DNA of 64,000 bases from Sulfolobus islandicus Y.N.15.51 (GCF_000022485.1 NC_012623.1:1576501-1640500), one strand, 5' to 3'. Shown: positions 1-64,000, numbered from the stretch's first letter. Notes: generated from the sequence alone by a model not told the origin. A program made the numbers and translations.

Positions 1-941
1 CTCCATACAGTCCTCGAAACCTTCTTAGATAGCTTATCATCAGCGTCTTGGAACATTGACTGCTTATTCAATTTTTCAACAGCAAACATAGTGAGAGGAT
101 ACATTCCCAACAGTTTGTTCACAAACTTGTGAACATAATCAAGCACGCGGTTCCTTTCACGGTGGGAGTACTTCCTCAACAATACCTTCCCCTTCCTACC
201 GTGTTTAGAAGCGAAGGACTGTATTTTACTCCTCTTCAACTCCATACCGAACTTCAAACTATACAACTCCTTGATTGAGAAAGTGATGAATTTCTCCCCA
301 TCGTAAGCGTCTAATGTGTAAAGGTTACTATCAATAGATAGAAAGTCAAGGGGAGTAAACCAAGGTAACTTATAACGAAATGGTAGGTGAACTCTATCCT
401 CCTTAATTATTGGCTCACCCAACTCAAGTCCTTTAACCTTTCGTGAAAACCATTTGTGAGACCAAGAGAAGGTGACGTATTCGTAAGGTCTTACAGTAAT
501 CCTAACGCTCTCACCCTCAACTTTCCTAAGAGTAGACTTAACCCTAACGTAAACCTTCTTCAATCTAGGTTTCCTTAATGACGCTTGTCCTTTTTCAGCC
601 CTCCTCCTCCAACTCCCCAAGATTGAGTAAGCGTCATTTATTGCTTTGTCCACGTAGTGGGAAGCTAACTTGTTAATCTTTTCAAGCTCGTTTCTCAACG
701 CCTTGTACACTTCCTTTTTCTTAGGCAGGGTTATTTTGATCTTAGTGGCTTTCTTACCTTTCACTTCTTTTCTCTCAACTTTTACCCTCTCCCATAACCA
801 GTCTAAAGCTTTCTGTAATAGGACTCTGTAGTTTTCTAATAATACTCTGCTCTCCTCCTTCTTATCGTTCTTCAGAGAGTACGTTAGGTAAACGTATTCC
901 TCCTCCGGTTGGAATGATTTAAGCCTTAAGCTCTTCGACAC
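1..941 (-). CDS. tnpB: TnpB (RNA-guided nuclease-type) of an IS607 element, 3' part beyond window
   Basis: The frame is open from a GTG at 941 to base 1, so about 313 N-terminal residues are visible and the C-terminal zinc finger lies outside the window. The product starts VSKSLRLKSFQPEEEYVYL. Near residue 215 it has the segment TPLDFLSIDSN, whose Asp fits the first RuvC carboxylate of TnpB nucleases. The start overlaps the end of the upstream serine recombinase gene by 23 nt, the usual tnpA-tnpB coupling in IS607 elements. TnpB proteins are RNA-guided DNA endonucleases that use an RNA from the element's 3' end; that RNA would lie outside this window. Whether this copy is intact cannot be judged. 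Confidence 0.85.
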   Translation of the reverse strand, partial: MSKSLRLKSFQPEEEYVYLTYSLKNDKKEESRVLLENYRVLLQKALDWLWERVKVERKEVKGKKATKIKITLPKKKEVYKALRNELEKINKLASHYVDKAINDAYSILGSWRRRAEKGQASLRKPRLKKVYVRVKSTLRKVEGESVRITVRPYEYVTFSWSHKWFSRKVKGLELGEPIIKEDRVHLPFRYKLPWFTPLDFLSIDSNLYTLDAYDGEKFITFSIKELYSLKFGMELKRSKIQSFASKHGRKGKVLLRKYSHRERNRVLDYVHKFVNKLLGMYPLTMFAVEKLNKQSMFQDADDKLSKKVSRTVW

Positions 942-1524
942 ATTTCTTCACCTTCTCATATTTATGGCTCCTCATACCATACAACTTTCCGCTAAATGAT
1001 ACCAGTATAGAGATCAAATCTTCGATTAGTTCCTGCTCTGGTGTTTTGTCCTCCTTATTTAATACCACGAGCTCGCAGTTGTGTGCTTTGCATGCCTCCT
1101 CTATTATTTCAAAGCCGAACCTAACTAGTCTGTCTGGGTAGGCTATGACAACTTTCGATACTTCGTTGTTTAGTATCATTCTCAATAGCTTGAGGAATCC
1201 TTTTCTCTTCATGTTCAACCCAGAACCAATGTCTGTTATTACTTGGTCGTAGTCCTTAACGTTCTCCTCCAGGTATTTTACTTGGTTTATTAAGTCGTCT
1301 TTCTGTGTGTTTGATGATACCCTAGCGTATAATACTACTTTCCTCTTCCTAACAATCCCCATGAGTCTTTCGACATCCTCTTCTTTAAACCTCCATTTTC
1401 CACTCTGTAGTATCACGGGTTTTATGTAACCCTTCTTAACATAGCTCTGTAGTGTGCGGTATGATATTCCTAAGCGTTGGCACACTTCCTTAGGTTTAAG
1501 CATTATAGTTAAACTTACATACAA
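919..1524 (-). CDS. tnpA: IS607-family serine recombinase (transposase TnpA)
   Basis: This 201-residue protein has an N-terminal MerR-like helix-turn-helix (about residues 8-55, KPKEVCQRLGISYRTLQSYV). A serine-resolvase catalytic domain follows, with VVLYARVSSNTQKDDL around residues 63-78 (catalytic Ser in the RVSS motif) and the YPDRLVRFGFE segment (about residues 129-139). Length and domain order match IS607 TnpA, which moves a circular intermediate without terminal inverted repeats or target duplication. It precedes tnpB and overlaps it. An internal start (MLKPKEV, residue 9) would also suit. The element's left end should lie within 1525-1570, just before the promoter of the next gene, which looks undamaged. 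Confidence 0.9.
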   Translation of the reverse strand: MYVSLTIMLKPKEVCQRLGISYRTLQSYVKKGYIKPVILQSGKWRFKEEDVERLMGIVRKRKVVLYARVSSNTQKDDLINQVKYLEENVKDYDQVITDIGSGLNMKRKGFLKLLRMILNNEVSKVVIAYPDRLVRFGFEIIEEACKAHNCELVVLNKEDKTPEQELIEDLISILVSFSGKLYGMRSHKYEKVKKCVEELKA

Positions 1525-1585
1525 AGTATATAAACTTCACGGTTTATCGAAAACTGTTGGCGACGGCTAGTCTCAACTTTATAAC

Positions 1586-1601
1586 AGTTTGGTACCAAAC
1601 T
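1586..1601. promoter_or_regulatory. 16-bp palindrome between TATA box and start of MFS gene
   Basis: AGTTTGGTACCAAACT is a perfect palindrome. It lies just downstream of a TATA-like stretch (about 1577-1584) and five bases before the ATG at 1607. A protein bound here would cover the transcription start of a leaderless mRNA, so it is a good operator candidate for the transporter. The cognate regulator is not evident in the window. Confidence 0.5.
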
Positions 1602-1606
1602 AACTT

Positions 1607-2708
1607 ATGAGGTTAAGCCTATTCTCAGTCCTAGCAACTTTCCTACTTTCAGCATACGCGATGTATTCAATTACCTTCGTGGTTGAAGGAATTTCAAAGG
1701 TGTTTCAAGTAAGTATTTCGACAGTAGTTTTCGCAATAACTTTATCCTGGATAGGTGGAGCAATAGGAGGTTTCATTTTCGGAATAATTGCCGACAAGGT
1801 AGGAAGAAAGAAGGCCTTGCTCTTGTCAATATTCCTCTACTCCTTTCCAACAATAGGAGTACTTTACAACTAATATTTACGAGCTTTACGTACTTTGGTT
1901 CCTCGTAGGCATGGGAGTTAACGGAGAGAACGGAATAAGTTACGCAATAGTAGCTGAATTGAGGTTCACAAACTTGAGAGGTTTTGCTGGAGGGTTAATG
2001 CAAGGCTTATATGCAATAGGCTCATTATTGGGAGCAGTTACTTCGGCTTTCATTATTTCCTGCTGGAGGGATATATTCCTATTTGCAGGAGGATTTTCAT
2101 TACTTTCTTTCCTCTTTTGGATATGGATACCGGAAGAAAAGTTTACTAGGAAAATTAAGATGAGAGTTTCAGAAATATTCTCCTCATCAGTAATAAGAAT
2201 AACTGTGCTGGGTTCAATAATTTCTCTTGCTTCGTTCCTTTATTTAATTCCGGCCTTCAGTTTAATGCCTACAGCGCTTCAGCAATTAAATATTTCGTCT
2301 TACGATCTAATCATAGCCTTTGCAGACCTAATTTCTACAATAGTTTACGGAATTTCCGGTTATTTATCTGACGTAAAAGGAAGAAGAATAACGGCGTTGT
2401 ATTTCTCAATAGGTGCGATAATTTCTTCCGTCCTTTTCCTATTCTTCGTGAGAGAAATTTTTCCGGTGTTCTTAGTATATGCATTTTCAGCCTTCTTTGC
2501 ATTCTTCGGAGTTTGGATTAGCGAACTTTATCCAATGCATGTTAGGGCAACTGGGGCAAATTTTACCTTATTGATAGGTAGGTTAATAGGAGGAGGTTTC
2601 GGAACTTTTATAGTTTCTTTAATTCCTCTGCAATTAAACGTCAGCTTAAGTCTAGATTTAATAATAACTGCAATAGTTGCAACTATTGGAATCTCATTAA
2701 TGAGATGA
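1607..2708 (+). pseudogene. MFS transporter, frameshifted
   Basis: Two reading frames together encode one major facilitator protein of about 367 residues. The first runs from the ATG at 1607 to a stop at 1871-1873 and contains the MFS motif A segment GFIFGIIADKVGRKKA. The protein continues in another frame (open from before 1863; [19 protein letters not shown]) through 2708. A single-base indel near 1855-1870 joins them. The family exchanges small metabolites or sugars with protons across the cytoplasmic membrane; the substrate is unknown. It is somewhat short for MFS (usually 400 or more). A sequencing error is possible because the rest of both frames is well preserved. Confidence 0.8.
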
Positions 2709-2777
2709 AATCTATTACGCCCTATTTTTCAATAAATTTTAACATTAATTTTTAATTATCTGGTATAAGAAAAGCTC

Positions 2778-3230
2778 ATGAGACTTTGGTCAATTCATCC
2801 AAAGTATCTTGACACTCAAGGACTTTTAGGCTTATGGAGAGAAGGATTACTTGCTCAAAAAGTTCTCCTAGGAGAAACAAGGGGATATAAAAACCATCCT
2901 CAGCTAATAAGGTTTAAGAGAACGAGCGATCCCGATCCTGTCCTTTATATTGGAACTTATCTTTATTACGTTTACCTAGAAGGAGTGAGGAGAGGGTACT
3001 CCTTTAATAAGGAGAAAATAGTTAAATACGACCTAACCTTGAGGATGCCTGTGACTGAAGGTCAAATCAATTACGAATTCCACCACTTGTTAGAAAAGTT
3101 GAAAATCAGAAACCCTAAAATGTACGCAGAGTTACTCCAAGTTAAAATAATAGAGGTAAACCCTATATTCTTCGTCATTAAAGGTGATGTAGAGGAATGG
3201 GAAAAAGTTAGCATTTTTAATACGGCGTAA
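2778..3230 (+). CDS. Pyrimidine dimer DNA glycosylase (endonuclease V family)
   Basis: This 150-residue protein has the hallmark start of the Pyr_excise family: MRLWSIHPKYLDTQGLLGLW, then REGLLAQKVL and GYKNHPQLIRF within the first 55 residues. Members related to T4 endonuclease V remove UV-induced pyrimidine dimers, and the N-terminal region carries the catalytic amine and DNA contacts. The stop overlaps the ATG at 3230 of the following frame, so co-transcription with the aldo/keto reductase is likely. Function is assigned by family recognition; activity on dimers in archaeal members is inferred. Confidence 0.8.
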   Translation: MRLWSIHPKYLDTQGLLGLWREGLLAQKVLLGETRGYKNHPQLIRFKRTSDPDPVLYIGTYLYYVYLEGVRRGYSFNKEKIVKYDLTLRMPVTEGQINYEFHHLLEKLKIRNPKMYAELLQVKIIEVNPIFFVIKGDVEEWEKVSIFNTA

Positions 3231-3244
3231 TGCAATATAATACC

Positions 3245-4045
3245 ATGAAGAAGTTTAAGTACTTTACAATCTCTGATCTAGCCTTAGGAACTTGGAAAAT
3301 GGGTGGAGGTTTCTGGACTCCAAGTTACGAAAACGACGAAAGAGATGTGAACGCAATAAAGAAGGCTATAGAGCTGGGAATTACGACTATTGACACTGCA
3401 GAAATGTACGGCGGAGGTCATGCAGAAGAATTAGTTGGCAAAGCGATAAAGGACTTCAAAAGGGACGACATTTTTATTATAACTAAAGTTTGGCCAAACC
3501 ACGCAAAGTACGAGGACGTAATAAAGTCAGCAAAGGCAAGTAGTTCAAGGCTAGGAACTTTCATAGACCTTTACTTACTTCACTGGCCTTCTTCCTCGGT
3601 ACCAATATGTGAAACGATGAGTGCATTTGAAAAACTTGTGGAAGACGGAATCGTAAAGTTCATTGGTTTAAGCAATTTTAAACCAGAAGGTATACAAAAG
3701 GCCAACGAATGCCTTAAGAAGTACGAGGTAACTGCAATTGAAAACCATTACAGCTTATTGGATAGGAGCGATGAAGATACTCTGGAGTATGCGAAAAAGA
3801 ACGAGATTGCTTATTTTTCCTATACACCGTTGGAAAAAGGAAGAATATCAGAAATTAAGATACTAAACGAAATTGCTAGAAAATACAATAAAACACCAAC
3901 TCAAATTGCTTTAAATTGGTATATATCCATTGACGTTATGATTCCCATAGTTAAGGCAAGTAATATAAAGCATTTAGAAGAGAACGCCGGAGCAATGGGG
4001 TGGAAATTAAGTAAGGAAGATTGGGAAGCAATAGCTAAAGCTTAA
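3245..4045 (+). CDS. Aldo/keto reductase
   Basis: The protein is an NAD(P)H-dependent oxidoreductase with a TIM-barrel fold, about 266 residues. Catalytic residues are visible: Asp and Tyr in TTIDTAEMYGGGHAEELVG, Lys in FIITKVWPNH, and His in LYLLHWPSS. The C-terminal cofactor-binding part is IPIVKASNIKHLEENAGAMG. I chose the ATG at 3245 (MKKFKYF) over the in-frame ATG at 3230, because the latter sits on the stop codon of the upstream gene and adds five residues not typical of the family. The substrate cannot be told. Confidence 0.88.
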   Translation: MKKFKYFTISDLALGTWKMGGGFWTPSYENDERDVNAIKKAIELGITTIDTAEMYGGGHAEELVGKAIKDFKRDDIFIITKVWPNHAKYEDVIKSAKASSSRLGTFIDLYLLHWPSSSVPICETMSAFEKLVEDGIVKFIGLSNFKPEGIQKANECLKKYEVTAIENHYSLLDRSDEDTLEYAKKNEIAYFSYTPLEKGRISEIKILNEIARKYNKTPTQIALNWYISIDVMIPIVKASNIKHLEENAGAMGWKLSKEDWEAIAKA

Positions 4046-4108
4046 GTAGTTGCAAACGAAGTGACGTTATAACTTTAATACTTCTCGTGATAATATTTTA
4101 TTGAAGAT

Positions 4109-4234
4109 GTGGGGGGAGTTGTCTGGTGGATGCCAGGCGACAATGATCCCCAAGTTTTATTATTTTTATTATTATCAGTTATTTTATTCATGATAGTCAT
4201 AGATGACGCTGGAGATCTAGGTAAGGGCATTTAG
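4109..4234 (+). CDS. Possible small single-span membrane protein (GTG start)
   Basis: From a GTG at 4109 the frame reads MGGVVWWMPGDNDPQVLLFL and continues through a hydrophobic stretch (about residues 17-33) to an acidic tail (IDDAGDLGKGI), 41 residues in all. A TATA-like CTTTAATACT at about 4071-4080 sits at leaderless distance from it. An ATG at 4107 in another frame opens a different 28-codon frame, and the DNA also folds into a GC-rich stem (4114-4145), so an RNA element is an alternative. I do not recognise a family. Its end overlaps the first codons of the broken ATPase remnant. Confidence 0.3.
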   Translation: MGGVVWWMPGDNDPQVLLFLLLSVILFMIVIDDAGDLGKGI

Positions 4235-5049
4235 TATTAGAAGTTTTTCCTTTCTCCTTCAAGGAATTCCTGAGGTTCAAAAACATCAAGTTTTCAACGG
4301 AACTGGATATAATAGCCAAAGAAAATGAGATAAAAACACTATTTTCAGATTACTTAAAGTATGGAGGATTTCCGCTAGTAGTATCTAACGATAATGAGAG
4401 AGACAAGGAGAAAATACTGTTACAATTGTATGAAGACATAATGCTCAAAGACGTAATTAGTGAATGCAATATAAGGAATGAGGAAGAGGCTAAGTTTTTA
4501 GCCTTATTTTACATCTCAAATGCAGGAAATAAGGTACGTTATAGAAAAATCTCTTACTCTTTAAATATTCCCTTGACTAATGTTCTGAGATTCACTGAGT
4601 GTATGCAAAACGCTTATTTGATTTTCTTCATGAAAGCCTTAAGCCCAAAGCTGAGCGAAATGGTAAGATACGATAGAAAGGTGTATAGTATCGATAATGG
4701 TATTTCTAATGTTTTAGGATATAGGCTAAATCAGAACGTTGGTAGCTTGTTTGAAAATCTAATATTCCTAGAGCTCTTGAGGAGATATGGAATTAACAAT
4801 ATCTTTTATTATAAGGGGAGAAGAGGCGAAGTAGACTTCGTCGTGAAAGTAAAGGATGAAATAAGGGAAATATATCAGGTAACTTATGAGCTAAGTGATA
4901 TAGAGAGGGAAATAAAAGGTATTGAGGAGTTTCTAAAGATTAGAAAGACAAAGGCTTACATTATAACTTTTGATAAAGAGGGAGAGATAGAACTTAACGA
5001 TAACGTGGTGAAAGTAGTTAAAGCTTGGAAATGGCTATTGATGGAATAA
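4225..5049 (+). pseudogene. Truncated AAA-type ATPase with DUF4143 C-terminal domain
   Basis: The frame is open from 4225 without a start codon (GHLVLEVFPFSFKEFLRF...) and runs to 5049. This is the middle and C-terminal part of the archaeal ATPases whose C-terminus is DUF4143: YLKYGGFPLV, then a winged-helix-like middle, GSLFENLIFLELLRR and a nuclease-like segment GEVDFVVKVKDE. The N-terminal P-loop domain (Walker A and B) is missing. An ATG at 4426 would give a 207-residue product, probably not functional as an ATPase. Its 3' end overlaps the convergent acyl-CoA dehydrogenase gene by 15 bases. Confidence 0.75.
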
Positions 5050-5835
5050 CTTCTCTAACAACACAACCCTCTTCAGATGAAGATGTAAGTCTAGGTCTGC
5101 AGTAAATCCTATTCCTCCGTGAGATTGAATTGAGTTAAGAATCGTTTTGAAAGCTTTCTTATACGCGTGTTTAAATATTCTTATCGGATCTGTTGGATTA
5201 GCCAAATACCTAGACCTAACCAATTCTATTCCTAAAGCATCGTCGACAATCCTATGTTTTATTGCTTGGTAAGATCCAATTGGCTTACCAAATGCAATCC
5301 TATTTTTAGAATACTCAACAGTCTCCTTAAGCACGGCTGTTGCATGACCTATAATTTGAGCCGAGGCAAGTAAAATCACTTTATTAAAATCAACATCTGA
5401 TTGTCTCCACTTGCCTTCATTTATCTTATAAGCTCTCACTGAAGGATCTGGTGACTCTATTTCTTCAACACTTACATCATTTTTATTTGAAATCCCCTTT
5501 GGTGTAACAATGACTTCAGCCTTATCAACTTCAGCAACATAATTAACACCAACACTTACGGGATAATCAACCCCTAACATTGAGCTAAAAGCAATTATTC
5601 CCGGCAATAAGTTCTCACCTATAATCTCGTTTATCAACAAGGCATTTGTTAGGCTGGTTTCTTTAATAAATTGGAAGATACCTAAATCCTTAACCTTGCT
5701 GAACGTTTCCATAATTTTATCTCTACTAACCTCATGTTTCTTAGCTCCATACTTACTCCATTCTCTGATTAAGAACTCACCAAATGAGTTTTTAACCAGT
5801 TCTAAGTCCTCATTCGTCTCAACATCTAAAATCAA
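5035..5835 (-). CDS. Acyl-CoA dehydrogenase-like protein, short form
   Basis: The C-terminal half carries the ACAD signature: ASAQIIGHATAVLKETVEYS, RIAFGKPIGSYQAIKHRIVD and IQSHGGIGFTADLDLHLHLK. The N-terminal part (residues 1-60) has the helical domain (VKNSFGEFLIREW), and the middle is degenerate. At 266 residues it is well below the usual 380 or so. Similar short ACADs exist that pair with a second subunit, so it may be half of a heteromeric enzyme oxidising acyl-CoA with FAD. No partner is adjacent. The thiolase/DUF35 operon at the other end of the window would fit the same type of metabolism. Confidence 0.75.
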   Translation of the reverse strand: MILDVETNEDLELVKNSFGEFLIREWSKYGAKKHEVSRDKIMETFSKVKDLGIFQFIKETSLTNALLINEIIGENLLPGIIAFSSMLGVDYPVSVGVNYVAEVDKAEVIVTPKGISNKNDVSVEEIESPDPSVRAYKINEGKWRQSDVDFNKVILLASAQIIGHATAVLKETVEYSKNRIAFGKPIGSYQAIKHRIVDDALGIELVRSRYLANPTDPIRIFKHAYKKAFKTILNSIQSHGGIGFTADLDLHLHLKRVVLLEKLFHQ

Positions 5836-6087
5836 TTAACCTTCACCACAATTTATGATTAAGAATAAAGGTTTAAATTACTATACTAAAAAGTTAGGAG
5901 AACTAACACCGTGTGAAACGTGAACCATTGATGGATTAAAAATACCTTAACGAAACTTAGAGGAATCTCAAAAACTTTCATAATAGATAATTAGTTAGTT
6001 AATAGCTAATATAAATAGCGTCAGATTTTTCAGCAAGGAAAGTATTTCGAACCCTACTAATTTAATTTTTCTCTTACGTCCATTTAA

Positions 6088-6447
6088 ATGATGGCAAAGT
6101 GGTTTGAGAAGAGTGAGAGAGAAAGGGTGGTAGCACTTCTTCTTTTCAATAAAGGCTACTATCCTGAGGCATGTTTTCACAGTCATATGGCTGTTGAACT
6201 TAAATTTAAGGGACTTTTAGTTCAACAAACTGGTGCTGTACTTTATACTCACTCGTTGAAGCGCCTTTTACAAGAGCTTGAAAAAATTAAAGACATAAAA
6301 GTGAGCAATGAGATATTAGATTGTGCAAATTATCTTACGATGCTATATACAGGCTCTAGATATCCAGAGGAAAGCCTTATTGACTTGGGCAAAGAAGAGG
6401 GTGAGAAGTGTGTCAAATGCATGGAAAAATTACTCTCTCTATTCTGA
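6088..6447 (+). CDS. HEPN domain protein (toxin of HEPN-MNT module 1)
   Basis: This 119-residue protein has the HEPN fold pattern: MAKWFEKSERERVVALLLFNKGYY, an ACFHSHMAVELKFKGLL helix, THSLKRLLQELEKI, and the C-terminal YLTMLYTGSRYPEESLI with the R-x4-6-H-like RYP motif region. HEPN proteins of this class are RNases or toxins neutralised by a nucleotidyltransferase partner. The MNT gene starts 5 nt after its stop. In known HEPN-MNT pairs the MNT protein modifies the HEPN protein with AMP. Which residues are active here is not proven. Confidence 0.8.
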   Translation: MMAKWFEKSERERVVALLLFNKGYYPEACFHSHMAVELKFKGLLVQQTGAVLYTHSLKRLLQELEKIKDIKVSNEILDCANYLTMLYTGSRYPEESLIDLGKEEGEKCVKCMEKLLSLF

Positions 6448-6451
6448 CCTA

Positions 6452-6823
6452 ATGGAGATTTACAAGGAAGAGGAAACGGAGGCTAAGGAATACATATCGT
6501 CGATTTGTAGAAAAGAATACACTGTTATCCTCTTTGGCTCTAGGGCTAGGGGTGACAACAAGGTTTACAGTGATTGGGATATCTTAGTTATAGGGAAAGA
6601 GAAACCCCCATTACCACCTTCATCAGTGGATTTACATTATGTTAACGTTGATGAAATTGAGGAGAAGATTATGGAGTTCAATACGATTTTTATTGACGCC
6701 TTTTACGAGGGTAAGCTTCTGTGCGATAATCTTTCGACGTATCAAAAAATAAGAGGGAAAGTGTTAGAGAGAATCAAGGGATATAAAAAGACCAGAGAAG
6801 GATGGTTTAGAGAAAACGATTAG
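6452..6823 (+). CDS. MNT-type nucleotidyltransferase (antitoxin of module 1)
   Basis: This minimal nucleotidyltransferase has the signature LFGSRARGDNKVYSDWDILV around residues 26-45: the G-S motif followed by D-x-D. I place the start at ATG 6452 (MEIYKEEETEAKEY), directly behind the HEPN stop. The longer frame from 6323 runs through the HEPN gene and is not plausible. The product is about 123 residues. It should modify or bind the HEPN partner. Confidence 0.85.
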   Translation: MEIYKEEETEAKEYISSICRKEYTVILFGSRARGDNKVYSDWDILVIGKEKPPLPPSSVDLHYVNVDEIEEKIMEFNTIFIDAFYEGKLLCDNLSTYQKIRGKVLERIKGYKKTREGWFREND

Positions 6824-6866
6824 TGTTTTGTTAGGGGGATCTCGAAATATTTAAGAACTTCAGCTT

Positions 6867-7463
6867 TTATCTTTGTAACCATTCATATAACTCCTTAAAA
6901 TCCCTTACCACAATATCCGGTTCATAACCTAATGGGTCAACTGGCATATTTCTCCTATTAACGTATATGCTCTTCATTCCACCATTCTTAGCACCAATAA
7001 CATCAAATGGATTTGATGAGACCAGATAAGCCTCTCCATTAACTGCCTCAAGGAAGTATTTGTAGACCTTAGGTGAGGGTTTATATTCCTTTACCCTTTC
7101 TGCGCTAAATATTCCTTTAAAATAGCTAGACAAACCATTAAGTTTTAAAAGTTCCTCTATAGCCTTAGTCGTACCATTTGATAAAATGTAAATATCAGAT
7201 ATTGTGGAGATGTCCTTTAAATAGATTGCATCTTGATGTGCTCTTAGATTTCTCCACTTATTCAATTCTTCCTCTATTTTATCCTCTCCTAGGATGTAGC
7301 TTATTGCCATTTTGGTTATCTCATCGAAATCCACATATCTTCCCATTATGGTTAATAGCCAAGTATACTCTAGCTGTTTCCTTCTCATTTCTTGTGAAAT
7401 TCCTGATAGATCCAAAATTGTACCGTACAAGTCAAATGCCAAAATTTTCTTTTCTTTTCCCAT
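6867..7463 (-). CDS. HAD-superfamily hydrolase (haloacid dehalogenase-like)
   Basis: Motif I is ILAFDLYGTILD (nucleophile Asp), motif II Ser/Thr is in DIYILSNGTTKA, the motif III Lys is in ERVKEYKPSPKVYKY, and motif IV follows in YLVSSNPFDVIGAKNGGMKS. The 198-residue length and the FDLYGT form fit the L-2-haloacid dehalogenase type. A close paralogue lies at 44662-45255; both share the cap segment RRKQLEYTWLLTIMGRY word for word. The real substrate is unknown; such proteins are often phosphatases or dehalogenases. Confidence 0.85.
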   Translation of the reverse strand: MGKEKKILAFDLYGTILDLSGISQEMRRKQLEYTWLLTIMGRYVDFDEITKMAISYILGEDKIEEELNKWRNLRAHQDAIYLKDISTISDIYILSNGTTKAIEELLKLNGLSSYFKGIFSAERVKEYKPSPKVYKYFLEAVNGEAYLVSSNPFDVIGAKNGGMKSIYVNRRNMPVDPLGYEPDIVVRDFKELYEWLQR

Positions 7464-7474
7464 ATATTTTTTAA

Positions 7475-7769
7475 TGCTCTTATGTATATAAGCAATTGTA
7501 AAGATTCCGTACGTTATTACACCATTAAGTCGTACTAACTTTCGGGAATCTCGTTAGTGTTAGATTTAATAAAATGGGATTTACGTGCTCTGGAGGACTT
7601 CTTATAATTTGTTTTGAATGTTATGTATTCCATAGTCTATTCGAAGGATAAAATTTCTTTAAACGAGATCTATTTAAATAGAGAATATTAGAGATAATCT
7701 GAATATTATTTTATAACTAAATATCAAACAATATGATGACTCTTTGAAAGCAACTCCAAAATCGGCTAA
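7475..7769. other. Intergenic stretch, nothing recognised
   Basis: About 295 AT-rich bases between the HAD gene and the second HEPN-MNT module, with stops in all frames. I see no convincing promoter, repeat or gene relic. Confidence 0.5.
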
Positions 7770-8216
7770 TTAGAAACTTATTTTACACTTTCTAATAGTT
7801 CTACCGACAATAAACTTTCCATAGGGTAGCTCAAGCACTGCACCGTATTTCCTTATCTCATTGCTCCACTTTTCTAATTCCTCGTAAACGTTAATTTCAT
7901 CGTATGTAACACAAAATGCTATAGATACTCCCATTAAAACAGTTCCTAGAGTTAGATTATTTTTGAATTCCTTCTTTGTCATTATAACGGTATCCAGATA
8001 AATATTTGTATCTTTAACGAATCTCAATCTAGCATCACTAAAATTCAATTCCTTTGCTTCATCCTTTACAATAATTAATACATCCAAATCCGAGTCCTTC
8101 TTATATTTACCTATAACTCTACTTCCAAAGAATACTATCGCAAGTACTCCGTTTCTTCTTAACAAAAAGGTGGCTTTTCTAAATAACTCCATGTTTTCTA
8201 AGATAATTCTCTGCAA
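7770..8216 (-). CDS. MNT-type nucleotidyltransferase (module 2)
   Basis: The nucleotidyltransferase core is IVFFGSRVIGKYKKDSDLDV (about residues 27-46), with the G-S motif and the D-x-D pair. Unlike the MNT proteins of modules 1 and 3 it has an additional C-terminal 60 residues. The start overlaps the upstream HEPN gene by 38 nt. It is the expected antitoxin of this pair. Confidence 0.85.
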   Translation of the reverse strand: MQRIILENMELFRKATFLLRRNGVLAIVFFGSRVIGKYKKDSDLDVLIIVKDEAKELNFSDARLRFVKDTNIYLDTVIMTKKEFKNNLTLGTVLMGVSIAFCVTYDEINVYEELEKWSNEIRKYGAVLELPYGKFIVGRTIRKCKISF

Positions 8217-8607
8217 TGCTGATCACCTCATCAGAATAGTTTATTCCTTGCCTACACATTTCCTCAGTCACAAATTCCTCTGGAGTAGTTATATTATTTC
8301 CGTTAAAAAATGGATATCTAGACATGTTCCATGCACCAGAAAGGTAATCTAATGCATTCAAAACTACATCTAATTCGTTTCCAAGATCTTGTAAATTATT
8401 CGAAGCATCCGCTATGATGTCGTGTTCTTTCTTATATATTAATTTTACTTCTAACATAGCTTTCACGCTTTTTTCGACAGATTGTTGAGAGTAAAAGAAA
8501 CATTCAAGGTAGTCTTTAAGTTGTAAGGCCCTTTTAGCCCTAATATTATCTTTTTTTGCTATATTTAAGAAGGCTTTAGCATATTCTCTAAACTTAGGGG
8601 GAATCAC
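8179..8607 (-). CDS. HEPN domain protein (module 2)
   Basis: This 142-residue helical protein has the pattern DYLECFFYSQQSVEKSVKAM, then EHDIIADASNNL, and SGAWNMSRYPFFNG, as in HEPN toxins. It overlaps the downstream MNT gene by 38 nt and the upstream 76-codon frame by 4 nt (ATGA), which suggests a three-gene transcript. Likely role: toxin-like RNase controlled by the MNT partner. Confidence 0.82.
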   Translation of the reverse strand: MIPPKFREYAKAFLNIAKKDNIRAKRALQLKDYLECFFYSQQSVEKSVKAMLEVKLIYKKEHDIIADASNNLQDLGNELDVVLNALDYLSGAWNMSRYPFFNGNNITTPEEFVTEEMCRQGINYSDEVISIAENYLRKHGVI

Positions 8608-8834
8608 AAGTAACTTCTAAAGTGATAGAATAAATCTTTTGAGAAATCCTTCGTATCGACAATATCAGATCTTAGGGCTAATCTCCTTTTTAATGATTTA
8701 TAGAAATTTAGTAGAGATGATATTTTAAATTTTTCTGTTATATCCTTTTTTATCTCTAAAATGACTTTCTGAAAAGGAGCTATGTCTATCGTGTTTTCCT
8801 TACGTGTATTACGCAAGGAAGGTATTACTTTCAA
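8604..8834 (-). CDS. Small protein or gene relic upstream of HEPN-MNT module 2
   Basis: The frame encodes up to 76 basic residues (IDIAPFQKVILEIKKDITEK, DTKDFSKDLFYHFRSYL) from a TTG at 8834, with its stop overlapping the HEPN start by 4 nt. I do not recognise the family. No shine-Dalgarno or TATA element convincingly supports the TTG, and interrupted open stretches continue upstream to about 9050, so this could be the C-terminal remnant of a longer gene. Confidence 0.4.
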   Translation of the reverse strand: MKVIPSLRNTRKENTIDIAPFQKVILEIKKDITEKFKISSLLNFYKSLKRRLALRSDIVDTKDFSKDLFYHFRSYL

Positions 8835-9240
8835 TTTATTGTATGATCGAAGGTGCCACTATTTCCACTGGAGTTTAGGTATTAGTATTAACTTGTTCGG
8901 TTAACTGGAGGTTAACTCGTCAAATTCACCTAATTCTTTTCCAGAAGTGTTTGAGTGCCTAAAATTAACGATATAACGTGAAACTACGCTCAATACCCCG
9001 TTCTGACTATTTCCTATGTATCTAGTAAAAATAGTAACATATGAGAGTAAAAACGTGAATTTCAAAAAATTATTTCTCTATATACTTAAAACGGAGTATT
9101 TGTCAAGAAATATTCTATTATACTCTCTATTTCCCAAATTTTACCCTAAAACTTAAGGGAGGTAGAGTCTAGACTCACGTTAAAGAATAAAATTATCTCA
9201 TCATAATTTTTATTTGTTTTACGTAAATATGAAAAACATA
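8835..9240. other. Intergenic region with possible decayed reading frame
   Basis: About 400 bases without an intact gene. On the minus strand roughly 8905-9070 can be read as VVSRYIVNFRHSNTSGKELG before a stop, which may belong to a decayed gene continuing into the 76-codon frame at 8604-8834. The composition is AT-rich. No repeat or RNA was recognised. Confidence 0.3.
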
Positions 9241-9262
9241 AATAGTTAGAGTCTTAACTATT
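9241..9262. promoter_or_regulatory. Inverted repeat next to start of multidrug-type MFS gene
   Basis: AATAGTTA and TAACTATT form an 8-bp inverted repeat around a 6-base centre, ending 4 bases before the ATG at 9267. Its position over the presumed transcription start suggests an operator for a dimeric repressor of the exporter gene. Confidence 0.45.
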
Positions 9263-9266
9263 AATT

Positions 9267-10688
9267 ATGAACTCAAGCAATCTAGCACTTCTAGTTCTCG
9301 TCTTCGGAACTTTGATGTCAGCAATTGATACCACGATAGTAGTTTTAGCGATCCCGTCGATAACTGAAGAACTTCACGCAGATCTATTCATTATGATCTG
9401 GGTAATAATTTTGTATTTACTAGTTATAGCAGTATTCACTACACAGTTGGGGAGGTTGGGCGACATATATGGAAGAGCGAAATTTTACAATTTGGGTTTC
9501 GCAATCTTCACGTTAGGTTCAGCGTTATGTGGAGCATCTCCCAATGCGATTTCATTGGTTGCATTTAGGGGAATTCAAGGTATTGGTGCGGCAATGATGC
9601 AAGCCAACGCTGGGGCAATAATAGCAGATATTTTCCCTCCAAATAGAAGAGGGAGGGCTTATGGATATACTGCAATTGGTTGGAATGCTGGGGCAACATT
9701 GGGTATAGTGCTAGGCGGATTTATTACTACCTTTATTGGATGGCGTTACATATTTTACATTAACGTACCGATAGGAATTATTGCACTTATCTTAGGTTTA
9801 AGGTACATTAAAACCTTAGAAACTAGGAAAGTTAAATTGGACATTGTTGGAATGATCACTCTACTAGTTGCATTGTCATCCATGGTTTATGGTGCAGTAG
9901 ATATCGCTGGATATGGAATTAGAACTTTGAATATTGTCTTGATATCTCTAGGTCTAGTAATTTTGCTAACATTCTTCTGGTTAGAGAGAAAGCATGAGTT
10001 CCCAATAATTGACTTAAGGGCTTTTAAGGGAAATAGGGTCTTTACGTTTTCGTTGCTCGCGTCTTTCTTACAAAGTACTGGTTATTTAGCTACAGCGTTT
10101 ATTATAATAATGTATTTACAAGGCATAAGGGGATTATCTCCTCTTAATGCATCCCTTCTTCTCGTTCCCGGTTATGTCTTAGCCAGTCTAGTAGCTCCAT
10201 TTACTGGCAGAGTATCTGATAAGATTGGTGCTAGAATCCCTGCTACTATAGGAGTTGGTTTAATGCTAATTGCTGTCTTAATTTACCTCACTCTCTCCTT
10301 GAATACGCCTCTTTATATTGTGATATTGACTTCTACAATCGGAGGCTTAGGATCTTCGTTGTTTTTCCCGGCTAATAATAGTGCAATTATGGCTAATGCA
10401 CCTAAGGGATTTTATGGTGGTGCCTCTGGACTAGCAAGAACATTAGCCAACTTAGGGAGTATAATCAGTTATACAATAGCTATTAGCATATCATCTATTG
10501 TTGTTCCTAGATATGTGGCCTTTGAGGTTTTCCTTGGGACTTCAAATTTAATAGGTGGTGTTGCTTCAGCATTTCTTACCGGGTTGAAGGCGGCATTTTA
10601 CGTTTCCTTAGTGATATTAGCATTAGCGTTAGTGCTATCTGCAATTAGAGGAAAAGAGGTTAGGGCACAAGTTGCGAAAGGTAGTTAA
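9267..10688 (+). CDS. MFS drug exporter, DHA2 (14-TM) type
   Basis: This 473-residue membrane protein has about 14 hydrophobic segments. MFS motif A appears as [20 protein letters not shown] (about residues 53-72). Antiporter motif C-like sequence ([16 protein letters not shown]) lies about residues 140-160, typical of drug:H+ antiporters. [20 protein letters not shown] is another DHA2 hallmark. Likely role: proton-driven efflux of organic compounds. The operator-like repeat just before the start suggests induced expression. It converges with the GH15-like gene. Confidence 0.88.
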
Positions 10689-10813
10689 TTTATTAATTTC
10701 CAACGTCGATAATATATTATACTAAAAGAGATTCCTTATATAAGGTCTTCTACTAATGTGAGCAACATTATATTCATAGATTATCGAATATAATCAAGAA
10801 GAAATATTCTCCT

Positions 10814-14663
<3,850 letters not shown>

Positions 14664-14664
14664 C

Positions 14665-15543
14665 TCATGTAAACGAATCTAAAATTCTCGTGTATTTGAT
14701 AACTATTATTCCTAAAACTATTACAAAAATAGTTGATATTATTGACCAAGCAGCTGCTAAAGCGAAATTATTGTAACTAAATGCCTCTTGATAGGCATAA
14801 ACTATAAATGTCTCAGTCGAAATCCCTGGACCTCCACCAGTTAAGACGTAAATCGGATAGAAATTATTCCAAGTAAATACGAAGCTGGTTATGAATACGA
14901 AGGCAATAGTCCTCTTAAGAGAGGGTAACGTTATGGTAAAGAATTTAGTGAAGGCGTTAGCTCCATCCAAATCTGCTATATCGTATAATTCTCTAGGTAT
15001 ACTCTGTAAGGCTGAGTAGAATACTGTCATAAAATATGGGAAGGAAAGCCAGTCATTAGTCGCTATTAACTCTATCCAAGCATCAGTGGTTGAAGTCAAA
15101 GAGTTCACTCTAGGTAGATGGAGTAATGGCAAGACTAGTCTATTCATCATTCCGTAAGGGTCGACCCACAATCCTTGCCATATTAGAATTGATATGAAAC
15201 CTGGAAAAGCCCAAGGTAATATTAATATAGCGTAAAAAATTGACCTTCCCTTAAGGTCTGTTTGATTTAGAATTAAGGCTAATACAAAACCTAACGTCAT
15301 CATGGTTAATAAACTACCTATAGTCCAGATTAACGTATTTTTTAACAACTCTAAGAAATACCCATATTGAAATATTATGAGATAGTTCCTCAATCCCACA
15401 TAGCTGTAGGTTAAGAAGTGTAACAAGCTTAGATTAGTAAATGAAATATAAACTGAATAGAGTAATGGAAACACGAAGAGGAAAAGTATCATAATAACTA
15501 TGGGCAAAATATAAAAAAGAGAAAATAACTTCTCTTTTTTCAT
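14665..15543 (-). CDS. malF: Maltodextrin ABC transporter permease, MalF type
   Basis: Six hydrophobic segments are visible in 292 residues, and the EAA motif is ELYDIADLDGANAFTKFFTI. It lacks the large periplasmic insertion of enterobacterial MalF, as is normal for archaeal versions. It lies between malE (8 bases) and malG (1 base) in one operon. It forms the heterodimeric channel with MalG. Confidence 0.9.
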   Translation of the reverse strand: MKKEKLFSLFYILPIVIMILFLFVFPLLYSVYISFTNLSLLHFLTYSYVGLRNYLIIFQYGYFLELLKNTLIWTIGSLLTMMTLGFVLALILNQTDLKGRSIFYAILILPWAFPGFISILIWQGLWVDPYGMMNRLVLPLLHLPRVNSLTSTTDAWIELIATNDWLSFPYFMTVFYSALQSIPRELYDIADLDGANAFTKFFTITLPSLKRTIAFVFITSFVFTWNNFYPIYVLTGGGPGISTETFIVYAYQEAFSYNNFALAAAWSIISTIFVIVLGIIVIKYTRILDSFT

Positions 15544-15551
15544 TTCTTAGT

Positions 15552-17129
15552 TCACCATCTTTTTTTAGGACTAATTACCACAACCATTGGTGTTAATATC
15601 ACTGAGATTAACGCTAGCACATATTGGAATGGAGGAAGTATGGGTAAAGGTATTAGTGCAGACATTAGACCGTTTTGTACAAGAGCCTGGATAAAAGCTT
15701 GCTCCATTCCTTGTACTGCTTGAGTCGAATTTATCTTATTAGCGAAAAACTCACTAGCGTATTGATGGAACGAGTTCCAATAGTACGCCATTTGAGGTAT
15801 GTTGGGGAATTGTTGACCATATTGGGCTTGTTCTAAAATGCCCTCCATTATTTGATTAAGGTATGTTGGTTTTAACATTCCTTCCTTTAATTGGGATAGA
15901 GCCTCATTATAGGCTTGTAAATTAGCTGGTATGTCATGTGCAACTTCCCATAATCTCAAATCAGCCTGATAGTTAGTGAAATAGAGAACGAATATTAGCG
16001 CTGCCTTTATTTGCAATTGTGTAGCGCCACTTGCTTGAGGTGAAGCTATTAGAAAGCCAGTAGAACCAATAAATGGTGCAGCTCTTAATCCAGTCTGACT
16101 AACTAATGGTAATGGTGCGGCTCCTAAATTAGGTCCTAATACTTGGAGATATGCATTTAGATCCCAAGGACCATCAAATATTATAGCAGTTTGATTAGCA
16201 ACAAATAACTGACCTTCAGCACCTCCAGCACCAGTAGAAGGAGCTAAGTAATTGACCTTAAGATTATAGGTTAAATTATACCAGAAGTTCAATGCGTTAA
16301 CCATAGCAGTACTGTTTAAACTGGGAACGACCTTACCATTATTAGTAGCAAATATTTGCCCTTCAAATCCAGCAAACCATGCCGCAAATCTATATCCGTA
16401 TTCATCACCAGCCCCATATGCTATTCCCCAAACATGATAAGTTTTGTTAACGCTTTCGGCTATTTGTACTAGTTGTTCAGTAGTGTTTGGAGGATACGGG
16501 ACGAACTTCTTGTTGTAGAACATAACAATATAATTCACATTATCTGGTAGTCCGTACAAGGAGCTGTTTAATTCCCAATCTTTTATTGCAGTAGGTACAT
16601 ATAATGACGTAACGCTCTGAGGCAAATACTGTGATAAGTTTAGCACTAGTCCAGCGGCGAATAATGCGCCTCCAGAATCACTAGTGTCTCTATATACTAT
16701 TGGAGCTTGTCCAGCCTTCGCAGCAGTCTCAAATTGGGAAGTACCAACTCCAACTCCATACGTTACTTGGACGTGAATCCATGGAAATGCTTGCTCGAAT
16801 TGTGCTAGCGTCTCATTAAACGCTTGATTTTCGGACGTACTATAACTGTTCCATACTGTTATTGTAACTGGTGTAGAAGGCGCAGTTGAGAGACCAACTA
16901 ACTGCATTAAAGCTTGAGGATTACTAGTATTTAAAACACTTGAGGTTGTTGTGGTTGATGTCACTGACGTAGATGTAGAGGAGGTAGTCGGCATTGGGGT
17001 TGATGAATGTTGACTACTTAAATATGCATAAATACCCCCTATGGCTATCACAATTACTACAACTATTATTACTGCTACTAGTGTCTTTGAAATTGCCTTA
17101 TAATCTATCTTTTTTACTTTGCTACCCAA
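15552..17129 (-). CDS. malE: Maltodextrin-binding protein, membrane-anchored
   Basis: Residues 15-36 form a membrane anchor (TLVAVIIVVVIVIAIGGIYA), followed by a Ser/Thr-rich linker (about 40-70) and a substrate-binding fold (VTITVWNSYSTSENQAFNET, IIFDGPWDLNAYLQVLG). A second hydrophobic stretch lies near the C-terminus, ending SPKKRW. The start is a TTG at 17129, supported by a GGTGA Shine-Dalgarno-like sequence 6 bases before it; TATA-like CTTTTATACC lies about 17168-17177. First gene of malE-F-G-K-GH15. It captures maltodextrins outside the membrane. Confidence 0.9.
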   Translation of the reverse strand: MGSKVKKIDYKAISKTLVAVIIVVVIVIAIGGIYAYLSSQHSSTPMPTTSSTSTSVTSTTTTSSVLNTSNPQALMQLVGLSTAPSTPVTITVWNSYSTSENQAFNETLAQFEQAFPWIHVQVTYGVGVGTSQFETAAKAGQAPIVYRDTSDSGGALFAAGLVLNLSQYLPQSVTSLYVPTAIKDWELNSSLYGLPDNVNYIVMFYNKKFVPYPPNTTEQLVQIAESVNKTYHVWGIAYGAGDEYGYRFAAWFAGFEGQIFATNNGKVVPSLNSTAMVNALNFWYNLTYNLKVNYLAPSTGAGGAEGQLFVANQTAIIFDGPWDLNAYLQVLGPNLGAAPLPLVSQTGLRAAPFIGSTGFLIASPQASGATQLQIKAALIFVLYFTNYQADLRLWEVAHDIPANLQAYNEALSQLKEGMLKPTYLNQIMEGILEQAQYGQQFPNIPQMAYYWNSFHQYASEFFANKINSTQAVQGMEQAFIQALVQNGLMSALIPLPILPPFQYVLALISVILTPMVVVISPKKRW

Positions 17130-17375
17130 GCCGATTCACCTTACTTATTCATTTATTTCTTAACAAGGTATAAAAGTTTAGCTTGGTGAATTTTGCCCTA
17201 AATAATTCATGATGATAATTAATCCCAATTATAGGATACAAGCTATTAATATGAGATTTTTTTAGTTATTGATATAGGAGAAATATCTATAATATTTTAC
17301 GTAGTTGAGTAACTTTGGAATTAAACTAAATGTTCAATAGAAAAGTTTATAATGATAAAAGCCTCATGTTTATCA
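17130..17375. promoter_or_regulatory. Divergent promoter region malE / amylase
   Basis: On the minus strand a TATA box lies around 17168-17177, with a GGTGA ribosome site before the malE TTG. On the plus strand GTTTATAAT at about 17345-17353 is a TATA box roughly 25-30 nt before ATG 17376. The upstream ATG at 17352 overlaps this TATA box, which argues against it as the start. A shared regulator is likely, but I found no clear operator palindrome here. Confidence 0.55.
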
Positions 17376-20060
<2,685 letters not shown>

Positions 20061-20067
20061 TTTAAAG

Positions 20068-21321
20068 TTAATCCTCATCATTTTTTCCATTATTTCCGGC
20101 TATTTCAAGTACTTCTGCATAGATAAACCCAGCTATTATCCAAGCGAAGAATATGTAGTTAATTATGGGAGTGTTTTCTTGTATCGAATACACTAATATT
20201 ATTAAGGATAATATCGTGGAGAAGATTGCAAGGGTTATTTCCATTTTCCTCTTCCTTAGTTTCTTTAACGCTATCCTAAACAGCGAAAGATTGGCTGAAA
20301 GTGATATTATTAAATAGCTTAATACCGTAAGTCCTCCTAGTACTAGAAAGGTTGTATATAACCCAGCGAAGTGAGTTAAGAGAAACAAAATAACAGTGTA
20401 GATAATGAGCGATACGACCTCAGCGTTATATGGTCTATTATACTTAAGCGATGAAATAATTGATGGCATAAAGTTCTTTAATGACATTGCATAAACGATC
20501 CTAGACATTGCTATAATATAAGCTATTCCACCTAAGATCCCACCATTTAAAGCTGAGAAGATCAAATAGGGAAATATAAATCCAGTCTTATCTAAAAGAA
20601 TTTCTATCAAATCCGTCCCATATAGCGCACTAGCGTAAAAAAGTAAAGCTGATAGTAATCCACCTAAAAGTATCACGATAACAGTAATTATTCCCACAAT
20701 TTTCTTCGCATTCTTTATATCTTCACTCATCGGATTCAAATTCCCATAACCTATGGGCATTCCTATGGCGTAAAGTATAACTAGAAAGGGATTAGCCGGA
20801 ATTGTTAGGTTAAAACTTGGTTTTGTCTCTAACAAGAGCACAACTGAGCTGATAATTATTGCGACGATTTCAGCAATACTTATGAACTCGGCGTATTTAA
20901 CGGAAACGTCTAAACCCCTTATAACTAGAAATGCTGAAAATAATAGGACTAAAAATGCGATTAAGTCAGCATTTATCTTTAAATAACTTGTTATAATGTA
21001 AATTGAACCAGCTAATAATGTACCACCGTAAGTAAACGCGTAAAGTAAAAATAACCATCCAGTTACTAATCCGAGCCTTTCGGTAAGCGAATAGAAGGCA
21101 TAAGTAAAGTATCCTCCATGCTGGGAATACCTTAACGACAGTCTATATATTACTATACCATTTAATAACACTAGGATTGTCCCGATAATTGTGGCAATAG
21201 TTAAGAATGATCCACCAAGTTGTAAACCTATTGTGCCAAATGTAATCATGGACGTAAAGGGTGCTTGGCCTCCAAATGATAGTGAAAACGCTTCAAAAAC
21301 TGAAAGTTTTTTCCTACTCAC
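20068..21321 (-). CDS. APC-family amino acid permease
   Basis: This 417-residue protein has about 12 membrane helices. The N-terminal SVFEAFSLSFGGQAPFTSMI and the loop EDIKNAKKIVGIITVIVILL are typical of the amino acid-polyamine-organocation superfamily. It converges with the amylase gene (7 bases between stops) and lies upstream of nothing obviously linked. Substrate unknown; likely proton-coupled amino acid uptake. Confidence 0.85.
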   Translation of the reverse strand: MSRKKLSVFEAFSLSFGGQAPFTSMITFGTIGLQLGGSFLTIATIIGTILVLLNGIVIYRLSLRYSQHGGYFTYAFYSLTERLGLVTGWLFLLYAFTYGGTLLAGSIYIITSYLKINADLIAFLVLLFSAFLVIRGLDVSVKYAEFISIAEIVAIIISSVVLLLETKPSFNLTIPANPFLVILYAIGMPIGYGNLNPMSEDIKNAKKIVGIITVIVILLGGLLSALLFYASALYGTDLIEILLDKTGFIFPYLIFSALNGGILGGIAYIIAMSRIVYAMSLKNFMPSIISSLKYNRPYNAEVVSLIIYTVILFLLTHFAGLYTTFLVLGGLTVLSYLIISLSANLSLFRIALKKLRKRKMEITLAIFSTILSLIILVYSIQENTPIINYIFFAWIIAGFIYAEVLEIAGNNGKNDED

Positions 21322-21357
21322 ACACTGAGTTTAATGCTAAACCTTTAAAAATTCGCT

Positions 21358-22287
21358 CTACAGATAGAAGGATAATATTACCATTACTATATAAACTCCA
21401 ATCAAAATTGTAGACTCAATCGTCCTAAGCCTCTTATCGAACAGTACGTATATTGCTATTATGTTCGCAACTAAAGCTGAAATATATTCTGGCAAGGCTA
21501 CCTGTAATTTGTAATCCGTAAACAGACCTATAATTCCTAACAATACAGTAGCGTTCTCAATCTTACTTCCCACAAAACTTAGAATTGAAAGGGATCCTCC
21601 ATCTTTGGACATTTGAATTAACCTAAATGCTGAAATCTTTTCTTCGAGCTCTCCCGCTATTGGCGCTATTAATAGCGAAAGCCATATTGCAGGAACGTTA
21701 AACATCGTTGCGATCTCATTTATGTAATCTACAAAGTAATGAGAGAAAACCACTAGTAGAATCCCTCCAGCGATTATAAATATAATGGGCTTTACCAAAT
21801 TACCCTCTTTTCTACTCCCTCTCTCTCCCCTGAATTTAATTACTCTGTACACAACGTAAATTATGTAGATTAAGATAAGTAGAAGCCCAGAAATGATATC
21901 TAATTTACCGTAAATCAAAACCAGCAGCATTGCAACACTACTTATTATTAGAAATACATTTTCAACACTATATTCACTAGAAATTTGAAGAGTACTCCTC
22001 CATTTTAATGCATAAAGCAGTCCAACCAATCCAATACCTAGCGTAAATAACAATACATTACCCCCAATGGCCGAACCCAATGCCACATCAAAACTCCCTT
22101 CTAAAGACGCTACGATAACGAAAATGGTCTCTGGTAATGCTGTGAGGAATCCGAGTATTATACCACCAGTTATACCTTGACCTAAGAAATCCTCTAATTC
22201 ATCAGCGCCCTTAGCTAAAAGCTCTGCAGATACGAAGATAGCTATAAAAATTACAAAGAATTCCAACCAAAATAATAACATTTTCAT
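21358..22287 (-). CDS. Ca2+/cation antiporter (CaCA superfamily)
   Basis: This 309-residue membrane protein has the two alpha-repeats of sodium/calcium exchangers. Repeat 1 is around residues 35-85 (GFLTALPETIFVIVASLEGS, ALGSAIGGNVLL). Repeat 2 is around 205-255 (APIAGELEEKISAFRLIQMS, FVGSKIENATVL). Acidic residues in both (PE and GELEE) fit the ion-binding sites. Likely role: Na+ or H+ driven Ca2+ export. The ATG at 22287 is preceded by an AT-rich promoter shared with the divergent surface protein gene. Confidence 0.85.
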   Translation of the reverse strand: MKMLLFWLEFFVIFIAIFVSAELLAKGADELEDFLGQGITGGIILGFLTALPETIFVIVASLEGSFDVALGSAIGGNVLLFTLGIGLVGLLYALKWRSTLQISSEYSVENVFLIISSVAMLLVLIYGKLDIISGLLLILIYIIYVVYRVIKFRGERGSRKEGNLVKPIIFIIAGGILLVVFSHYFVDYINEIATMFNVPAIWLSLLIAPIAGELEEKISAFRLIQMSKDGGSLSILSFVGSKIENATVLLGIIGLFTDYKLQVALPEYISALVANIIAIYVLFDKRLRTIESTILIGVYIVMVILSFYL

Positions 22288-22432
22288 TAACTAATAGAGT
22301 AATTACCTTATAAGCTTAATTGAAAGTAACTTAAAATGCCCATTTTATGTTATCTGAAACACTTTAAGTTGATTAACGTAGATATTGCTAAAAGCTTTTT
22401 TAAGGACTCCTCTGTGGATAATACTAAGTGAT

Positions 22433-24235
22433 ATGGAAATGAAGGCAAAGCACATACTTTCCCTAATAGGATTAATCCCATTAGTTGCTTTAATAACAGG
22501 CGCAGTCTATTCCTCGGGTGGCATAACTTTTTACAGTCCAAGCTACAACGGTGAGACATATTATGTTGGGCAATCAATAACAATTGATGCCATAGTCCCT
22601 CAACAGTTCGCAACAGATGGCGCAACCATAAACTTCTTCTTCCCCAATTCCTCATTGGCAGTAACAATACCCGTTCAAATTAATGGAAGTGGCGGAATTT
22701 ACGTGCGCAATGCCTATACTTTCCCTAATGTTCAAGGAACTTGGCAAATTGCAATAGAAGTAGCTGGAGGTGTAGCAGTAGGTTCAATTAACGTTAACGT
22801 TATTCAAAGAACTCCATTAGTTACAGTACACTTAGGTTACAGTGTTATTGGTCAACCAATACCACAAACACCAAATATAACCTTAACTTTCCCCAATGGC
22901 TCAACAACTACAGTTCCTCTCCAAGGTACAATTAATGTTCCTTCGGGTACATTATATCAAGTTGAGTCAGCAATTACTGAAGGCAATATTAGATGGGCAA
23001 CTAATTACGTAAGCACTGGAACCATAACTCCCACGACAACATCCATAACGCCTACCTATTATCAACAGTACCTAGTTACCTTTAACTACACAGTCCAAGG
23101 CGGTAATGGCTACACTCCACCTACAGTTTACTATCACAGCCTTGGAACAAACGAGACCGCAGAAGCACCAGCAACAGTTTGGGTGGATGTCAATTCGGCC
23201 TATACTTATTCACCACAACTACAATCCAGTGTTCAAGGAGAAAGGTGGATAACAACGAACTACACTGGGATCGTTAAAGCTCCTGGCGAAATTAATGCAT
23301 ATTATATTAACCAATATTTAGTTACCCTACAGTCACAAGTCTCAGTTTATGCAATAGTAAATGGTGTAAACGAGACCTTAAATTCCACTAACTGGTTCAC
23401 TCAAGGCACTACAATCAAATTAGAAAACATAACTCACTATGTAAGCAGTACAGAGAGATACATGATAGCTAATTTCTCGCCCTCAGCATTGATAACAGTA
23501 AATCAACCAACTACAATAACAGTAAATACCATTATCCAATACCTCATTAACGTCAACTCTCCAGTCCAACTAGGAGCGTTTATAAATGGTGAAAATGAAA
23601 GCCTCACATCTGGTTGGTACAATCAAGGCACTACAATCAAGATAGAGAACCTTACATACTATACGGGAAGTGGTGAAAGGCTAATCATAGGTAAAGTTCT
23701 TCCAGCTCCTCAACTAACTGTAAATGCCTCTTATACAATAACCGCAACAACAATAACCCAATACTTCGTTAACGTTTCCTCCCCAATACCAGTACAAGTG
23801 CTAATTAACGGTTCCAAGGCAACACTCAATTCCTCATGGATAAATTCTGGCACAACAATACAAGTGCTAAACTATACTTACAACGTTAGTCCACAAGAAA
23901 GGATTATAATAGTTGGTATATCACCCTCACAATCATTTACAGTGAAATCTCCCGTTAACCTAAAGCTCCTTACAACTACGCAATACCTAGTAACAATTAA
24001 CGGTGTATCTAAATTCTACAATTCGGGATCAAAGATAATCCTCAATGCAAGTGTGCCATTCTATGAAACTGCATTGTTTAAAGGTACATATAACGTGTCT
24101 CCAAGTAGTGCAATTACAGTGAACCAACCAATAACTGAAACGTTAGTAGTATCACCAAACTACCTAATTCTAGGAGTAATAGCAGCTGTTATAATAATAG
24201 TAATAGCAGTAGTTGTAATCCTCTTAAGGCGTTAA
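22433..24235 (+). CDS. Secreted surface protein with repeats and C-terminal membrane anchor
   Basis: The product of about 600 residues starts [20 protein letters not shown] (signal peptide). Extracellular beta-rich repeats follow; copies share the pattern QYL(I/V)xVxS-x-V and (W/Y)xxxGTTIK(L/I)EN (about residues 300-520). It ends with a membrane helix ([20 protein letters not shown]) and LLRR. I prefer ATG 22433 because a TATA-like AAGCTTTTTTAAGG at 22391-22404 is about 30 nt upstream, which rules out the frame's earlier ATG. Its last 12 bases overlap the convergent hje gene. Exact family unknown; an adhesin or S-layer-associated role is a guess. Confidence 0.75.
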
Positions 24236-24631
24236 TATTTTTTCCTCAACACTCTTTTCCAATATTTTGAAAAGGTCTTCTATAGAAATCGTATTGTCAA
24301 TAGTCACTACTATATCCTCAGCCTTTTTCGGAATAAGAACCCTCCACTCATGAATTTGTTTAAACTTCACAGCTATTATTGGTATACCACTCATGGTAAA
24401 CATTGACAAGAACTCGAACAACTTCCTAACTTGATTTTCCTTAACCTTTACCTTATTTTCCCAAGTACTCTTACACTCAATTGATAACAAAGTATTCTCT
24501 TTAGTTGCGAAAATGTCCGGCAATGGATTTGGAGAAGAATTGGAAGTGGGAATCCTAACAGCGTTAAATCCCTCCCCTCTCAAAATTGACACCAATTCCC
24601 TCTCAGCGTTCTTACCAATATCCCTATTCAT
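24224..24631 (-). CDS. hje: Holliday junction endonuclease Hje
   Basis: This 135-residue resolvase has the archaeal Hjc/Hje nuclease motif: Glu in [17 protein letters not shown], Asp in [20 protein letters not shown] (D-x(n)-E-x-K). It resembles the Hje variant of S. solfataricus more than Hjc by the [12 protein letters not shown] loop. Hje cuts four-way DNA junctions in recombination and fork repair. It is convergent with the surface protein gene, overlapping it by 12 bases. Confidence 0.88.
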
Positions 24632-24702
24632 CAGATTTACATAAAGTTCATAGAGTTAAAAAGCATGGAACCTTTTAATACGCAAAACAACACAATATCA
24701 CA

Positions 24703-25773
24703 ATGTACCCCGAATTTTGCCTAGAGAGATGGCAATCCTTAAGGGATTGGAGAGCTAAATACGTCCTTTCAGAGAGCGGAGTAGAATCATTAGATCTAAG
24801 TGAGATTAAAATACCTAATGTTAAGCTAGAATATGGTCATACCAAGGGATTAATAAAACTAAGACAGCTAGTATCATCTCTCTATCCCGGGAAGAAAGAG
24901 GATGACGTTATAATAACAGCTGGAGGTGCGGAAGCCAACCACCTAACTATCCTTTCTACCATAAAATCTGGTGACGAAGTAATTGTGGAAATGCCAAACT
25001 ACATGCAAATCCCCGGATTATTAAGGGGAATAAACGCAAAGGTAAAGTACATTTGGCTTAAGGATGATTTTAAGTTAGACCTAAACGAGCTCAACGAAAT
25101 AGTCAGTAAAAACAGTAAGGCAATAGTCATAACAAACCCTAATAACCCTACTGGTATGGCACTTTCAGAAAGTGAAATTAAGGGAATAATTGAGATAGCT
25201 GAGGATAATCACGTTACCGTAATAGCTGATGAAGTTTATAGGGGTCTAGAGCATGACGGCAAAATGAGACCTAGCTTTGTCGACCTATACGATAATGCCA
25301 TAAGTACTAACAGCATGTCGAAAGTTTACGGACTACCGGGAATAAGAATAGGATGGGTTGTGGCAAGTAAGGAATTAGTTGATAGGATGTGGAGCATCAG
25401 AGATTACACGTCAATTTCCCCTTCAGTTATAGGACAAGAGATTACCTATAACGTACTCTTAGAGAGGGAGAAATTCATGGATAGGGCAAGGAGAATTGCG
25501 TTAAATAATATGAGATTAATGGAAAGGTTAATTGGTGACCTTGACGTAAAGTGGGTTAAGCCTAATGCCACAGTACTAGCATATCTCAAATTGAACGTTA
25601 AGAACACTTACGATTTCAGTGAGAAGTTATTTGAGAAGTATAGCGTGTTGGTGAATCCTGGAGAGTGCTTCGAGATGCCCGGTTATGTCAGAATAGGTTT
25701 GGGAAGCACAAACACAGAGTTTTTAAGTGAAGCATTATCATTATTCATAAGCTATTTAAGGGAATATAAATAA
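24703..25773 (+). CDS. PLP-dependent aminotransferase, class I/II
   Basis: Class I/II aminotransferase of 356 residues. Visible motifs are VIITAGGAEANHLTILST, the cofactor loop IVITNPNNPTGMALSE, the Asp/Tyr segment VIADEVYRGLEHDG, and the Schiff-base Lys in STNSMSKVYGLPGIRIGW. A C-terminal Arg in GYVRIGLGST binds the carboxylate. The promoter shows CCTTTTAATACG about 25-30 nt before the ATG. The amino acid substrate cannot be told. Confidence 0.9.
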   Translation: MYPEFCLERWQSLRDWRAKYVLSESGVESLDLSEIKIPNVKLEYGHTKGLIKLRQLVSSLYPGKKEDDVIITAGGAEANHLTILSTIKSGDEVIVEMPNYMQIPGLLRGINAKVKYIWLKDDFKLDLNELNEIVSKNSKAIVITNPNNPTGMALSESEIKGIIEIAEDNHVTVIADEVYRGLEHDGKMRPSFVDLYDNAISTNSMSKVYGLPGIRIGWVVASKELVDRMWSIRDYTSISPSVIGQEITYNVLLEREKFMDRARRIALNNMRLMERLIGDLDVKWVKPNATVLAYLKLNVKNTYDFSEKLFEKYSVLVNPGECFEMPGYVRIGLGSTNTEFLSEALSLFISYLREYK

Positions 25774-25896
25774 AAAGGAGTGGTTTTTAATTATTGTTAA
25801 GTAATACGTCAATTGATAATACTCGAGAGACTCTCTTAATATGGTATAGCCCAAAGTCCCTAAGAAGCCCTAGTATTTTTATTTCTACAAACCTAG

Positions 25897-25920
25897 TATA
25901 CTAGTAAGTGTACTAGTATA
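25897..25920. promoter_or_regulatory. Perfect inverted repeat at the end of two convergent genes
   Basis: TATACTAGTA and TACTAGTATA are separated by AGTG; the repeat touches the stop codon of the methyltransferase gene. It could be a protein-binding site or assist transcript 3'-end formation; archaeal termination does not usually need a hairpin. Confidence 0.35.
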
Positions 25921-26454
25921 TCAACTAGTCTTTCTCTTAAGTACTAATCCAAAGTGATAGGGTGTTGGTGTGAATCTCTTCTCCACTGTAAAATCGCTAA
26001 ACCATTTCATGTAATCTTTCTCATCCATTCTAACACTTAATGGTGGACCGAAACCAGTGTTCTCTTTCCTCCAGTCTATAATGATAACCCTACCATCACT
26101 CTTTAGGATTCTCTTAACCTCACTTACAACGTATTGCTTATCGTCCATATCGTGGAATGAATTGGCGAAGAAAACGAAGTCAACTGTACTATCTGGAATC
26201 TCCTTAGGGCTCGTAAGGGTTATCGCACTATTGAACTTCTTTTTAACCTCCTCAAGCGCAATAACGTTTATGTCTATGCAGTATAGTTTTGTAGCGTATT
26301 CAAGTAAGTATCTAGCGTAGAACCCATTTCCACAGCCGTAATCTACTATAACACCTTTCTTTCCCTCAAATACCTCTGGTAAATATTCTTCTGGTCTCTC
26401 GAAGGTTCGTCTAAAGTCTTCAGGAGGGTAATAATATCCATGATGGTGGTGCAT
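25921..26454 (-). CDS. SAM-dependent methyltransferase
   Basis: This 177-residue class I methyltransferase has motif I GVIVDYGCGNGFYARYLLEY (about residues 33-52), motif II LYCIDINVIALEEVKKK, and motif IV VDFVFFANSFHDMDD. The His-rich N-terminus is MHHHHGYYYPPEDFRRTF. This pattern resembles the Methyltransf_11/25 group acting on small molecules. The substrate is unknown. It stands alone, convergent with the aminotransferase. Confidence 0.85.
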   Translation of the reverse strand: MHHHHGYYYPPEDFRRTFERPEEYLPEVFEGKKGVIVDYGCGNGFYARYLLEYATKLYCIDINVIALEEVKKKFNSAITLTSPKEIPDSTVDFVFFANSFHDMDDKQYVVSEVKRILKSDGRVIIIDWRKENTGFGPPLSVRMDEKDYMKWFSDFTVEKRFTPTPYHFGLVLKRKTS

Positions 26455-26534
26455 ATTTATTATACCTAATTTTAATTATAAAAGTCTAATCGTAACGTAA
26501 GGACCAAAAAACCATTAGGGTAAAAAAGTTTAAC

Positions 26535-27911
26535 TTAAGCTTTTACGAACTCTATCTCTCTTGAAGCTTCTTCTAGAGATTTGCTTTTAGTCTCTGGGAT
26601 GAATAGGAATGTTAATAATGCAGCTATTCCAGAAGCGATCGCAACGAATATTACTGCAAAGGATAGTCCATACTGAACGTAAAGTGAGGGGAATACGAAG
26701 GAAGCAAAGGTTGCTCCTAATCTACCTCCAACTACTGTAATTCCTTGCGCTATACTTCTTATCTTAGTAGGAGCTAACTCAACTCCTAGTACTCCAGATG
26801 CAGATACTGAACCTGGCCCAGATTGTGACGAAAATAGTTCAAGTCCATAAAAGATGATGGCAATTAAGGGGATATAGTTTGGTGATTGTATATAAAATGC
26901 GAAGGAAGTTAAGGCTAAAGTCATTCCTATGAAGCCAATTATTTGTAATGGTTTTCTACCAACCCTATCTATAAGTAAAAGTGCTACTAGCCCACCGGGA
27001 ATGATGAAAAATGCCTCGTTTACTAGTTGATAAGTAGCGGGATCTAAACCCAACTTACTCGCTATTAAGCTTGGACCAAATAAGATTCCAGCGTATGCTG
27101 GAATATCGTATAAGAACCATAGTATAGCAGCAATTAATATTGGCCTCCAATTTGTTTTGAAGTAATCTAACGCTTTAACGTTATCCTTAACGTTTGTCAT
27201 AATGCTAACTTCAGTTTTAGTTACTTCTTTAATCACCTTCTTAACACCATCTATATCACCCTTTATCCTTCCTAAATACCTAGTAGTTTCTGGTATCTTT
27301 CTCCTCAAGTATATTACTGCTGCAGCCGGGATAGCTCCAGTAGTTAGTATAATTCTCCATATAAGATCTAAAGGTATTCCAATTGCTTGTAGAATAAGAT
27401 ATAATCCAGCAGCCGTGGATGCACCTAAACCCCAGAACAGCCCAAAACCTAAGGCTAACTTCTTACCTCTATCTTTAGCATTACTATGTTCAGCCATTAT
27501 TAATGGGGAGAGAACGTAATCTGCACCAATTCCTAACCCTAAAATTAATCTCACTAATACTAATTGCATAGGATTTTGTACGAATGCTTGTAATAAGGCA
27601 CCAATTGTCATTAGCGCTACGTCAACCCCGTAAAATGTCTTCCTACCCAAGTTTGCTAGGAAGCCAAAAATTATTGCACCTATTGCAGAACCAATCAGCG
27701 CTGCACCAGTTAATAGAGATGAAACTATTGCGAAATCTGGACTACTTTTAGTTATTCCAAAGGACGCTAGTACTGCGCCTAATACTATACCAATTGATGA
27801 CAAGTCATATCCATCGGTGAAGACTCCCATGCCCGTCGTTATCATTGACTTTGCGTGGAACCAACTGAACTTTGCCTCATCTAACGGTTTAAATACATGC
27901 CTTATGTCCAT
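26535..27911 (-). CDS. MFS transporter, sugar/phosphate symporter type
   Basis: This 458-residue protein with 12 membrane segments has motifs of the sugar-porter/phosphate:H+ group: MGVFTDGYDLSSIGIVLGAV near the start, IIFGFLANLGRKTFYGVDVA (motif A region), VRLILGLGIGADYVLSPL, and LLIDRVGRKPLQIIGFIGMT. The C-terminus contains FLFIPETKSKSLEEASREIE, the PETK signature of sugar porters. Likely role: proton-driven uptake of a sugar, phosphate or organic anion. Confidence 0.88.
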   Translation of the reverse strand: MDIRHVFKPLDEAKFSWFHAKSMITTGMGVFTDGYDLSSIGIVLGAVLASFGITKSSPDFAIVSSLLTGAALIGSAIGAIIFGFLANLGRKTFYGVDVALMTIGALLQAFVQNPMQLVLVRLILGLGIGADYVLSPLIMAEHSNAKDRGKKLALGFGLFWGLGASTAAGLYLILQAIGIPLDLIWRIILTTGAIPAAAVIYLRRKIPETTRYLGRIKGDIDGVKKVIKEVTKTEVSIMTNVKDNVKALDYFKTNWRPILIAAILWFLYDIPAYAGILFGPSLIASKLGLDPATYQLVNEAFFIIPGGLVALLLIDRVGRKPLQIIGFIGMTLALTSFAFYIQSPNYIPLIAIIFYGLELFSSQSGPGSVSASGVLGVELAPTKIRSIAQGITVVGGRLGATFASFVFPSLYVQYGLSFAVIFVAIASGIAALLTFLFIPETKSKSLEEASREIEFVKA

Positions 27912-27974
27912 GTGTGAAAGTTGTCATGAAGGGTATTAAGAATGTCGTATAGAATTTATAAATTGATGAGTTTT

Positions 27975-28070
27975 CTATGTAGTCTATATAGTTACATCAC
28001 TCTTCCGTCTCTTTATCTCGATAACTGACTTTTTAAAGAGTAAAATTATGTAAACTATATAGAAACATAG
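27975..28070. promoter_or_regulatory. Long inverted repeat between two divergent MFS genes
   Basis: The two arms (27975-27997 and 28048-28070) are near-perfect inverted copies; both contain CTATGT and CTATATAGTT. They are centred between the genes, about 50 bases apart. This looks like a pair of operators for one regulator acting on both promoters. Confidence 0.5.
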
Positions 28071-28107
28071 AGTAAGACTTTTTTACTTAGTTCTATTATT
28101 TGGGTTG

Positions 28108-29247
28108 ATGGAAACGAGGATTTTACCGTATTGGTTTCTCATCTTCACCATAGGCTTTGGATGGTTTTCATTAGCACCCCTAGTACCGGTCTTGGAAAAC
28201 TACTTTGGTGTTCCCTTAAGTTCAATCCTTTTTATCATATCTGCTTATGGATACAGCATGTCAATTCTGGGTTTATTGGCGGGTTTCTTATCAGCTAAAT
28301 TCACTACCAGAAGCGTTTTATTGATTTCATCTATCCTATCGTTTATAGGACTTTTAGGTAGGGCGTTATCTAATGACTTTTCTACCTTCTTCCTCTTTGC
28401 CATAATAGCATCACTAGCTTATCCCTTAGCAATTGCACCAGTTGGAAGTATTGCCAAGTCAATGTTCAAGGGAAGGGCTAACACTGTTGTCGGGATAAGT
28501 GTAGGTACTCTGTTTATTGGAATGGCACTAGGCTCGTTTTCCAGTCCATCAATACTTTCCTTTATAGGCTTAAGGGGAACTTTAATGCTTACGGTAATTT
28601 TAGCTTTAATCGCAATGGTTTTAATTATCCCATTTTTGAGGAGATATCCTAGTCATTATGAAAGATCTCTTAAAGGCAGTTTCAATCCGGGAATGATTAA
28701 GAACTGGTATGTTGGATTAGCTATTGCGTCTATTTCAGTAATGTTTGGTAGTATTGCCTCAGTAGTTTTGCAAATTCACGGTATAGTTACTTTGCTAGCA
28801 GTCATTATGGGAGGTTTCTTAACTGGTCTTAGTTTTCTAGGTTCTGGGCTCGGTGCTATAATATTGCCATCTTTGTTAGAAAGTAGGTTAAGGTTAGGTT
28901 TAATATTGACCGGGTTATTAACGTTTTTCTCAGCAATTATAGCTGTAATATCCATTTCCTTTACTGTTAATTTTCCATTAATAGCGTTAGGTTACTTCCT
29001 ATTTGGTTTCTTTGGGAATGCCTATTGGTCAATGGCTATGGCTTCGACAACTCTATACGTTAATGACCCAGCAAAGGCTGGTTTCGCTACTTCCATGTAT
29101 AGTGTGATAACAAATGTTGGAGTCTCAATAATTCCAGTGACAGTTGGAGTCTTATTTAACGATAATTCGACTATTGCTGAGGGAGTAATAATAGTGGTTA
29201 TAATCGAGCTCATAGCTGCTTTGTTATCGTTTTTCCTGAAAACCTAG
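28108..29247 (+). CDS. MFS transporter
   Basis: This roughly 379-residue protein has 12 hydrophobic helices and the start METRILPYWFLIFTIGFGWF. Motif A is weak (GLLAGFLSAKFTTRSVLL). APVGSIAKSMFKGRANTVVG resembles the cyanate/nitrate-type MFS group. I use ATG 28108 rather than the preceding TTG. The substrate is unknown. It is divergent from the sugar-type MFS and shares the repeat-containing promoter region. Confidence 0.8.
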   Translation: METRILPYWFLIFTIGFGWFSLAPLVPVLENYFGVPLSSILFIISAYGYSMSILGLLAGFLSAKFTTRSVLLISSILSFIGLLGRALSNDFSTFFLFAIIASLAYPLAIAPVGSIAKSMFKGRANTVVGISVGTLFIGMALGSFSSPSILSFIGLRGTLMLTVILALIAMVLIIPFLRRYPSHYERSLKGSFNPGMIKNWYVGLAIASISVMFGSIASVVLQIHGIVTLLAVIMGGFLTGLSFLGSGLGAIILPSLLESRLRLGLILTGLLTFFSAIIAVISISFTVNFPLIALGYFLFGFFGNAYWSMAMASTTLYVNDPAKAGFATSMYSVITNVGVSIIPVTVGVLFNDNSTIAEGVIIVVIIELIAALLSFFLKT

Positions 29248-29608
29248 AGGAAAAATATATCTGCCTTTTCGAAAACATAGAGTTTTAATGGGTAAGAGGG
29301 CGAAAGCTCCTTTTTATGACGGTAAGCCCCAAAATATTTTTATAAAAATACTTCTAACTATCTAATATTAAATTTGTAGGAAATAATAAGAATTCAACAA
29401 ATTAGAAAAATTAAAGTGAGAAAGCCGTATTACCACATGTGAGTCCAACAGTGATAACTTCAAGTTTTCCTCACCAAATAAGATAAGGTTTTTATTATTA
29501 TTAACAAATACTCAACCCGTGAAAGAGCCTTATAAGAGTTTATTGGGAAAGCTCGGTGAACTCAACCAACCCTCACGGAAGGGACTTTCATCCCCTTAAC
29601 CTACTTTG
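29248..29608. other. Gene-free stretch with transposase start fragments
   Basis: An ATG at about 29289 opens MGKRAKAPFYDGKPQNIFIK and stops after 25 codons; a GTG near 29519 opens VKEPYKSLLGKLGELNQPSR and stops after about 26. Both look like the first codons of truncated transposase genes. The rest is AT-rich without further features. Confidence 0.35.
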
Positions 29609-29836
29609 CTGAAGTTTTATGAAGCACACAAGGTTAAGCTTCACAGTAGGAAATTGCACACTGCTTTGGCTAGAAAGTTGGCAAGGGTTGTTTGGAGTGT
29701 TTGGTATAATAATAAGCCTTATGAGCCTAAATAAGTAAGCCCTCCCCGAATCGCCACGTGGGTTGAAAGGACCCACGAGGCAATGTTAGCTAATACTATG
29801 CTTGAAGTTTGACCGAAAGGTTTATTACTGAACGCC
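29609..29836 (+). pseudogene. 3' remnant of an ISC1229-like IS110 element
   Basis: The last codons of an IS110-type transposase (LKFYEAHKVKL, ALARKLARVVWSVWYNNKPY) are followed by the element's 3' noncoding end: the hairpin CGCCACGTGGG/CCCACG and the terminal sequence complementary to GGCGTTCAGTAATAAA. It is in inverted orientation to the larger copy at 30706-31910, so the two flank the third HEPN-MNT module. Confidence 0.8.
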
Positions 29837-29845
29837 CCCGTTAAG

Positions 29846-30205
29846 TTAAAAAGATAGTCCGATCTCTTTTGCTAAGTCCTTTAGCCTCTTAGCTTCTTTT
29901 TTCATTTGTTTAACGAAAAGAGATGCAGAGTCATTCCATTCCTCGGGAGTAAAAGCAAAGAATTCTACGCGTGCTTTCAGGTACTTTCCGAGTTTTTCAA
30001 GTCTATCAATATACCTTAAGCCTTTAAAGTCTCGCGATATTATGACTAAATCTATGTCACTTGTCTCTAAGTAATCTCCTCTGGCCCTAGAACCCACTAC
30101 GTATATATCTTCAATTTTAATTTCATTAGTTATATCATTAATAAATTCTATTGCAACTTTTACCAATTCAACTTGACTTTTTAATGCAGATTTCGCTTTA
30201 CCCAT
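29846..30205 (-). CDS. MNT-type nucleotidyltransferase (module 3)
   Basis: The 119-residue protein has IYVVGSRARGDYLETSDIDL at residues 33-52, with the G-S and D-x-D motifs of minimal nucleotidyltransferases. It overlaps the HEPN gene upstream by 25 nt. Expected antitoxin of the pair. Confidence 0.87.
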   Translation of the reverse strand: MGKAKSALKSQVELVKVAIEFINDITNEIKIEDIYVVGSRARGDYLETSDIDLVIISRDFKGLRYIDRLEKLGKYLKARVEFFAFTPEEWNDSASLFVKQMKKEAKRLKDLAKEIGLSF

Positions 30206-30570
30206 TCTATCACCTTTTCCGCTTTTTTTACTAACTCCTCAGCATCTTCCTTACTATATAACGAATATGGTATAGTATTTGCAGCATCAGGATATCTAGA
30301 GATAGTATAATGTAAAGTAAGTTTGATTATTTCACTTCTTATCTCCTCTACGGATAATCCTATCTCTTCCTTTATTATCTCTAACAACTCATTTAAGTCA
30401 TGAGTCCTCTCGATCTTTCCTCCCGCTATTAAGAGTGCTTTTAGAGCTTTCTCAGCAGCTTGTTCGGCCCAAAAGGCTGAAGCATAATAATGACCAGTTG
30501 TAATAGTATCTTTAGCAGTTGCTAAATCTTCTAAGGCTTGTCTCAACCATTTTTCTGCTTCTTCTCTCAT
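30181..30570 (-). CDS. HEPN domain protein (module 3)
   Basis: This 129-residue protein has canonical HEPN features: EKWLRQALEDLATAKDTI, YYASAFWAEQAAEKALKALL, KIERTHDLNELLEII and TLHYTISRYPDAANTI. It is the toxin-like partner of the downstream MNT gene. The module sits between inverted ISC1229-like copies, which could have helped move it. Confidence 0.87.
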   Translation of the reverse strand: MREEAEKWLRQALEDLATAKDTITTGHYYASAFWAEQAAEKALKALLIAGGKIERTHDLNELLEIIKEEIGLSVEEIRSEIIKLTLHYTISRYPDAANTIPYSLYSKEDAEELVKKAEKVIEWVKRNLH

Positions 30571-30705
30571 CAGTTTAGATTAGCATCTAGGCCTTTTAAT
30601 CATAACTATCCTAAAAAGGAGTGTAAAGGGAGATGGAATCTCATGTGAAAATTGCGACCTTTTTGTGTATAACGATTTAAATGAAATGTCCTTACAAAAA
30701 TTGGA

Positions 30706-31910
30706 GGCGTTCAGTAATAAACCTTTCGGTCAAACTTCAAGCATAGTGTCAACTAACATTGCCACGTGGGTCCTTTCAACCCACGTGGAGATTCGGGGGA
30801 GGGCTTACTTATTTAGGCTCATAAGGCCTATTATTATACCAAACACTCCAAACAACCCTTGCCAACTTCCTAGCCAAAGCAACATACAACTTCCTACCTT
30901 TCAACCTATCCTTATGAGACTCGTAAAACTTCAGCAAGGTTGGATTCCTAGAATAATTCCTCACTGCCAAAAAGTAGAACAAGCTACGCAAGTACTTATT
31001 ACCCCTCTTGGAAATCCCCCTACTTATTACAGCTCTTCCACTCCTCTCAACTACGGGATCTAAACCACAATAAGCCACAAAGGACTCTGGTTTAGGAAAA
31101 CGCTTAACATCACCAACAATACCAATAATAATACCAGCTGCAAGCCTCCCAATTCCCGGGATTGTTAATAAAACGTGATTATCCGGTACTTGTTCCTCGA
31201 TCATCCTCCTAACTTCTTTCAATTTCTCTTGAATCTCAAGAAGGTTTTTAGCCAAGATTTTGATCTCCTCAAGCACTATTGGCGTATATTCAAGTTGGTA
31301 GAGCTCTTCTCGTGTAAAATCTCCTTTTGCAAGTCTTTCCAACCTATCCTTGTTTACCTTATCGTTATCACTTACTAGGAATAGTGCCCTCTTAAGCCTA
31401 TTCTTGTACTTTACCTCTATGTCCTTTAGGAAGAGGTAGAGTGTTGTCATTTCCTTTAAGGGGTTGTAATCGTACTCCTTAGCCTTATCAACCATGTTTT
31501 CTAATTTTTCTGCATCGTAAAAATCTGTTTTCTTTTCCCTAAACTCCTTTTCCCTTGCGTTTGGACTAACTTTTATCCCTTTCTCCTTGAAGTATTGTGA
31601 AGGCCTTATTGCGTATACTCCAGTAGGCTCTAGGACTATTGTGCAAGGTTTCATTTTAAGTATCTCTTCATAACCCTCCTTTTTGTTCTCGTATTTTCTC
31701 ACCCTCCCCCTAATGATCTTTTGATACATCTATTCCTATTACCCCTACCTCTTTATCACACCTATATGCGTGAATTTTGTCACAATGTTCAGTCCGATGG
31801 TAGGGGTTTGTCACGCCCTCTTCCGAAGACTTTACTTCAATTTCTAAGTCGACCATGTTTCCCCAGCCGAGGAGAGTATTATTCTCCTCGGCTAATAGAA
31901 CCTATATAGG
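30706..31910 (-). mobile_element. ISC1229-like IS110-family insertion sequence (decayed copy)
   Basis: Ends were set by comparing this copy with the one at 45530-47110: homology starts at GGCGTTCAGTAATAAA and ends at ACCTATATAGG, and flanks differ outside. About 1.2 kb, which fits ISC1229 by length (name is inference). Both noncoding ends carry hairpins: CCACGTGGG...CCCACGTGG at the transposase 3' side and CCGAGGAG...CTCCTCGG at the 5' side. IS110 elements move via an RNA-guided DEDD recombinase and leave no target duplication. Confidence 0.8.
30809..31856 (-). pseudogene. IS110-family transposase, frameshifted
   Basis: From ATG 31856 the frame reads MVDLEIEVKSSEEGVTNPYH to IGIDVSKDH and then a stop, because bases equivalent to LITSR are lost relative to the copy at 47057. 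The rest (30809 to about 31729) is open: VLEPTGVYAIRPSQ, KTDFYDAEKL (DEDD acidic residues), and the C-terminal Tnp20 domain with LLTIPGIGRLAAGIIIGIVG and SGRAVISRGISKRGNKYL. Five further residues are missing near SPNAREKEF. This copy is inactive without the first catalytic Asp. Confidence 0.82.
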
Positions 31911-32284
31911 CAACTAAGGCAGTAAATAGGAGCATTCGCACCATGATGTACTCTATAGCCCTAGTCTTATGGGAGAGAAGGTTAATCCCAGATAGCATTT
32001 ATTGGAAAATCCTTGCATTATAATATTCTTATAAAGGGCTCCATTAATATTTATATTTAATTTTATGATATATTATAAAAACTAATGTGTATATAATGAA
32101 ACTTCAAAATTTATCTCCACATAATTTTGAAAATTATTTAACTCTAGAATTTTCCCTAAAGTGCTACCCAGAATTTGTAGCTTAATGACGGCATTATCGA
32201 CACACTCAAGTAGGGGGAGAGAAATATGAGATAAGAGTTAAGGATGTTTTGTCATTATCTTAGATAGCCCTATAAAGGAACATA
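31911..32284. other. AT-rich gene-free stretch with an IS1-like scrap
   Basis: Bases 31961-31986 (CTAGTCTTATGGGAGAGAAG followed by GTTAAT) match, in opposite orientation, the IS1-like remnant at 52.2 kb and can be read SPSLMGEKVN. Otherwise there are only AT-rich runs with many stops. Confidence 0.45.
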
Positions 32285-33517
32285 TTAAGGATATATCTTA
32301 TCGATCAGCCTACTGCAGGGTGAAGATATCATAACAGCAATAACGTCAATGTTACATCTTACTAGCCTTCCGTTTTGGAATTCGCACCATTGTAAATTAT
32401 TATTAGGATCGAAAAATACTAATCTAGTTAACTTAGCCGGACAGTCTATAATTATTGAATAATCGTGACCTGAGTACTTTACTCCCCCATGATCCAAAAG
32501 TATGCTAAAACCTAGTATTACATACCGCATTCTTAGATTAGGCGTAAATCTAGAAACCTTTACGCCCATCTCTACTAATTGACTTATATGATACCTTCCA
32601 TTTAACGGAGTTTTAGGCGTAGATACCTTTGGTAATTTGTTAATTAAATTTAAAACAATGCTATCACTTAAATAAGGATTACCTATTGGGATGCTTTGAC
32701 TTAAAATTTTACTATTTTTTCTATCATATATCTCAATTTCTGCAGAATTCTCGTACCATATACTACTCCGTAATAATAGGGGAGTAAGCTATCTCTATAT
32801 TTCTGAACTTGAAAAATAGCTGTCTTATCATAGTATGATTTAAATTCAAGAACTAAAAAAGGATATTCGCAATCTAGTAATTGTTCATTTTCGCAACTCG
32901 TAGTGTATATCGCGAGATCTGGTTTGACTATACCTAACCCCTGAAGATCTATCGAACCACATTCTGAAATTGCACAAAAACCGTTTTTATTTAAAATTCT
33001 TACGAATTCTGCTCTTAAAAACCTCTCATAAGTTGGTGAGGCAAATATCTTATTTATAACAGTGCTTCTAGGAATAGTAAAATTAAGAGTTACTGAGAGC
33101 TCGTGGAAGAAAACTTGAGAAGAAGTAATTAAATAGGTCAGCATAAGATTGAAAGTCGTTGCTAAATACTTCATTATTACCGTGGTATATTATAAGATAA
33201 ATATACTTAGTCAAATCAACACATATGGTATAATAAGGATTTATAATGCTAGAATATTTAAATGCTTGTTTACATATTCCATAATGAGAAATCCCTCCCC
33301 GTTTTAGCTCATTTTTAAATTCGAATAAAAAGAGAGGACTGCAATACCCATTATTACATATATAAGTAACTAAGTCAGATCTTTGATTTTGATTCCCTAC
33401 TAGCATTTCTGGAATGTTTACATTATCTATGTTCTTCGCTCTAAAGTATTCTACTAGTGCTGCATACCATTGATCCCTTATTTCTCCCTCACCTATAAAA
33501 TGTAAATATCTAACCAT
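32285..33517 (-). pseudogene. Tandem PD-(D/E)XK nuclease-like protein, two frameshifts
   Basis: Three consecutive frames make sense as one protein of about 410 residues. Part 1 starts at ATG 33517 (MVRYLHFIGEGEIRDQWYAA) and has RSDLVTYICNNGYCSPLFLF-EFK. Part 2 (from about 33095) has KPDLAIYTTSCENEQ...YPFLVLEFKSYY. Part 3 (from about 32760 to 32285) continues AEIEIYDRKNSKILSQSIPI. Each nuclease-like domain has a D...E-x-K core followed by Q-x-x-K/FKY...PYY, so the two domains look duplicated. Shifts lie near 33100 and 32755. Divergent from the kinase. No family name recognised. Confidence 0.55.
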
Positions 33518-33553
33518 AAAAATTTTTAAGAACTTTTTTCCTAATAAATATTT
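33518..33553. promoter_or_regulatory. Very short divergent promoter, nuclease-like gene / kinase
   Basis: Only 36 AT-rich bases separate the likely starts (33517 minus, 33554 plus). AAATTTTTAAGAACTTTTTT can serve as TATA element for the kinase at leaderless distance, and the complementary strand offers AATATTTATTAGG for the other gene. The two promoters must overlap, so the genes are probably co-regulated or compete. Confidence 0.5.
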
Positions 33554-35029
33554 ATGCTGATTTATGCTTATATTATAGGTAAAGTACAATTTTCAAATCC
33601 TCCATTTTTAACTCCTTATGTCCAGATAACAACAGATCATTTTAATGTTAATAATGAGCCTTTAGAATGCGAATTAATGCTAATAGATGAAAAATTAAAT
33701 GTAGAAATAACTTACGCTACTTGTTTGACAATTCGAGAAACAGATTCAGTAAAGGTTTTCATGAATAATCTTGATCCTAAAATTACTTCAAGACTTTTAT
33801 CTCAAACTACATTTATTGTAATAATAAAGATATGGAGTCTATTGTTGAATTTGGATTTGTCAGATATAAGGCAGTCATTGGTATATTTCAATAACAACAC
33901 ATTAATATACAATTTCAATAACATCTATTATATATTGAAATATTCTAATTTTATTAATCCAATAGATTTACAAACTGCTATTAAATTATTGAATTATCTT
34001 ATGACAAAAAGTTCTTATGAACTTTTTAGAGATACTGAATTTTCAAATATAATTCAAACGTTATTTATCAGCCAAACAAGCCCTTCAACCACTCAAGGTA
34101 ATGTTTGGGTAGGTAGAACAATATATGGTTATAAATTACTTGAGAAGATAGGTGAGGGTGGGAACTCTACGGTGTATAAGGTTGAATATAAGAACTCACT
34201 TTACGCAATGAAAATTTATAAGATTTTACCACCTTCTCCAACTCAAAATACTAGTGTGCAAGCGATCAGACTATATAAAGATATATACGACGAGTCATCA
34301 AATCTAATAGCACTTTCTAATAAGTCTAAAAATCTAGTAAAGATCTTTGCAATTTACGTGGACTTGAATAGAATAAAAATGATATATAATGGCGATTTAA
34401 CAATATATCTTGACTACCCGCCAGCAATAGTAATGGAATACATGGAAGGAGGTAATATATGGCAAATAGTTAAGGATAAGTTAATTTACTCAACTCGTTG
34501 GGAGAAGGTTGTCGCTAAAATAGGCCTTGAGATATCAAACGCCTTAGAGGTGATTCATGACGAGGGATACGTCCACTTGGACGTAAAGCCTAGCAACTTC
34601 CTTCTTTCTAAGAAGGTTAATGTAAATACTGCAGAAGAACTTTTGAATTTACTTAACACTGGCCAATTAGTCGTAAAGTTAGGGGATTTAGGTTCCGCTA
34701 GAAAGATTGGAGAGAACATACTACAATTAACACCCGCATACGCACCGCCAGAGCAATTTGATGTAATAAGTAAGGCAGATCCTAGTATGGACGTGTTCTC
34801 TCTTGGCGCATCATTATATGCGATATATAGGGGTATAAAGGGCTTTAATCCGACTAATGTGCAAACTAGTGTAGATATTAGAAAGGATTATGAAAAATAT
34901 TATCAAGAACTCTTAAATAGGGCTAGCTCGCCATTTGAGAAGTTCTTGTTAAAAATGACTTCCCCAAATCCGAAAGATAGACCTACAATAAATGATGTGA
35001 AAAAAGAATTACAAAAATTTTTAACTTAA
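33554..35029 (+). CDS. Ser/Thr protein kinase with unknown N-terminal domain
   Basis: Residues about 190-490 form a complete eukaryotic-type kinase: glycine loop KIGEGGNSTVYKV, ATP Lys in YAMKIYK, catalytic loop YVHLDVKPSNFLL (HLD in place of HRD), metal-binding DLG in KLGDLGSARKIG, PPE in AYAPPEQFD and the helix-F segment SMDVFSLGASLYAI. Essential Lys and both Asp are present, so it should be active. Residues 1-185 start MLIYAYIIGKVQFSNPPFL and have no recognised domain; a beta-barrel like that of HerA helicases is a weak guess. There is no membrane segment. It is intact while both neighbours are broken. Confidence 0.85.
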   Translation: MLIYAYIIGKVQFSNPPFLTPYVQITTDHFNVNNEPLECELMLIDEKLNVEITYATCLTIRETDSVKVFMNNLDPKITSRLLSQTTFIVIIKIWSLLLNLDLSDIRQSLVYFNNNTLIYNFNNIYYILKYSNFINPIDLQTAIKLLNYLMTKSSYELFRDTEFSNIIQTLFISQTSPSTTQGNVWVGRTIYGYKLLEKIGEGGNSTVYKVEYKNSLYAMKIYKILPPSPTQNTSVQAIRLYKDIYDESSNLIALSNKSKNLVKIFAIYVDLNRIKMIYNGDLTIYLDYPPAIVMEYMEGGNIWQIVKDKLIYSTRWEKVVAKIGLEISNALEVIHDEGYVHLDVKPSNFLLSKKVNVNTAEELLNLLNTGQLVVKLGDLGSARKIGENILQLTPAYAPPEQFDVISKADPSMDVFSLGASLYAIYRGIKGFNPTNVQTSVDIRKDYEKYYQELLNRASSPFEKFLLKMTSPNPKDRPTINDVKKELQKFLT

Positions 35030-35130
35030 TGAACTTTTTGTATTGATTAAAATTTATGAGTGGACAAAAATTAGCTTAACTAGTCGTATAATATTTTAGA
35101 CTGAGAATTTCAATGAAAATTAGCGTAAAC

Positions 35131-35353
35131 CTAGGCAGATTTAACAAAGATGTTACGGATGTAATTCTTAAATGTCTCAACCTCTTTACTACCAAGTTTT
35201 AAATTAGAGAACGTCTCGTTAGTGTTTCTGATCTTAGGATGGGGGCTTAGTAAGCCTACTATAATGGACTTAGGGTAACGTAGCCGACTTACCGTCAAAG
35301 TAAACTATATCTCTAGGTAAGTATGTTGATAAAGGGTATTCGGCGACATGCAT
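35131..35353 (-). pseudogene. Decayed gene fragment
   Basis: From ATG 35353 the minus strand reads MHVAEYPLSTYLPRDIVYFD up to GKSATLP; after a shift near 35270 it continues PKSIIVGLLSPHPKIRNTNE to KNYIRNIFVKSA and a stop at 35131. The continuity of protein-like sequence suggests a relic of a gene on the strand opposite to the kinase. Family not recognised. Confidence 0.35.
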
Positions 35354-35590
35354 ATCTTACCCTTCTAACATTAACTATTAAGATTTTGTTTCCTTTCTTT
35401 TTCTTAAAAAATGATAGCCAACTTTAACTCAACGAAAGATTAGATTTTGAGTTATGACTATGAGAAATTTCAACTAATCTACAAGATATGTAATTATCTA
35501 AATTTTTGTATAATTTTGAAGAGAACTACAAGGCACACTTCCCTTGAAACTTTAAATATTAGATCTTATAAAAGTTTTTATTAGATAATT
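35354..35590. promoter_or_regulatory. Leader region and TATA box of the large island gene
   Basis: TTATAAAAGTTTTTA at about 35566-35580 lies roughly 25 nt before ATG 35591, the spacing of a leaderless Sulfolobus mRNA. This is the main reason for taking 35591 as the gene start. The rest is AT-rich and gene-free. Confidence 0.5.
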
Positions 35591-38192
35591 ATGCGAGAAG
35601 GTGAAGAAAGTAAGAAGAAGAAATTTTATGAAGACGAGGATTATATCGGACGCGCAAGTGAAGATAGTGATGAACCTCCAAAGAACAAAATATCAATTAA
35701 AGAGATATAATCAGCAAAGTTAAAGGTAATTTACCTCCTCGACAACCTATTAATAGTTCCATACTTCCTTCTAGGCAAAATATAGCTAATAATGTTATGC
35801 ATGGCAGTTCAAAAACTGGAAATATAAAATTCGATTTGGATGACTATCCTTATCTTTATTATATTGAAATGTTAGGTAAAGAAGAAAAATATAGTGATTA
35901 TAAGAGAGAAATATTAGATGGCATAATTAAAGAAAGATCTTATCTCGCGTGGGGAGATGAGTGCCTATCAGCTCTTTTAGCTAACATAGAAAATGTTATT
36001 GATAAGTTACGTCAATTAGATCCTTACTTCTCTGATCACTATTTTATTCATCTTGAAGCGGATACTCCACGAGGAATTAAGGAGGTCTATCCTAAAGTAA
36101 CAAATAATATTCAAAAAGTAAAACAAGATTTCGAGAGTATAAGGGAATGTATCTACAATTTTATTTTAAATTATTTACGCAAGACAGATAGAATGGGTCT
36201 ATTTATTTTTATGAATAAAAATGACTTCTGGGAATTCACAAATTTTTTGATGGATGATAAAGATAGAAAAGAAGTCTTAACAATACGATCCCTAGTAGAT
36301 ATTTATGAAGTTGATAGGATGCAAGATTTTAAAAAACTGTATAATAACTATTATCTACAAATAATTAACGGATTAAAAGATGAGTTAAAGGACGAAGAAT
36401 GGTTTAAAATACTTTGTGAACTTAGACGTTTTGTTAAAGTTGGCAAAATAATAAACATTCTTTCTAATTTATATAACATACCGCCACAAGCTTTATCCAG
36501 TTTATTCAGTTCAGAAATATGTAACGGTATTAAACACAAATTTGATTTTTCTGATCTTAAAACTTTCTTTTTACTTAATTCATTATCTGTATGTAATAAT
36601 TACACTGAATGTAAAAATATTTTAGATAAAATATATGGTGATATACAGCAAATACTAAGTTCTTTAGGTTTGTTAAACTCGCAACAGTTAAATGTCAAGC
36701 TTATGCCGGTATTGAATTATATTTATTTGGATTACAACAAACCTAATCTTATAATAACATTAGATACTTTAAACTTTCCCGTAACTGCACACGTTTTGAA
36801 CGAACTACTTCTGGATAATACTATTACTTATTTAGATCCAAAGTCAGTCGCAATTATAACTTTACCGCCTAAAATTTTTGGATTAAAATCTGAGGGATCT
36901 TCCAATGAGGAATATGTACAATTGTTCACTAATGACGATGAGCTAGAGTTTCACCCGATTATCAACAGGTTAATGGAAAAATTTAGGGAAAAATTTAAAA
37001 TTGATATAAAAACAAGGCATTATAATTATACCATAATAGATAAATACGGAAAACCCATAAGTTTGGCAGAGCTTCAACAAAAAATGAGAGAGAGGAAAAC
37101 ATCGGTTGTAAATAGGTCTAAGGGAGTTTTAAATCAACCTGCAAATATAAATACCATATCTATAAATCGGAATGGAGTTCCTAAATACATTCAACTAGAC
37201 ACTAACTTTCTTGGAGGATTTAAAAAAATGGCGTCTCTAGTATATGCATCCGATCGTGGAACGACGATTATTGTTTATGATGAAAATAAACCTGGTATTG
37301 AAGATTCGTTAGCTTACTTAGCTACGGAAATTGCGTCAGTTAATGGGTATGAAACAAACCCTATTACAATTTCTAATAAAGATGATTTAAGTAGGGATTG
37401 GCGCGTGCCAAATGTTGGCATTGCTGCTGGAATTTTCGTTCTAAAAAGGATCTATGTGAAGCTAATGATAATGTAAAAAAAGCGCTACAAAATTCTCTAA
37501 ATGGTATTATGGGTTACAAATACTCAATAATTATAATGCCAAAATGTTTATACGACGAATTTAAGTTAATAATAGGAGGAAAAGCAAAAGTAATTCAAGA
37601 AGATCTATCTAGAGAAGTAATTTCTACTTTAGCATATTTGTCCTCTGGATTTCAAATTAATCTAAAAACTTATGATGCCTTAGCTAATGTAAGGGAGCCT
37701 TATGAAAACTTATTAATTGAAGCTAGATCGTGGCTAGATAATAATTATATATGTAAAGATGTTGAAGGAGAAAAGGAGTCTGATTTACATAGGAATCTTA
37801 AGGCTGTCGCTATCAAACACTTAATAGAGATAGAGAAAATTAAAGTGGATGAAATTCATGTCGAAGAATATATTGATGATTTAAAGCCAGATATACTGAC
37901 CCCTAATCTAGTAGTTGATGCTAAAACTAGTATTGGTATTGAACCCAACGATGAATTGTCTGATCTTAAAAAGTATTCAAAACTAAGTAATAGAATTTGG
38001 GCCGTAATGAAACCAATAGCTGTACTACTTGACTTAGATAGGATAATAGGTAGAATAAACGAAGCTGCAAAACAAGGTATTGAGATGAAGGTTATGATCC
38101 CCGTGAAAGACGATAAATATGGAAGCAAATTAATAAGTCTAGAAAACTTCATTAAAGAAGGGAGAAACTATTATAGTCAGCAAACTACCTGA
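35591..38192 (+). pseudogene. Large island protein with C-terminal PD-(D/E)XK domain, two frameshifts
   Basis: Three frames combine to one protein of about 865 residues. Part 1 (35591-35710) is charged: MREGEESKKKKFYEDEDYIG. Part 2 (open from 35701; first ATG 35797) runs to 37476 and is a long helical region, then IPKSVAIITLPPKIF-like beta strands. Part 3 (from about 37430 to 38192; GIF then RSKKDLCEANDNVKKALQNS) ends in a nuclease-like core VEEYIDDLKPDILTPNLVVD-AKTS, the PD...D-x-K pattern. Both junctions are -1 shifts next to A runs. The ORF start at 37398 is only a TTG and unsupported. Function unknown; the link to the kinase island is by position. Confidence 0.55.
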
Positions 38193-38226
38193 TTCTCAAC
38201 ATCTCCTCACTGGTATTCAGTCTAAA

Positions 38227-39403
38227 GCGGAGCTTCCGGTATAAAAACTTTCCTTGAAAATCGAGCATAATTCACACTACTTACGCAATGAAACCTGCTT
38301 TACTCACTAGCATCAAAGGGCTTATTATAATACAGCACAGCCCAAGTAATAACAGCCAACTTCCTTGCACATGCAACAATCAACTTCTTACCCTTTAACC
38401 TACCCTTGTGCTCCTCATAAAAACGCTTGATAACAGGATTAACCTTAATAGCAGTCAAAGCTGCCAAATAAAAAGCCCTCCTCAAAACAGCATCACCCCT
38501 CTTGGATATACCCCTTGAGACAACACTCTTACCACTAGACTCAACAACAAGACCACAATAAGCAACAAACCTCTTCTTATCACTAAAGCGCCTAACATCA
38601 CCAACCCTAGCCAAAATAATACAACCCAAGGTTTTACCAATACCGGGAATGGTGAAAATCAAACTATCCTTGGGAACAAAATCCTCAAGCTCCTTCTCAA
38701 TCTCCCTCTTCCTACCCTCAAGCCTCTCAAGCTCCTCCAAAAGAAACCTCAGCCAAGACAACACTATCCCCACCACCCCTCAAAACCTCCTCCAAATTCC
38801 TCTTTGACAAACTATCCCTATAGCCTAAAAGTACCAAATCCCTCCTCAACCTATTCTTAACCCTAGCAATACTCCTAGTAACAAAATCCCACTGGCTAGT
38901 CAACTCCCTAGCATCACTTGTTACAAACCCACTACCCATACTTACAACTATTTCTGCTAGCTTTTTAGCATCATTCTTATCACTCTTCTTACCCCTAAAA
39001 CCCTTGAACTTCTTGAGTATAAAGGGATTAATAATCCTAACATTATACTCACCCATCAAGTACTTTGCTAGGTTAACGTGGTAAACTCCAGTACTCTCAA
39101 TACCCACTTTGCAACCCTTAGGCAAGATCTTCCTTATCTCCTCAAACCCTTGCCTATCATTAGTAAACTCGTAGAGTTTACCTTGAAAATACATAATTAA
39201 TTTATCTTTTGATACATCTATTCCTGCAACTGGGTGCCTCCAATTGTACTCACCCTTATGTTTTATTCGGGCTTTTTGCCCAACTTCCGGTTCGAATTGG
39301 AGGCGGCCAAGCTCCCCATCGGGCTTTAAGCCCAAGGAGCGTCACGGCCTACACCCCAGTCAGATCTGTATTACTCAGATCTGACTAATATGTTTTATAT
39401 AAG
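38227..39403 (-). mobile_element. ISC1190-like IS110-family insertion sequence
   Basis: An IS110 element of a different subgroup from the ISC1229-like copies, about 1.18 kb. Its 5' end near 39350-39403 (CAGATCTGTATTACTCAGATCTG, then GTTTTATA) recurs as a scrap at 41325-41410, which fixes this end. The other end is estimated. It closes the kinase island on the right. The name is inferred from family and length. Confidence 0.65.
38300..39335 (-). pseudogene. IS110-family transposase, frameshifted
   Basis: The N-terminal frame (39335 to 38727) carries VAGIDVSKDKLIMYF, VGIESTGVYHVNLA and SDKNDAKKLAEIV, the DEDD acidic residues of IS110 recombinases. The C-terminal frame (up to 38300) carries the Tnp20 domain, IFTIPGIGKTLGCIILARVG and SGKSVVSRGISKRGDAVLRR. 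They join by a shift around 38740-38765 (GGDSVVL / WLRFLLEEL). The likely true start is further in than 39335, at or before the KHKGEYNWRHPVAGIDVS segment. Inactive as read. Confidence 0.82.
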
Positions 39404-39461
39404 GAGCGTCATTAGCGTTACTGAAAGATCTTGGGGAAAAAGAGATATTTAAACTTTCTAT

Positions 39462-39498
39462 AAAGGGGCTATCCATCCCTTAGCTTTCCGCCCTTTAA
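39462..39498 (-). repeat. Inverted copy of a TnpB-element left end
   Basis: GGGGCTATCCATCCCTT and CTTTCCGCCC are the reverse complement of the sequence at 40365-40404, and a part recurs at 59418-59450. With the copy at 40365 it forms an inverted pair enclosing the vapBC module. Confidence 0.6.
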
Positions 39499-39657
39499 CC
39501 CTCAATTTTTGTAAAGCTAAAGAAGAAGCAGAAAGGTATCAGATTATGAATACTTGAATCCTTTTATAATTAAATTCAGAGATAGTGCAAGAATTGAATG
39601 AACAGAAAAAGATAAATAAAAGTTCTTTAAGCTAAAGAATGTTAACTATAAGAACAC

Positions 39658-40044
39658 TCATTTTAACTTATTTTTAGCTTTCATTATTTCCTCATCAAGA
39701 CTTAGTATTTCACTTTGTAAGATTGTGCTTATTGATAAATGTAAAAGATCCAACGTCTTAAGCTTTATTTTATTAGAAATCTTTATTGCAAAGTCGATTA
39801 CTCTATCAAAATCTACTTCTTCAATTTCGCACTTGCACTTACTAAGGGTATAATTAACCAAAGCCTCTAGCTCCTCATCGGAAATCTTCATTCTTCTAGA
39901 GTAAACTGAATATAACTCTGCCAAGACTAGTTTACTAACCACCTTCTTACCATCCTTAGGGTACATCTTTATAGCCATTTCATGATTCGGATCTTTTTCA
40001 TTGGCTAAAGCTATTGCAAGGCTAGTATCTATATAATATTTCAT
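39658..40044 (-). CDS. vapC: VapC-type PIN-domain toxin
   Basis: This 128-residue PIN domain ribonuclease has MKYYIDTSLAIALANEKD (first Asp), KLVLAELYSVYSRR (Glu) and KLKTLDLLHLSIS (Asp), the acidic triad that binds Mg2+. It overlaps vapB by 4 nt. Toxin that cleaves RNA when freed from VapB. Confidence 0.9.
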   Translation of the reverse strand: MKYYIDTSLAIALANEKDPNHEMAIKMYPKDGKKVVSKLVLAELYSVYSRRMKISDEELEALVNYTLSKCKCEIEEVDFDRVIDFAIKISNKIKLKTLDLLHLSISTILQSEILSLDEEIMKAKNKLK

Positions 40045-40283
40045 TCTCTATCACTTATGACGTCGTTAGATGTAGGTAACTCGAAAGGTAAACCTTCTTT
40101 TAACCATTTTTCGGTCAACTCTTTAACTTTCTTTTTCCTTTCTATTTCTTCTACAGCCCTATTTATGCCGTATAGTATAATTAAGTTAAATGCCTCGTTT
40201 TTAGATTTAGCCAAACCCATTTCAACCATCTGCTCGGCTATTTCATAGTACTCATCTTTTACTTTTATTGTTACTATCTTCAT
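40041..40283 (-). CDS. vapB: VapB-type antitoxin
   Basis: The 80-residue protein begins with a ribbon-helix-helix-like segment (MKIVTIKVKDEYYEIAEQMV, LAKSKNEAFNLIILYG) for DNA binding and ends with a charged, Pro-containing tail (LPFELPTSNDVI) that would wrap the toxin. It is the first gene of the pair and likely represses its own promoter. Confidence 0.85.
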   Translation of the reverse strand: MKIVTIKVKDEYYEIAEQMVEMGLAKSKNEAFNLIILYGINRAVEEIERKKKVKELTEKWLKEGLPFELPTSNDVISDRE

Positions 40284-40364
40284 ACTTTTATCTTACTAAC
40301 AAAGTAATATAAAACTTACTTCAGTAAAATGTAATATAAGCTAATTACAGGAAAAAGGAGGATT

Positions 40365-40404
40365 AGGGGCGGAAAGCCTCTTCAAGGGATGGATAGCCCC
40401 CTTA
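40365..40404 (+). repeat. Left end of a TnpB (IS200/605-like) element
   Basis: GGGGCGGAAAGCCTC, then AAGGGATGGATAGCCCCC. It precedes a TnpB N-terminal remnant (40439 onwards), which indicates that this repeat is the left end of such an element. Copies: 39462-39498 (inverted) and, partly, 59418-59450. Confidence 0.55.
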
Positions 40405-40438
40405 TACTTCTTTTTCTAATTTCTTTTAATGGCTAGGA

Positions 40439-40635
40439 GGGTTAAAGCGATCAGAGCTACTGTTTCAATGAAGGTTGCCCTCTTTGAACTCTCCTAGCCC
40501 TCGTTAATAACTACGTAAAGGCACTCCGCTTCGTCCTCTTTTGGTTAAGGAAAACGTTCCAAATCCGGAAGAGAAGGGAGTATTAGGAAGGGTTCACAAG
40601 GAGTTGTACACGAGACGCTATCCAACTTGAGCAAA
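40439..40635 (+). pseudogene. N-terminal remnant of a TnpB gene
   Basis: From ATG 40439: MARRVKAIRATVSMKVALFE, then a stop and KALRFVLFWLRKTFQIRKR in the same style as the N-terminus of Sulfolobus TnpB proteins of IS200/605 elements. Stops and shifts interrupt it and the RuvC part is absent. Confidence 0.55.
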
Positions 40636-40799
40636 ATTGAAAAATTATCTTAACTATAATATTTCTTACAATAAAATTATTCATTATATTCAACTATAAA
40701 AGATTATATAATATGTATTAATAAATATTATACAAATAATTGTACAGTTTTACAATAAAATTTGTTATATTCACAACTAAAACTAGTAAGTAAGCCTTG
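40636..40799. other. Very AT-rich spacer
   Basis: Low-complexity AT-rich bases between two transposase remnants; nothing else seen. Confidence 0.4.
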
Positions 40800-40985
40800 T
40801 TAATTAACTAGCACCCTTGTCCTAATCCTCGTTAAGAGTACTTCAAGATCACGATAGAGGTTAAGGAAGAAGACCTCTATCACAGCACCCCTCAAAGTCG
40901 TTGCTGAAGCCTTACCTTCCCTAATCTTAACCCCTCAACCGGAAGCCTAGCAGAACTAACACCCTCAACCAAGATGTCCTTCCTA
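40800..40985 (-). pseudogene. Transposase remnant
   Basis: The minus strand reads, across two frames, VEGVSSARLPVEGLR and AVIEVFFLNLYRDLEVLLTR before TRVLVN and a stop. The style is that of a transposase N-terminus from an ISC element, but the family is not certain. Confidence 0.4.
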
Positions 40986-41066
40986 GAAGGGGCGAGGCTT
41001 GTCGTTCGTTTTTTCATTATAACTTAATAAAGAGTATTAATTAAATAGAACTACTCTCCAGATTTA

Positions 41067-41124
41067 GTTTTGGAGTATACTCCATAACTCTTCCGATTAA
41101 CTTTTGGAGTATACTCCAAAAGTT
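41067..41124. promoter_or_regulatory. Two tandem palindromes upstream of a TATA box
   Basis: A perfect 26-bp palindrome at 41099-41124 has the core TTTTGGAGTATACTCCAAAA. A second copy with the same GGAGTATACTCC core and one mismatched pair in its arms lies at 41067-41088, centre to centre 34 bp. The downstream palindrome abuts TTTAAAAAT (TATA), and the GTG at 41152 lies at leaderless distance. These are strong operator candidates. Confidence 0.7.
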
Positions 41125-41151
41125 TAAAAATGCAAAAAACTCATATTATGC

Positions 41152-41324
41152 GTGAACGTTGAGGAAATAAAAAGCGTTCTGAAGGAACAAAGAGAGGATG
41201 CAGAAAACTTAATGAGTAGGGCAATACCCAGAGATGTGCCTAAGGAGGAGTTGTTAGCAAACTTATCAATCCCAAAAACGTTTTAGCAGTACTAGGCGTC
41301 AGGAGGAGCGGGAAATCTACTCTA
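41152..41324 (+). pseudogene. N-terminal remnant of an archaeal P-loop ATPase
   Basis: From GTG 41152: MNVEEIKSVLKEQREDAENL, then MSRAIPRDVPKEELLANLSI, and after a shift near 41270 NVLAVLGVRRSGKSTLSL with the Walker A motif. The gene is then cut by a scrap of ISC1190-like sequence at 41325. This is the N-terminus of the same general class of ATPase whose C-terminal DUF4143 part survives at 4225-5049, though not demonstrably the same gene. The palindromes in front show that it was tightly regulated. Confidence 0.65.
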
Positions 41325-41410
41325 TCACTTCCGGTTCAGAGGAGGTTAAGCTCCTCATCGAGCTTTAGGCCCAAAACGGCCTACGCCCCAGTCAGATCTG
41401 ACTAAAATGT
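41325..41410 (-). repeat. Scrap of the ISC1190-like 5' end
   Basis: GCCCAAAACGGCCTACGCCC and CAGTCAGATCTGACTAA match the 5' end of the element at 39290-39403. Only the terminal ~85 bases are present. Confidence 0.65.
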
Positions 41411-41477
41411 TTTATAAGGAAGTCAGTAAGCTGTTTAGAAAAGATGTGGGAGAAATAGAATGTAGATAATTACAATT

Positions 41478-41951
41478 TCAGCTCCCAAATACCTTCTCAG
41501 CGTTCTCTAGCAATTTTTTAACCCCTTCTAGGTAAGGGATTATATCAGTTACACTGAGTTTAGACTCGTGAAAACCCCAAACGTGAAGGAAATATGCACT
41601 ACTCCACCCATTAACTACCCATTCACCCAACATTTTTGACAGAGAGGCCGATGCACTACCTAAAGTGTAAGCATACCATCTCCCTTCCTTAACAGCTTGT
41701 TGATACTCTGGCAAATTAAACTTCTCCGCTAAAGCTTTAACTACTTCCTCAGCAACCTTATACACTTTTTCAGAAGCCTGTACCGAATCGCCTTTCTTTA
41801 AGTACTCCTCGGCCTCGGCCATATATTTCCTAGCTAGGGTAAGTCTAAGCTTTATTCCCTCTTGAGGGTCTTTCCTCGACATTGCTGTAATTATTAAATC
41901 CTCAACATCAATTCCCATCTCTTCAGCTTTTTTTATTAACTCTTCCATCAT
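41478..41951 (-). CDS. PaREP1-family protein
   Basis: This 157-residue helical protein matches the PaREP1 pattern: LIITAMSRKDPQEGIKLRLT, LARKYMAEAEEYLKKGDSVQ-ASEKVYKVAEEVVKALAE, and WSSAYFLHVWGFHESKLSV. PaREP1 proteins are widespread in Crenarchaeota, related to HEPN domains, and of unknown or toxin-like function. It is a single gene; no MNT partner is adjacent. MMEEL gives two possible ATGs. Confidence 0.8.
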   Translation of the reverse strand: MMEELIKKAEEMGIDVEDLIITAMSRKDPQEGIKLRLTLARKYMAEAEEYLKKGDSVQASEKVYKVAEEVVKALAEKFNLPEYQQAVKEGRWYAYTLGSASASLSKMLGEWVVNGWSSAYFLHVWGFHESKLSVTDIIPYLEGVKKLLENAEKVFGS

Positions 41952-42079
41952 AAATTACCTAGTTAAGGGCAAAAATATACTTAACGGGATGTACGCAACT
42001 GGAGGTTTTACCAATTATTATATTGGTATACAAAACTTCTCATGAATATTTTTCAAGTGGTGTTGCATAAAAGTGTTTA

Positions 42080-42250
42080 CCCGTGGCGTAACTTATCCAA
42101 TTCCGCCACGGGCACCTAAGGGATCATACACAGTCACCCTTAAATCATTGGGGTTAGTCGAGGGAAACACCAATACCCTCCCATCCGGTTTTTAACTCCC
42201 ACCCTCGTGAGCAGTGCCCGTCATCAGTTGGGAGATCATCAATATAAAGT
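42080..42250. ncRNA. GC-rich hairpin-forming noncoding stretch
   Basis: In an AT-rich surrounding, 42080-42250 is GC-rich and folds locally: CCCGTGGCG pairs with CGCCACGGG (42080-42112), AAGGG with CCCTT (42117-42140), CTCCCA with TGGGAG (42196-42233). It has no reading frame. It could be a structured RNA or the end of a TnpB-type transposon that encodes its guide RNA. The right part belongs to an inverted repeat (next entry). Confidence 0.3.
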
Positions 42251-42344
42251 ACTTCGGTAATACTATATAAACATTACTTGACCAAAAACGGTATTTAGAA
42301 GTAATTAAAAATAACGAGTAGTTACGTAAAAGAGTTGCTGTCTT
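42175..42344 (+). repeat. Left arm of a long inverted repeat
   Basis: The complement of 45363-45527 matches this segment over about 165 bases with scattered differences (shared: ACCCTCGTGAGCAGT, ACTATATAAACATTACTT, TTTAGAAGTAATTAAAAATA). The two arms enclose the membrane protein, regulator, DUF1059, DsrE and HAD genes. Confidence 0.8.
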
Positions 42345-42478
42345 AATATCTAAGAAAATTAAAGAGTTCTATAAAAGTAGTAAATGCTTTAATCTTATAG
42401 GTTGCGAATAGTATAATCTACATTTTTATTAAATTATAAATGAATTAAATATAGCTAATAATGAAATATTATGAAACC

Positions 42479-42987
42479 CTATGAAAGTCTGACCCCTATT
42501 TTGAATGCAGATATTCCCAAAATAAGGCCATATAATATATGGCCAATAACTGCTATTCCAAGAACGTCAGGCAATATTGTTGCGGCACTTGATCCCATCA
42601 TATGTATCATTACTGGTGCAAACATAAACATGGCAACTGGAATGAAAGCTACTAGATAAACAATTAAACCCGCGGCTAAACCAAGTCCTAACGCTTTTTT
42701 ACTGGATTTAAGATTTAATGGTCTTATATATGATACAATCGCACCAAATATTACACCTATACTATGCTGACCACAAAGTGTGCAATTACACCAACTATTA
42801 TAGCGTTATTTATTGATGCACCTAGAGCCATACCCATTACCATAGGAAATGCCGTTGGAGGAAGACTTAAGGTCATTGCTCCTATCATTAGCACTATAAC
42901 CATTACTATACCACCCAAGATTCCACCTATTATCGAAGAAATTATAATATTTCCTGGTCTGATATTTTCTTTATTATTATCATCCAT
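42479..42987 (-). pseudogene. Small membrane protein, frameshifted
   Basis: Starts MDDNNKENIRPGNIIISSII and continues through Gly-rich hydrophobic helices to IVGVIAHFVVSIV, where a stop ends the first frame at 42757. One base away the sequence continues SIGVIFGAIVSYIRPLNLKS, ALGLGLAAGLIVYLVAFIPV and GHILYGLILGISAFKIGVRL to a stop at 42479. One indel near 42762 therefore splits a protein of about 168 residues with four or five helices. Family not recognised. Divergent from the regulator gene. Confidence 0.6.
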
Positions 42988-43198
42988 TTGTCTTCACATA
43001 TTCTAACTTAATAATTACATATAAATACTTTTATCAAAAAACTTTAGCTAAATTTGCAATGTATAGTCGTACATTTAGCTAGTAGTTATAATAATTACGA
43101 TTTTCGATGTAATTAAGGTCGTTTATGTTAAAGTTATTATTCAATTTAATTTCCAATACCGAGTGAACTATTTAAGCTAATATGGAGAAAACAATGAT

Positions 43199-43969
43199 AT
43201 GGACAGAATAGATAAGCGCATTATTGTTGAATTATTTAAGGGTAATGATTCTTTACAATATCTATCAAAAATACTTAATATTTCGCCTCAAGCTGTACAT
43301 TACAGATTAAAAAATCTTGAAAAGCAAGGAATAATTAAGGGTTTTAAGATATATGTGAATCCTAATCTTTTAGGATATCTACACTCTTTTATAGTTATCA
43401 AAGGATACGACAATGGTTATGAGTTTCCTTTTATAGCGTCTAAGTTTTCATGTATAGAAGGTTACACTATATATGAAGTTATTGGAAAAAATGTGGTAGA
43501 ATTAGAGGAAAATGAAAGGAAAATACTCTCTATTACAAGAGGTGAAAAATATATGGAAATACGTATAAACGATTCAATCCGTGATAATCCTATTGATAGG
43601 AGAATTATATCGTACATTAGAGATGATCCAACGGTTACATTAAATGAACTGGCAACTAAGTTAAATCTTAGTATAAGAAAAATTTCTAGTAAGATAAAAA
43701 AGTTATACAGTAGCGGTTTAATAAAGAAAATTCCCGCTATAGATTTACAGAAAAGTAATATTTTAATGTTTTCAGTATTCTCAGACGATAAAATGAACGA
43801 GTTTGATGATTTAAAAATATTGAAATTCTCAGACGTTAATAAGACTCTTCTTATTGGTGTTACTGAAAATTATACATCAATAATTAAACGCGTAAGGAAT
43901 GCATTAGAGGAAAACAAAAAATTTGCATTATCAATTAAATATGACTATTATATATATGAAATCGAATAA
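43199..43969 (+). CDS. Lrp/AsnC-like regulator with two winged HTH domains
   Basis: Residues 1-60 form an AsnC-type HTH (MDRIDKRIIVELFKGNDSLQ, ISPQAVHYRLKNLEKQGIIK) and residues 128-185 a second one (NPIDRRIISYIRDDPTVTLN, LNLSIRKISSKIKKLYSSGL). Each is followed by a short alpha/beta segment. The RAM ligand domain of classical Lrp is not clear. Sulfolobales have such double-HTH regulators. A likely target is the adjacent DUF1059/DsrE promoter with its 16-bp palindrome. TATA-like CTATTTAAG lies near 43168. Confidence 0.75.
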   Translation: MDRIDKRIIVELFKGNDSLQYLSKILNISPQAVHYRLKNLEKQGIIKGFKIYVNPNLLGYLHSFIVIKGYDNGYEFPFIASKFSCIEGYTIYEVIGKNVVELEENERKILSITRGEKYMEIRINDSIRDNPIDRRIISYIRDDPTVTLNELATKLNLSIRKISSKIKKLYSSGLIKKIPAIDLQKSNILMFSVFSDDKMNEFDDLKILKFSDVNKTLLIGVTENYTSIIKRVRNALEENKKFALSIKYDYYIYEIE

Positions 43970-43985
43970 AAAATTAAAATCTTAT

Positions 43986-44168
43986 TCATTTCATCTTAAT
44001 AGCATTTCGTATCATTTGCATCATTTCTGGTGTGATTTCTTTAATACCATGCTCTTTTTCAGCATGTATCTTTAAAATCGACATTAATTCCTCTTCAGAC
44101 TTAACACCACTTACCTCAAATTCACAGCTTTGACCTACATCTTTGCATTTAAATGAAAATGTTCCCAT
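43986..44168 (-). CDS. DUF1059 small protein
   Basis: The 60-residue protein MGTFSFKCKDVGQSCEFEVS has two Cys and the C-terminal HAEKEHGIKEITPEMMQMIR, the pattern of DUF1059 proteins, which are small putative metal-binding proteins of unknown role. Divergent from the DsrE gene, with the palindrome at 44233-44248 between them; convergent to the regulator. Confidence 0.8.
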   Translation of the reverse strand: MGTFSFKCKDVGQSCEFEVSGVKSEEELMSILKIHAEKEHGIKEITPEMMQMIRNAIKMK

Positions 44169-44232
44169 GTGATTTTGCTATACTATTTATAATATAAGCA
44201 TTTGTCAAAAATGTTTTTAACATTTAACAATA

Positions 44233-44248
44233 AACTTAACGTTAAGTT
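44233..44248. promoter_or_regulatory. 16-bp palindrome between DUF1059 and DsrE genes
   Basis: AACTTAACGTTAAGTT is a perfect palindrome. It directly abuts the TATA box of the DsrE gene (TTATAAAAG, 44247-44255), so a bound dimer would affect transcription-factor access. The neighbouring Lrp-like protein is the best candidate binder. Confidence 0.5.
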
Positions 44249-44300
44249 ATAAAAGGATTTTTGACTTAATCTCATAAATGCCGTGAGATCATTCTTAACT

Positions 44301-44654
44301 ATGAAATATCTAATCTCCGTATTAACCGATCCTACAGAAAGTAGGAGCAACATGGCAAAAGTAGCTCATGCAATACTATATGCTATTGAATTAAAGAAAA
44401 ATGGACACGAAGTTTTAATATATTTCGATGGTGGTGGAATTAAGGCAGTTGAGAACGAGAATTTAAGAAAATATATAGACCTTGTTGTTAAAGAAGGACT
44501 CATCTACGGGGCATGTGGCTATTGTGCGTCTCCTTCACATATAGGAGGTAAAGAAAAAATTGAGAAAATTGGAATAAGATTAATAGGAAATGAAGATAAT
44601 CATCTTGGCATAGCAGAATTAGTTAATGAAGGTTATTATCCAATTATAGTGTGA
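44301..44654 (+). CDS. DsrE-family protein
   Basis: The protein has MKYLISVLTDPTESRSNMAK, HAILYAIELKKNGHEVLIYF-DGGGIK and YGACGYCASPSHIGG, the DsrE/DsrF-like fold with a C-x2-C pair that may carry sulfur. I take ATG 44301; a GTG six codons upstream (44283) is the alternative. DsrE proteins relay sulfur or act as peroxiredoxin-like partners. The HAD gene starts 7 bases after its stop, so they are probably co-transcribed. Confidence 0.78.
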   Translation: MKYLISVLTDPTESRSNMAKVAHAILYAIELKKNGHEVLIYFDGGGIKAVENENLRKYIDLVVKEGLIYGACGYCASPSHIGGKEKIEKIGIRLIGNEDNHLGIAELVNEGYYPIIV

Positions 44655-44661
44655 AGGAATA

Positions 44662-45255
44662 ATGCTATACGCATTTGACGTATATGGTACGTTATTTGAC
44701 GTTAATAGCATAGTTGATGAAATTAAAGATATAGAACTGGTAAAGGAATGGAGAAGAAAACAACTAGAATATACATGGCTTTTAACGATTATGGGTAGAT
44801 ATGAGAGTTTCTGGGAAATTACAAGAAAGGCATTAATATATGCCATGAAGAAGTTTAACGTCTCCATAGATGTGGATAAAGCAATGAAAACATGGCTCAA
44901 TCTTACACCTTACGAAGATGTAGTAGAGGCTCTGTCTAAAATAAATGCAAGAAAAGTAACGTTAACTAATGGTGACGAGTGGATGATCAGAGAATTATTG
45001 AGAAATTCAAATTTATTAGGATATTTTGATGAGATTATCACTGCTGAGAAAGTTAAAAAGTATAAACCAGCTAAAGATGTCTATAAATTAGTAGAGGGAG
45101 CAATTTTCATTTCCTCTAACCCTTGGGACATAGCTGGAGCACGTAATGCTGGATTACAAGCAATTTACGTTAATAGATACGGTTATAATTTAGAGGAAAT
45201 AGATATCAAAGATAAAATAAAAATAATTAAATCTTTAAAGGAATTAGTTAAATAA
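44662..45255 (+). CDS. HAD-superfamily hydrolase (paralogue of 6867-7463)
   Basis: HAD motifs are MLYAFDVYGTLFDVNS (nucleophile Asp), KVTLTNGDEWMI (motif II), EKVKKYKPAKDVYKL (Lys), and IFISSNPWDIAGARNAGLQA (motif IV). The cap carries RRKQLEYTWLLTIMGRY, identical to the paralogue. At 197 residues it is typical of haloacid-dehalogenase-type hydrolases. It is in a DsrE-HAD operon inside the inverted repeat. Real substrate unknown. Confidence 0.85.
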   Translation: MLYAFDVYGTLFDVNSIVDEIKDIELVKEWRRKQLEYTWLLTIMGRYESFWEITRKALIYAMKKFNVSIDVDKAMKTWLNLTPYEDVVEALSKINARKVTLTNGDEWMIRELLRNSNLLGYFDEIITAEKVKKYKPAKDVYKLVEGAIFISSNPWDIAGARNAGLQAIYVNRYGYNLEEIDIKDKIKIIKSLKELVK

Positions 45256-45362
45256 TTTTGTAATTAGTAATATTTTTTATATAAAATTTTTATAGGACAT
45301 TGGGTTATGTTAATAAGAGGGTATGATAGTGGCTGAATACTTTTTTAACAAACTAGTATTTC

Positions 45363-45527
45363 AAGACTGTAACTCTTTTACGTAACCACTCGTTATTTTT
45401 AATTACTTCTAAATATCGTTTTGATTAAGTAATGTTTATATAGTATTACAATGTATTTTTTATTAATGATCTCCCTAACTGATGACTGCTCACGAGGGTG
45501 GGAGTGATAAAAGTGGATGGGAGGGTA
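45363..45527 (-). repeat. Right arm of the long inverted repeat
   Basis: Reverse complement of 42175-42344 with about 85% visible identity. It ends at the junction with the ISC1229-like element (45530), so the IS110 element inserted at or next to the end of this repeat. Confidence 0.8.
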
Positions 45528-45633
45528 GTGGCGTTCAGTAATAAATCTTTCGCTCAAACTTCAAGCATAGTATTAGCTAACATTGCCACGTGGGTCCTTT
45601 CAACCCACGTGGCGATTCGGGGGAGGGATTCAC

Positions 45634-47057
45634 CTATTTAGGCTCATAAGGCTTATTATTATACCAAACACTCCAAACAACCCTTGCCAACTTCCTAGCC
45701 AAAGCGACATACAACTTCTTACCCTTCAACCTATCCTTGTGTGTTTCATAAAACTTCAATAAGGTTGGGTTCCTAGAATAACTCCTCATTGCTAAAAAGT
45801 AGAACAAGCTACGCAAGTACTTATTACCCCTCTTGGAAATCCCCCTACTTACCACAGCCTTCCCGCTCCTCTCCACTACGGGATCTAAACCACAATAAGC
45901 CACAAAGGACTCTGGTTTAGGAAAACGCCTAATATCACCAACAATACCAATAATAATACCAGCTGCAAGCCCCCCAACACCCGGTATCGTTAATAGGACA
46001 TGATCTTGAGGAACTTGCCCTTCAATCATCCTCCTAACCTCCTTCAACCTCTCTTGAATCTCAAGAAGGTTTTTAGCCAAGATTTTGATCTCCTCAAGCA
46101 CTATTGGCGTATATTCAAGTTGGTAGAGCTCTTCTCGTGTAAAATCTCCTTTTGCAAGTCTTTCCAACCTATCCTTGTTTACCTTATCGTTATCACTTAC
46201 TAGGAATAGTGCCCTCTTTAACCTATTCTTGTATTTCGTCTCTATGTCCTTTACGGTAGACCCAAAATCTAATTAGTAAAAATAATTTTTATTCATTATT
46301 AGTAGTTCGTAACGATTTAATGTAATTAGTTAGATAATTATATGATAATTTTTATAAATTTCCAAGTACCATATTAGATTTTTTATATTTCCACACAATT
46401 AACTGAGGAATATTATTATAATATTAGAAAATGATAAAGATGTATATGATAGAATCTGTTTTATTTACATTGATTATTTAATACATTATTCTTAATGCTC
46501 TTGATTATGAGTATAATAAAATATATTCTTTTATTTATTAAGAAAAAATATGAGGTTTAATGTTGAATTTATATTTGTAATATGATTTTGGGTCTACCGT
46601 TTAGGAAGAGGTAGAGTGTTGTCATTTCCTTTAAGGGGTTGTAATCGTACTCCTTAGCCTTGTTAACCATGTTTTCTAATTTTTCTGCGTCGTAAAAATC
46701 TGTTTTCTTTCCCCTAAACTCCTTTTCCCTTGATAACACGTTTGGGCTGACTTGTAGTACTCTTACCCCTCTCTCCTTGAAGTATTGTGAAGGCCTTATT
46801 GCGTATACTCCGGTAGGCTCTAGGACTATTACGCAAGGTTTCATCTTGAGGATTTCCTCATAACCCTTCAAGTTGTTCTCGTATTTTCTCACCCTCCCCC
46901 TGCTAGTTATTAAATGTTCTTTTGATATATCTATTCCTATTACCCCTACCTCTTTGTCACACCTATATTCGTGAATTTTATCACAATGTTCAGTCCGACG
47001 GTAGGGGTTAGTCACGCCCGTAGCCGAAGACTTTGCTTCAGAACTCACGTCGACCAT
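45634..47057 (-). pseudogene. IS110-family transposase split by a MITE
   Basis: The N-terminal part (47057 to 46600) has VGVIGIDISKEHLITSRGRV, VLEPTGVYAIRPS and KKTDFYDAEKL with intact DEDD acidic residues, up to TLYLFL. The C-terminal part (from about 46253 down to 45634) has the Tnp20 domain with LLTIPGVGGLAAGIIIGIVG and SGKAVVSRGISKRGNKYL. Except for the inserted element the coding sequence looks intact, so the insertion is recent relative to decay of the copy at 30809. Confidence 0.88.
46254..46599. mobile_element. 346-bp MITE with 16-bp terminal inverted repeats
   Basis: The two ends are CGGTAGACCCAAAATC and its complement. The insertion is flanked by TTTA on both sides (46250-46253 and 46600-46603), while the uninterrupted copy at 31.4 kb has TTTA once, so a 4-bp target duplication is clear. 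No coding sequence. Its ends match those of the DDE element at 59454-60652, the likely source of transposase. Confidence 0.9.
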
Positions 47058-47189
47058 GTTTCCCCAGTCGAGGAGAGTATTACTCTCCCCGACTAATAAA
47101 CCTATATAGGGAATTCACGCAAAACTAGATTATAAACAAAATTAAGTATTACAAGAGAAAATGAAATAAACAAGTAAGGAGTAAAACAA

Positions 47190-47285
47190 GATAAGCCCAG
47201 GGACACTAATGGGATAAAAACCCATTTGAGAGGCTGGCTGTGAAGCCTCTTAAAGAGATTTGAAAACTTGCAAAATGCAAGGTTA
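47190..47285. other. Cluster of three small hairpins
   Basis: AATGGGATAAAAACCCATT (47208-47226), then GAGAGGCTggctgtgAAGCCTCTTA (stem GAGGCT/AGCCTC, 47228-47252), then CTTGCAAAATGCAAG (47268-47282). No reading frame with recognisable protein. They may be a small RNA or an end of a mobile element. Confidence 0.3.
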
Positions 47286-47367
47286 ATGCAAAAACACACA
47301 CCTCTATTGTGGAAACTTTTTTATGGAATTTACATAATTTAAGTATGATAAGAAGGAGGTGTAGTAG

Positions 47368-49857
47368 TTGAAGGGATATAATTACCTCATGATAGGTGCA
47401 TTAGTGACTTTATTAGTAATTCTTTCTATTTTTACGACATCTTTATCTATTTTAAATCCCTTTCTTGGGATTTGGTACTCCTCTGGTAACGTAAATATGC
47501 TAAACGAAATCGTTTCCATCCCTGGCTTAAGTGGTAACGTAAATATATACATAGATAGTAATGGAATAGCTCATATTTACGCAAACAATCTTCATGATCT
47601 CTTTCTCGCTGAAGGTTATTACGAAGCTAGTCAAAGATTATTTGAAATAGAATTATTTGGCCTTTTAGCTATGGGAAATTTAAGCTCTTGGGTTGGTGCG
47701 AAAGCGTTATCCTCGGATATCGCGATGCATTTAATAGGAATACCGCAGAATGCAATAATGAGTGCTCAATACTTAAAGCACAACTATCCAACAATTTACT
47801 CATATCTGGAAGCCTTCTCTCAAGGTGTTAATGATTATATAAATACTTTAAACTATAGGGATTTACCCTTAGAGTTCAAGTTATTAAATGTTAGACCTTA
47901 TTATTGGTCACCAGATTATTCGTTAGCTTTTGGGGAATATATGGGTTGGAGTTTAACTTCAGGATTTAATGATGAACTTAAATCGGCACTACTTTACACA
48001 TACTTCAACTATTCAGAAATCAACGAAATTAATCCATATTATCCTCATTTCATAGATGGAAATCTTACTGTCATCCCTGGGGATGGTACAGTTAACGGTT
48101 ATAATTTAACCGATCAAGGGATTTCACCTCAGTATTTATGGTCGCTAAACTGGTATCAATCATGGGCTACTGGCATAAATAAAGATGAGTTTAAAGATCT
48201 AGTACCACTAATGAAGTATGCCATACTGAACATTTCAGATCCTTTTATCTTGTTTCCGAAATTTGCAAGCAACTCATGGGTTATAACTTCTGATTTTTCC
48301 ACTCAAGGTCCGATACTGGCTAACGACCCGCATTTACCTTTATTTGATCCATCAGTCTGGATTCCATTACAACTTATAGCCCCTGCGTTTAACGTAACCG
48401 GTTGGTCATTGGTTGGTATACCAGGGGTTCTAATAGGACATACCGCCTACACTGCATGGGGATTAACGACACCAGAAGGGAGTTCTTCAGACGCTTATCT
48501 GGAAATAGTGAATGGAAGTCAGTATTATTATAATGGTAAATGGTATCAAATGAATGAGTATAATTACACATTAATGGGCAGAACGTATACCGTTTACTAT
48601 ACTAATAATGGACCACTAGTAGCTAGGTATAAGAACTACGGAATAAGTCTGTATTGGTCTGCGTGGAAAGAGCCGATTCTTACAGTAATTTCCATACTTC
48701 TTTTAGATAATTCAACGTCCTTTAATGATTTAATAAATGCAGCAAAGTATTGGGTAATTCCCCCACAGAACTTGGCAATTGTAAGTAAGCATCATGCAGG
48801 AATAATTGTAGCTGGGCTGTATCCACTTATAAATGAGACTTTACCTAATGGTAAAAGCGTATTGGTAGTGGGTGCAAGAACGCCATTAAACGGTACTGTT
48901 ACGAAGTACGAACCAATTGGTTATATACCCTTCAAATACTTGCCGCAGACATTTGACCCTGTAAGGGGGTTCGCCTTTGCACCTAATCAACCCACTGTTT
49001 GGATAAATTATCCATTTCCATTTATTGGTGGATTCTGGAGCTCCGGTGGTAGAGCTGAAGATATTTATCATTATTTAGAGTATCAACGAAGTGTTAACAT
49101 TAGTGATATGATGAAATTGCAATCCAACGTTACCGATTATTGGGCATCATTACTTACTCCCCTTATAATAAAGGCTATGGTCAATAACACGAATGGCAGT
49201 ATTCAAGGAACTGCATTTAACTATCTACGTAATTGGAACTTCACATTTTACCAAAACGAGGTAGCGCCTACAATATATACTTATATTGTTGCCGAAATGG
49301 TGAATAATAGCATTGCGAAAATACTTAATAAAATGGGTTTAGACATATTAGATATAGCTAGTATACCTTATATTGTACCTGACTTCATATATATTGCACA
49401 ATACGATCCTACATCAATTTGGGTTAATGGAAACTTCACTAACTTAGTTAGGCAATCGTTTGTTAAAGCGATCTCGTTATTAGAACAGAATTTAGGAGAT
49501 AATATAAGCCAATGGTATTGGGGAAGAGTACATTTCTTAGAAATTTACAACCCATTGGGATTAAAGGCGCTTTCCGTTGGCCCTATTCCAATATTTGGTG
49601 ATCCTCATACGCTTGCAGTTGGTTCAACTCCTTATATTCCCACAGTTCCTTTACCTTATGTAACAGTAGGTTCATCGCTTAGGTTTATAGCTTCACCTTA
49701 CTCTTCACAATTCTATGGAATATTCCCAGGTGGTCCTTCAGAGAGTCTAGTTAGCGCGTTTAGAGAGAATCAATTACCCCTATGGTTATCCTTCAAATAT
49801 ATTTCCTATTCAGGATATAATTATACCATAATAGCAAAAATAACATTGGAGGCGTAA
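47368..49857 (+). CDS. Penicillin acylase-type Ntn hydrolase (S45 family), membrane-associated
   Basis: This 829-residue protein starts at a TTG supported by a strong AAGGAGGTG ribosome site 6 bases before it. Residues 8-30 form a signal or membrane anchor. The alpha part includes IYIDSNGIAHIYANNLHDLF and AEGYYEASQRLFEIELFGLL. The autocatalytic cleavage and nucleophile Ser follow in FASNSWVITSDFSTQGPILA-NDPHL. GHTAYTAWGLTTPEGSSSDA and the catalytic Asn region complete the S45 pattern. It likely hydrolyses amides such as acyl-homoserine lactones or other acylated compounds outside the cell; the natural substrate is unknown. Confidence 0.88.
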   Translation: MKGYNYLMIGALVTLLVILSIFTTSLSILNPFLGIWYSSGNVNMLNEIVSIPGLSGNVNIYIDSNGIAHIYANNLHDLFLAEGYYEASQRLFEIELFGLLAMGNLSSWVGAKALSSDIAMHLIGIPQNAIMSAQYLKHNYPTIYSYLEAFSQGVNDYINTLNYRDLPLEFKLLNVRPYYWSPDYSLAFGEYMGWSLTSGFNDELKSALLYTYFNYSEINEINPYYPHFIDGNLTVIPGDGTVNGYNLTDQGISPQYLWSLNWYQSWATGINKDEFKDLVPLMKYAILNISDPFILFPKFASNSWVITSDFSTQGPILANDPHLPLFDPSVWIPLQLIAPAFNVTGWSLVGIPGVLIGHTAYTAWGLTTPEGSSSDAYLEIVNGSQYYYNGKWYQMNEYNYTLMGRTYTVYYTNNGPLVARYKNYGISLYWSAWKEPILTVISILLLDNSTSFNDLINAAKYWVIPPQNLAIVSKHHAGIIVAGLYPLINETLPNGKSVLVVGARTPLNGTVTKYEPIGYIPFKYLPQTFDPVRGFAFAPNQPTVWINYPFPFIGGFWSSGGRAEDIYHYLEYQRSVNISDMMKLQSNVTDYWASLLTPLIIKAMVNNTNGSIQGTAFNYLRNWNFTFYQNEVAPTIYTYIVAEMVNNSIAKILNKMGLDILDIASIPYIVPDFIYIAQYDPTSIWVNGNFTNLVRQSFVKAISLLEQNLGDNISQWYWGRVHFLEIYNPLGLKALSVGPIPIFGDPHTLAVGSTPYIPTVPLPYVTVGSSLRFIASPYSSQFYGIFPGGPSESLVSAFRENQLPLWLSFKYISYSGYNYTIIAKITLEA

Positions 49858-49862
49858 TAGTA

Positions 49863-50207
49863 ATGAAAGGTACAAATACGATTTACATTATCATTTCGTC
49901 AATACTATTAGCATATATAATGCAAATTTTTGTATTGTATCCATTTACAGCAGTAGCTATAGGAATACCCTTAGGATTATTAAGCAGAAAGTATTCAGCG
50001 ATAGGAGGTTTTCTCATAGGATTCTTATCCTCACTTTCCCTATATCTAATTTACCCTATAAACGCTGTTAGTAAAATAGCAGAAATAATTGGACAACTAA
50101 TTGGAATTAACCCATTTCTAGTTGTACTTCTTTACCCACTAATTTACGGTACAATATCATTAATAAGTGCTCTACTATTTTATTATATAGTTAGGCTGAA
50201 TAAATGA
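49863..50207 (+). CDS. Small membrane protein downstream of penicillin acylase
   Basis: The 114-residue protein has three or four hydrophobic helices (IIISSILLAYIMQIFVLYPF, LIGFLSSLSLYLIYPI, VVLLYPLIYGTISLISALLF). It begins 5 bases after the acylase stop, so it is co-transcribed. Family not recognised. It may assist acylase localisation; that is a guess from position only. Confidence 0.65.
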   Translation: MKGTNTIYIIISSILLAYIMQIFVLYPFTAVAIGIPLGLLSRKYSAIGGFLIGFLSSLSLYLIYPINAVSKIAEIIGQLIGINPFLVVLLYPLIYGTISLISALLFYYIVRLNK

Positions 50208-50390
50208 TATAGTCTTTAGCTAACAGATTAATTTTTATAGAATTCAATAACAAATAATAAACTAAAATTGATAAAAATTTTTCTTGTTATTCCTGACATA
50301 TCTCCACTAAAATTGTTTCGGATCTTTCTTCTAATCTCCTTCATGTTTATCAGGAAAAAAGATTATATGTTATAGAAGTTTCTCATTTCC

Positions 50391-51938
50391 TTACTTACCA
50401 CCTTTTTTTCTTAATAATTTAATAAGCGGAATTATCACTATTAATAATACGAGTGTTATGAATGCAGTTATTCCAATATTAAGCCATAGTTCTGGTGTAT
50501 TAACATGAATTCCACTTTCTGATTCATTAACTTGCATAACGCTTATCTCTCCATTTCCATAAAGAACTACATTATTGCCTATGTTTCCGACAATGTATTT
50601 GCCCCCAGGTATATAATAAGGTTTGCCTCCAATTATGATCGTACTCATTAAAATAATTGGCTGGTTTACCCCTAAAACATTTTCGTAGGCATAATTCACG
50701 TTGCTACTGTTGGTAATAACCACGCCGGATACTACTTGACCATTAATTAATTTTCCATCATTATAAACTAAATAGCCATTTGAGGTTTTTAGAAGTACTG
50801 AAGATTCGAAGATGTAAATCTCAGATACTGATGGCACAACATTTCCGTTAATACTTACTGGAACTGAATTTAATTTAATTTCATTGGGGGTAGTGGAAAA
50901 AGGTATTTTAAGACTGTTCGTATCAATTAATTCGCTTACTGTAATTGCTGGACAGGATAATATAAGGGGAATATTATCTATGGAAATGTTTTTTCCACCA
51001 TTGGTAAAAGATAATATTGTTGAGACAAGGGTATTATTGCTTTTATTGGTGTAAGTTATTAGCGGATAAAGATTTGGTGTAGATGGAACACAAGAAATAC
51101 TTATTAATCCTGGAGATAAGAATGGATATGAAATAGTAATATTCTTTATAGGATTATAGAGCATTACTTCAGAGGTATTATAGAACGTTAGGTAGTCTTG
51201 AGTTAAATCTGCTATCTCCCCATTAAAACTAACATTAAACTCGCTTACTCCACCAGAAGTTAGATTTATGACGTTAATAATGTATTGGAGGTTATTATTT
51301 GCCGTTATGATATAGAGGAAGTTATTATTAGGGTTGAGAACAGCATAGGGTTTGCCTGTGAAATTTTAGCCATCCTTCTCAAAGGACAACGGTAGACCAG
51401 TTGTAACAAATGATATTGTTCTAGTAGAATTGGTTATTAAGTTATATGCATTTATGATTATTTCAACTTTAGGTATAACTACTGTGTAACCGTAAACTTC
51501 TTCATTTGTAGTTGATAAGATTTTGCTTGCTACATTAAAAGCATAAATTCCATCATTGTCACCATAAAAGTTATTTACATTTACACTTAACTCCTTAAGA
51601 TTTAGCTTATAGTATTTCATGGTTAATGTATTTATCACATAAACTGTTGTACCATTTAAAAGAAAAGACGTCATGAAATTTGAGACTACATTAAAATAAG
51701 GTTCTACAAAAACCAGCAAGTAGTTAGAGTAAGAGTAAAGATGTGCTATCCCCTCTAAAGGTAACTTAATCGTATAACCACTTAAATTCATTAAGAAAAG
51801 TTGTGTTGTGTTTTGAATATGATACACTACTCCTATTAGATTATTAGTAACAAAAACATAACTAACATTTGAAGGAAAGAGTTGAGGAGAAGCAAAGAAA
51901 CTAATTAGCAAGAGTGGTATTAAGAGTGTTGCTTTCAT
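50391..51938 (-). pseudogene. Secreted membrane-anchored protein with an in-frame stop
   Basis: From ATG 51938 (MKATLLIPLLLISFFASPQL, signal peptide) one frame continues to 50391. It is interrupted only by a TAA at 51366-51368 (FEKDG stop NFTGKPYAVLNP). The total is 515 codons. The outer part is Asn/Thr-rich beta structure and the C-terminus has a membrane helix (IGITAFITLVLLIVIIPLIK) and LLRKKGGK, the layout of Sulfolobales surface proteins. A single nonsense mutation or sequencing error explains the split. Function unknown. Confidence 0.8.
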
Positions 51939-52141
51939 ATGTGAAAAGGGTGAGGAGAATGATTATATATTTTTTCGTAAGAATATATCTAATAAATCAT
52001 GTTAATCTTAAAAATTAATTTGATAAACCTATTATTATACATATCCTAATTTCCTTGAGACGAAACTATGTTTTCACTCTATTCAATCCCATAATTCTCT
52101 AAGAAATCATGTAGTACTTTACGATAGACCTTAAATTCATT
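51939..52141. other. AT-rich spacer
   Basis: Promoter region of the surface protein (AT-rich, TATA-like AATATATAATC about 51961-51971) and spacer to the IS1 remnant; nothing else seen. Confidence 0.35.
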
Positions 52142-52420
52142 TTACAAAAAAAATATCTGAATGTGTGATAGCGTAGTCATTATGTTATAAATTATGAAAT
52201 TAACCTTCTCTCCCATAAGACTAGGACTCACACCATTAGAATACATTTTTAAAGCTTCCTCCCTCAACTCCCTAGAATGGTAAATAGCATCACCCAAGAA
52301 GTACCTACCGCAATCCCTACACAAATACCTCTGCCTACCTAACTACACTTAACTACATGATGAGAACCACAAGATGGACAAGAAACGTCTTGTCTAACTA
52401 AAGCCTTCCTACCCATAACT
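52142..52420 (-). pseudogene. IS1-family remnant (InsA N-terminus)
   Basis: The minus strand reads MGRKALVRQDVSCPSCGSHH-VVKC, then after a shift YLCRDCGRYFLGDAIYHSRE and LREEALKMYSNGVSPSLMGE. This is the zinc-finger and HTH part of IS1-type InsA (C-x2-C ... C-x2-C). The catalytic part is missing. Part of the same sequence recurs at 31961-31986. Confidence 0.7.
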
Positions 52421-52663
52421 AATACTCGTTATACAAATATAAATAGCTTAATAGCGACACCATCTCCACGCTCATAAAAGGAGTATTTAAACATTTTTAT
52501 AAGTGGTGCTTTGTGGATTAGTTCAATTTTTATCTGAGTTAACGTGTAACTTACTTTTAAATCAACGTTCGATTTTGAATTTAAGAAAAATTGATGAGTC
52601 TGACATCTTAGAAAATTGAAGTATTCAGCAAAGCAGATTAGGGAGCAATTCTTAATAACTCAT
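52421..52663. other. Gene-free spacer
   Basis: About 240 AT-rich bases between the IS1 remnant and the nucleotidyltransferase gene; nothing recognised. Confidence 0.35.
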
Positions 52664-53224
52664 TTAACAATAGTCTTTCACTCTCTCAAGGAAATCTTTT
52701 ACTCCTCTTCTCTCACTTTCGAGATTTATGTAATTAACGTCAATTCTGTTCCGTTGGGCGCAATAAACAAGAACAGCCTTATTTCTATCCTCAATACTGT
52801 TCCAGAATTTCCATGCTTCTAGGTAAGTTAATACTACCTCTTCCGGCGGAGTAATATAGATGTAATAAGAGTCAACTTGTACTTTAAGCGGAGATTTACG
52901 TTTATTATAAACGTTATCGACTATGTCAATTCCCTTTTCCGATATTTCCCTTATCTTAGGTAAGTATATTCTTAGCCCAAAATCCGATATCTCCTTTAAT
53001 ACTTGCCGTACTAAGTTTTCCGCTATACCTTCTACTATCACATCCACATCGCCTGTTCTATAGCTTCTACCAGAATATAATTCTACAGCAAAACCACCAA
53101 CGATAATAATCCTACCAAGACCCTTATCTTCTAGAAGAGTATTTAAAATTGCTAGAAATTTTAGAAAGCGATCTGTTTCACTACCTTTCAGCTCACTTAT
53201 TCTTGAAAGTAATTCCCTAAGCAA
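52664..53224 (-). CDS. Nucleotidyltransferase, AbiEii/MenT-like
   Basis: This 186-residue protein has IIIVGGFAVELYSGRSYRTG-DVDVIVE around residues 38-64: GG-x(n)-D-x-D of the nucleotidyltransferase superfamily. Later segments ISEKGIDIVDNVYNKR and YIYITPPEEVVLTYLEAWKF fit the toxin-type DUF1814/AbiEii-like proteins. The small gene upstream overlaps it by 28 nt, forming a toxin-antitoxin-like pair. The fold assignment is good; the toxin role is inferred. Confidence 0.72.
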   Translation of the reverse strand: MLRELLSRISELKGSETDRFLKFLAILNTLLEDKGLGRIIIVGGFAVELYSGRSYRTGDVDVIVEGIAENLVRQVLKEISDFGLRIYLPKIREISEKGIDIVDNVYNKRKSPLKVQVDSYYIYITPPEEVVLTYLEAWKFWNSIEDRNKAVLVYCAQRNRIDVNYINLESERRGVKDFLERVKDYC

Positions 53225-53400
53225 CCAGTCTTGTAATATATTATATCACCTTCCATTTTCCAACAGCCTAACACTTCCAGCAATTTCATATTCTCCTCTC
53301 CAAATTTGGCCAGTCTCTTTAAGTCTTCATCCTTTATCTTACTACCTCTAGGTCTCTGTCTATCTTCTAATAACTTTATTATTAGTTTTGGATCTATCAC
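53197..53400 (-). CDS. Small partner protein of the nucleotidyltransferase
   Basis: The 67-residue protein starts MIDPKLIIKLLEDRQRPRGS and has KDEDLKRLAKFGEENMKLLE. It overlaps the nucleotidyltransferase by 28 nt, so translation is coupled. I recognise no family, but size and arrangement suit an antitoxin. Confidence 0.6.
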   Translation of the reverse strand: MIDPKLIIKLLEDRQRPRGSKIKDEDLKRLAKFGEENMKLLEVLGCWKMEGDIIYYKTGCLGNYFQE

Positions 53401-53458
53401 ACAATTACCTATTCCCTTATTCTTATTAAAGTTTTATTATGGTAATTGCCTTGTGGTA

Positions 53459-53872
53459 TTCAGTAATAAATATTTCGGTTGAACTTCAAGCATAGTGTCA
53501 ACTAAGGTTGCCACGTGAGTCCTTTCAACCCACGTGGTGATTAAGGGGAAGGGTTTCTTTAATTATTTGGGCTCATAAGGCTTATTATTATACCATACAC
53601 TCCATATAATCCTAGCCAACTTTCTAGCCAAAGCAGTGTGCAATTTCCTACTGTGAAGCTTAACCTTGTGGGACTTGTAGAACTTCAGCAAGGTTGGGGC
53701 CTATGGTAATTCATCTCTGCAAGAAAATAAAACAAGCTACGCAAGTATCTATTACCCCTCTTGGGAATTCCCTTACTTATCACAGCCCTACCGCTTCTTT
53801 CCACAACAGGGTCTAATCCACAATAAGCTACAAAGGACTCGGCCTTGAAAAGCGCTTAATATCACCAACAAG
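53459..53872 (-). pseudogene. 3' remnant of a diverged ISC1229-like element
   Basis: Starts with TTCAGTAATAAA, has the CCACGTG(A/G)G...CCCACGTGG hairpin and then the complement of transposase C-terminal codons (YNNKPYEPK-like, KLARIIWSVWYN). Sequence after about 53872 is unrelated. It is more diverged than the other copies and has frame breaks. Confidence 0.75.
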
Positions 53873-54280
53873 AGTGTGAACAATAATTTCATTCAATTGG
53901 AATATTTACATCTATTATCACTTCTTTGTCTAGTAAATATACTGGAGTGTAAATAGGTTATATATCAAGAAGAACGTCGAGAGCCAACGGGTAATCGTGA
54001 ATTTATTTGAATTCCAGGGAAGTGCTTGTCCATTGATGATATTCTGTGTTTTGTTGTTGTGAATCCTTGTTCTGCGTAATCTCTTTGTTGAATTACCCAA
54101 GATTAGGTATTGAGTAAGCAGAAGTATAATAAGCTTCTGATATGTGGGTAGTGTTAATCAGATGCGAATTTTATCGCATAGCCCATTCTATCTCTTACAA
54201 CTAAGATGTCGTTCTTTTTAATCTCTCAAGTATCATATAATAATATGGAGGGGTTTAGGCTTCATAGGATTTCATGATAT
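53873..54280. other. Decayed stretch without recognised gene
   Basis: About 400 bases between an IS110 remnant and a TnpB remnant. A short minus-strand piece reads VYLLDKEVIIDVNIPIE near 53890-53945. Nothing else could be identified. Confidence 0.3.
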
Positions 54281-54490
54281 TTAATATCAATCCTCAGCCC
54301 TTTGGCTTCACCAGAGTCCCAAGCATCGCCTCATTCATTACTCCTGTACCTTTAACGGGATAACTCACATCCTTGATATTCCACGAATGTGGGGAAACTC
54401 ACACATCTTGAGGAAAATATTAAGGGATGCGTTTAATTGCCTGTCAAGAGCGAACCCACACACCTCTCACACCTAAAAGTTCCGCCTATC
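54281..54490 (-). pseudogene. C-terminal remnant of a TnpB gene
   Basis: The minus strand reads, across small frame breaks, TFRCERC then DRQLNA-like residues (LTGN, NASLNIF-like), KMCEFPHIRGIS and VIPLKV, the zinc-ribbon and tail typical of Sulfolobus TnpB proteins. It is followed by the usual GC-rich tail (CAGCCCTTTGGCTTCACC). Rest of the gene is missing. Confidence 0.5.
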
Positions 54491-54934
54491 TTTCGGAGAA
54501 GAATAAATGAAAACGTTTATATTATCTCTACACACGTTTATGAGTAGTCCTCTAATAAAGAGACTTAGAAATTCATTTTTTAAAATTCTGTTATTTGTAG
54601 GAAATAATTCTTCGCATTCTCATAAAAGTTTTCAGCTTTCAATCTATCTTTGCCTTCAATGAATTTAATCCTTTCTCATACCATACTGAAATCCTAGATT
54701 TAGATTAGAAATTATATTTTTATTAAGTACAATAAGCATTTTATTTAAAATCCTAGGGTTAGATAGTTTTTAAAAGAATTATATTCAAGATCATAATATT
54801 TTTATATTAAGGCTGTTAAATCCCATTATTTATATTAAAGTAAGAGCAAATATCAAGGTAAGTACTCAATCGAAGAATTCAACAAAGCAAACAAATTGGG
54901 AAGAATTTATAAGTCTGTAATACATGTTTAACAC
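54491..54934. other. AT-rich spacer before the RHH gene
   Basis: About 440 AT-rich bases; only the last part (GTAATACATGTTTAACACATG) belongs to the promoter of the next gene. ACATGTTTAACACATG near 54922-54937 contains short inverted repeats (CATGT/ACATG). Nothing else recognised. Confidence 0.35.
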
Positions 54935-55423
54935 ATGAGTCAAGAAAACAATGAAAACAAAAAGAAAACAATTACAATAAGAGGAGTTGATGAGAAAATA
55001 TATAGAAAGCTAACAGAAATTGCTAGATCTTCTGGTAAGACTATTGGGGAAGTTACGAACCAAGCGTTTAGAACATTCTTAGATTTATCAGATGCTGCCA
55101 AAAGAACTGCAAGTGGAGTAGTTGAAAGTGGTAAAACGTTCATTGAAGGATTTAAGGAAGGAATAGGCAATTTAATAATAATTTCCGATATAGACGAGTT
55201 ATCAGTAAACAAGGAAGAGATGATGCAAACGAGTAAGCCTATTGCATTTAAAGGTATTAAGAAATTAAGCCTAGTTAATATTTCGGATGATGATGTGGAG
55301 AAATACATCCAAGAAATAAGTGATGTTGATGAGCTTATAATACCACCAAATATTAATAAGTTAAAACTATTGCAGAAGTGTAGGAGAGTTAAAAAGATAA
55401 TTGTGCAAAACAACCCCGTTTAA
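54935..55423 (+). CDS. Ribbon-helix-helix DNA-binding protein with unknown C-terminal domain
   Basis: Residues 10-50 (KKTITIRGVDEKIYRKLTEI, SGKTIGEVTNQAFRTFLDL) form a CopG/Arc-like RHH domain. Residues 60-160 contain beta strands (IKKLSLVNISDDDVEKYI, VDELIIPPNINKLKLLQ) of no known family. It sits just upstream of two radical SAM genes with 60 bases between, so it may regulate them. The role is inferred from the fold. Confidence 0.65.
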   Translation: MSQENNENKKKTITIRGVDEKIYRKLTEIARSSGKTIGEVTNQAFRTFLDLSDAAKRTASGVVESGKTFIEGFKEGIGNLIIISDIDELSVNKEEMMQTSKPIAFKGIKKLSLVNISDDDVEKYIQEISDVDELIIPPNINKLKLLQKCRRVKKIIVQNNPV

Positions 55424-55484
55424 GAAAATAATTGCTAAAAGATTAGGGATCACTTTTTTATGACTAAGATATCTTTTTATTATT

Positions 55485-56621
55485 ATGATTCCAATAAGCG
55501 TTCTAGTAACTAATGCTGGTACAGTTTCATTTCACATTAAGGGTGAGTATAATAAGGATAGACCTAGTAAATTCAGCGACGTATTTAGACCAGTGGTAAC
55601 GTGGAATCTCACGCGGAAATGCAACTTGAAATGTCTTCATTGTTATATTAACGCGTCACCAGAAGGTGAGGATGGGTCAACTACAGAAGAGGCGTTAAGG
55701 CTAATAGACGAAATGGCTGAAATGAGAATTCCATTAATTATAATGAGCGGCGGAGAGCCATTAATGAGAAGGGATTTCTTTGAATTGGCATCATATGCTA
55801 GGATAAAGGGAATAAAATTAGCCTTATCTACAAATGGCACATTGATTACCGAGAGTGTTGCGAAGAAATTAAAAGAACTGGATTTCTCTTACGTAGGTAT
55901 AAGTTTAGATAGTTACGATCCAGAATTTCACGATAAATTTAGAGGTCTAAATGGAGCCTTTAACATGACAGTAAAGGGAATTAAAAATGCAATAAACGTT
56001 GGACTAAACGTTGGACTTAGATTTACTATTACGGCTAGAAACATTCATCAGATAGACGAATACGTGAAATTGGCCCTGGAACTGGGAGTTAAGAGAATAA
56101 CGTTTTATCATTTATCAGCTAGTGGGAGGGGTAAGGAATTAAGGGAGTGGATGTATACTCCAGAAGAATATGTTGGTTTCATAAACAAAATGATTGACTA
56201 TGCAATTAAGCTAAGTGGAAAGATAGAGATCGAGACTACCTTGGGACAATTCGATGGAGTTTACATAGCTAAAAAGTTGGCTAGAGATGAGGAAGAACTT
56301 GAAAAGTACATGAAATTTGTTGAAAATAGTGGAGGATGTGGAAGGAAGATGATATCAATATATCCAAATGGTGACGTTTATCCTTGTCAATTCATTGACT
56401 TTTACAAATTAGGTAACGTTAGGGAAAAACCGCTTAAGGAGATAATTAAGAATATTCCCGACCTATTCATAAATACGGACAAGTATTTGAGGGGGGAATA
56501 TTGTGATAAATGTAAATATAAATCGGCGTGTAAAGGAGGAGATAGAGCTAGAGCGTATTATTGGAATGGAGATGTTTATGGAGATGACCCATTATGCCCT
56601 TTGAAAACGCTCCACATTTAG
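55485..56621 (+). CDS. ahbC: Radical SAM/SPASM protein, AhbC-like (heme biosynthesis)
   Basis: The radical SAM cluster motif is [15 protein letters not shown] (C-x3-C-x2-C), preceded by FRPVVTWNL. Further family marks are [45 protein letters not shown] and the C-terminal SPASM Cys set with [14 protein letters not shown] and [20 protein letters not shown]. These closely follow AhbC, the 12,18-didecarboxysiroheme deacetylase of the siroheme-dependent heme route. It overlaps the next gene by 28 nt. Paralogue NirJ is the main alternative. Confidence 0.68.
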
Positions 56622-57646
56622 TCTTCTGGGAAGTAACTAAAGCCTGCCCATTAACTTGTAAACACTGTAGAGCTAACGCTATAGATAAGCCGTTGCCAGG
56701 TGAGCTTAATACTGAAGAGAGTAGAAAATTATTAGAAGATATAGCGAGATTTGGAAAGGTTGTTATAGTTTTCACCGGTGGTGATCCGTTAAGTAGAAGT
56801 GATATTTTCGAACTAATGGAATACGCTAAGTCGCTAGGATTAGTAGTTTCAATAGCACCCTCTCCTTCTCACCGTTTAGACGATGAGACCATGAAGATAA
56901 TAAGCAATTATGCTAGATACATGTCAATTAGCCTAGACGGAGCTACTTCGCAAACTCATGACTGGTTAAGGGGACTTGGTAGTTATAAATACGCTTTAAG
57001 AGGAATAGAGCTTGGATTAAAATACGGGATACAAGTTCAAGTCAATACCCTAGTTTGGAAGAAGAGTTATAGTGAATTACCTTTCGTAGTCAAATTGCTA
57101 AAAGAGATGGGGGTAAAGATTTGGGAAGTGTTCTTTCTAATTCCAGTGGGTAGAGGAACTACTGAATTGGATATTCCTAGAGATAAATATAAAGATGTTA
57201 TAGATTTTCTAGTTGAAGCCACTAGATATGATTTAATTGTGAGAACTGTTGAGGCACCTTTCTTTAGGAGAGCTAAACTTGAGTATACTCCAGCTACTAC
57301 TAACGATAATGAGCTGGTTTCTACATTACGCGAATTATTAGGTGAACCAGTAAAGGAAGCTGATAAGAGCATTTTGCCTACTAGGGACGGGGCTGGCGTT
57401 ATCTTCATAGGTTATAATGGTGATGTCTATCCTAGTGGCTTCTTACCATTGTATTTAGGTAATGTTAAGAAGGAGAGTTTAGTCGATATTTATAGAAAGT
57501 CCGAGGTTTTGAAAAAAATAAAGGATAGTAGGTTCGAAGGGAAATGTGGCATATGCAAATACAATAATATTTGTGGGGGGAGTAGGGCTAGGGCTTTTGC
57601 AGTATATAATAACCCATTTGCAGAAGACCCAATGTGTCCATACTAA
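56594..57646 (+). CDS. ahbD: Radical SAM/SPASM protein, AhbD-like (heme synthase)
   Basis: [20 protein letters not shown] begins the protein; the cluster motif is [14 protein letters not shown]. Other marks are [53 protein letters not shown] and SPASM Cys residues in [20 protein letters not shown]. The pattern matches AhbD, which oxidatively decarboxylates Fe-coproporphyrin III to heme, and the related TIGR04053 group. The overlap with the AhbC-like gene supports a joint pathway. Confidence 0.65.
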
Positions 57647-57778
57647 TACGCTTTTATTTTAAATTATTTTAAACTAAAGATGAATGTGCTTATAAAAATG
57701 TTATAAGTATTATAGGTTTAAAAATTGGATTAAGTATTTCATAATTACTTAAAAACTTCTAATACAAATACATACTTG

Positions 57779-59188
57779 ATGAGTCAAGAGGTTATTGAAG
57801 TTCGTTCGCCCTCCAATCTTAATGTAATTGGAACTGTGAAAAGAATGCATAAAGATGAGGTTAGAGGAGAAATAGAGGAGGCATATAAGGGATTTGAAAT
57901 AATATCAAAGATGCCCCTCTATAAAAGGACAGCTATATTGAGAAAAGTATCGGAAATTTTGGAAAGAGAACAAGAGAGACTAGCTAAACTACTTGCGATG
58001 GAAGCCGGTAAGCCGATTAGGGATTCTAGGGTTGAAGTATTAAGGGCTTCCAGATTGTTTAGACATGCTGCTGAAGAAGTCGGAATGGTTTTAGAAGGTA
58101 AAAATTATAGAGTGGACGCTTATGAGTACCCTCCTGGAAATGAGAATAGAATAGTTGTAAGTACTAGGGAACCGATAGGTGTTGTAACTGCAATTTTACC
58201 CTTCAACTTCCCCATAAACTCCTTTGCCCATAAGGTTGCTCCAGCTTTAGCAGTAGGAAATTCAGTAGTGGTTAAGCCAAGTATAAATACACCCCTAGCC
58301 GCCATAGAAATGAAGAAAATATTGGTTGAGGCTGGATTACCCGATAGTGCAGTTAGAGTAGTCACTGGTTATAGTAGTGAAATCGGGGATGAGATAATTA
58401 CTCACCCATTAGTCGGCTTAATTACGTTAACCGGTTCCACACAAACAGGTCTTAAAATAGCCTCTAAAGCTGTTTCCTTAGGGAAGAGAATAATAATGGA
58501 GTTGGGAGGTTCTGATCCCATAATCATCTTAGAAGATGCCAATATAGAGAGAGCCTCTTCAATAGCTGTTAGAGCTAGGTTTGAGTACGCTGGTCAGAAC
58601 TGTAATGCTGGCAAGAGAATTATAGTTAGGGAGGAGATATACGATAAGTTCGTAAAGGCGTTTAACGATAAGGCTAGAGCGTTAAAGGTAGGTGACCCCT
58701 TGGATGAAACTACCGACGTTGGACCAGTAATCAACAAAGAGAGCGTTGAGAACTTAAACAGTGTATTAGCAGACGCTAAAGCTAAGGGTGGAAAGGTTGA
58801 AATCCTCAATAAGGGTCCAGAGAGTGGAAGTTTCTTCCCACTAACTATGGTAACCAATCCCTCACTGGATATGCTAGTCCTAAAGAGTGAAGTCTTCGGG
58901 CCTATAGTACCAATTGTGAGTGTTAAGAGTGATGAGGAGGCAATACGAATAGCTAATTCAACCGAGTATGGCTTACAGTCTGCAATCTTTACTAATGATG
59001 TAAATAGGGCTTTAAAGTTAAGTAGAGAGTTGAAGTTTGGTGCTGTTATCATAAATGATAGTACGAGATTGAGGTGGGACTCACTAGCATTCGGCGGATT
59101 TAAGAAAAGCGGTATAGGGAGAGAAGGAGTTAGAGAGACAATGCTTGAAATGACTGAAAATAAGTTAATAGCAATAACGCTTCTTTAA
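57779..59188 (+). CDS. Aldehyde dehydrogenase (GAPN/lactaldehyde type)
   Basis: This NAD(P)-dependent ALDH of 469 residues has the active-site Cys in FEYAGQNCNAGKRI, general-base Glu in IIMELGGSDPII, and cofactor-binding GSTQTGLKIASKAV and ILPFNFPINSFAHK. I use ATG 57779 rather than the TTG before it. Among Sulfolobales ALDHs it resembles the glyceraldehyde/lactaldehyde/glycolaldehyde group; the substrate cannot be told from sequence by eye. Single gene, own promoter. Confidence 0.85.
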   Translation: MSQEVIEVRSPSNLNVIGTVKRMHKDEVRGEIEEAYKGFEIISKMPLYKRTAILRKVSEILEREQERLAKLLAMEAGKPIRDSRVEVLRASRLFRHAAEEVGMVLEGKNYRVDAYEYPPGNENRIVVSTREPIGVVTAILPFNFPINSFAHKVAPALAVGNSVVVKPSINTPLAAIEMKKILVEAGLPDSAVRVVTGYSSEIGDEIITHPLVGLITLTGSTQTGLKIASKAVSLGKRIIMELGGSDPIIILEDANIERASSIAVRARFEYAGQNCNAGKRIIVREEIYDKFVKAFNDKARALKVGDPLDETTDVGPVINKESVENLNSVLADAKAKGGKVEILNKGPESGSFFPLTMVTNPSLDMLVLKSEVFGPIVPIVSVKSDEEAIRIANSTEYGLQSAIFTNDVNRALKLSRELKFGAVIINDSTRLRWDSLAFGGFKKSGIGREGVRETMLEMTENKLIAITLL

Positions 59189-59417
59189 TATTTTTGAGTT
59201 TCTCATCACTATAGTAATTTTTTACCATCTTTTGTGAAATATATAAATAAGGTCTACGGAACGATTTTCCTATAAAGCACATTCTACATGATTAATTAAA
59301 TTAATGAAAATTCATGAGGCCCATGTGGTGTTATTATTAAGAGATAAGTAAAGGGCGAAATGAGATTTTTATATATTTTGTTTAGTAAAAAATAGTTAAA
59401 CTATAACGTTACAAATA
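59189..59417. other. Gene-free spacer
   Basis: About 230 AT-rich bases after the aldehyde dehydrogenase, up to the transposon remnants. No feature recognised. Confidence 0.35.
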
Positions 59418-59450
59418 AATGGGGTTAAGGGGGCGGAAAGCCTCGCCTCT
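59418..59450 (+). repeat. TnpB-element left-end scrap
   Basis: GGGGTTAAGGGGGCGGAAAG then CCTCGCCTCT resembles the left-end repeat at 40365-40404 and, inverted, 39462-39498. It abuts the DDE element. Confidence 0.45.
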
Positions 59451-59453
59451 CTG

Positions 59454-60652
59454 CGGTAGACCCAAAATCACCTCCTTAAAAATAAATCTATAGTGTAAAT
59501 AAGTGTATCTACTAGATTAAATGTAAAATTCTCTGGATTGAATAAATCAGGAAATAAAAGAATTAATAATAATCTAAACTCCTCTCTCCCCACCTCCCCC
59601 TTGAATATGATATATAAGGAGTAGAGTACAAGGGCCAGCACGAAGATCAACGTGCGAAAAACAAACTTAGTAGAACTAGTAAATGGAAGAAAAGCCTTAA
59701 TGTTCCTATAAGAGGTCTCTATGGGACCTCTTACCTTATTATACAAATCCAACACTTCCCTCTTGGATAGGTCTAGGTTAGTAGCCCTAGCAAAATAAAC
59801 AAGACTCTTTCTCCTCACTTTTTCCTTGCTGTACACGAGAAGCCTGAACTTGATCTGCTCATCCCTCCTATGCCTCTTACTATTAGTTGTGTAATCCCCG
59901 TCAAACTCCTCAAACACCTTAACATCCCCAACAGGCACAGCAACTATATACTTAAACTGTGAAACGAAGTTGAGCACATCAACTGTGTAGAAACCAGCGT
60001 CAAGAGTTATCAACCTTATCTTGAATCCCATTGCCATTACTTGCTCCACAAGAACCTTCACTATCTCGTCCTTAGTCATACCGTTCACTTGCGGAATAAA
60101 GGCAAGTAAAAGTACTTTCCCCTTATACTTGGTTGTTGCGTAGTTCCACGAGTTTCCTTTTTCAGAGCTCCCTTTCACTGGTTTCCCATACCACGTCTTG
60201 GTTGTCCAGTCTATTGAAAGATCTATCTCCTTTACCCCCTTTAATATCTCCAAGGATATTTTCCTAGCTCTTTCCAATAGCTTTTCAATCACTTCCATCC
60301 CTTGTTTCACTACGTAATTCCTCAAGGTCTGTGGGGATACGTCATACGCTCTGGACTTGTTCTCTACAGAGTTGTTCCACAAACACGCGGAGATGAGAGT
60401 TTTCGCTACCTTCTCTACCTTTTCCCCTTGGAAGTTCAACATGGAAAGTAATTTATATCCTATTTGTTGAATGTTCGGTGAGGGAGACCGGGTGTTACCA
60501 TCTTCCTATCTCACGTGGTAATACTCCATCTCCCTCACCTTAAACCCTTTCTTCAATTGAATTCTTTATACTCTTGTAAATTTCTTTATCTTTTATAAAT
60601 TCGATATTATCCTACCAGAAATATTTTTTCTAATACGATTTTGGGTCTATCG
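59454..60652 (-). mobile_element. DDE insertion sequence with CGGTAGACCCAAAATC ends
   Basis: The left end is CGGTAGACCCAAAATC, and the right end is its complement with one change (CGATAG...). Length 1199 bp with one transposase gene. The flanks (CTCTG and TTCCA) show no target duplication, so a deletion or recombination removed one side. Its ends equal those of the MITE at 46254-46599. Family is probably ISH3-like or ISC1217-like; I cannot decide. Confidence 0.8.
59468..60442 (-). CDS. DDE transposase
   Basis: This 324-residue protein shows the DDE triad in EIDLSIDWTTKTWYGKP (Asp), IRLITLDAGFYTVDVLNFVS (Asp) and KVRGPIETSYRNIKAF (Glu). Other hallmarks are KGNSWNYATTKYKGKVLLLA and KHRRDEQIKFRLLVYSK. 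It appears intact. The C-terminal helix is hydrophobic. It probably also mobilises the 346-bp MITE in this window. Confidence 0.85.
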   Translation of the reverse strand: MLNFQGEKVEKVAKTLISACLWNNSVENKSRAYDVSPQTLRNYVVKQGMEVIEKLLERARKISLEILKGVKEIDLSIDWTTKTWYGKPVKGSSEKGNSWNYATTKYKGKVLLLAFIPQVNGMTKDEIVKVLVEQVMAMGFKIRLITLDAGFYTVDVLNFVSQFKYIVAVPVGDVKVFEEFDGDYTTNSKRHRRDEQIKFRLLVYSKEKVRRKSLVYFARATNLDLSKREVLDLYNKVRGPIETSYRNIKAFLPFTSSTKFVFRTLIFVLALVLYSLYIIFKGEVGREEFRLLLILLFPDLFNPENFTFNLVDTLIYTIDLFLRR

Positions 60653-60910
60653 TTCCAGGGCGGGGAGAAATTCAGAAGGAGAAAATTTGGTAATGATAAA
60701 ACTAAGAAGATAAAAGAAGGTCTAAGCAACGTATATTTATGGTTAGAATTAACATCTACCACTCCAGAGTTATATTATCTTTTCATGGATAAACTTAGCA
60801 GAATAGTGATGGAAAATAACGTCGATTTGGCATGGAAGTAATTGGAAGAATTTGAACATTATTTATTGGAGCTTAATAAGGGTAAGACTAGGGAAGTAGA
60901 ATTGGGCTGA
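60653..60910 (+). pseudogene. C-terminal remnant of an unknown gene
   Basis: Directly after the IS end, the frame reads GGEKFRRRKFGNDKTKKIKE, VYLWLELTSTTPELYYLFMD and, after an in-frame TAA at 60839-60841, LEEFEHYLLELNKGKTREVE to a TGA at about 60910. It looks like the C-terminal part of a helical protein cut by the DDE element. Family not recognised. Confidence 0.4.
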
Positions 60911-60971
60911 ATTCTTTTTCACGTTAATAGAGATCTTTTTATATCTGTTTATAACAAAAAATTATTGATAA

Positions 60972-61148
60972 ATGATGATCTCTCACGCCGATGTGGGCTA
61001 TGCCCAAAAGGGTGAGGGGGATTACGGAGATGTGAGCCCCGTGCCGTTGGGCTCGAAGGAGTCCCATGACCCACCTATAAGGTGGTTGAGGGCTAAGTAC
61101 CTACACTCGATCATGAATGAACATAAAATGATTGAAATGAAAGTGTAG
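60972..61148 (+). pseudogene. C-terminal remnant of a TnpB-type transposase
   Basis: From ATG 60972: MMISHADVGYAQKGEGDYGD, then VSPVPLGSKESHDPPIRWLR and KYLHSIMNEHKMIEMKV, stop 61146-61148. The tail (HAD ... PLG) resembles the C-terminal end of Sulfolobus TnpB/OrfB proteins. At 59 codons only the tail is left. Being GC-rich it might be mistaken for an RNA gene. Confidence 0.5.
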
Positions 61149-61182
61149 GGACAAACGGAGGACTCTTGAAAAAATCAGTGAT

Positions 61183-61643
61183 ATGAAAAAGGCTCTAATT
61201 AATTACTTGGTTTCTATACAAGGAGACAGTGACGAAGCATTTTTAATAATAAGGAATGAAGCTTTTAATTTAATTCTTGGCAGTAATATATACGAGTTAA
61301 AAATTAGTGAACTAAGCGAAAATGAGAGGAAATTCTCCGAGAGTTTTAGACTTTATACTGCGTTGAAATTGTTGTTAGACGAGGAGAATAAAGTAAAAAA
61401 TAAGAGACTTCTTGGAGAAGTTTTTCTATAAGCAAGATAAAGGATAAGGACGGAAAAGTTGTAAATGTTATGATAAGCTTCGCCAGTGCTAAGGAAATAT
61501 TGAATTTAAGAGAAAACTCAAATATCGCAGTTAAACTTATGCGTAGAGTTGAAGATGTCTGCATATTTTTATCCGGTAGTACGTTATACGGAATGATTCC
61601 TTGCAATGTTGAGTTGGATTTGAATACAGAATACATATATTAA
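61183..61643 (+). pseudogene. Unknown protein, frameshifted
   Basis: The first frame (61183-61431) reads MKKALINYLVSIQGDSDEAF to LGEVFL and stops. A second, starting one base back near 61425, continues SISKIKDKDGKVVNVMISFA and ends MIPCNVELDLNTEYIY at 61643. One missing T in a T run (61421-61425) explains the break; the full protein would be about 153 residues. Family not recognised. Convergent with the DUF35 gene. Confidence 0.5.
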
Positions 61644-61666
61644 GGGTTAAAATGTTTTCGAAAAAA

Positions 61667-62101
61667 TCAGTCAACCTTGACTCGTAGAGGCCATTCAAAA
61701 CTCGTAATTTTAGCCTTTGCCTCCACTTTAACATTTCCTTCAGCGTAACACAGCAATCCTCCTTCAACATTTGGAAATCTAATTAGGGCAATAAACACTG
61801 GTTGTGCTAATTTGTTACCTTCATCATCATTGTAGATTATTGTATACGAATCCACGTAAGCCTCATCCTTATTTACTTCCACGTAATTCTCTATCTTGAC
61901 GAAGCAGTGTTCACAATAGGATCTAGCAGGGACGAAGACTCTTCCACACTTCCTACACTTACTTCCTACAATCTTACCTTGTTTCAGCCCGTTAAAGAAC
62001 TGTTCTCCCGCTGGGCCTACTGTATACTCGTATTTTTCAGCTTCCATTACGTCATACCATCTTAATAGCCTTCCTTCTTTTCCACTCTTCTCCCAAGACA
62101 T
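61667..62101 (-). CDS. DUF35 acyl-CoA-associated OB-fold protein (short)
   Basis: This 144-residue protein has a zinc ribbon GSKCRKCGRVFVPARSYCEH-C (C-x2-C-x(n)-C-x2-C, about residues 50-70) and an OB-fold after it (DSYTIIYNDDEGNKLAQPVF, IALIRFPNVEGGLLCYAEG). DUF35 proteins bridge acyl-CoA intermediates between thiolase-type enzymes. It directly follows the second DUF35 gene (stop and start adjacent, GGTGATC ribosome site). Confidence 0.85.
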   Translation of the reverse strand: MSWEKSGKEGRLLRWYDVMEAEKYEYTVGPAGEQFFNGLKQGKIVGSKCRKCGRVFVPARSYCEHCFVKIENYVEVNKDEAYVDSYTIIYNDDEGNKLAQPVFIALIRFPNVEGGLLCYAEGNVKVEAKAKITSFEWPLRVKVD

Positions 62102-62599
62102 TTAGATCACCTTAAAGCATTGGATATCTTCAATACTTCCTTTCCTTTCCTCCTTTGGCTTCCACACCGCCTTAACCCTCTTCCCTATGATTTCCATACT
62201 CTTCACTTGTTCATAACTTGCACATATTCTGTGGAATATTCCAGGGTATACGAAATCCCTATCGTTAGAAGGTAATAGCCTTATAATCCCGACTATCTCT
62301 GGCTCTTCCAACTTAGCTCTAGTCCAACTTATGAAGCTAGCAACTGCAGTCATTACTATTCCTTCATCTTTAACTTCAACCCACTCGTCAGTGGGTCTAA
62401 AGCATTCCTCACAATACATTTTTGGCGGTACGTGAATTCTACTGCACTTATTGCACTTCCTTCCATAAATTTTTCCTTCCTTAAGTCCAAGTAGATATTT
62501 GCTCTGAGCCTGTCCCGCAGTGTATGCGTATTTAGCGTTTGGTTTATATGAGAGTATATAATGTTTGCTTAAGTCTTCTTCTTTTAGAGGAGTTACCAT
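62102..62599 (-). CDS. DUF35 acyl-CoA-associated OB-fold protein (long)
   Basis: This 165-residue protein has YGRKCNKCSRIHVPPKMYCE-EC (zinc ribbon, about residues 45-70) and an OB-fold with AVASFISWTRAKLEEPEIVG-IIRLLPSNDRD. A GAGGTGATA ribosome site precedes the ATG. It lies 11 bases after the thiolase gene. The pair of DUF35 genes may pair with the two thiolases. Confidence 0.85.
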   Translation of the reverse strand: MVTPLKEEDLSKHYILSYKPNAKYAYTAGQAQSKYLLGLKEGKIYGRKCNKCSRIHVPPKMYCEECFRPTDEWVEVKDEGIVMTAVASFISWTRAKLEEPEIVGIIRLLPSNDRDFVYPGIFHRICASYEQVKSMEIIGKRVKAVWKPKEERKGSIEDIQCFKVI

Positions 62600-62610
62600 C
62601 TCATATCACC

Positions 62611-63785
<1,175 letters not shown>

Positions 63786-63789
<4 letters not shown>

Positions 63790-64000
63790 GGCTTTTCCAC
63801 CACCACAACTGATCCAGTAAGAGTGGGAATTCCACGCCAAGACGCGACAAGTGCCCTTTCACCTTTCCCTTGCTTAATATAATCTATTGCGTCTAACAGT
63901 AATGAAAAACCTGAAGCTTCTAAAGGAACTCCCTTAGCTATATGCCCACCTAATGGATTTACCGGAATTTCTCCTTGAGGAGAGAGATTTCCCTCCCTTA
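63786..64000 (-). CDS. Thiolase-family protein, C-terminal part
   Basis: The frame is open to the window edge and ends at the TGA overlapping the next ATG. Visible: REGNLSPQGEIPVNPLGGHI, AKGVPLEASGFSLLLDAIDY, IKQGKGERALVASWRGIPTL and TGSVVVVEKP. NPLGGHIAKGVP is the C-terminal thiolase motif region (usual NPxGGxxAxGHPxGASG; here a divergent PLEASG). With the other thiolase it could form a two-subunit complex. Start outside the window. Confidence 0.8.

Follow-up and report, generated by a model that had tools for sequence, protein, structure and literature searches.

Does the Ser/Thr kinase gene that lies between two insertion elements of Sulfolobus islandicus Y.N.15.51 form a single system with the two putative nuclease genes beside it, as the first-pass annotation had proposed? 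The window, that is, the whole stretch of 64,000 nucleotides analysed here, corresponds to G000:C1:1576501-1640500 of a 2.85-Mb genome. As had been stated, two IS110-like elements bracket the three genes (kinase, tandem nuclease and large protein gene), with IS110-like ORFs on both sides. In the following, G000 denotes the window genome, G119 a genome of another genus, and G066, G078, G131, G151 and G152 the other Sulfolobaceae genomes in which the nuclease family was found. The features of the locus are as follows.

30809-31729, minus strand: left IS110-like transposase ORF, 306 aa (window ORF reading)
32208-35184, no strand: block common to the window and G119 (nuclease, kinase and short flanks; 86% identity at the nucleotide level), taken as the extent of the module
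32285-33517, minus strand: tandem PD-(D/E)XK (HSDR_N-like) nuclease gene, broken, by comparison with an intact 410-aa relative (L023:7862-9094) and a 407-aa relative (L047:9739-10962)
33517-33083, about 33090-32701 and about 32740-32285, minus strand: pieces of the broken nuclease gene, with two small deletions between them
33086-33517, minus strand: nuclease core 1 (E..D..EFK..Q-x3-Y), HSDR_N_2-like in relatives (Pfam and alignment)
32760-33075, minus strand: nuclease core 2 (PTYERF/RAEF..PDL..LEFKS..Q-x3-Y), HSDR_N-like in relatives and homologous to core 1
33518-33553, no strand: 36-bp A+T-rich intergenic stretch with divergent start codons on either side; a similar short stretch occurs in G119 and G151
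33554-35029, plus strand: Hanks-type Ser/Thr kinase, intact, 491 aa (Pkinase profile)
35591-38192, plus strand: large gene, broken, of a separate PD-(D/E)XK family and outside the kinase-nuclease module (frame open over 35701-37476 and over 37395-38192)
37434-38189, plus strand: C-terminal region encoded by the large gene; contains a third PD-(D/E)XK-like core (model mean pLDDT 64)
38300-39335, minus strand: right IS110-like transposase, broken and now present as two ORFs that overlap (window ORF reading)

No CRISPR arrays were found in the window by a simple repeat scan, and Rfam gave zero matches within it. As read by eye from the translations, HEPN-MNT-like pairs and a VapBC-like pair surround the island (window 29846-30570, 7770-8607 and 39658-40283). 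A repeat of ~240 bp, whose copies are 85-90% identical, occurs at window 29600-29839, 30703-30943, 45530-45758 and 53459-53697; some of the copies extend over the ends of IS110-like elements.

For the kinase, the annotated complete gene proved to be a full 491-aa ORF with a whole Pkinase domain. The catalytic domain covers about residues 193-484 (Pkinase E=3e-32, profile positions 1-259 of 263), and the glycine loop GEGGNSTV, YAMKIYK, HLDVKPSN, GDLGSA, APPEQ, DVFSLG and the DRPT arginine were read from the sequence. The G-loop, VAIK Lys, HxD, DFG-like and APE-like motifs are all present, which places the protein among the Hanks-type kinases. The N-terminal ~188 aa were found in G000 and G119 only, among 31 Sulfolobaceae, and a scan of IMG/VR gave no relative of this part; tblastn of the kinase against phage and plasmid collections returned bacterial kinases only. 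The dN/dS value between G000 and G119 is 0.38 for the kinase and 0.28 for the catalytic domain alone. Three other kinase loci were found in G000, all in metabolic or transport gene surroundings, and no nuclease neighbour was recognised at any of them.

For the divergent gene, the reading frame from the ATG at 33517 to the stop at 32285 runs through three frames, and the nuclease alignment was built from four relatives obtained by whole-genome search. D, E-x-K and Q-x3-Y are invariant in each of the two cores (D48/E66/K68/Q82 and D199/E223/K225/Q235). The Pfam gathering cut-offs were exceeded in relatives, both for HSDR_N_2 (cut-off 25; 29.8 bits in G078 and 32.1 in G066) and for HSDR_N (cut-off 25.1; 26.6 bits in G131 and 31.4 in G066), and the G066 copy has two matching stretches for each family. 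The G119 and G151 copies, which are closest to the window, fall below these cut-offs. The two halves align to one another by profile (hhalign 95.7%, E 1e-8), and both cores are followed by a conserved C-terminal domain of ~150 aa, which is missing from the G066 copy. Since the catalytic residues are invariant twice over, relatives pass the Pfam cut-offs, and the halves match one another by profile, these results indicate that the gene encodes a tandem PD-(D/E)XK protein of HsdR-N type, and thus a predicted nuclease, in agreement with the two PD-(D/E)XK-like cores noticed earlier. In PADLOC-DB 2.0, the G078 copy matched nothing and the G119 copy reached no better than E 0.026, and neither NCBIfam nor PHROGs contained a match. 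PDB sequence searches with either nuclease alignment (tandem or large) returned nothing meaningful, and the single-sequence model of the read-through window nuclease reached a pLDDT of 31.7.

Compared with the intact 410-aa G119 copy, two nucleotides have been lost from the window gene near 33100 and a single one near 32750, and all of the catalytic residues are still encoded in the broken copy. An assembly error as the cause is disfavoured, because the two indels are independent and lie outside homopolymers and because long neighbouring genes of the window are intact. As judged from its reading frame, the nuclease is dead in the window genome. The dN/dS value between G119 and G151 is 0.18, and the branch-wise values for the three copies are 0.29 (window), 0.24 (G119) and 0.13 (G151), so that the inactivation in the window looks recent.

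A profile search found the nuclease family in 7 of the 31 Sulfolobaceae and in no genome outside the Sulfolobaceae among 398 sampled across the phylum. No nuclease relatives were found by tblastn against the phage and plasmid collections, or in the scans of IMG/VR and of a genome-contig collection. In G119, a 410-aa nuclease and a 488-aa kinase, 83% identical to the window kinase, stand head-to-head and are both intact. The block shared with the window is roughly 3 kb long, is 86% identical at the nucleotide level (87% over nuclease and kinase), and ends about 155 bp beyond the kinase. G151 has an intact nuclease (407 aa) and still carries the intergenic stretch together with about 20 codons from the start of the kinase gene, after which the sequence is unrelated; another kinase is encoded at a distance of about 7.5 kb from the nuclease. 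The retention of these codons beside an intact nuclease indicates that the pair is ancestral to the three genomes. For G078, a nuclease-family gene lies about 165 bp downstream of a different, TPR-containing kinase. The nuclease is broken in G152, and no kinase adjoins it in G131, G066, or G152. Kinase and double nuclease are thus a conserved pair without a name, disarmed in the window and intact in another genus, which bears out this part of the first-pass annotation. The patchy presence of the nuclease and the 86% identity across genera fit transfer, and the pair is best read as moving horizontally between lineages.

Directly downstream of the intact G119 nuclease, in the same orientation, are genes for an OLD/AbiEii-like ATPase (461 aa, AAA_15; PADLOC hits NsnB and AriA) and for a family-less protein of 204 aa (L023:5684-7670, minus strand). 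Remnants of both occur in G131 (L070:12832-14782), about 11-13 kb from the nuclease.

Several genomes have the nuclease without an adjoining kinase, and insertion sequences and toxin-antitoxin-like genes abound in the region, as would be expected if the two genes were chance neighbours in a defence/insertion-sequence island and worked separately. However, the arrangement and the short intergenic stretch are kept across two genera, a different kinase is adjacent in G078, and, with about 5 kinase places per genome, an immediate kinase neighbour is expected for <1% of genes (our own arithmetic). We therefore consider chance neighbourhood somewhat unlikely.

The first-pass annotation had counted the large gene as part of the same island. 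Its C-terminal core, described there as a third PD-(D/E)XK-like core, was recovered, with E...PD...D-x-K invariant in 10 relatives. The breakage claimed for this gene is borne out by at least one frameshift, at about 37.43-37.45 kb, where two profiles match in different frames; a further putative break near 35.70 kb, towards the 5' end, falls in the N-terminal part, for which the sets searched gave no convincing relatives. The model of the C-terminal part of the window protein (pLDDT 64) gave no significant Foldseek match (E at best 0.07), and a second structural comparison placed nuclease-fold chains such as YaeQ and the restriction enzymes PaqCI and EcoT38I among its top rows with Z values of only 4-5.4; the likeness of the modelled C-terminus to PD-(D/E)XK proteins is suggestive only. 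The large family occurs in 16 of the 31 Sulfolobaceae, mostly as a protein of ~510-600 aa, and its genes are usually preceded by a partner gene of ~360-390 aa (typically ~365 aa). This partner is absent from the window, and the first ~310 residues of the window protein have no convincing relatives in the sets searched (one weak match, E 8e-4). A fusion of the partner into the N-terminus of the large gene was also considered, and profile comparison showed no such fusion. The family is without a name in Pfam, NCBIfam and PHROGs, no relative was found in the IMG/VR scan or by tblastn against the phage and plasmid collections, and the scan of the genome-contig collection gave two Sulfolobaceae MAG loci.

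Only the window genome and G119 have members of all three families no more than about 10 kb apart, which is what a three-gene kinase-nuclease island with the large protein as third component would predict. In contrast, the block common to both genomes stops after the kinase. The order and orientation differ in G119, where the large gene is about 4.6 kb off, in the opposite orientation and with a 365-aa partner of its own, and other genomes hold the large family elsewhere or without the pair. The extent of the shared block and the separate distribution of the large gene led us to reject the three-gene island, which we regard as very improbable. Since the family has a distribution of its own, the partner is absent in the window, and the first ~310 residues are without convincing relatives, the large gene is a neighbour from another uncharacterised, putative nuclease cassette and not a third component.

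At three of its seven loci, the nuclease gene has cas genes or CRISPR arrays next to it. The G131 nuclease adjoins Cmr2/Cas10 and a Cmr3-like gene, the G078 locus adjoins type III-like cas genes, and the G066 nuclease sits between CRISPR arrays with Cas6 near. The nuclease might thus serve type III CRISPR systems as an accessory factor, with the kinase being incidental. Conversely, neither cas genes nor arrays were recognised next to the nuclease in the window, G119, G151, or G152, and the Pfam search of the nuclease gave no CARF or SAVED match. We hold a type III ancillary role to be quite improbable.

The explanation that we favour, tentatively and with somewhat less than even confidence, is a two-gene accessory module of the Sulfolobaceae in which the kinase would control the nuclease, probably as an antiviral function. 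The kinase, which has a module-specific N-terminal domain, is transcribed away from the nuclease with its two HsdR-N-type cores and conserved C-terminal domain. Its N-terminal part may read a signal, upon which the kinase would phosphorylate the nuclease or an adaptor. Phosphorylation would thereby control DNA cleavage by both cores, whose family and catalytic residues are apparent from the profiles and the alignment, and could switch the nuclease either on or off. The target would probably be viruses or plasmids. In the window genome, the nuclease has been inactivated and the kinase reading frame survives. In favour of this module, we count the same head-to-head order with both genes intact in another genus (G119), the second, different (TPR) kinase beside the nuclease in G078, in contrast to the metabolic or transport surroundings of the other three kinase loci of G000, and purifying selection on both proteins (dN/dS 0.18 for the nuclease and 0.38 for the kinase). 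Also in its favour are the kinase remnant beside the G151 nuclease, the patchy spread with 86% identity across genera, the nuclease loci with cas or CRISPR neighbours, and the precedent of the PD-(D/E)XK resolvase Hjc, which kinases of S. islandicus phosphorylate and thereby inhibit (PMC6555300). Against it, we count that the head-to-head pair is traceable in three genomes only (window, G119 and G151), with the kinase lost in one, that the nuclease has no adjoining kinase in G131, G066 or G152, that the phage, plasmid and IMG/VR collections searched gave no relative, and that crowded islands can bring genes together without joint function.

Some toxin-antitoxin pairs of type VII have a kinase as the antitoxin. 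The present pair could likewise be an addiction pair, in which the nuclease would be a toxin and the kinase an antitoxin silencing it by phosphorylation. It is compact, head-to-head and set amid VapBC-like and HEPN-MNT-like genes, and a dead nuclease with an intact kinase frame, as in the window, is the safe order of loss. Inhibition by phosphorylation has a precedent, since kinases of S. islandicus phosphorylate the PD-(D/E)XK resolvase Hjc, whose cleavage is inhibited in vitro (PMC6555300). However, the G151 nuclease is intact although the adjacent kinase is cut to about 20 codons, which speaks against the kinase being strictly an antitoxin, and the nuclease ORFs of G131 and G066 have no adjacent kinase. 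Another kinase could stand in, such as the one about 7.5 kb away in G151. On balance, an addiction pair seems unlikely.

Among known systems, the favoured two-gene module can be compared with PglW of type 2 BREX, which combines a NERD-REase, a pseudokinase and an active kinase in a single protein (PMC12839542). Both bring together, in a defence setting, a nuclease domain of PD-(D/E)XK fold and a Hanks-type kinase, whereas the pair described here consists of two separate genes, with two HSDR_N-type cores instead of NERD and one kinase domain. Moreover, no other BREX gene was recognised in the window, and a survey reported no type 2 BREX in archaea (PMC12839542). The PADLOC and NCBIfam tests of the kinase were made with the 83%-identical G119 copy. 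The PglW profile scored 15.3 bits against a cut-off of 990 (E 0.003). The best PADLOC match was the MAD6 kinase of the methylation-associated defence system, MADS (E 1.3e-41), covering the catalytic domain only, and the corresponding NCBIfam equivalog scored 56.8 bits against a cut-off of 460; unlike in MADS, no methyltransferase or other MADS gene was recognised beside the kinase. PADLOC also matched PD-T4-6 (E 9e-23), a single-gene Hanks-type defence kinase, whereas the kinase here is paired with a nuclease.

For the nuclease, both cores belong, by the Pfam cut-offs in relatives, to the same family as the N-terminal domain of type I restriction HsdR (HSDR_N and HSDR_N_2). They differ from HsdR in being in tandem and followed by another C-terminal domain, and no HsdR motor domain is present in the 410-aa intact protein, which has no room for it. 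No methylase or specificity gene corresponding to HsdM or HsdS was recognised among the window ORFs, in contrast to a type I restriction-modification system. Hjc, from the same archaeal family, is likewise a PD-(D/E)XK nuclease under Ser/Thr kinase control, but it has a single core and a housekeeping function in repair, and the three kinases assayed with it are general cellular kinases (PMC6555300). The kinase-nuclease pair has no name in Pfam, NCBIfam, or PADLOC, and searches of titles and abstracts, which cover the literature in part, gave no description of it. We see in the pair a variation on the familiar combination of a kinase with a PD-(D/E)XK nuclease. A bolder formulation, which we put forward as possible though doubtful, is that of a previously undescribed minimal immune module of archaea, whose tandem-core HsdR-N-type nuclease would be switched by a Ser/Thr kinase dedicated to it, and which would swap kinases across lineages, move between genera, and be a split, two-gene counterpart of the PglW fusion.

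If the kinase controls the nuclease, the Sulfolobales would own a two-gene phospho-regulated nuclease module that can be tested in laboratory strains of the S. islandicus type. The kinase-plus-nuclease theme of PglW would then gain a simple, separable archaeal version, and a physiological target would be assigned to a Hanks kinase, a class of which archaea have many members that lack a known role.

Independently of this, an unnamed family of large putative nucleases surfaces; half the Sulfolobaceae species that were searched carry it, and its 365-aa partner usually accompanies it. Several observations concern its surroundings. Between the kinase-nuclease pair and the large-nuclease cassette of G119 stands the gene for a coiled-coil protein (L023:13933-15030) that has short tandem repeats and whose C-terminal part resembles a nuclease. 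In G151, the genes next to that of an 879-aa protein distantly related to the large nuclease (L061:9853-12492) look like those for a type I specificity subunit and for a methylase of Dam type. In G146, a 424-aa protein that, by eye, looks CARF-like and has a PIN-like C-terminus (L034:10939-12213) adjoins a cassette of large nuclease and partner. Degenerate copies of the large family in G125 (L031:2327-9541) and G141 (L066) lie beside genes that, by eye, look like type III CRISPR Cas10/RAMP genes, which points to a possible link of this family to CRISPR loci.
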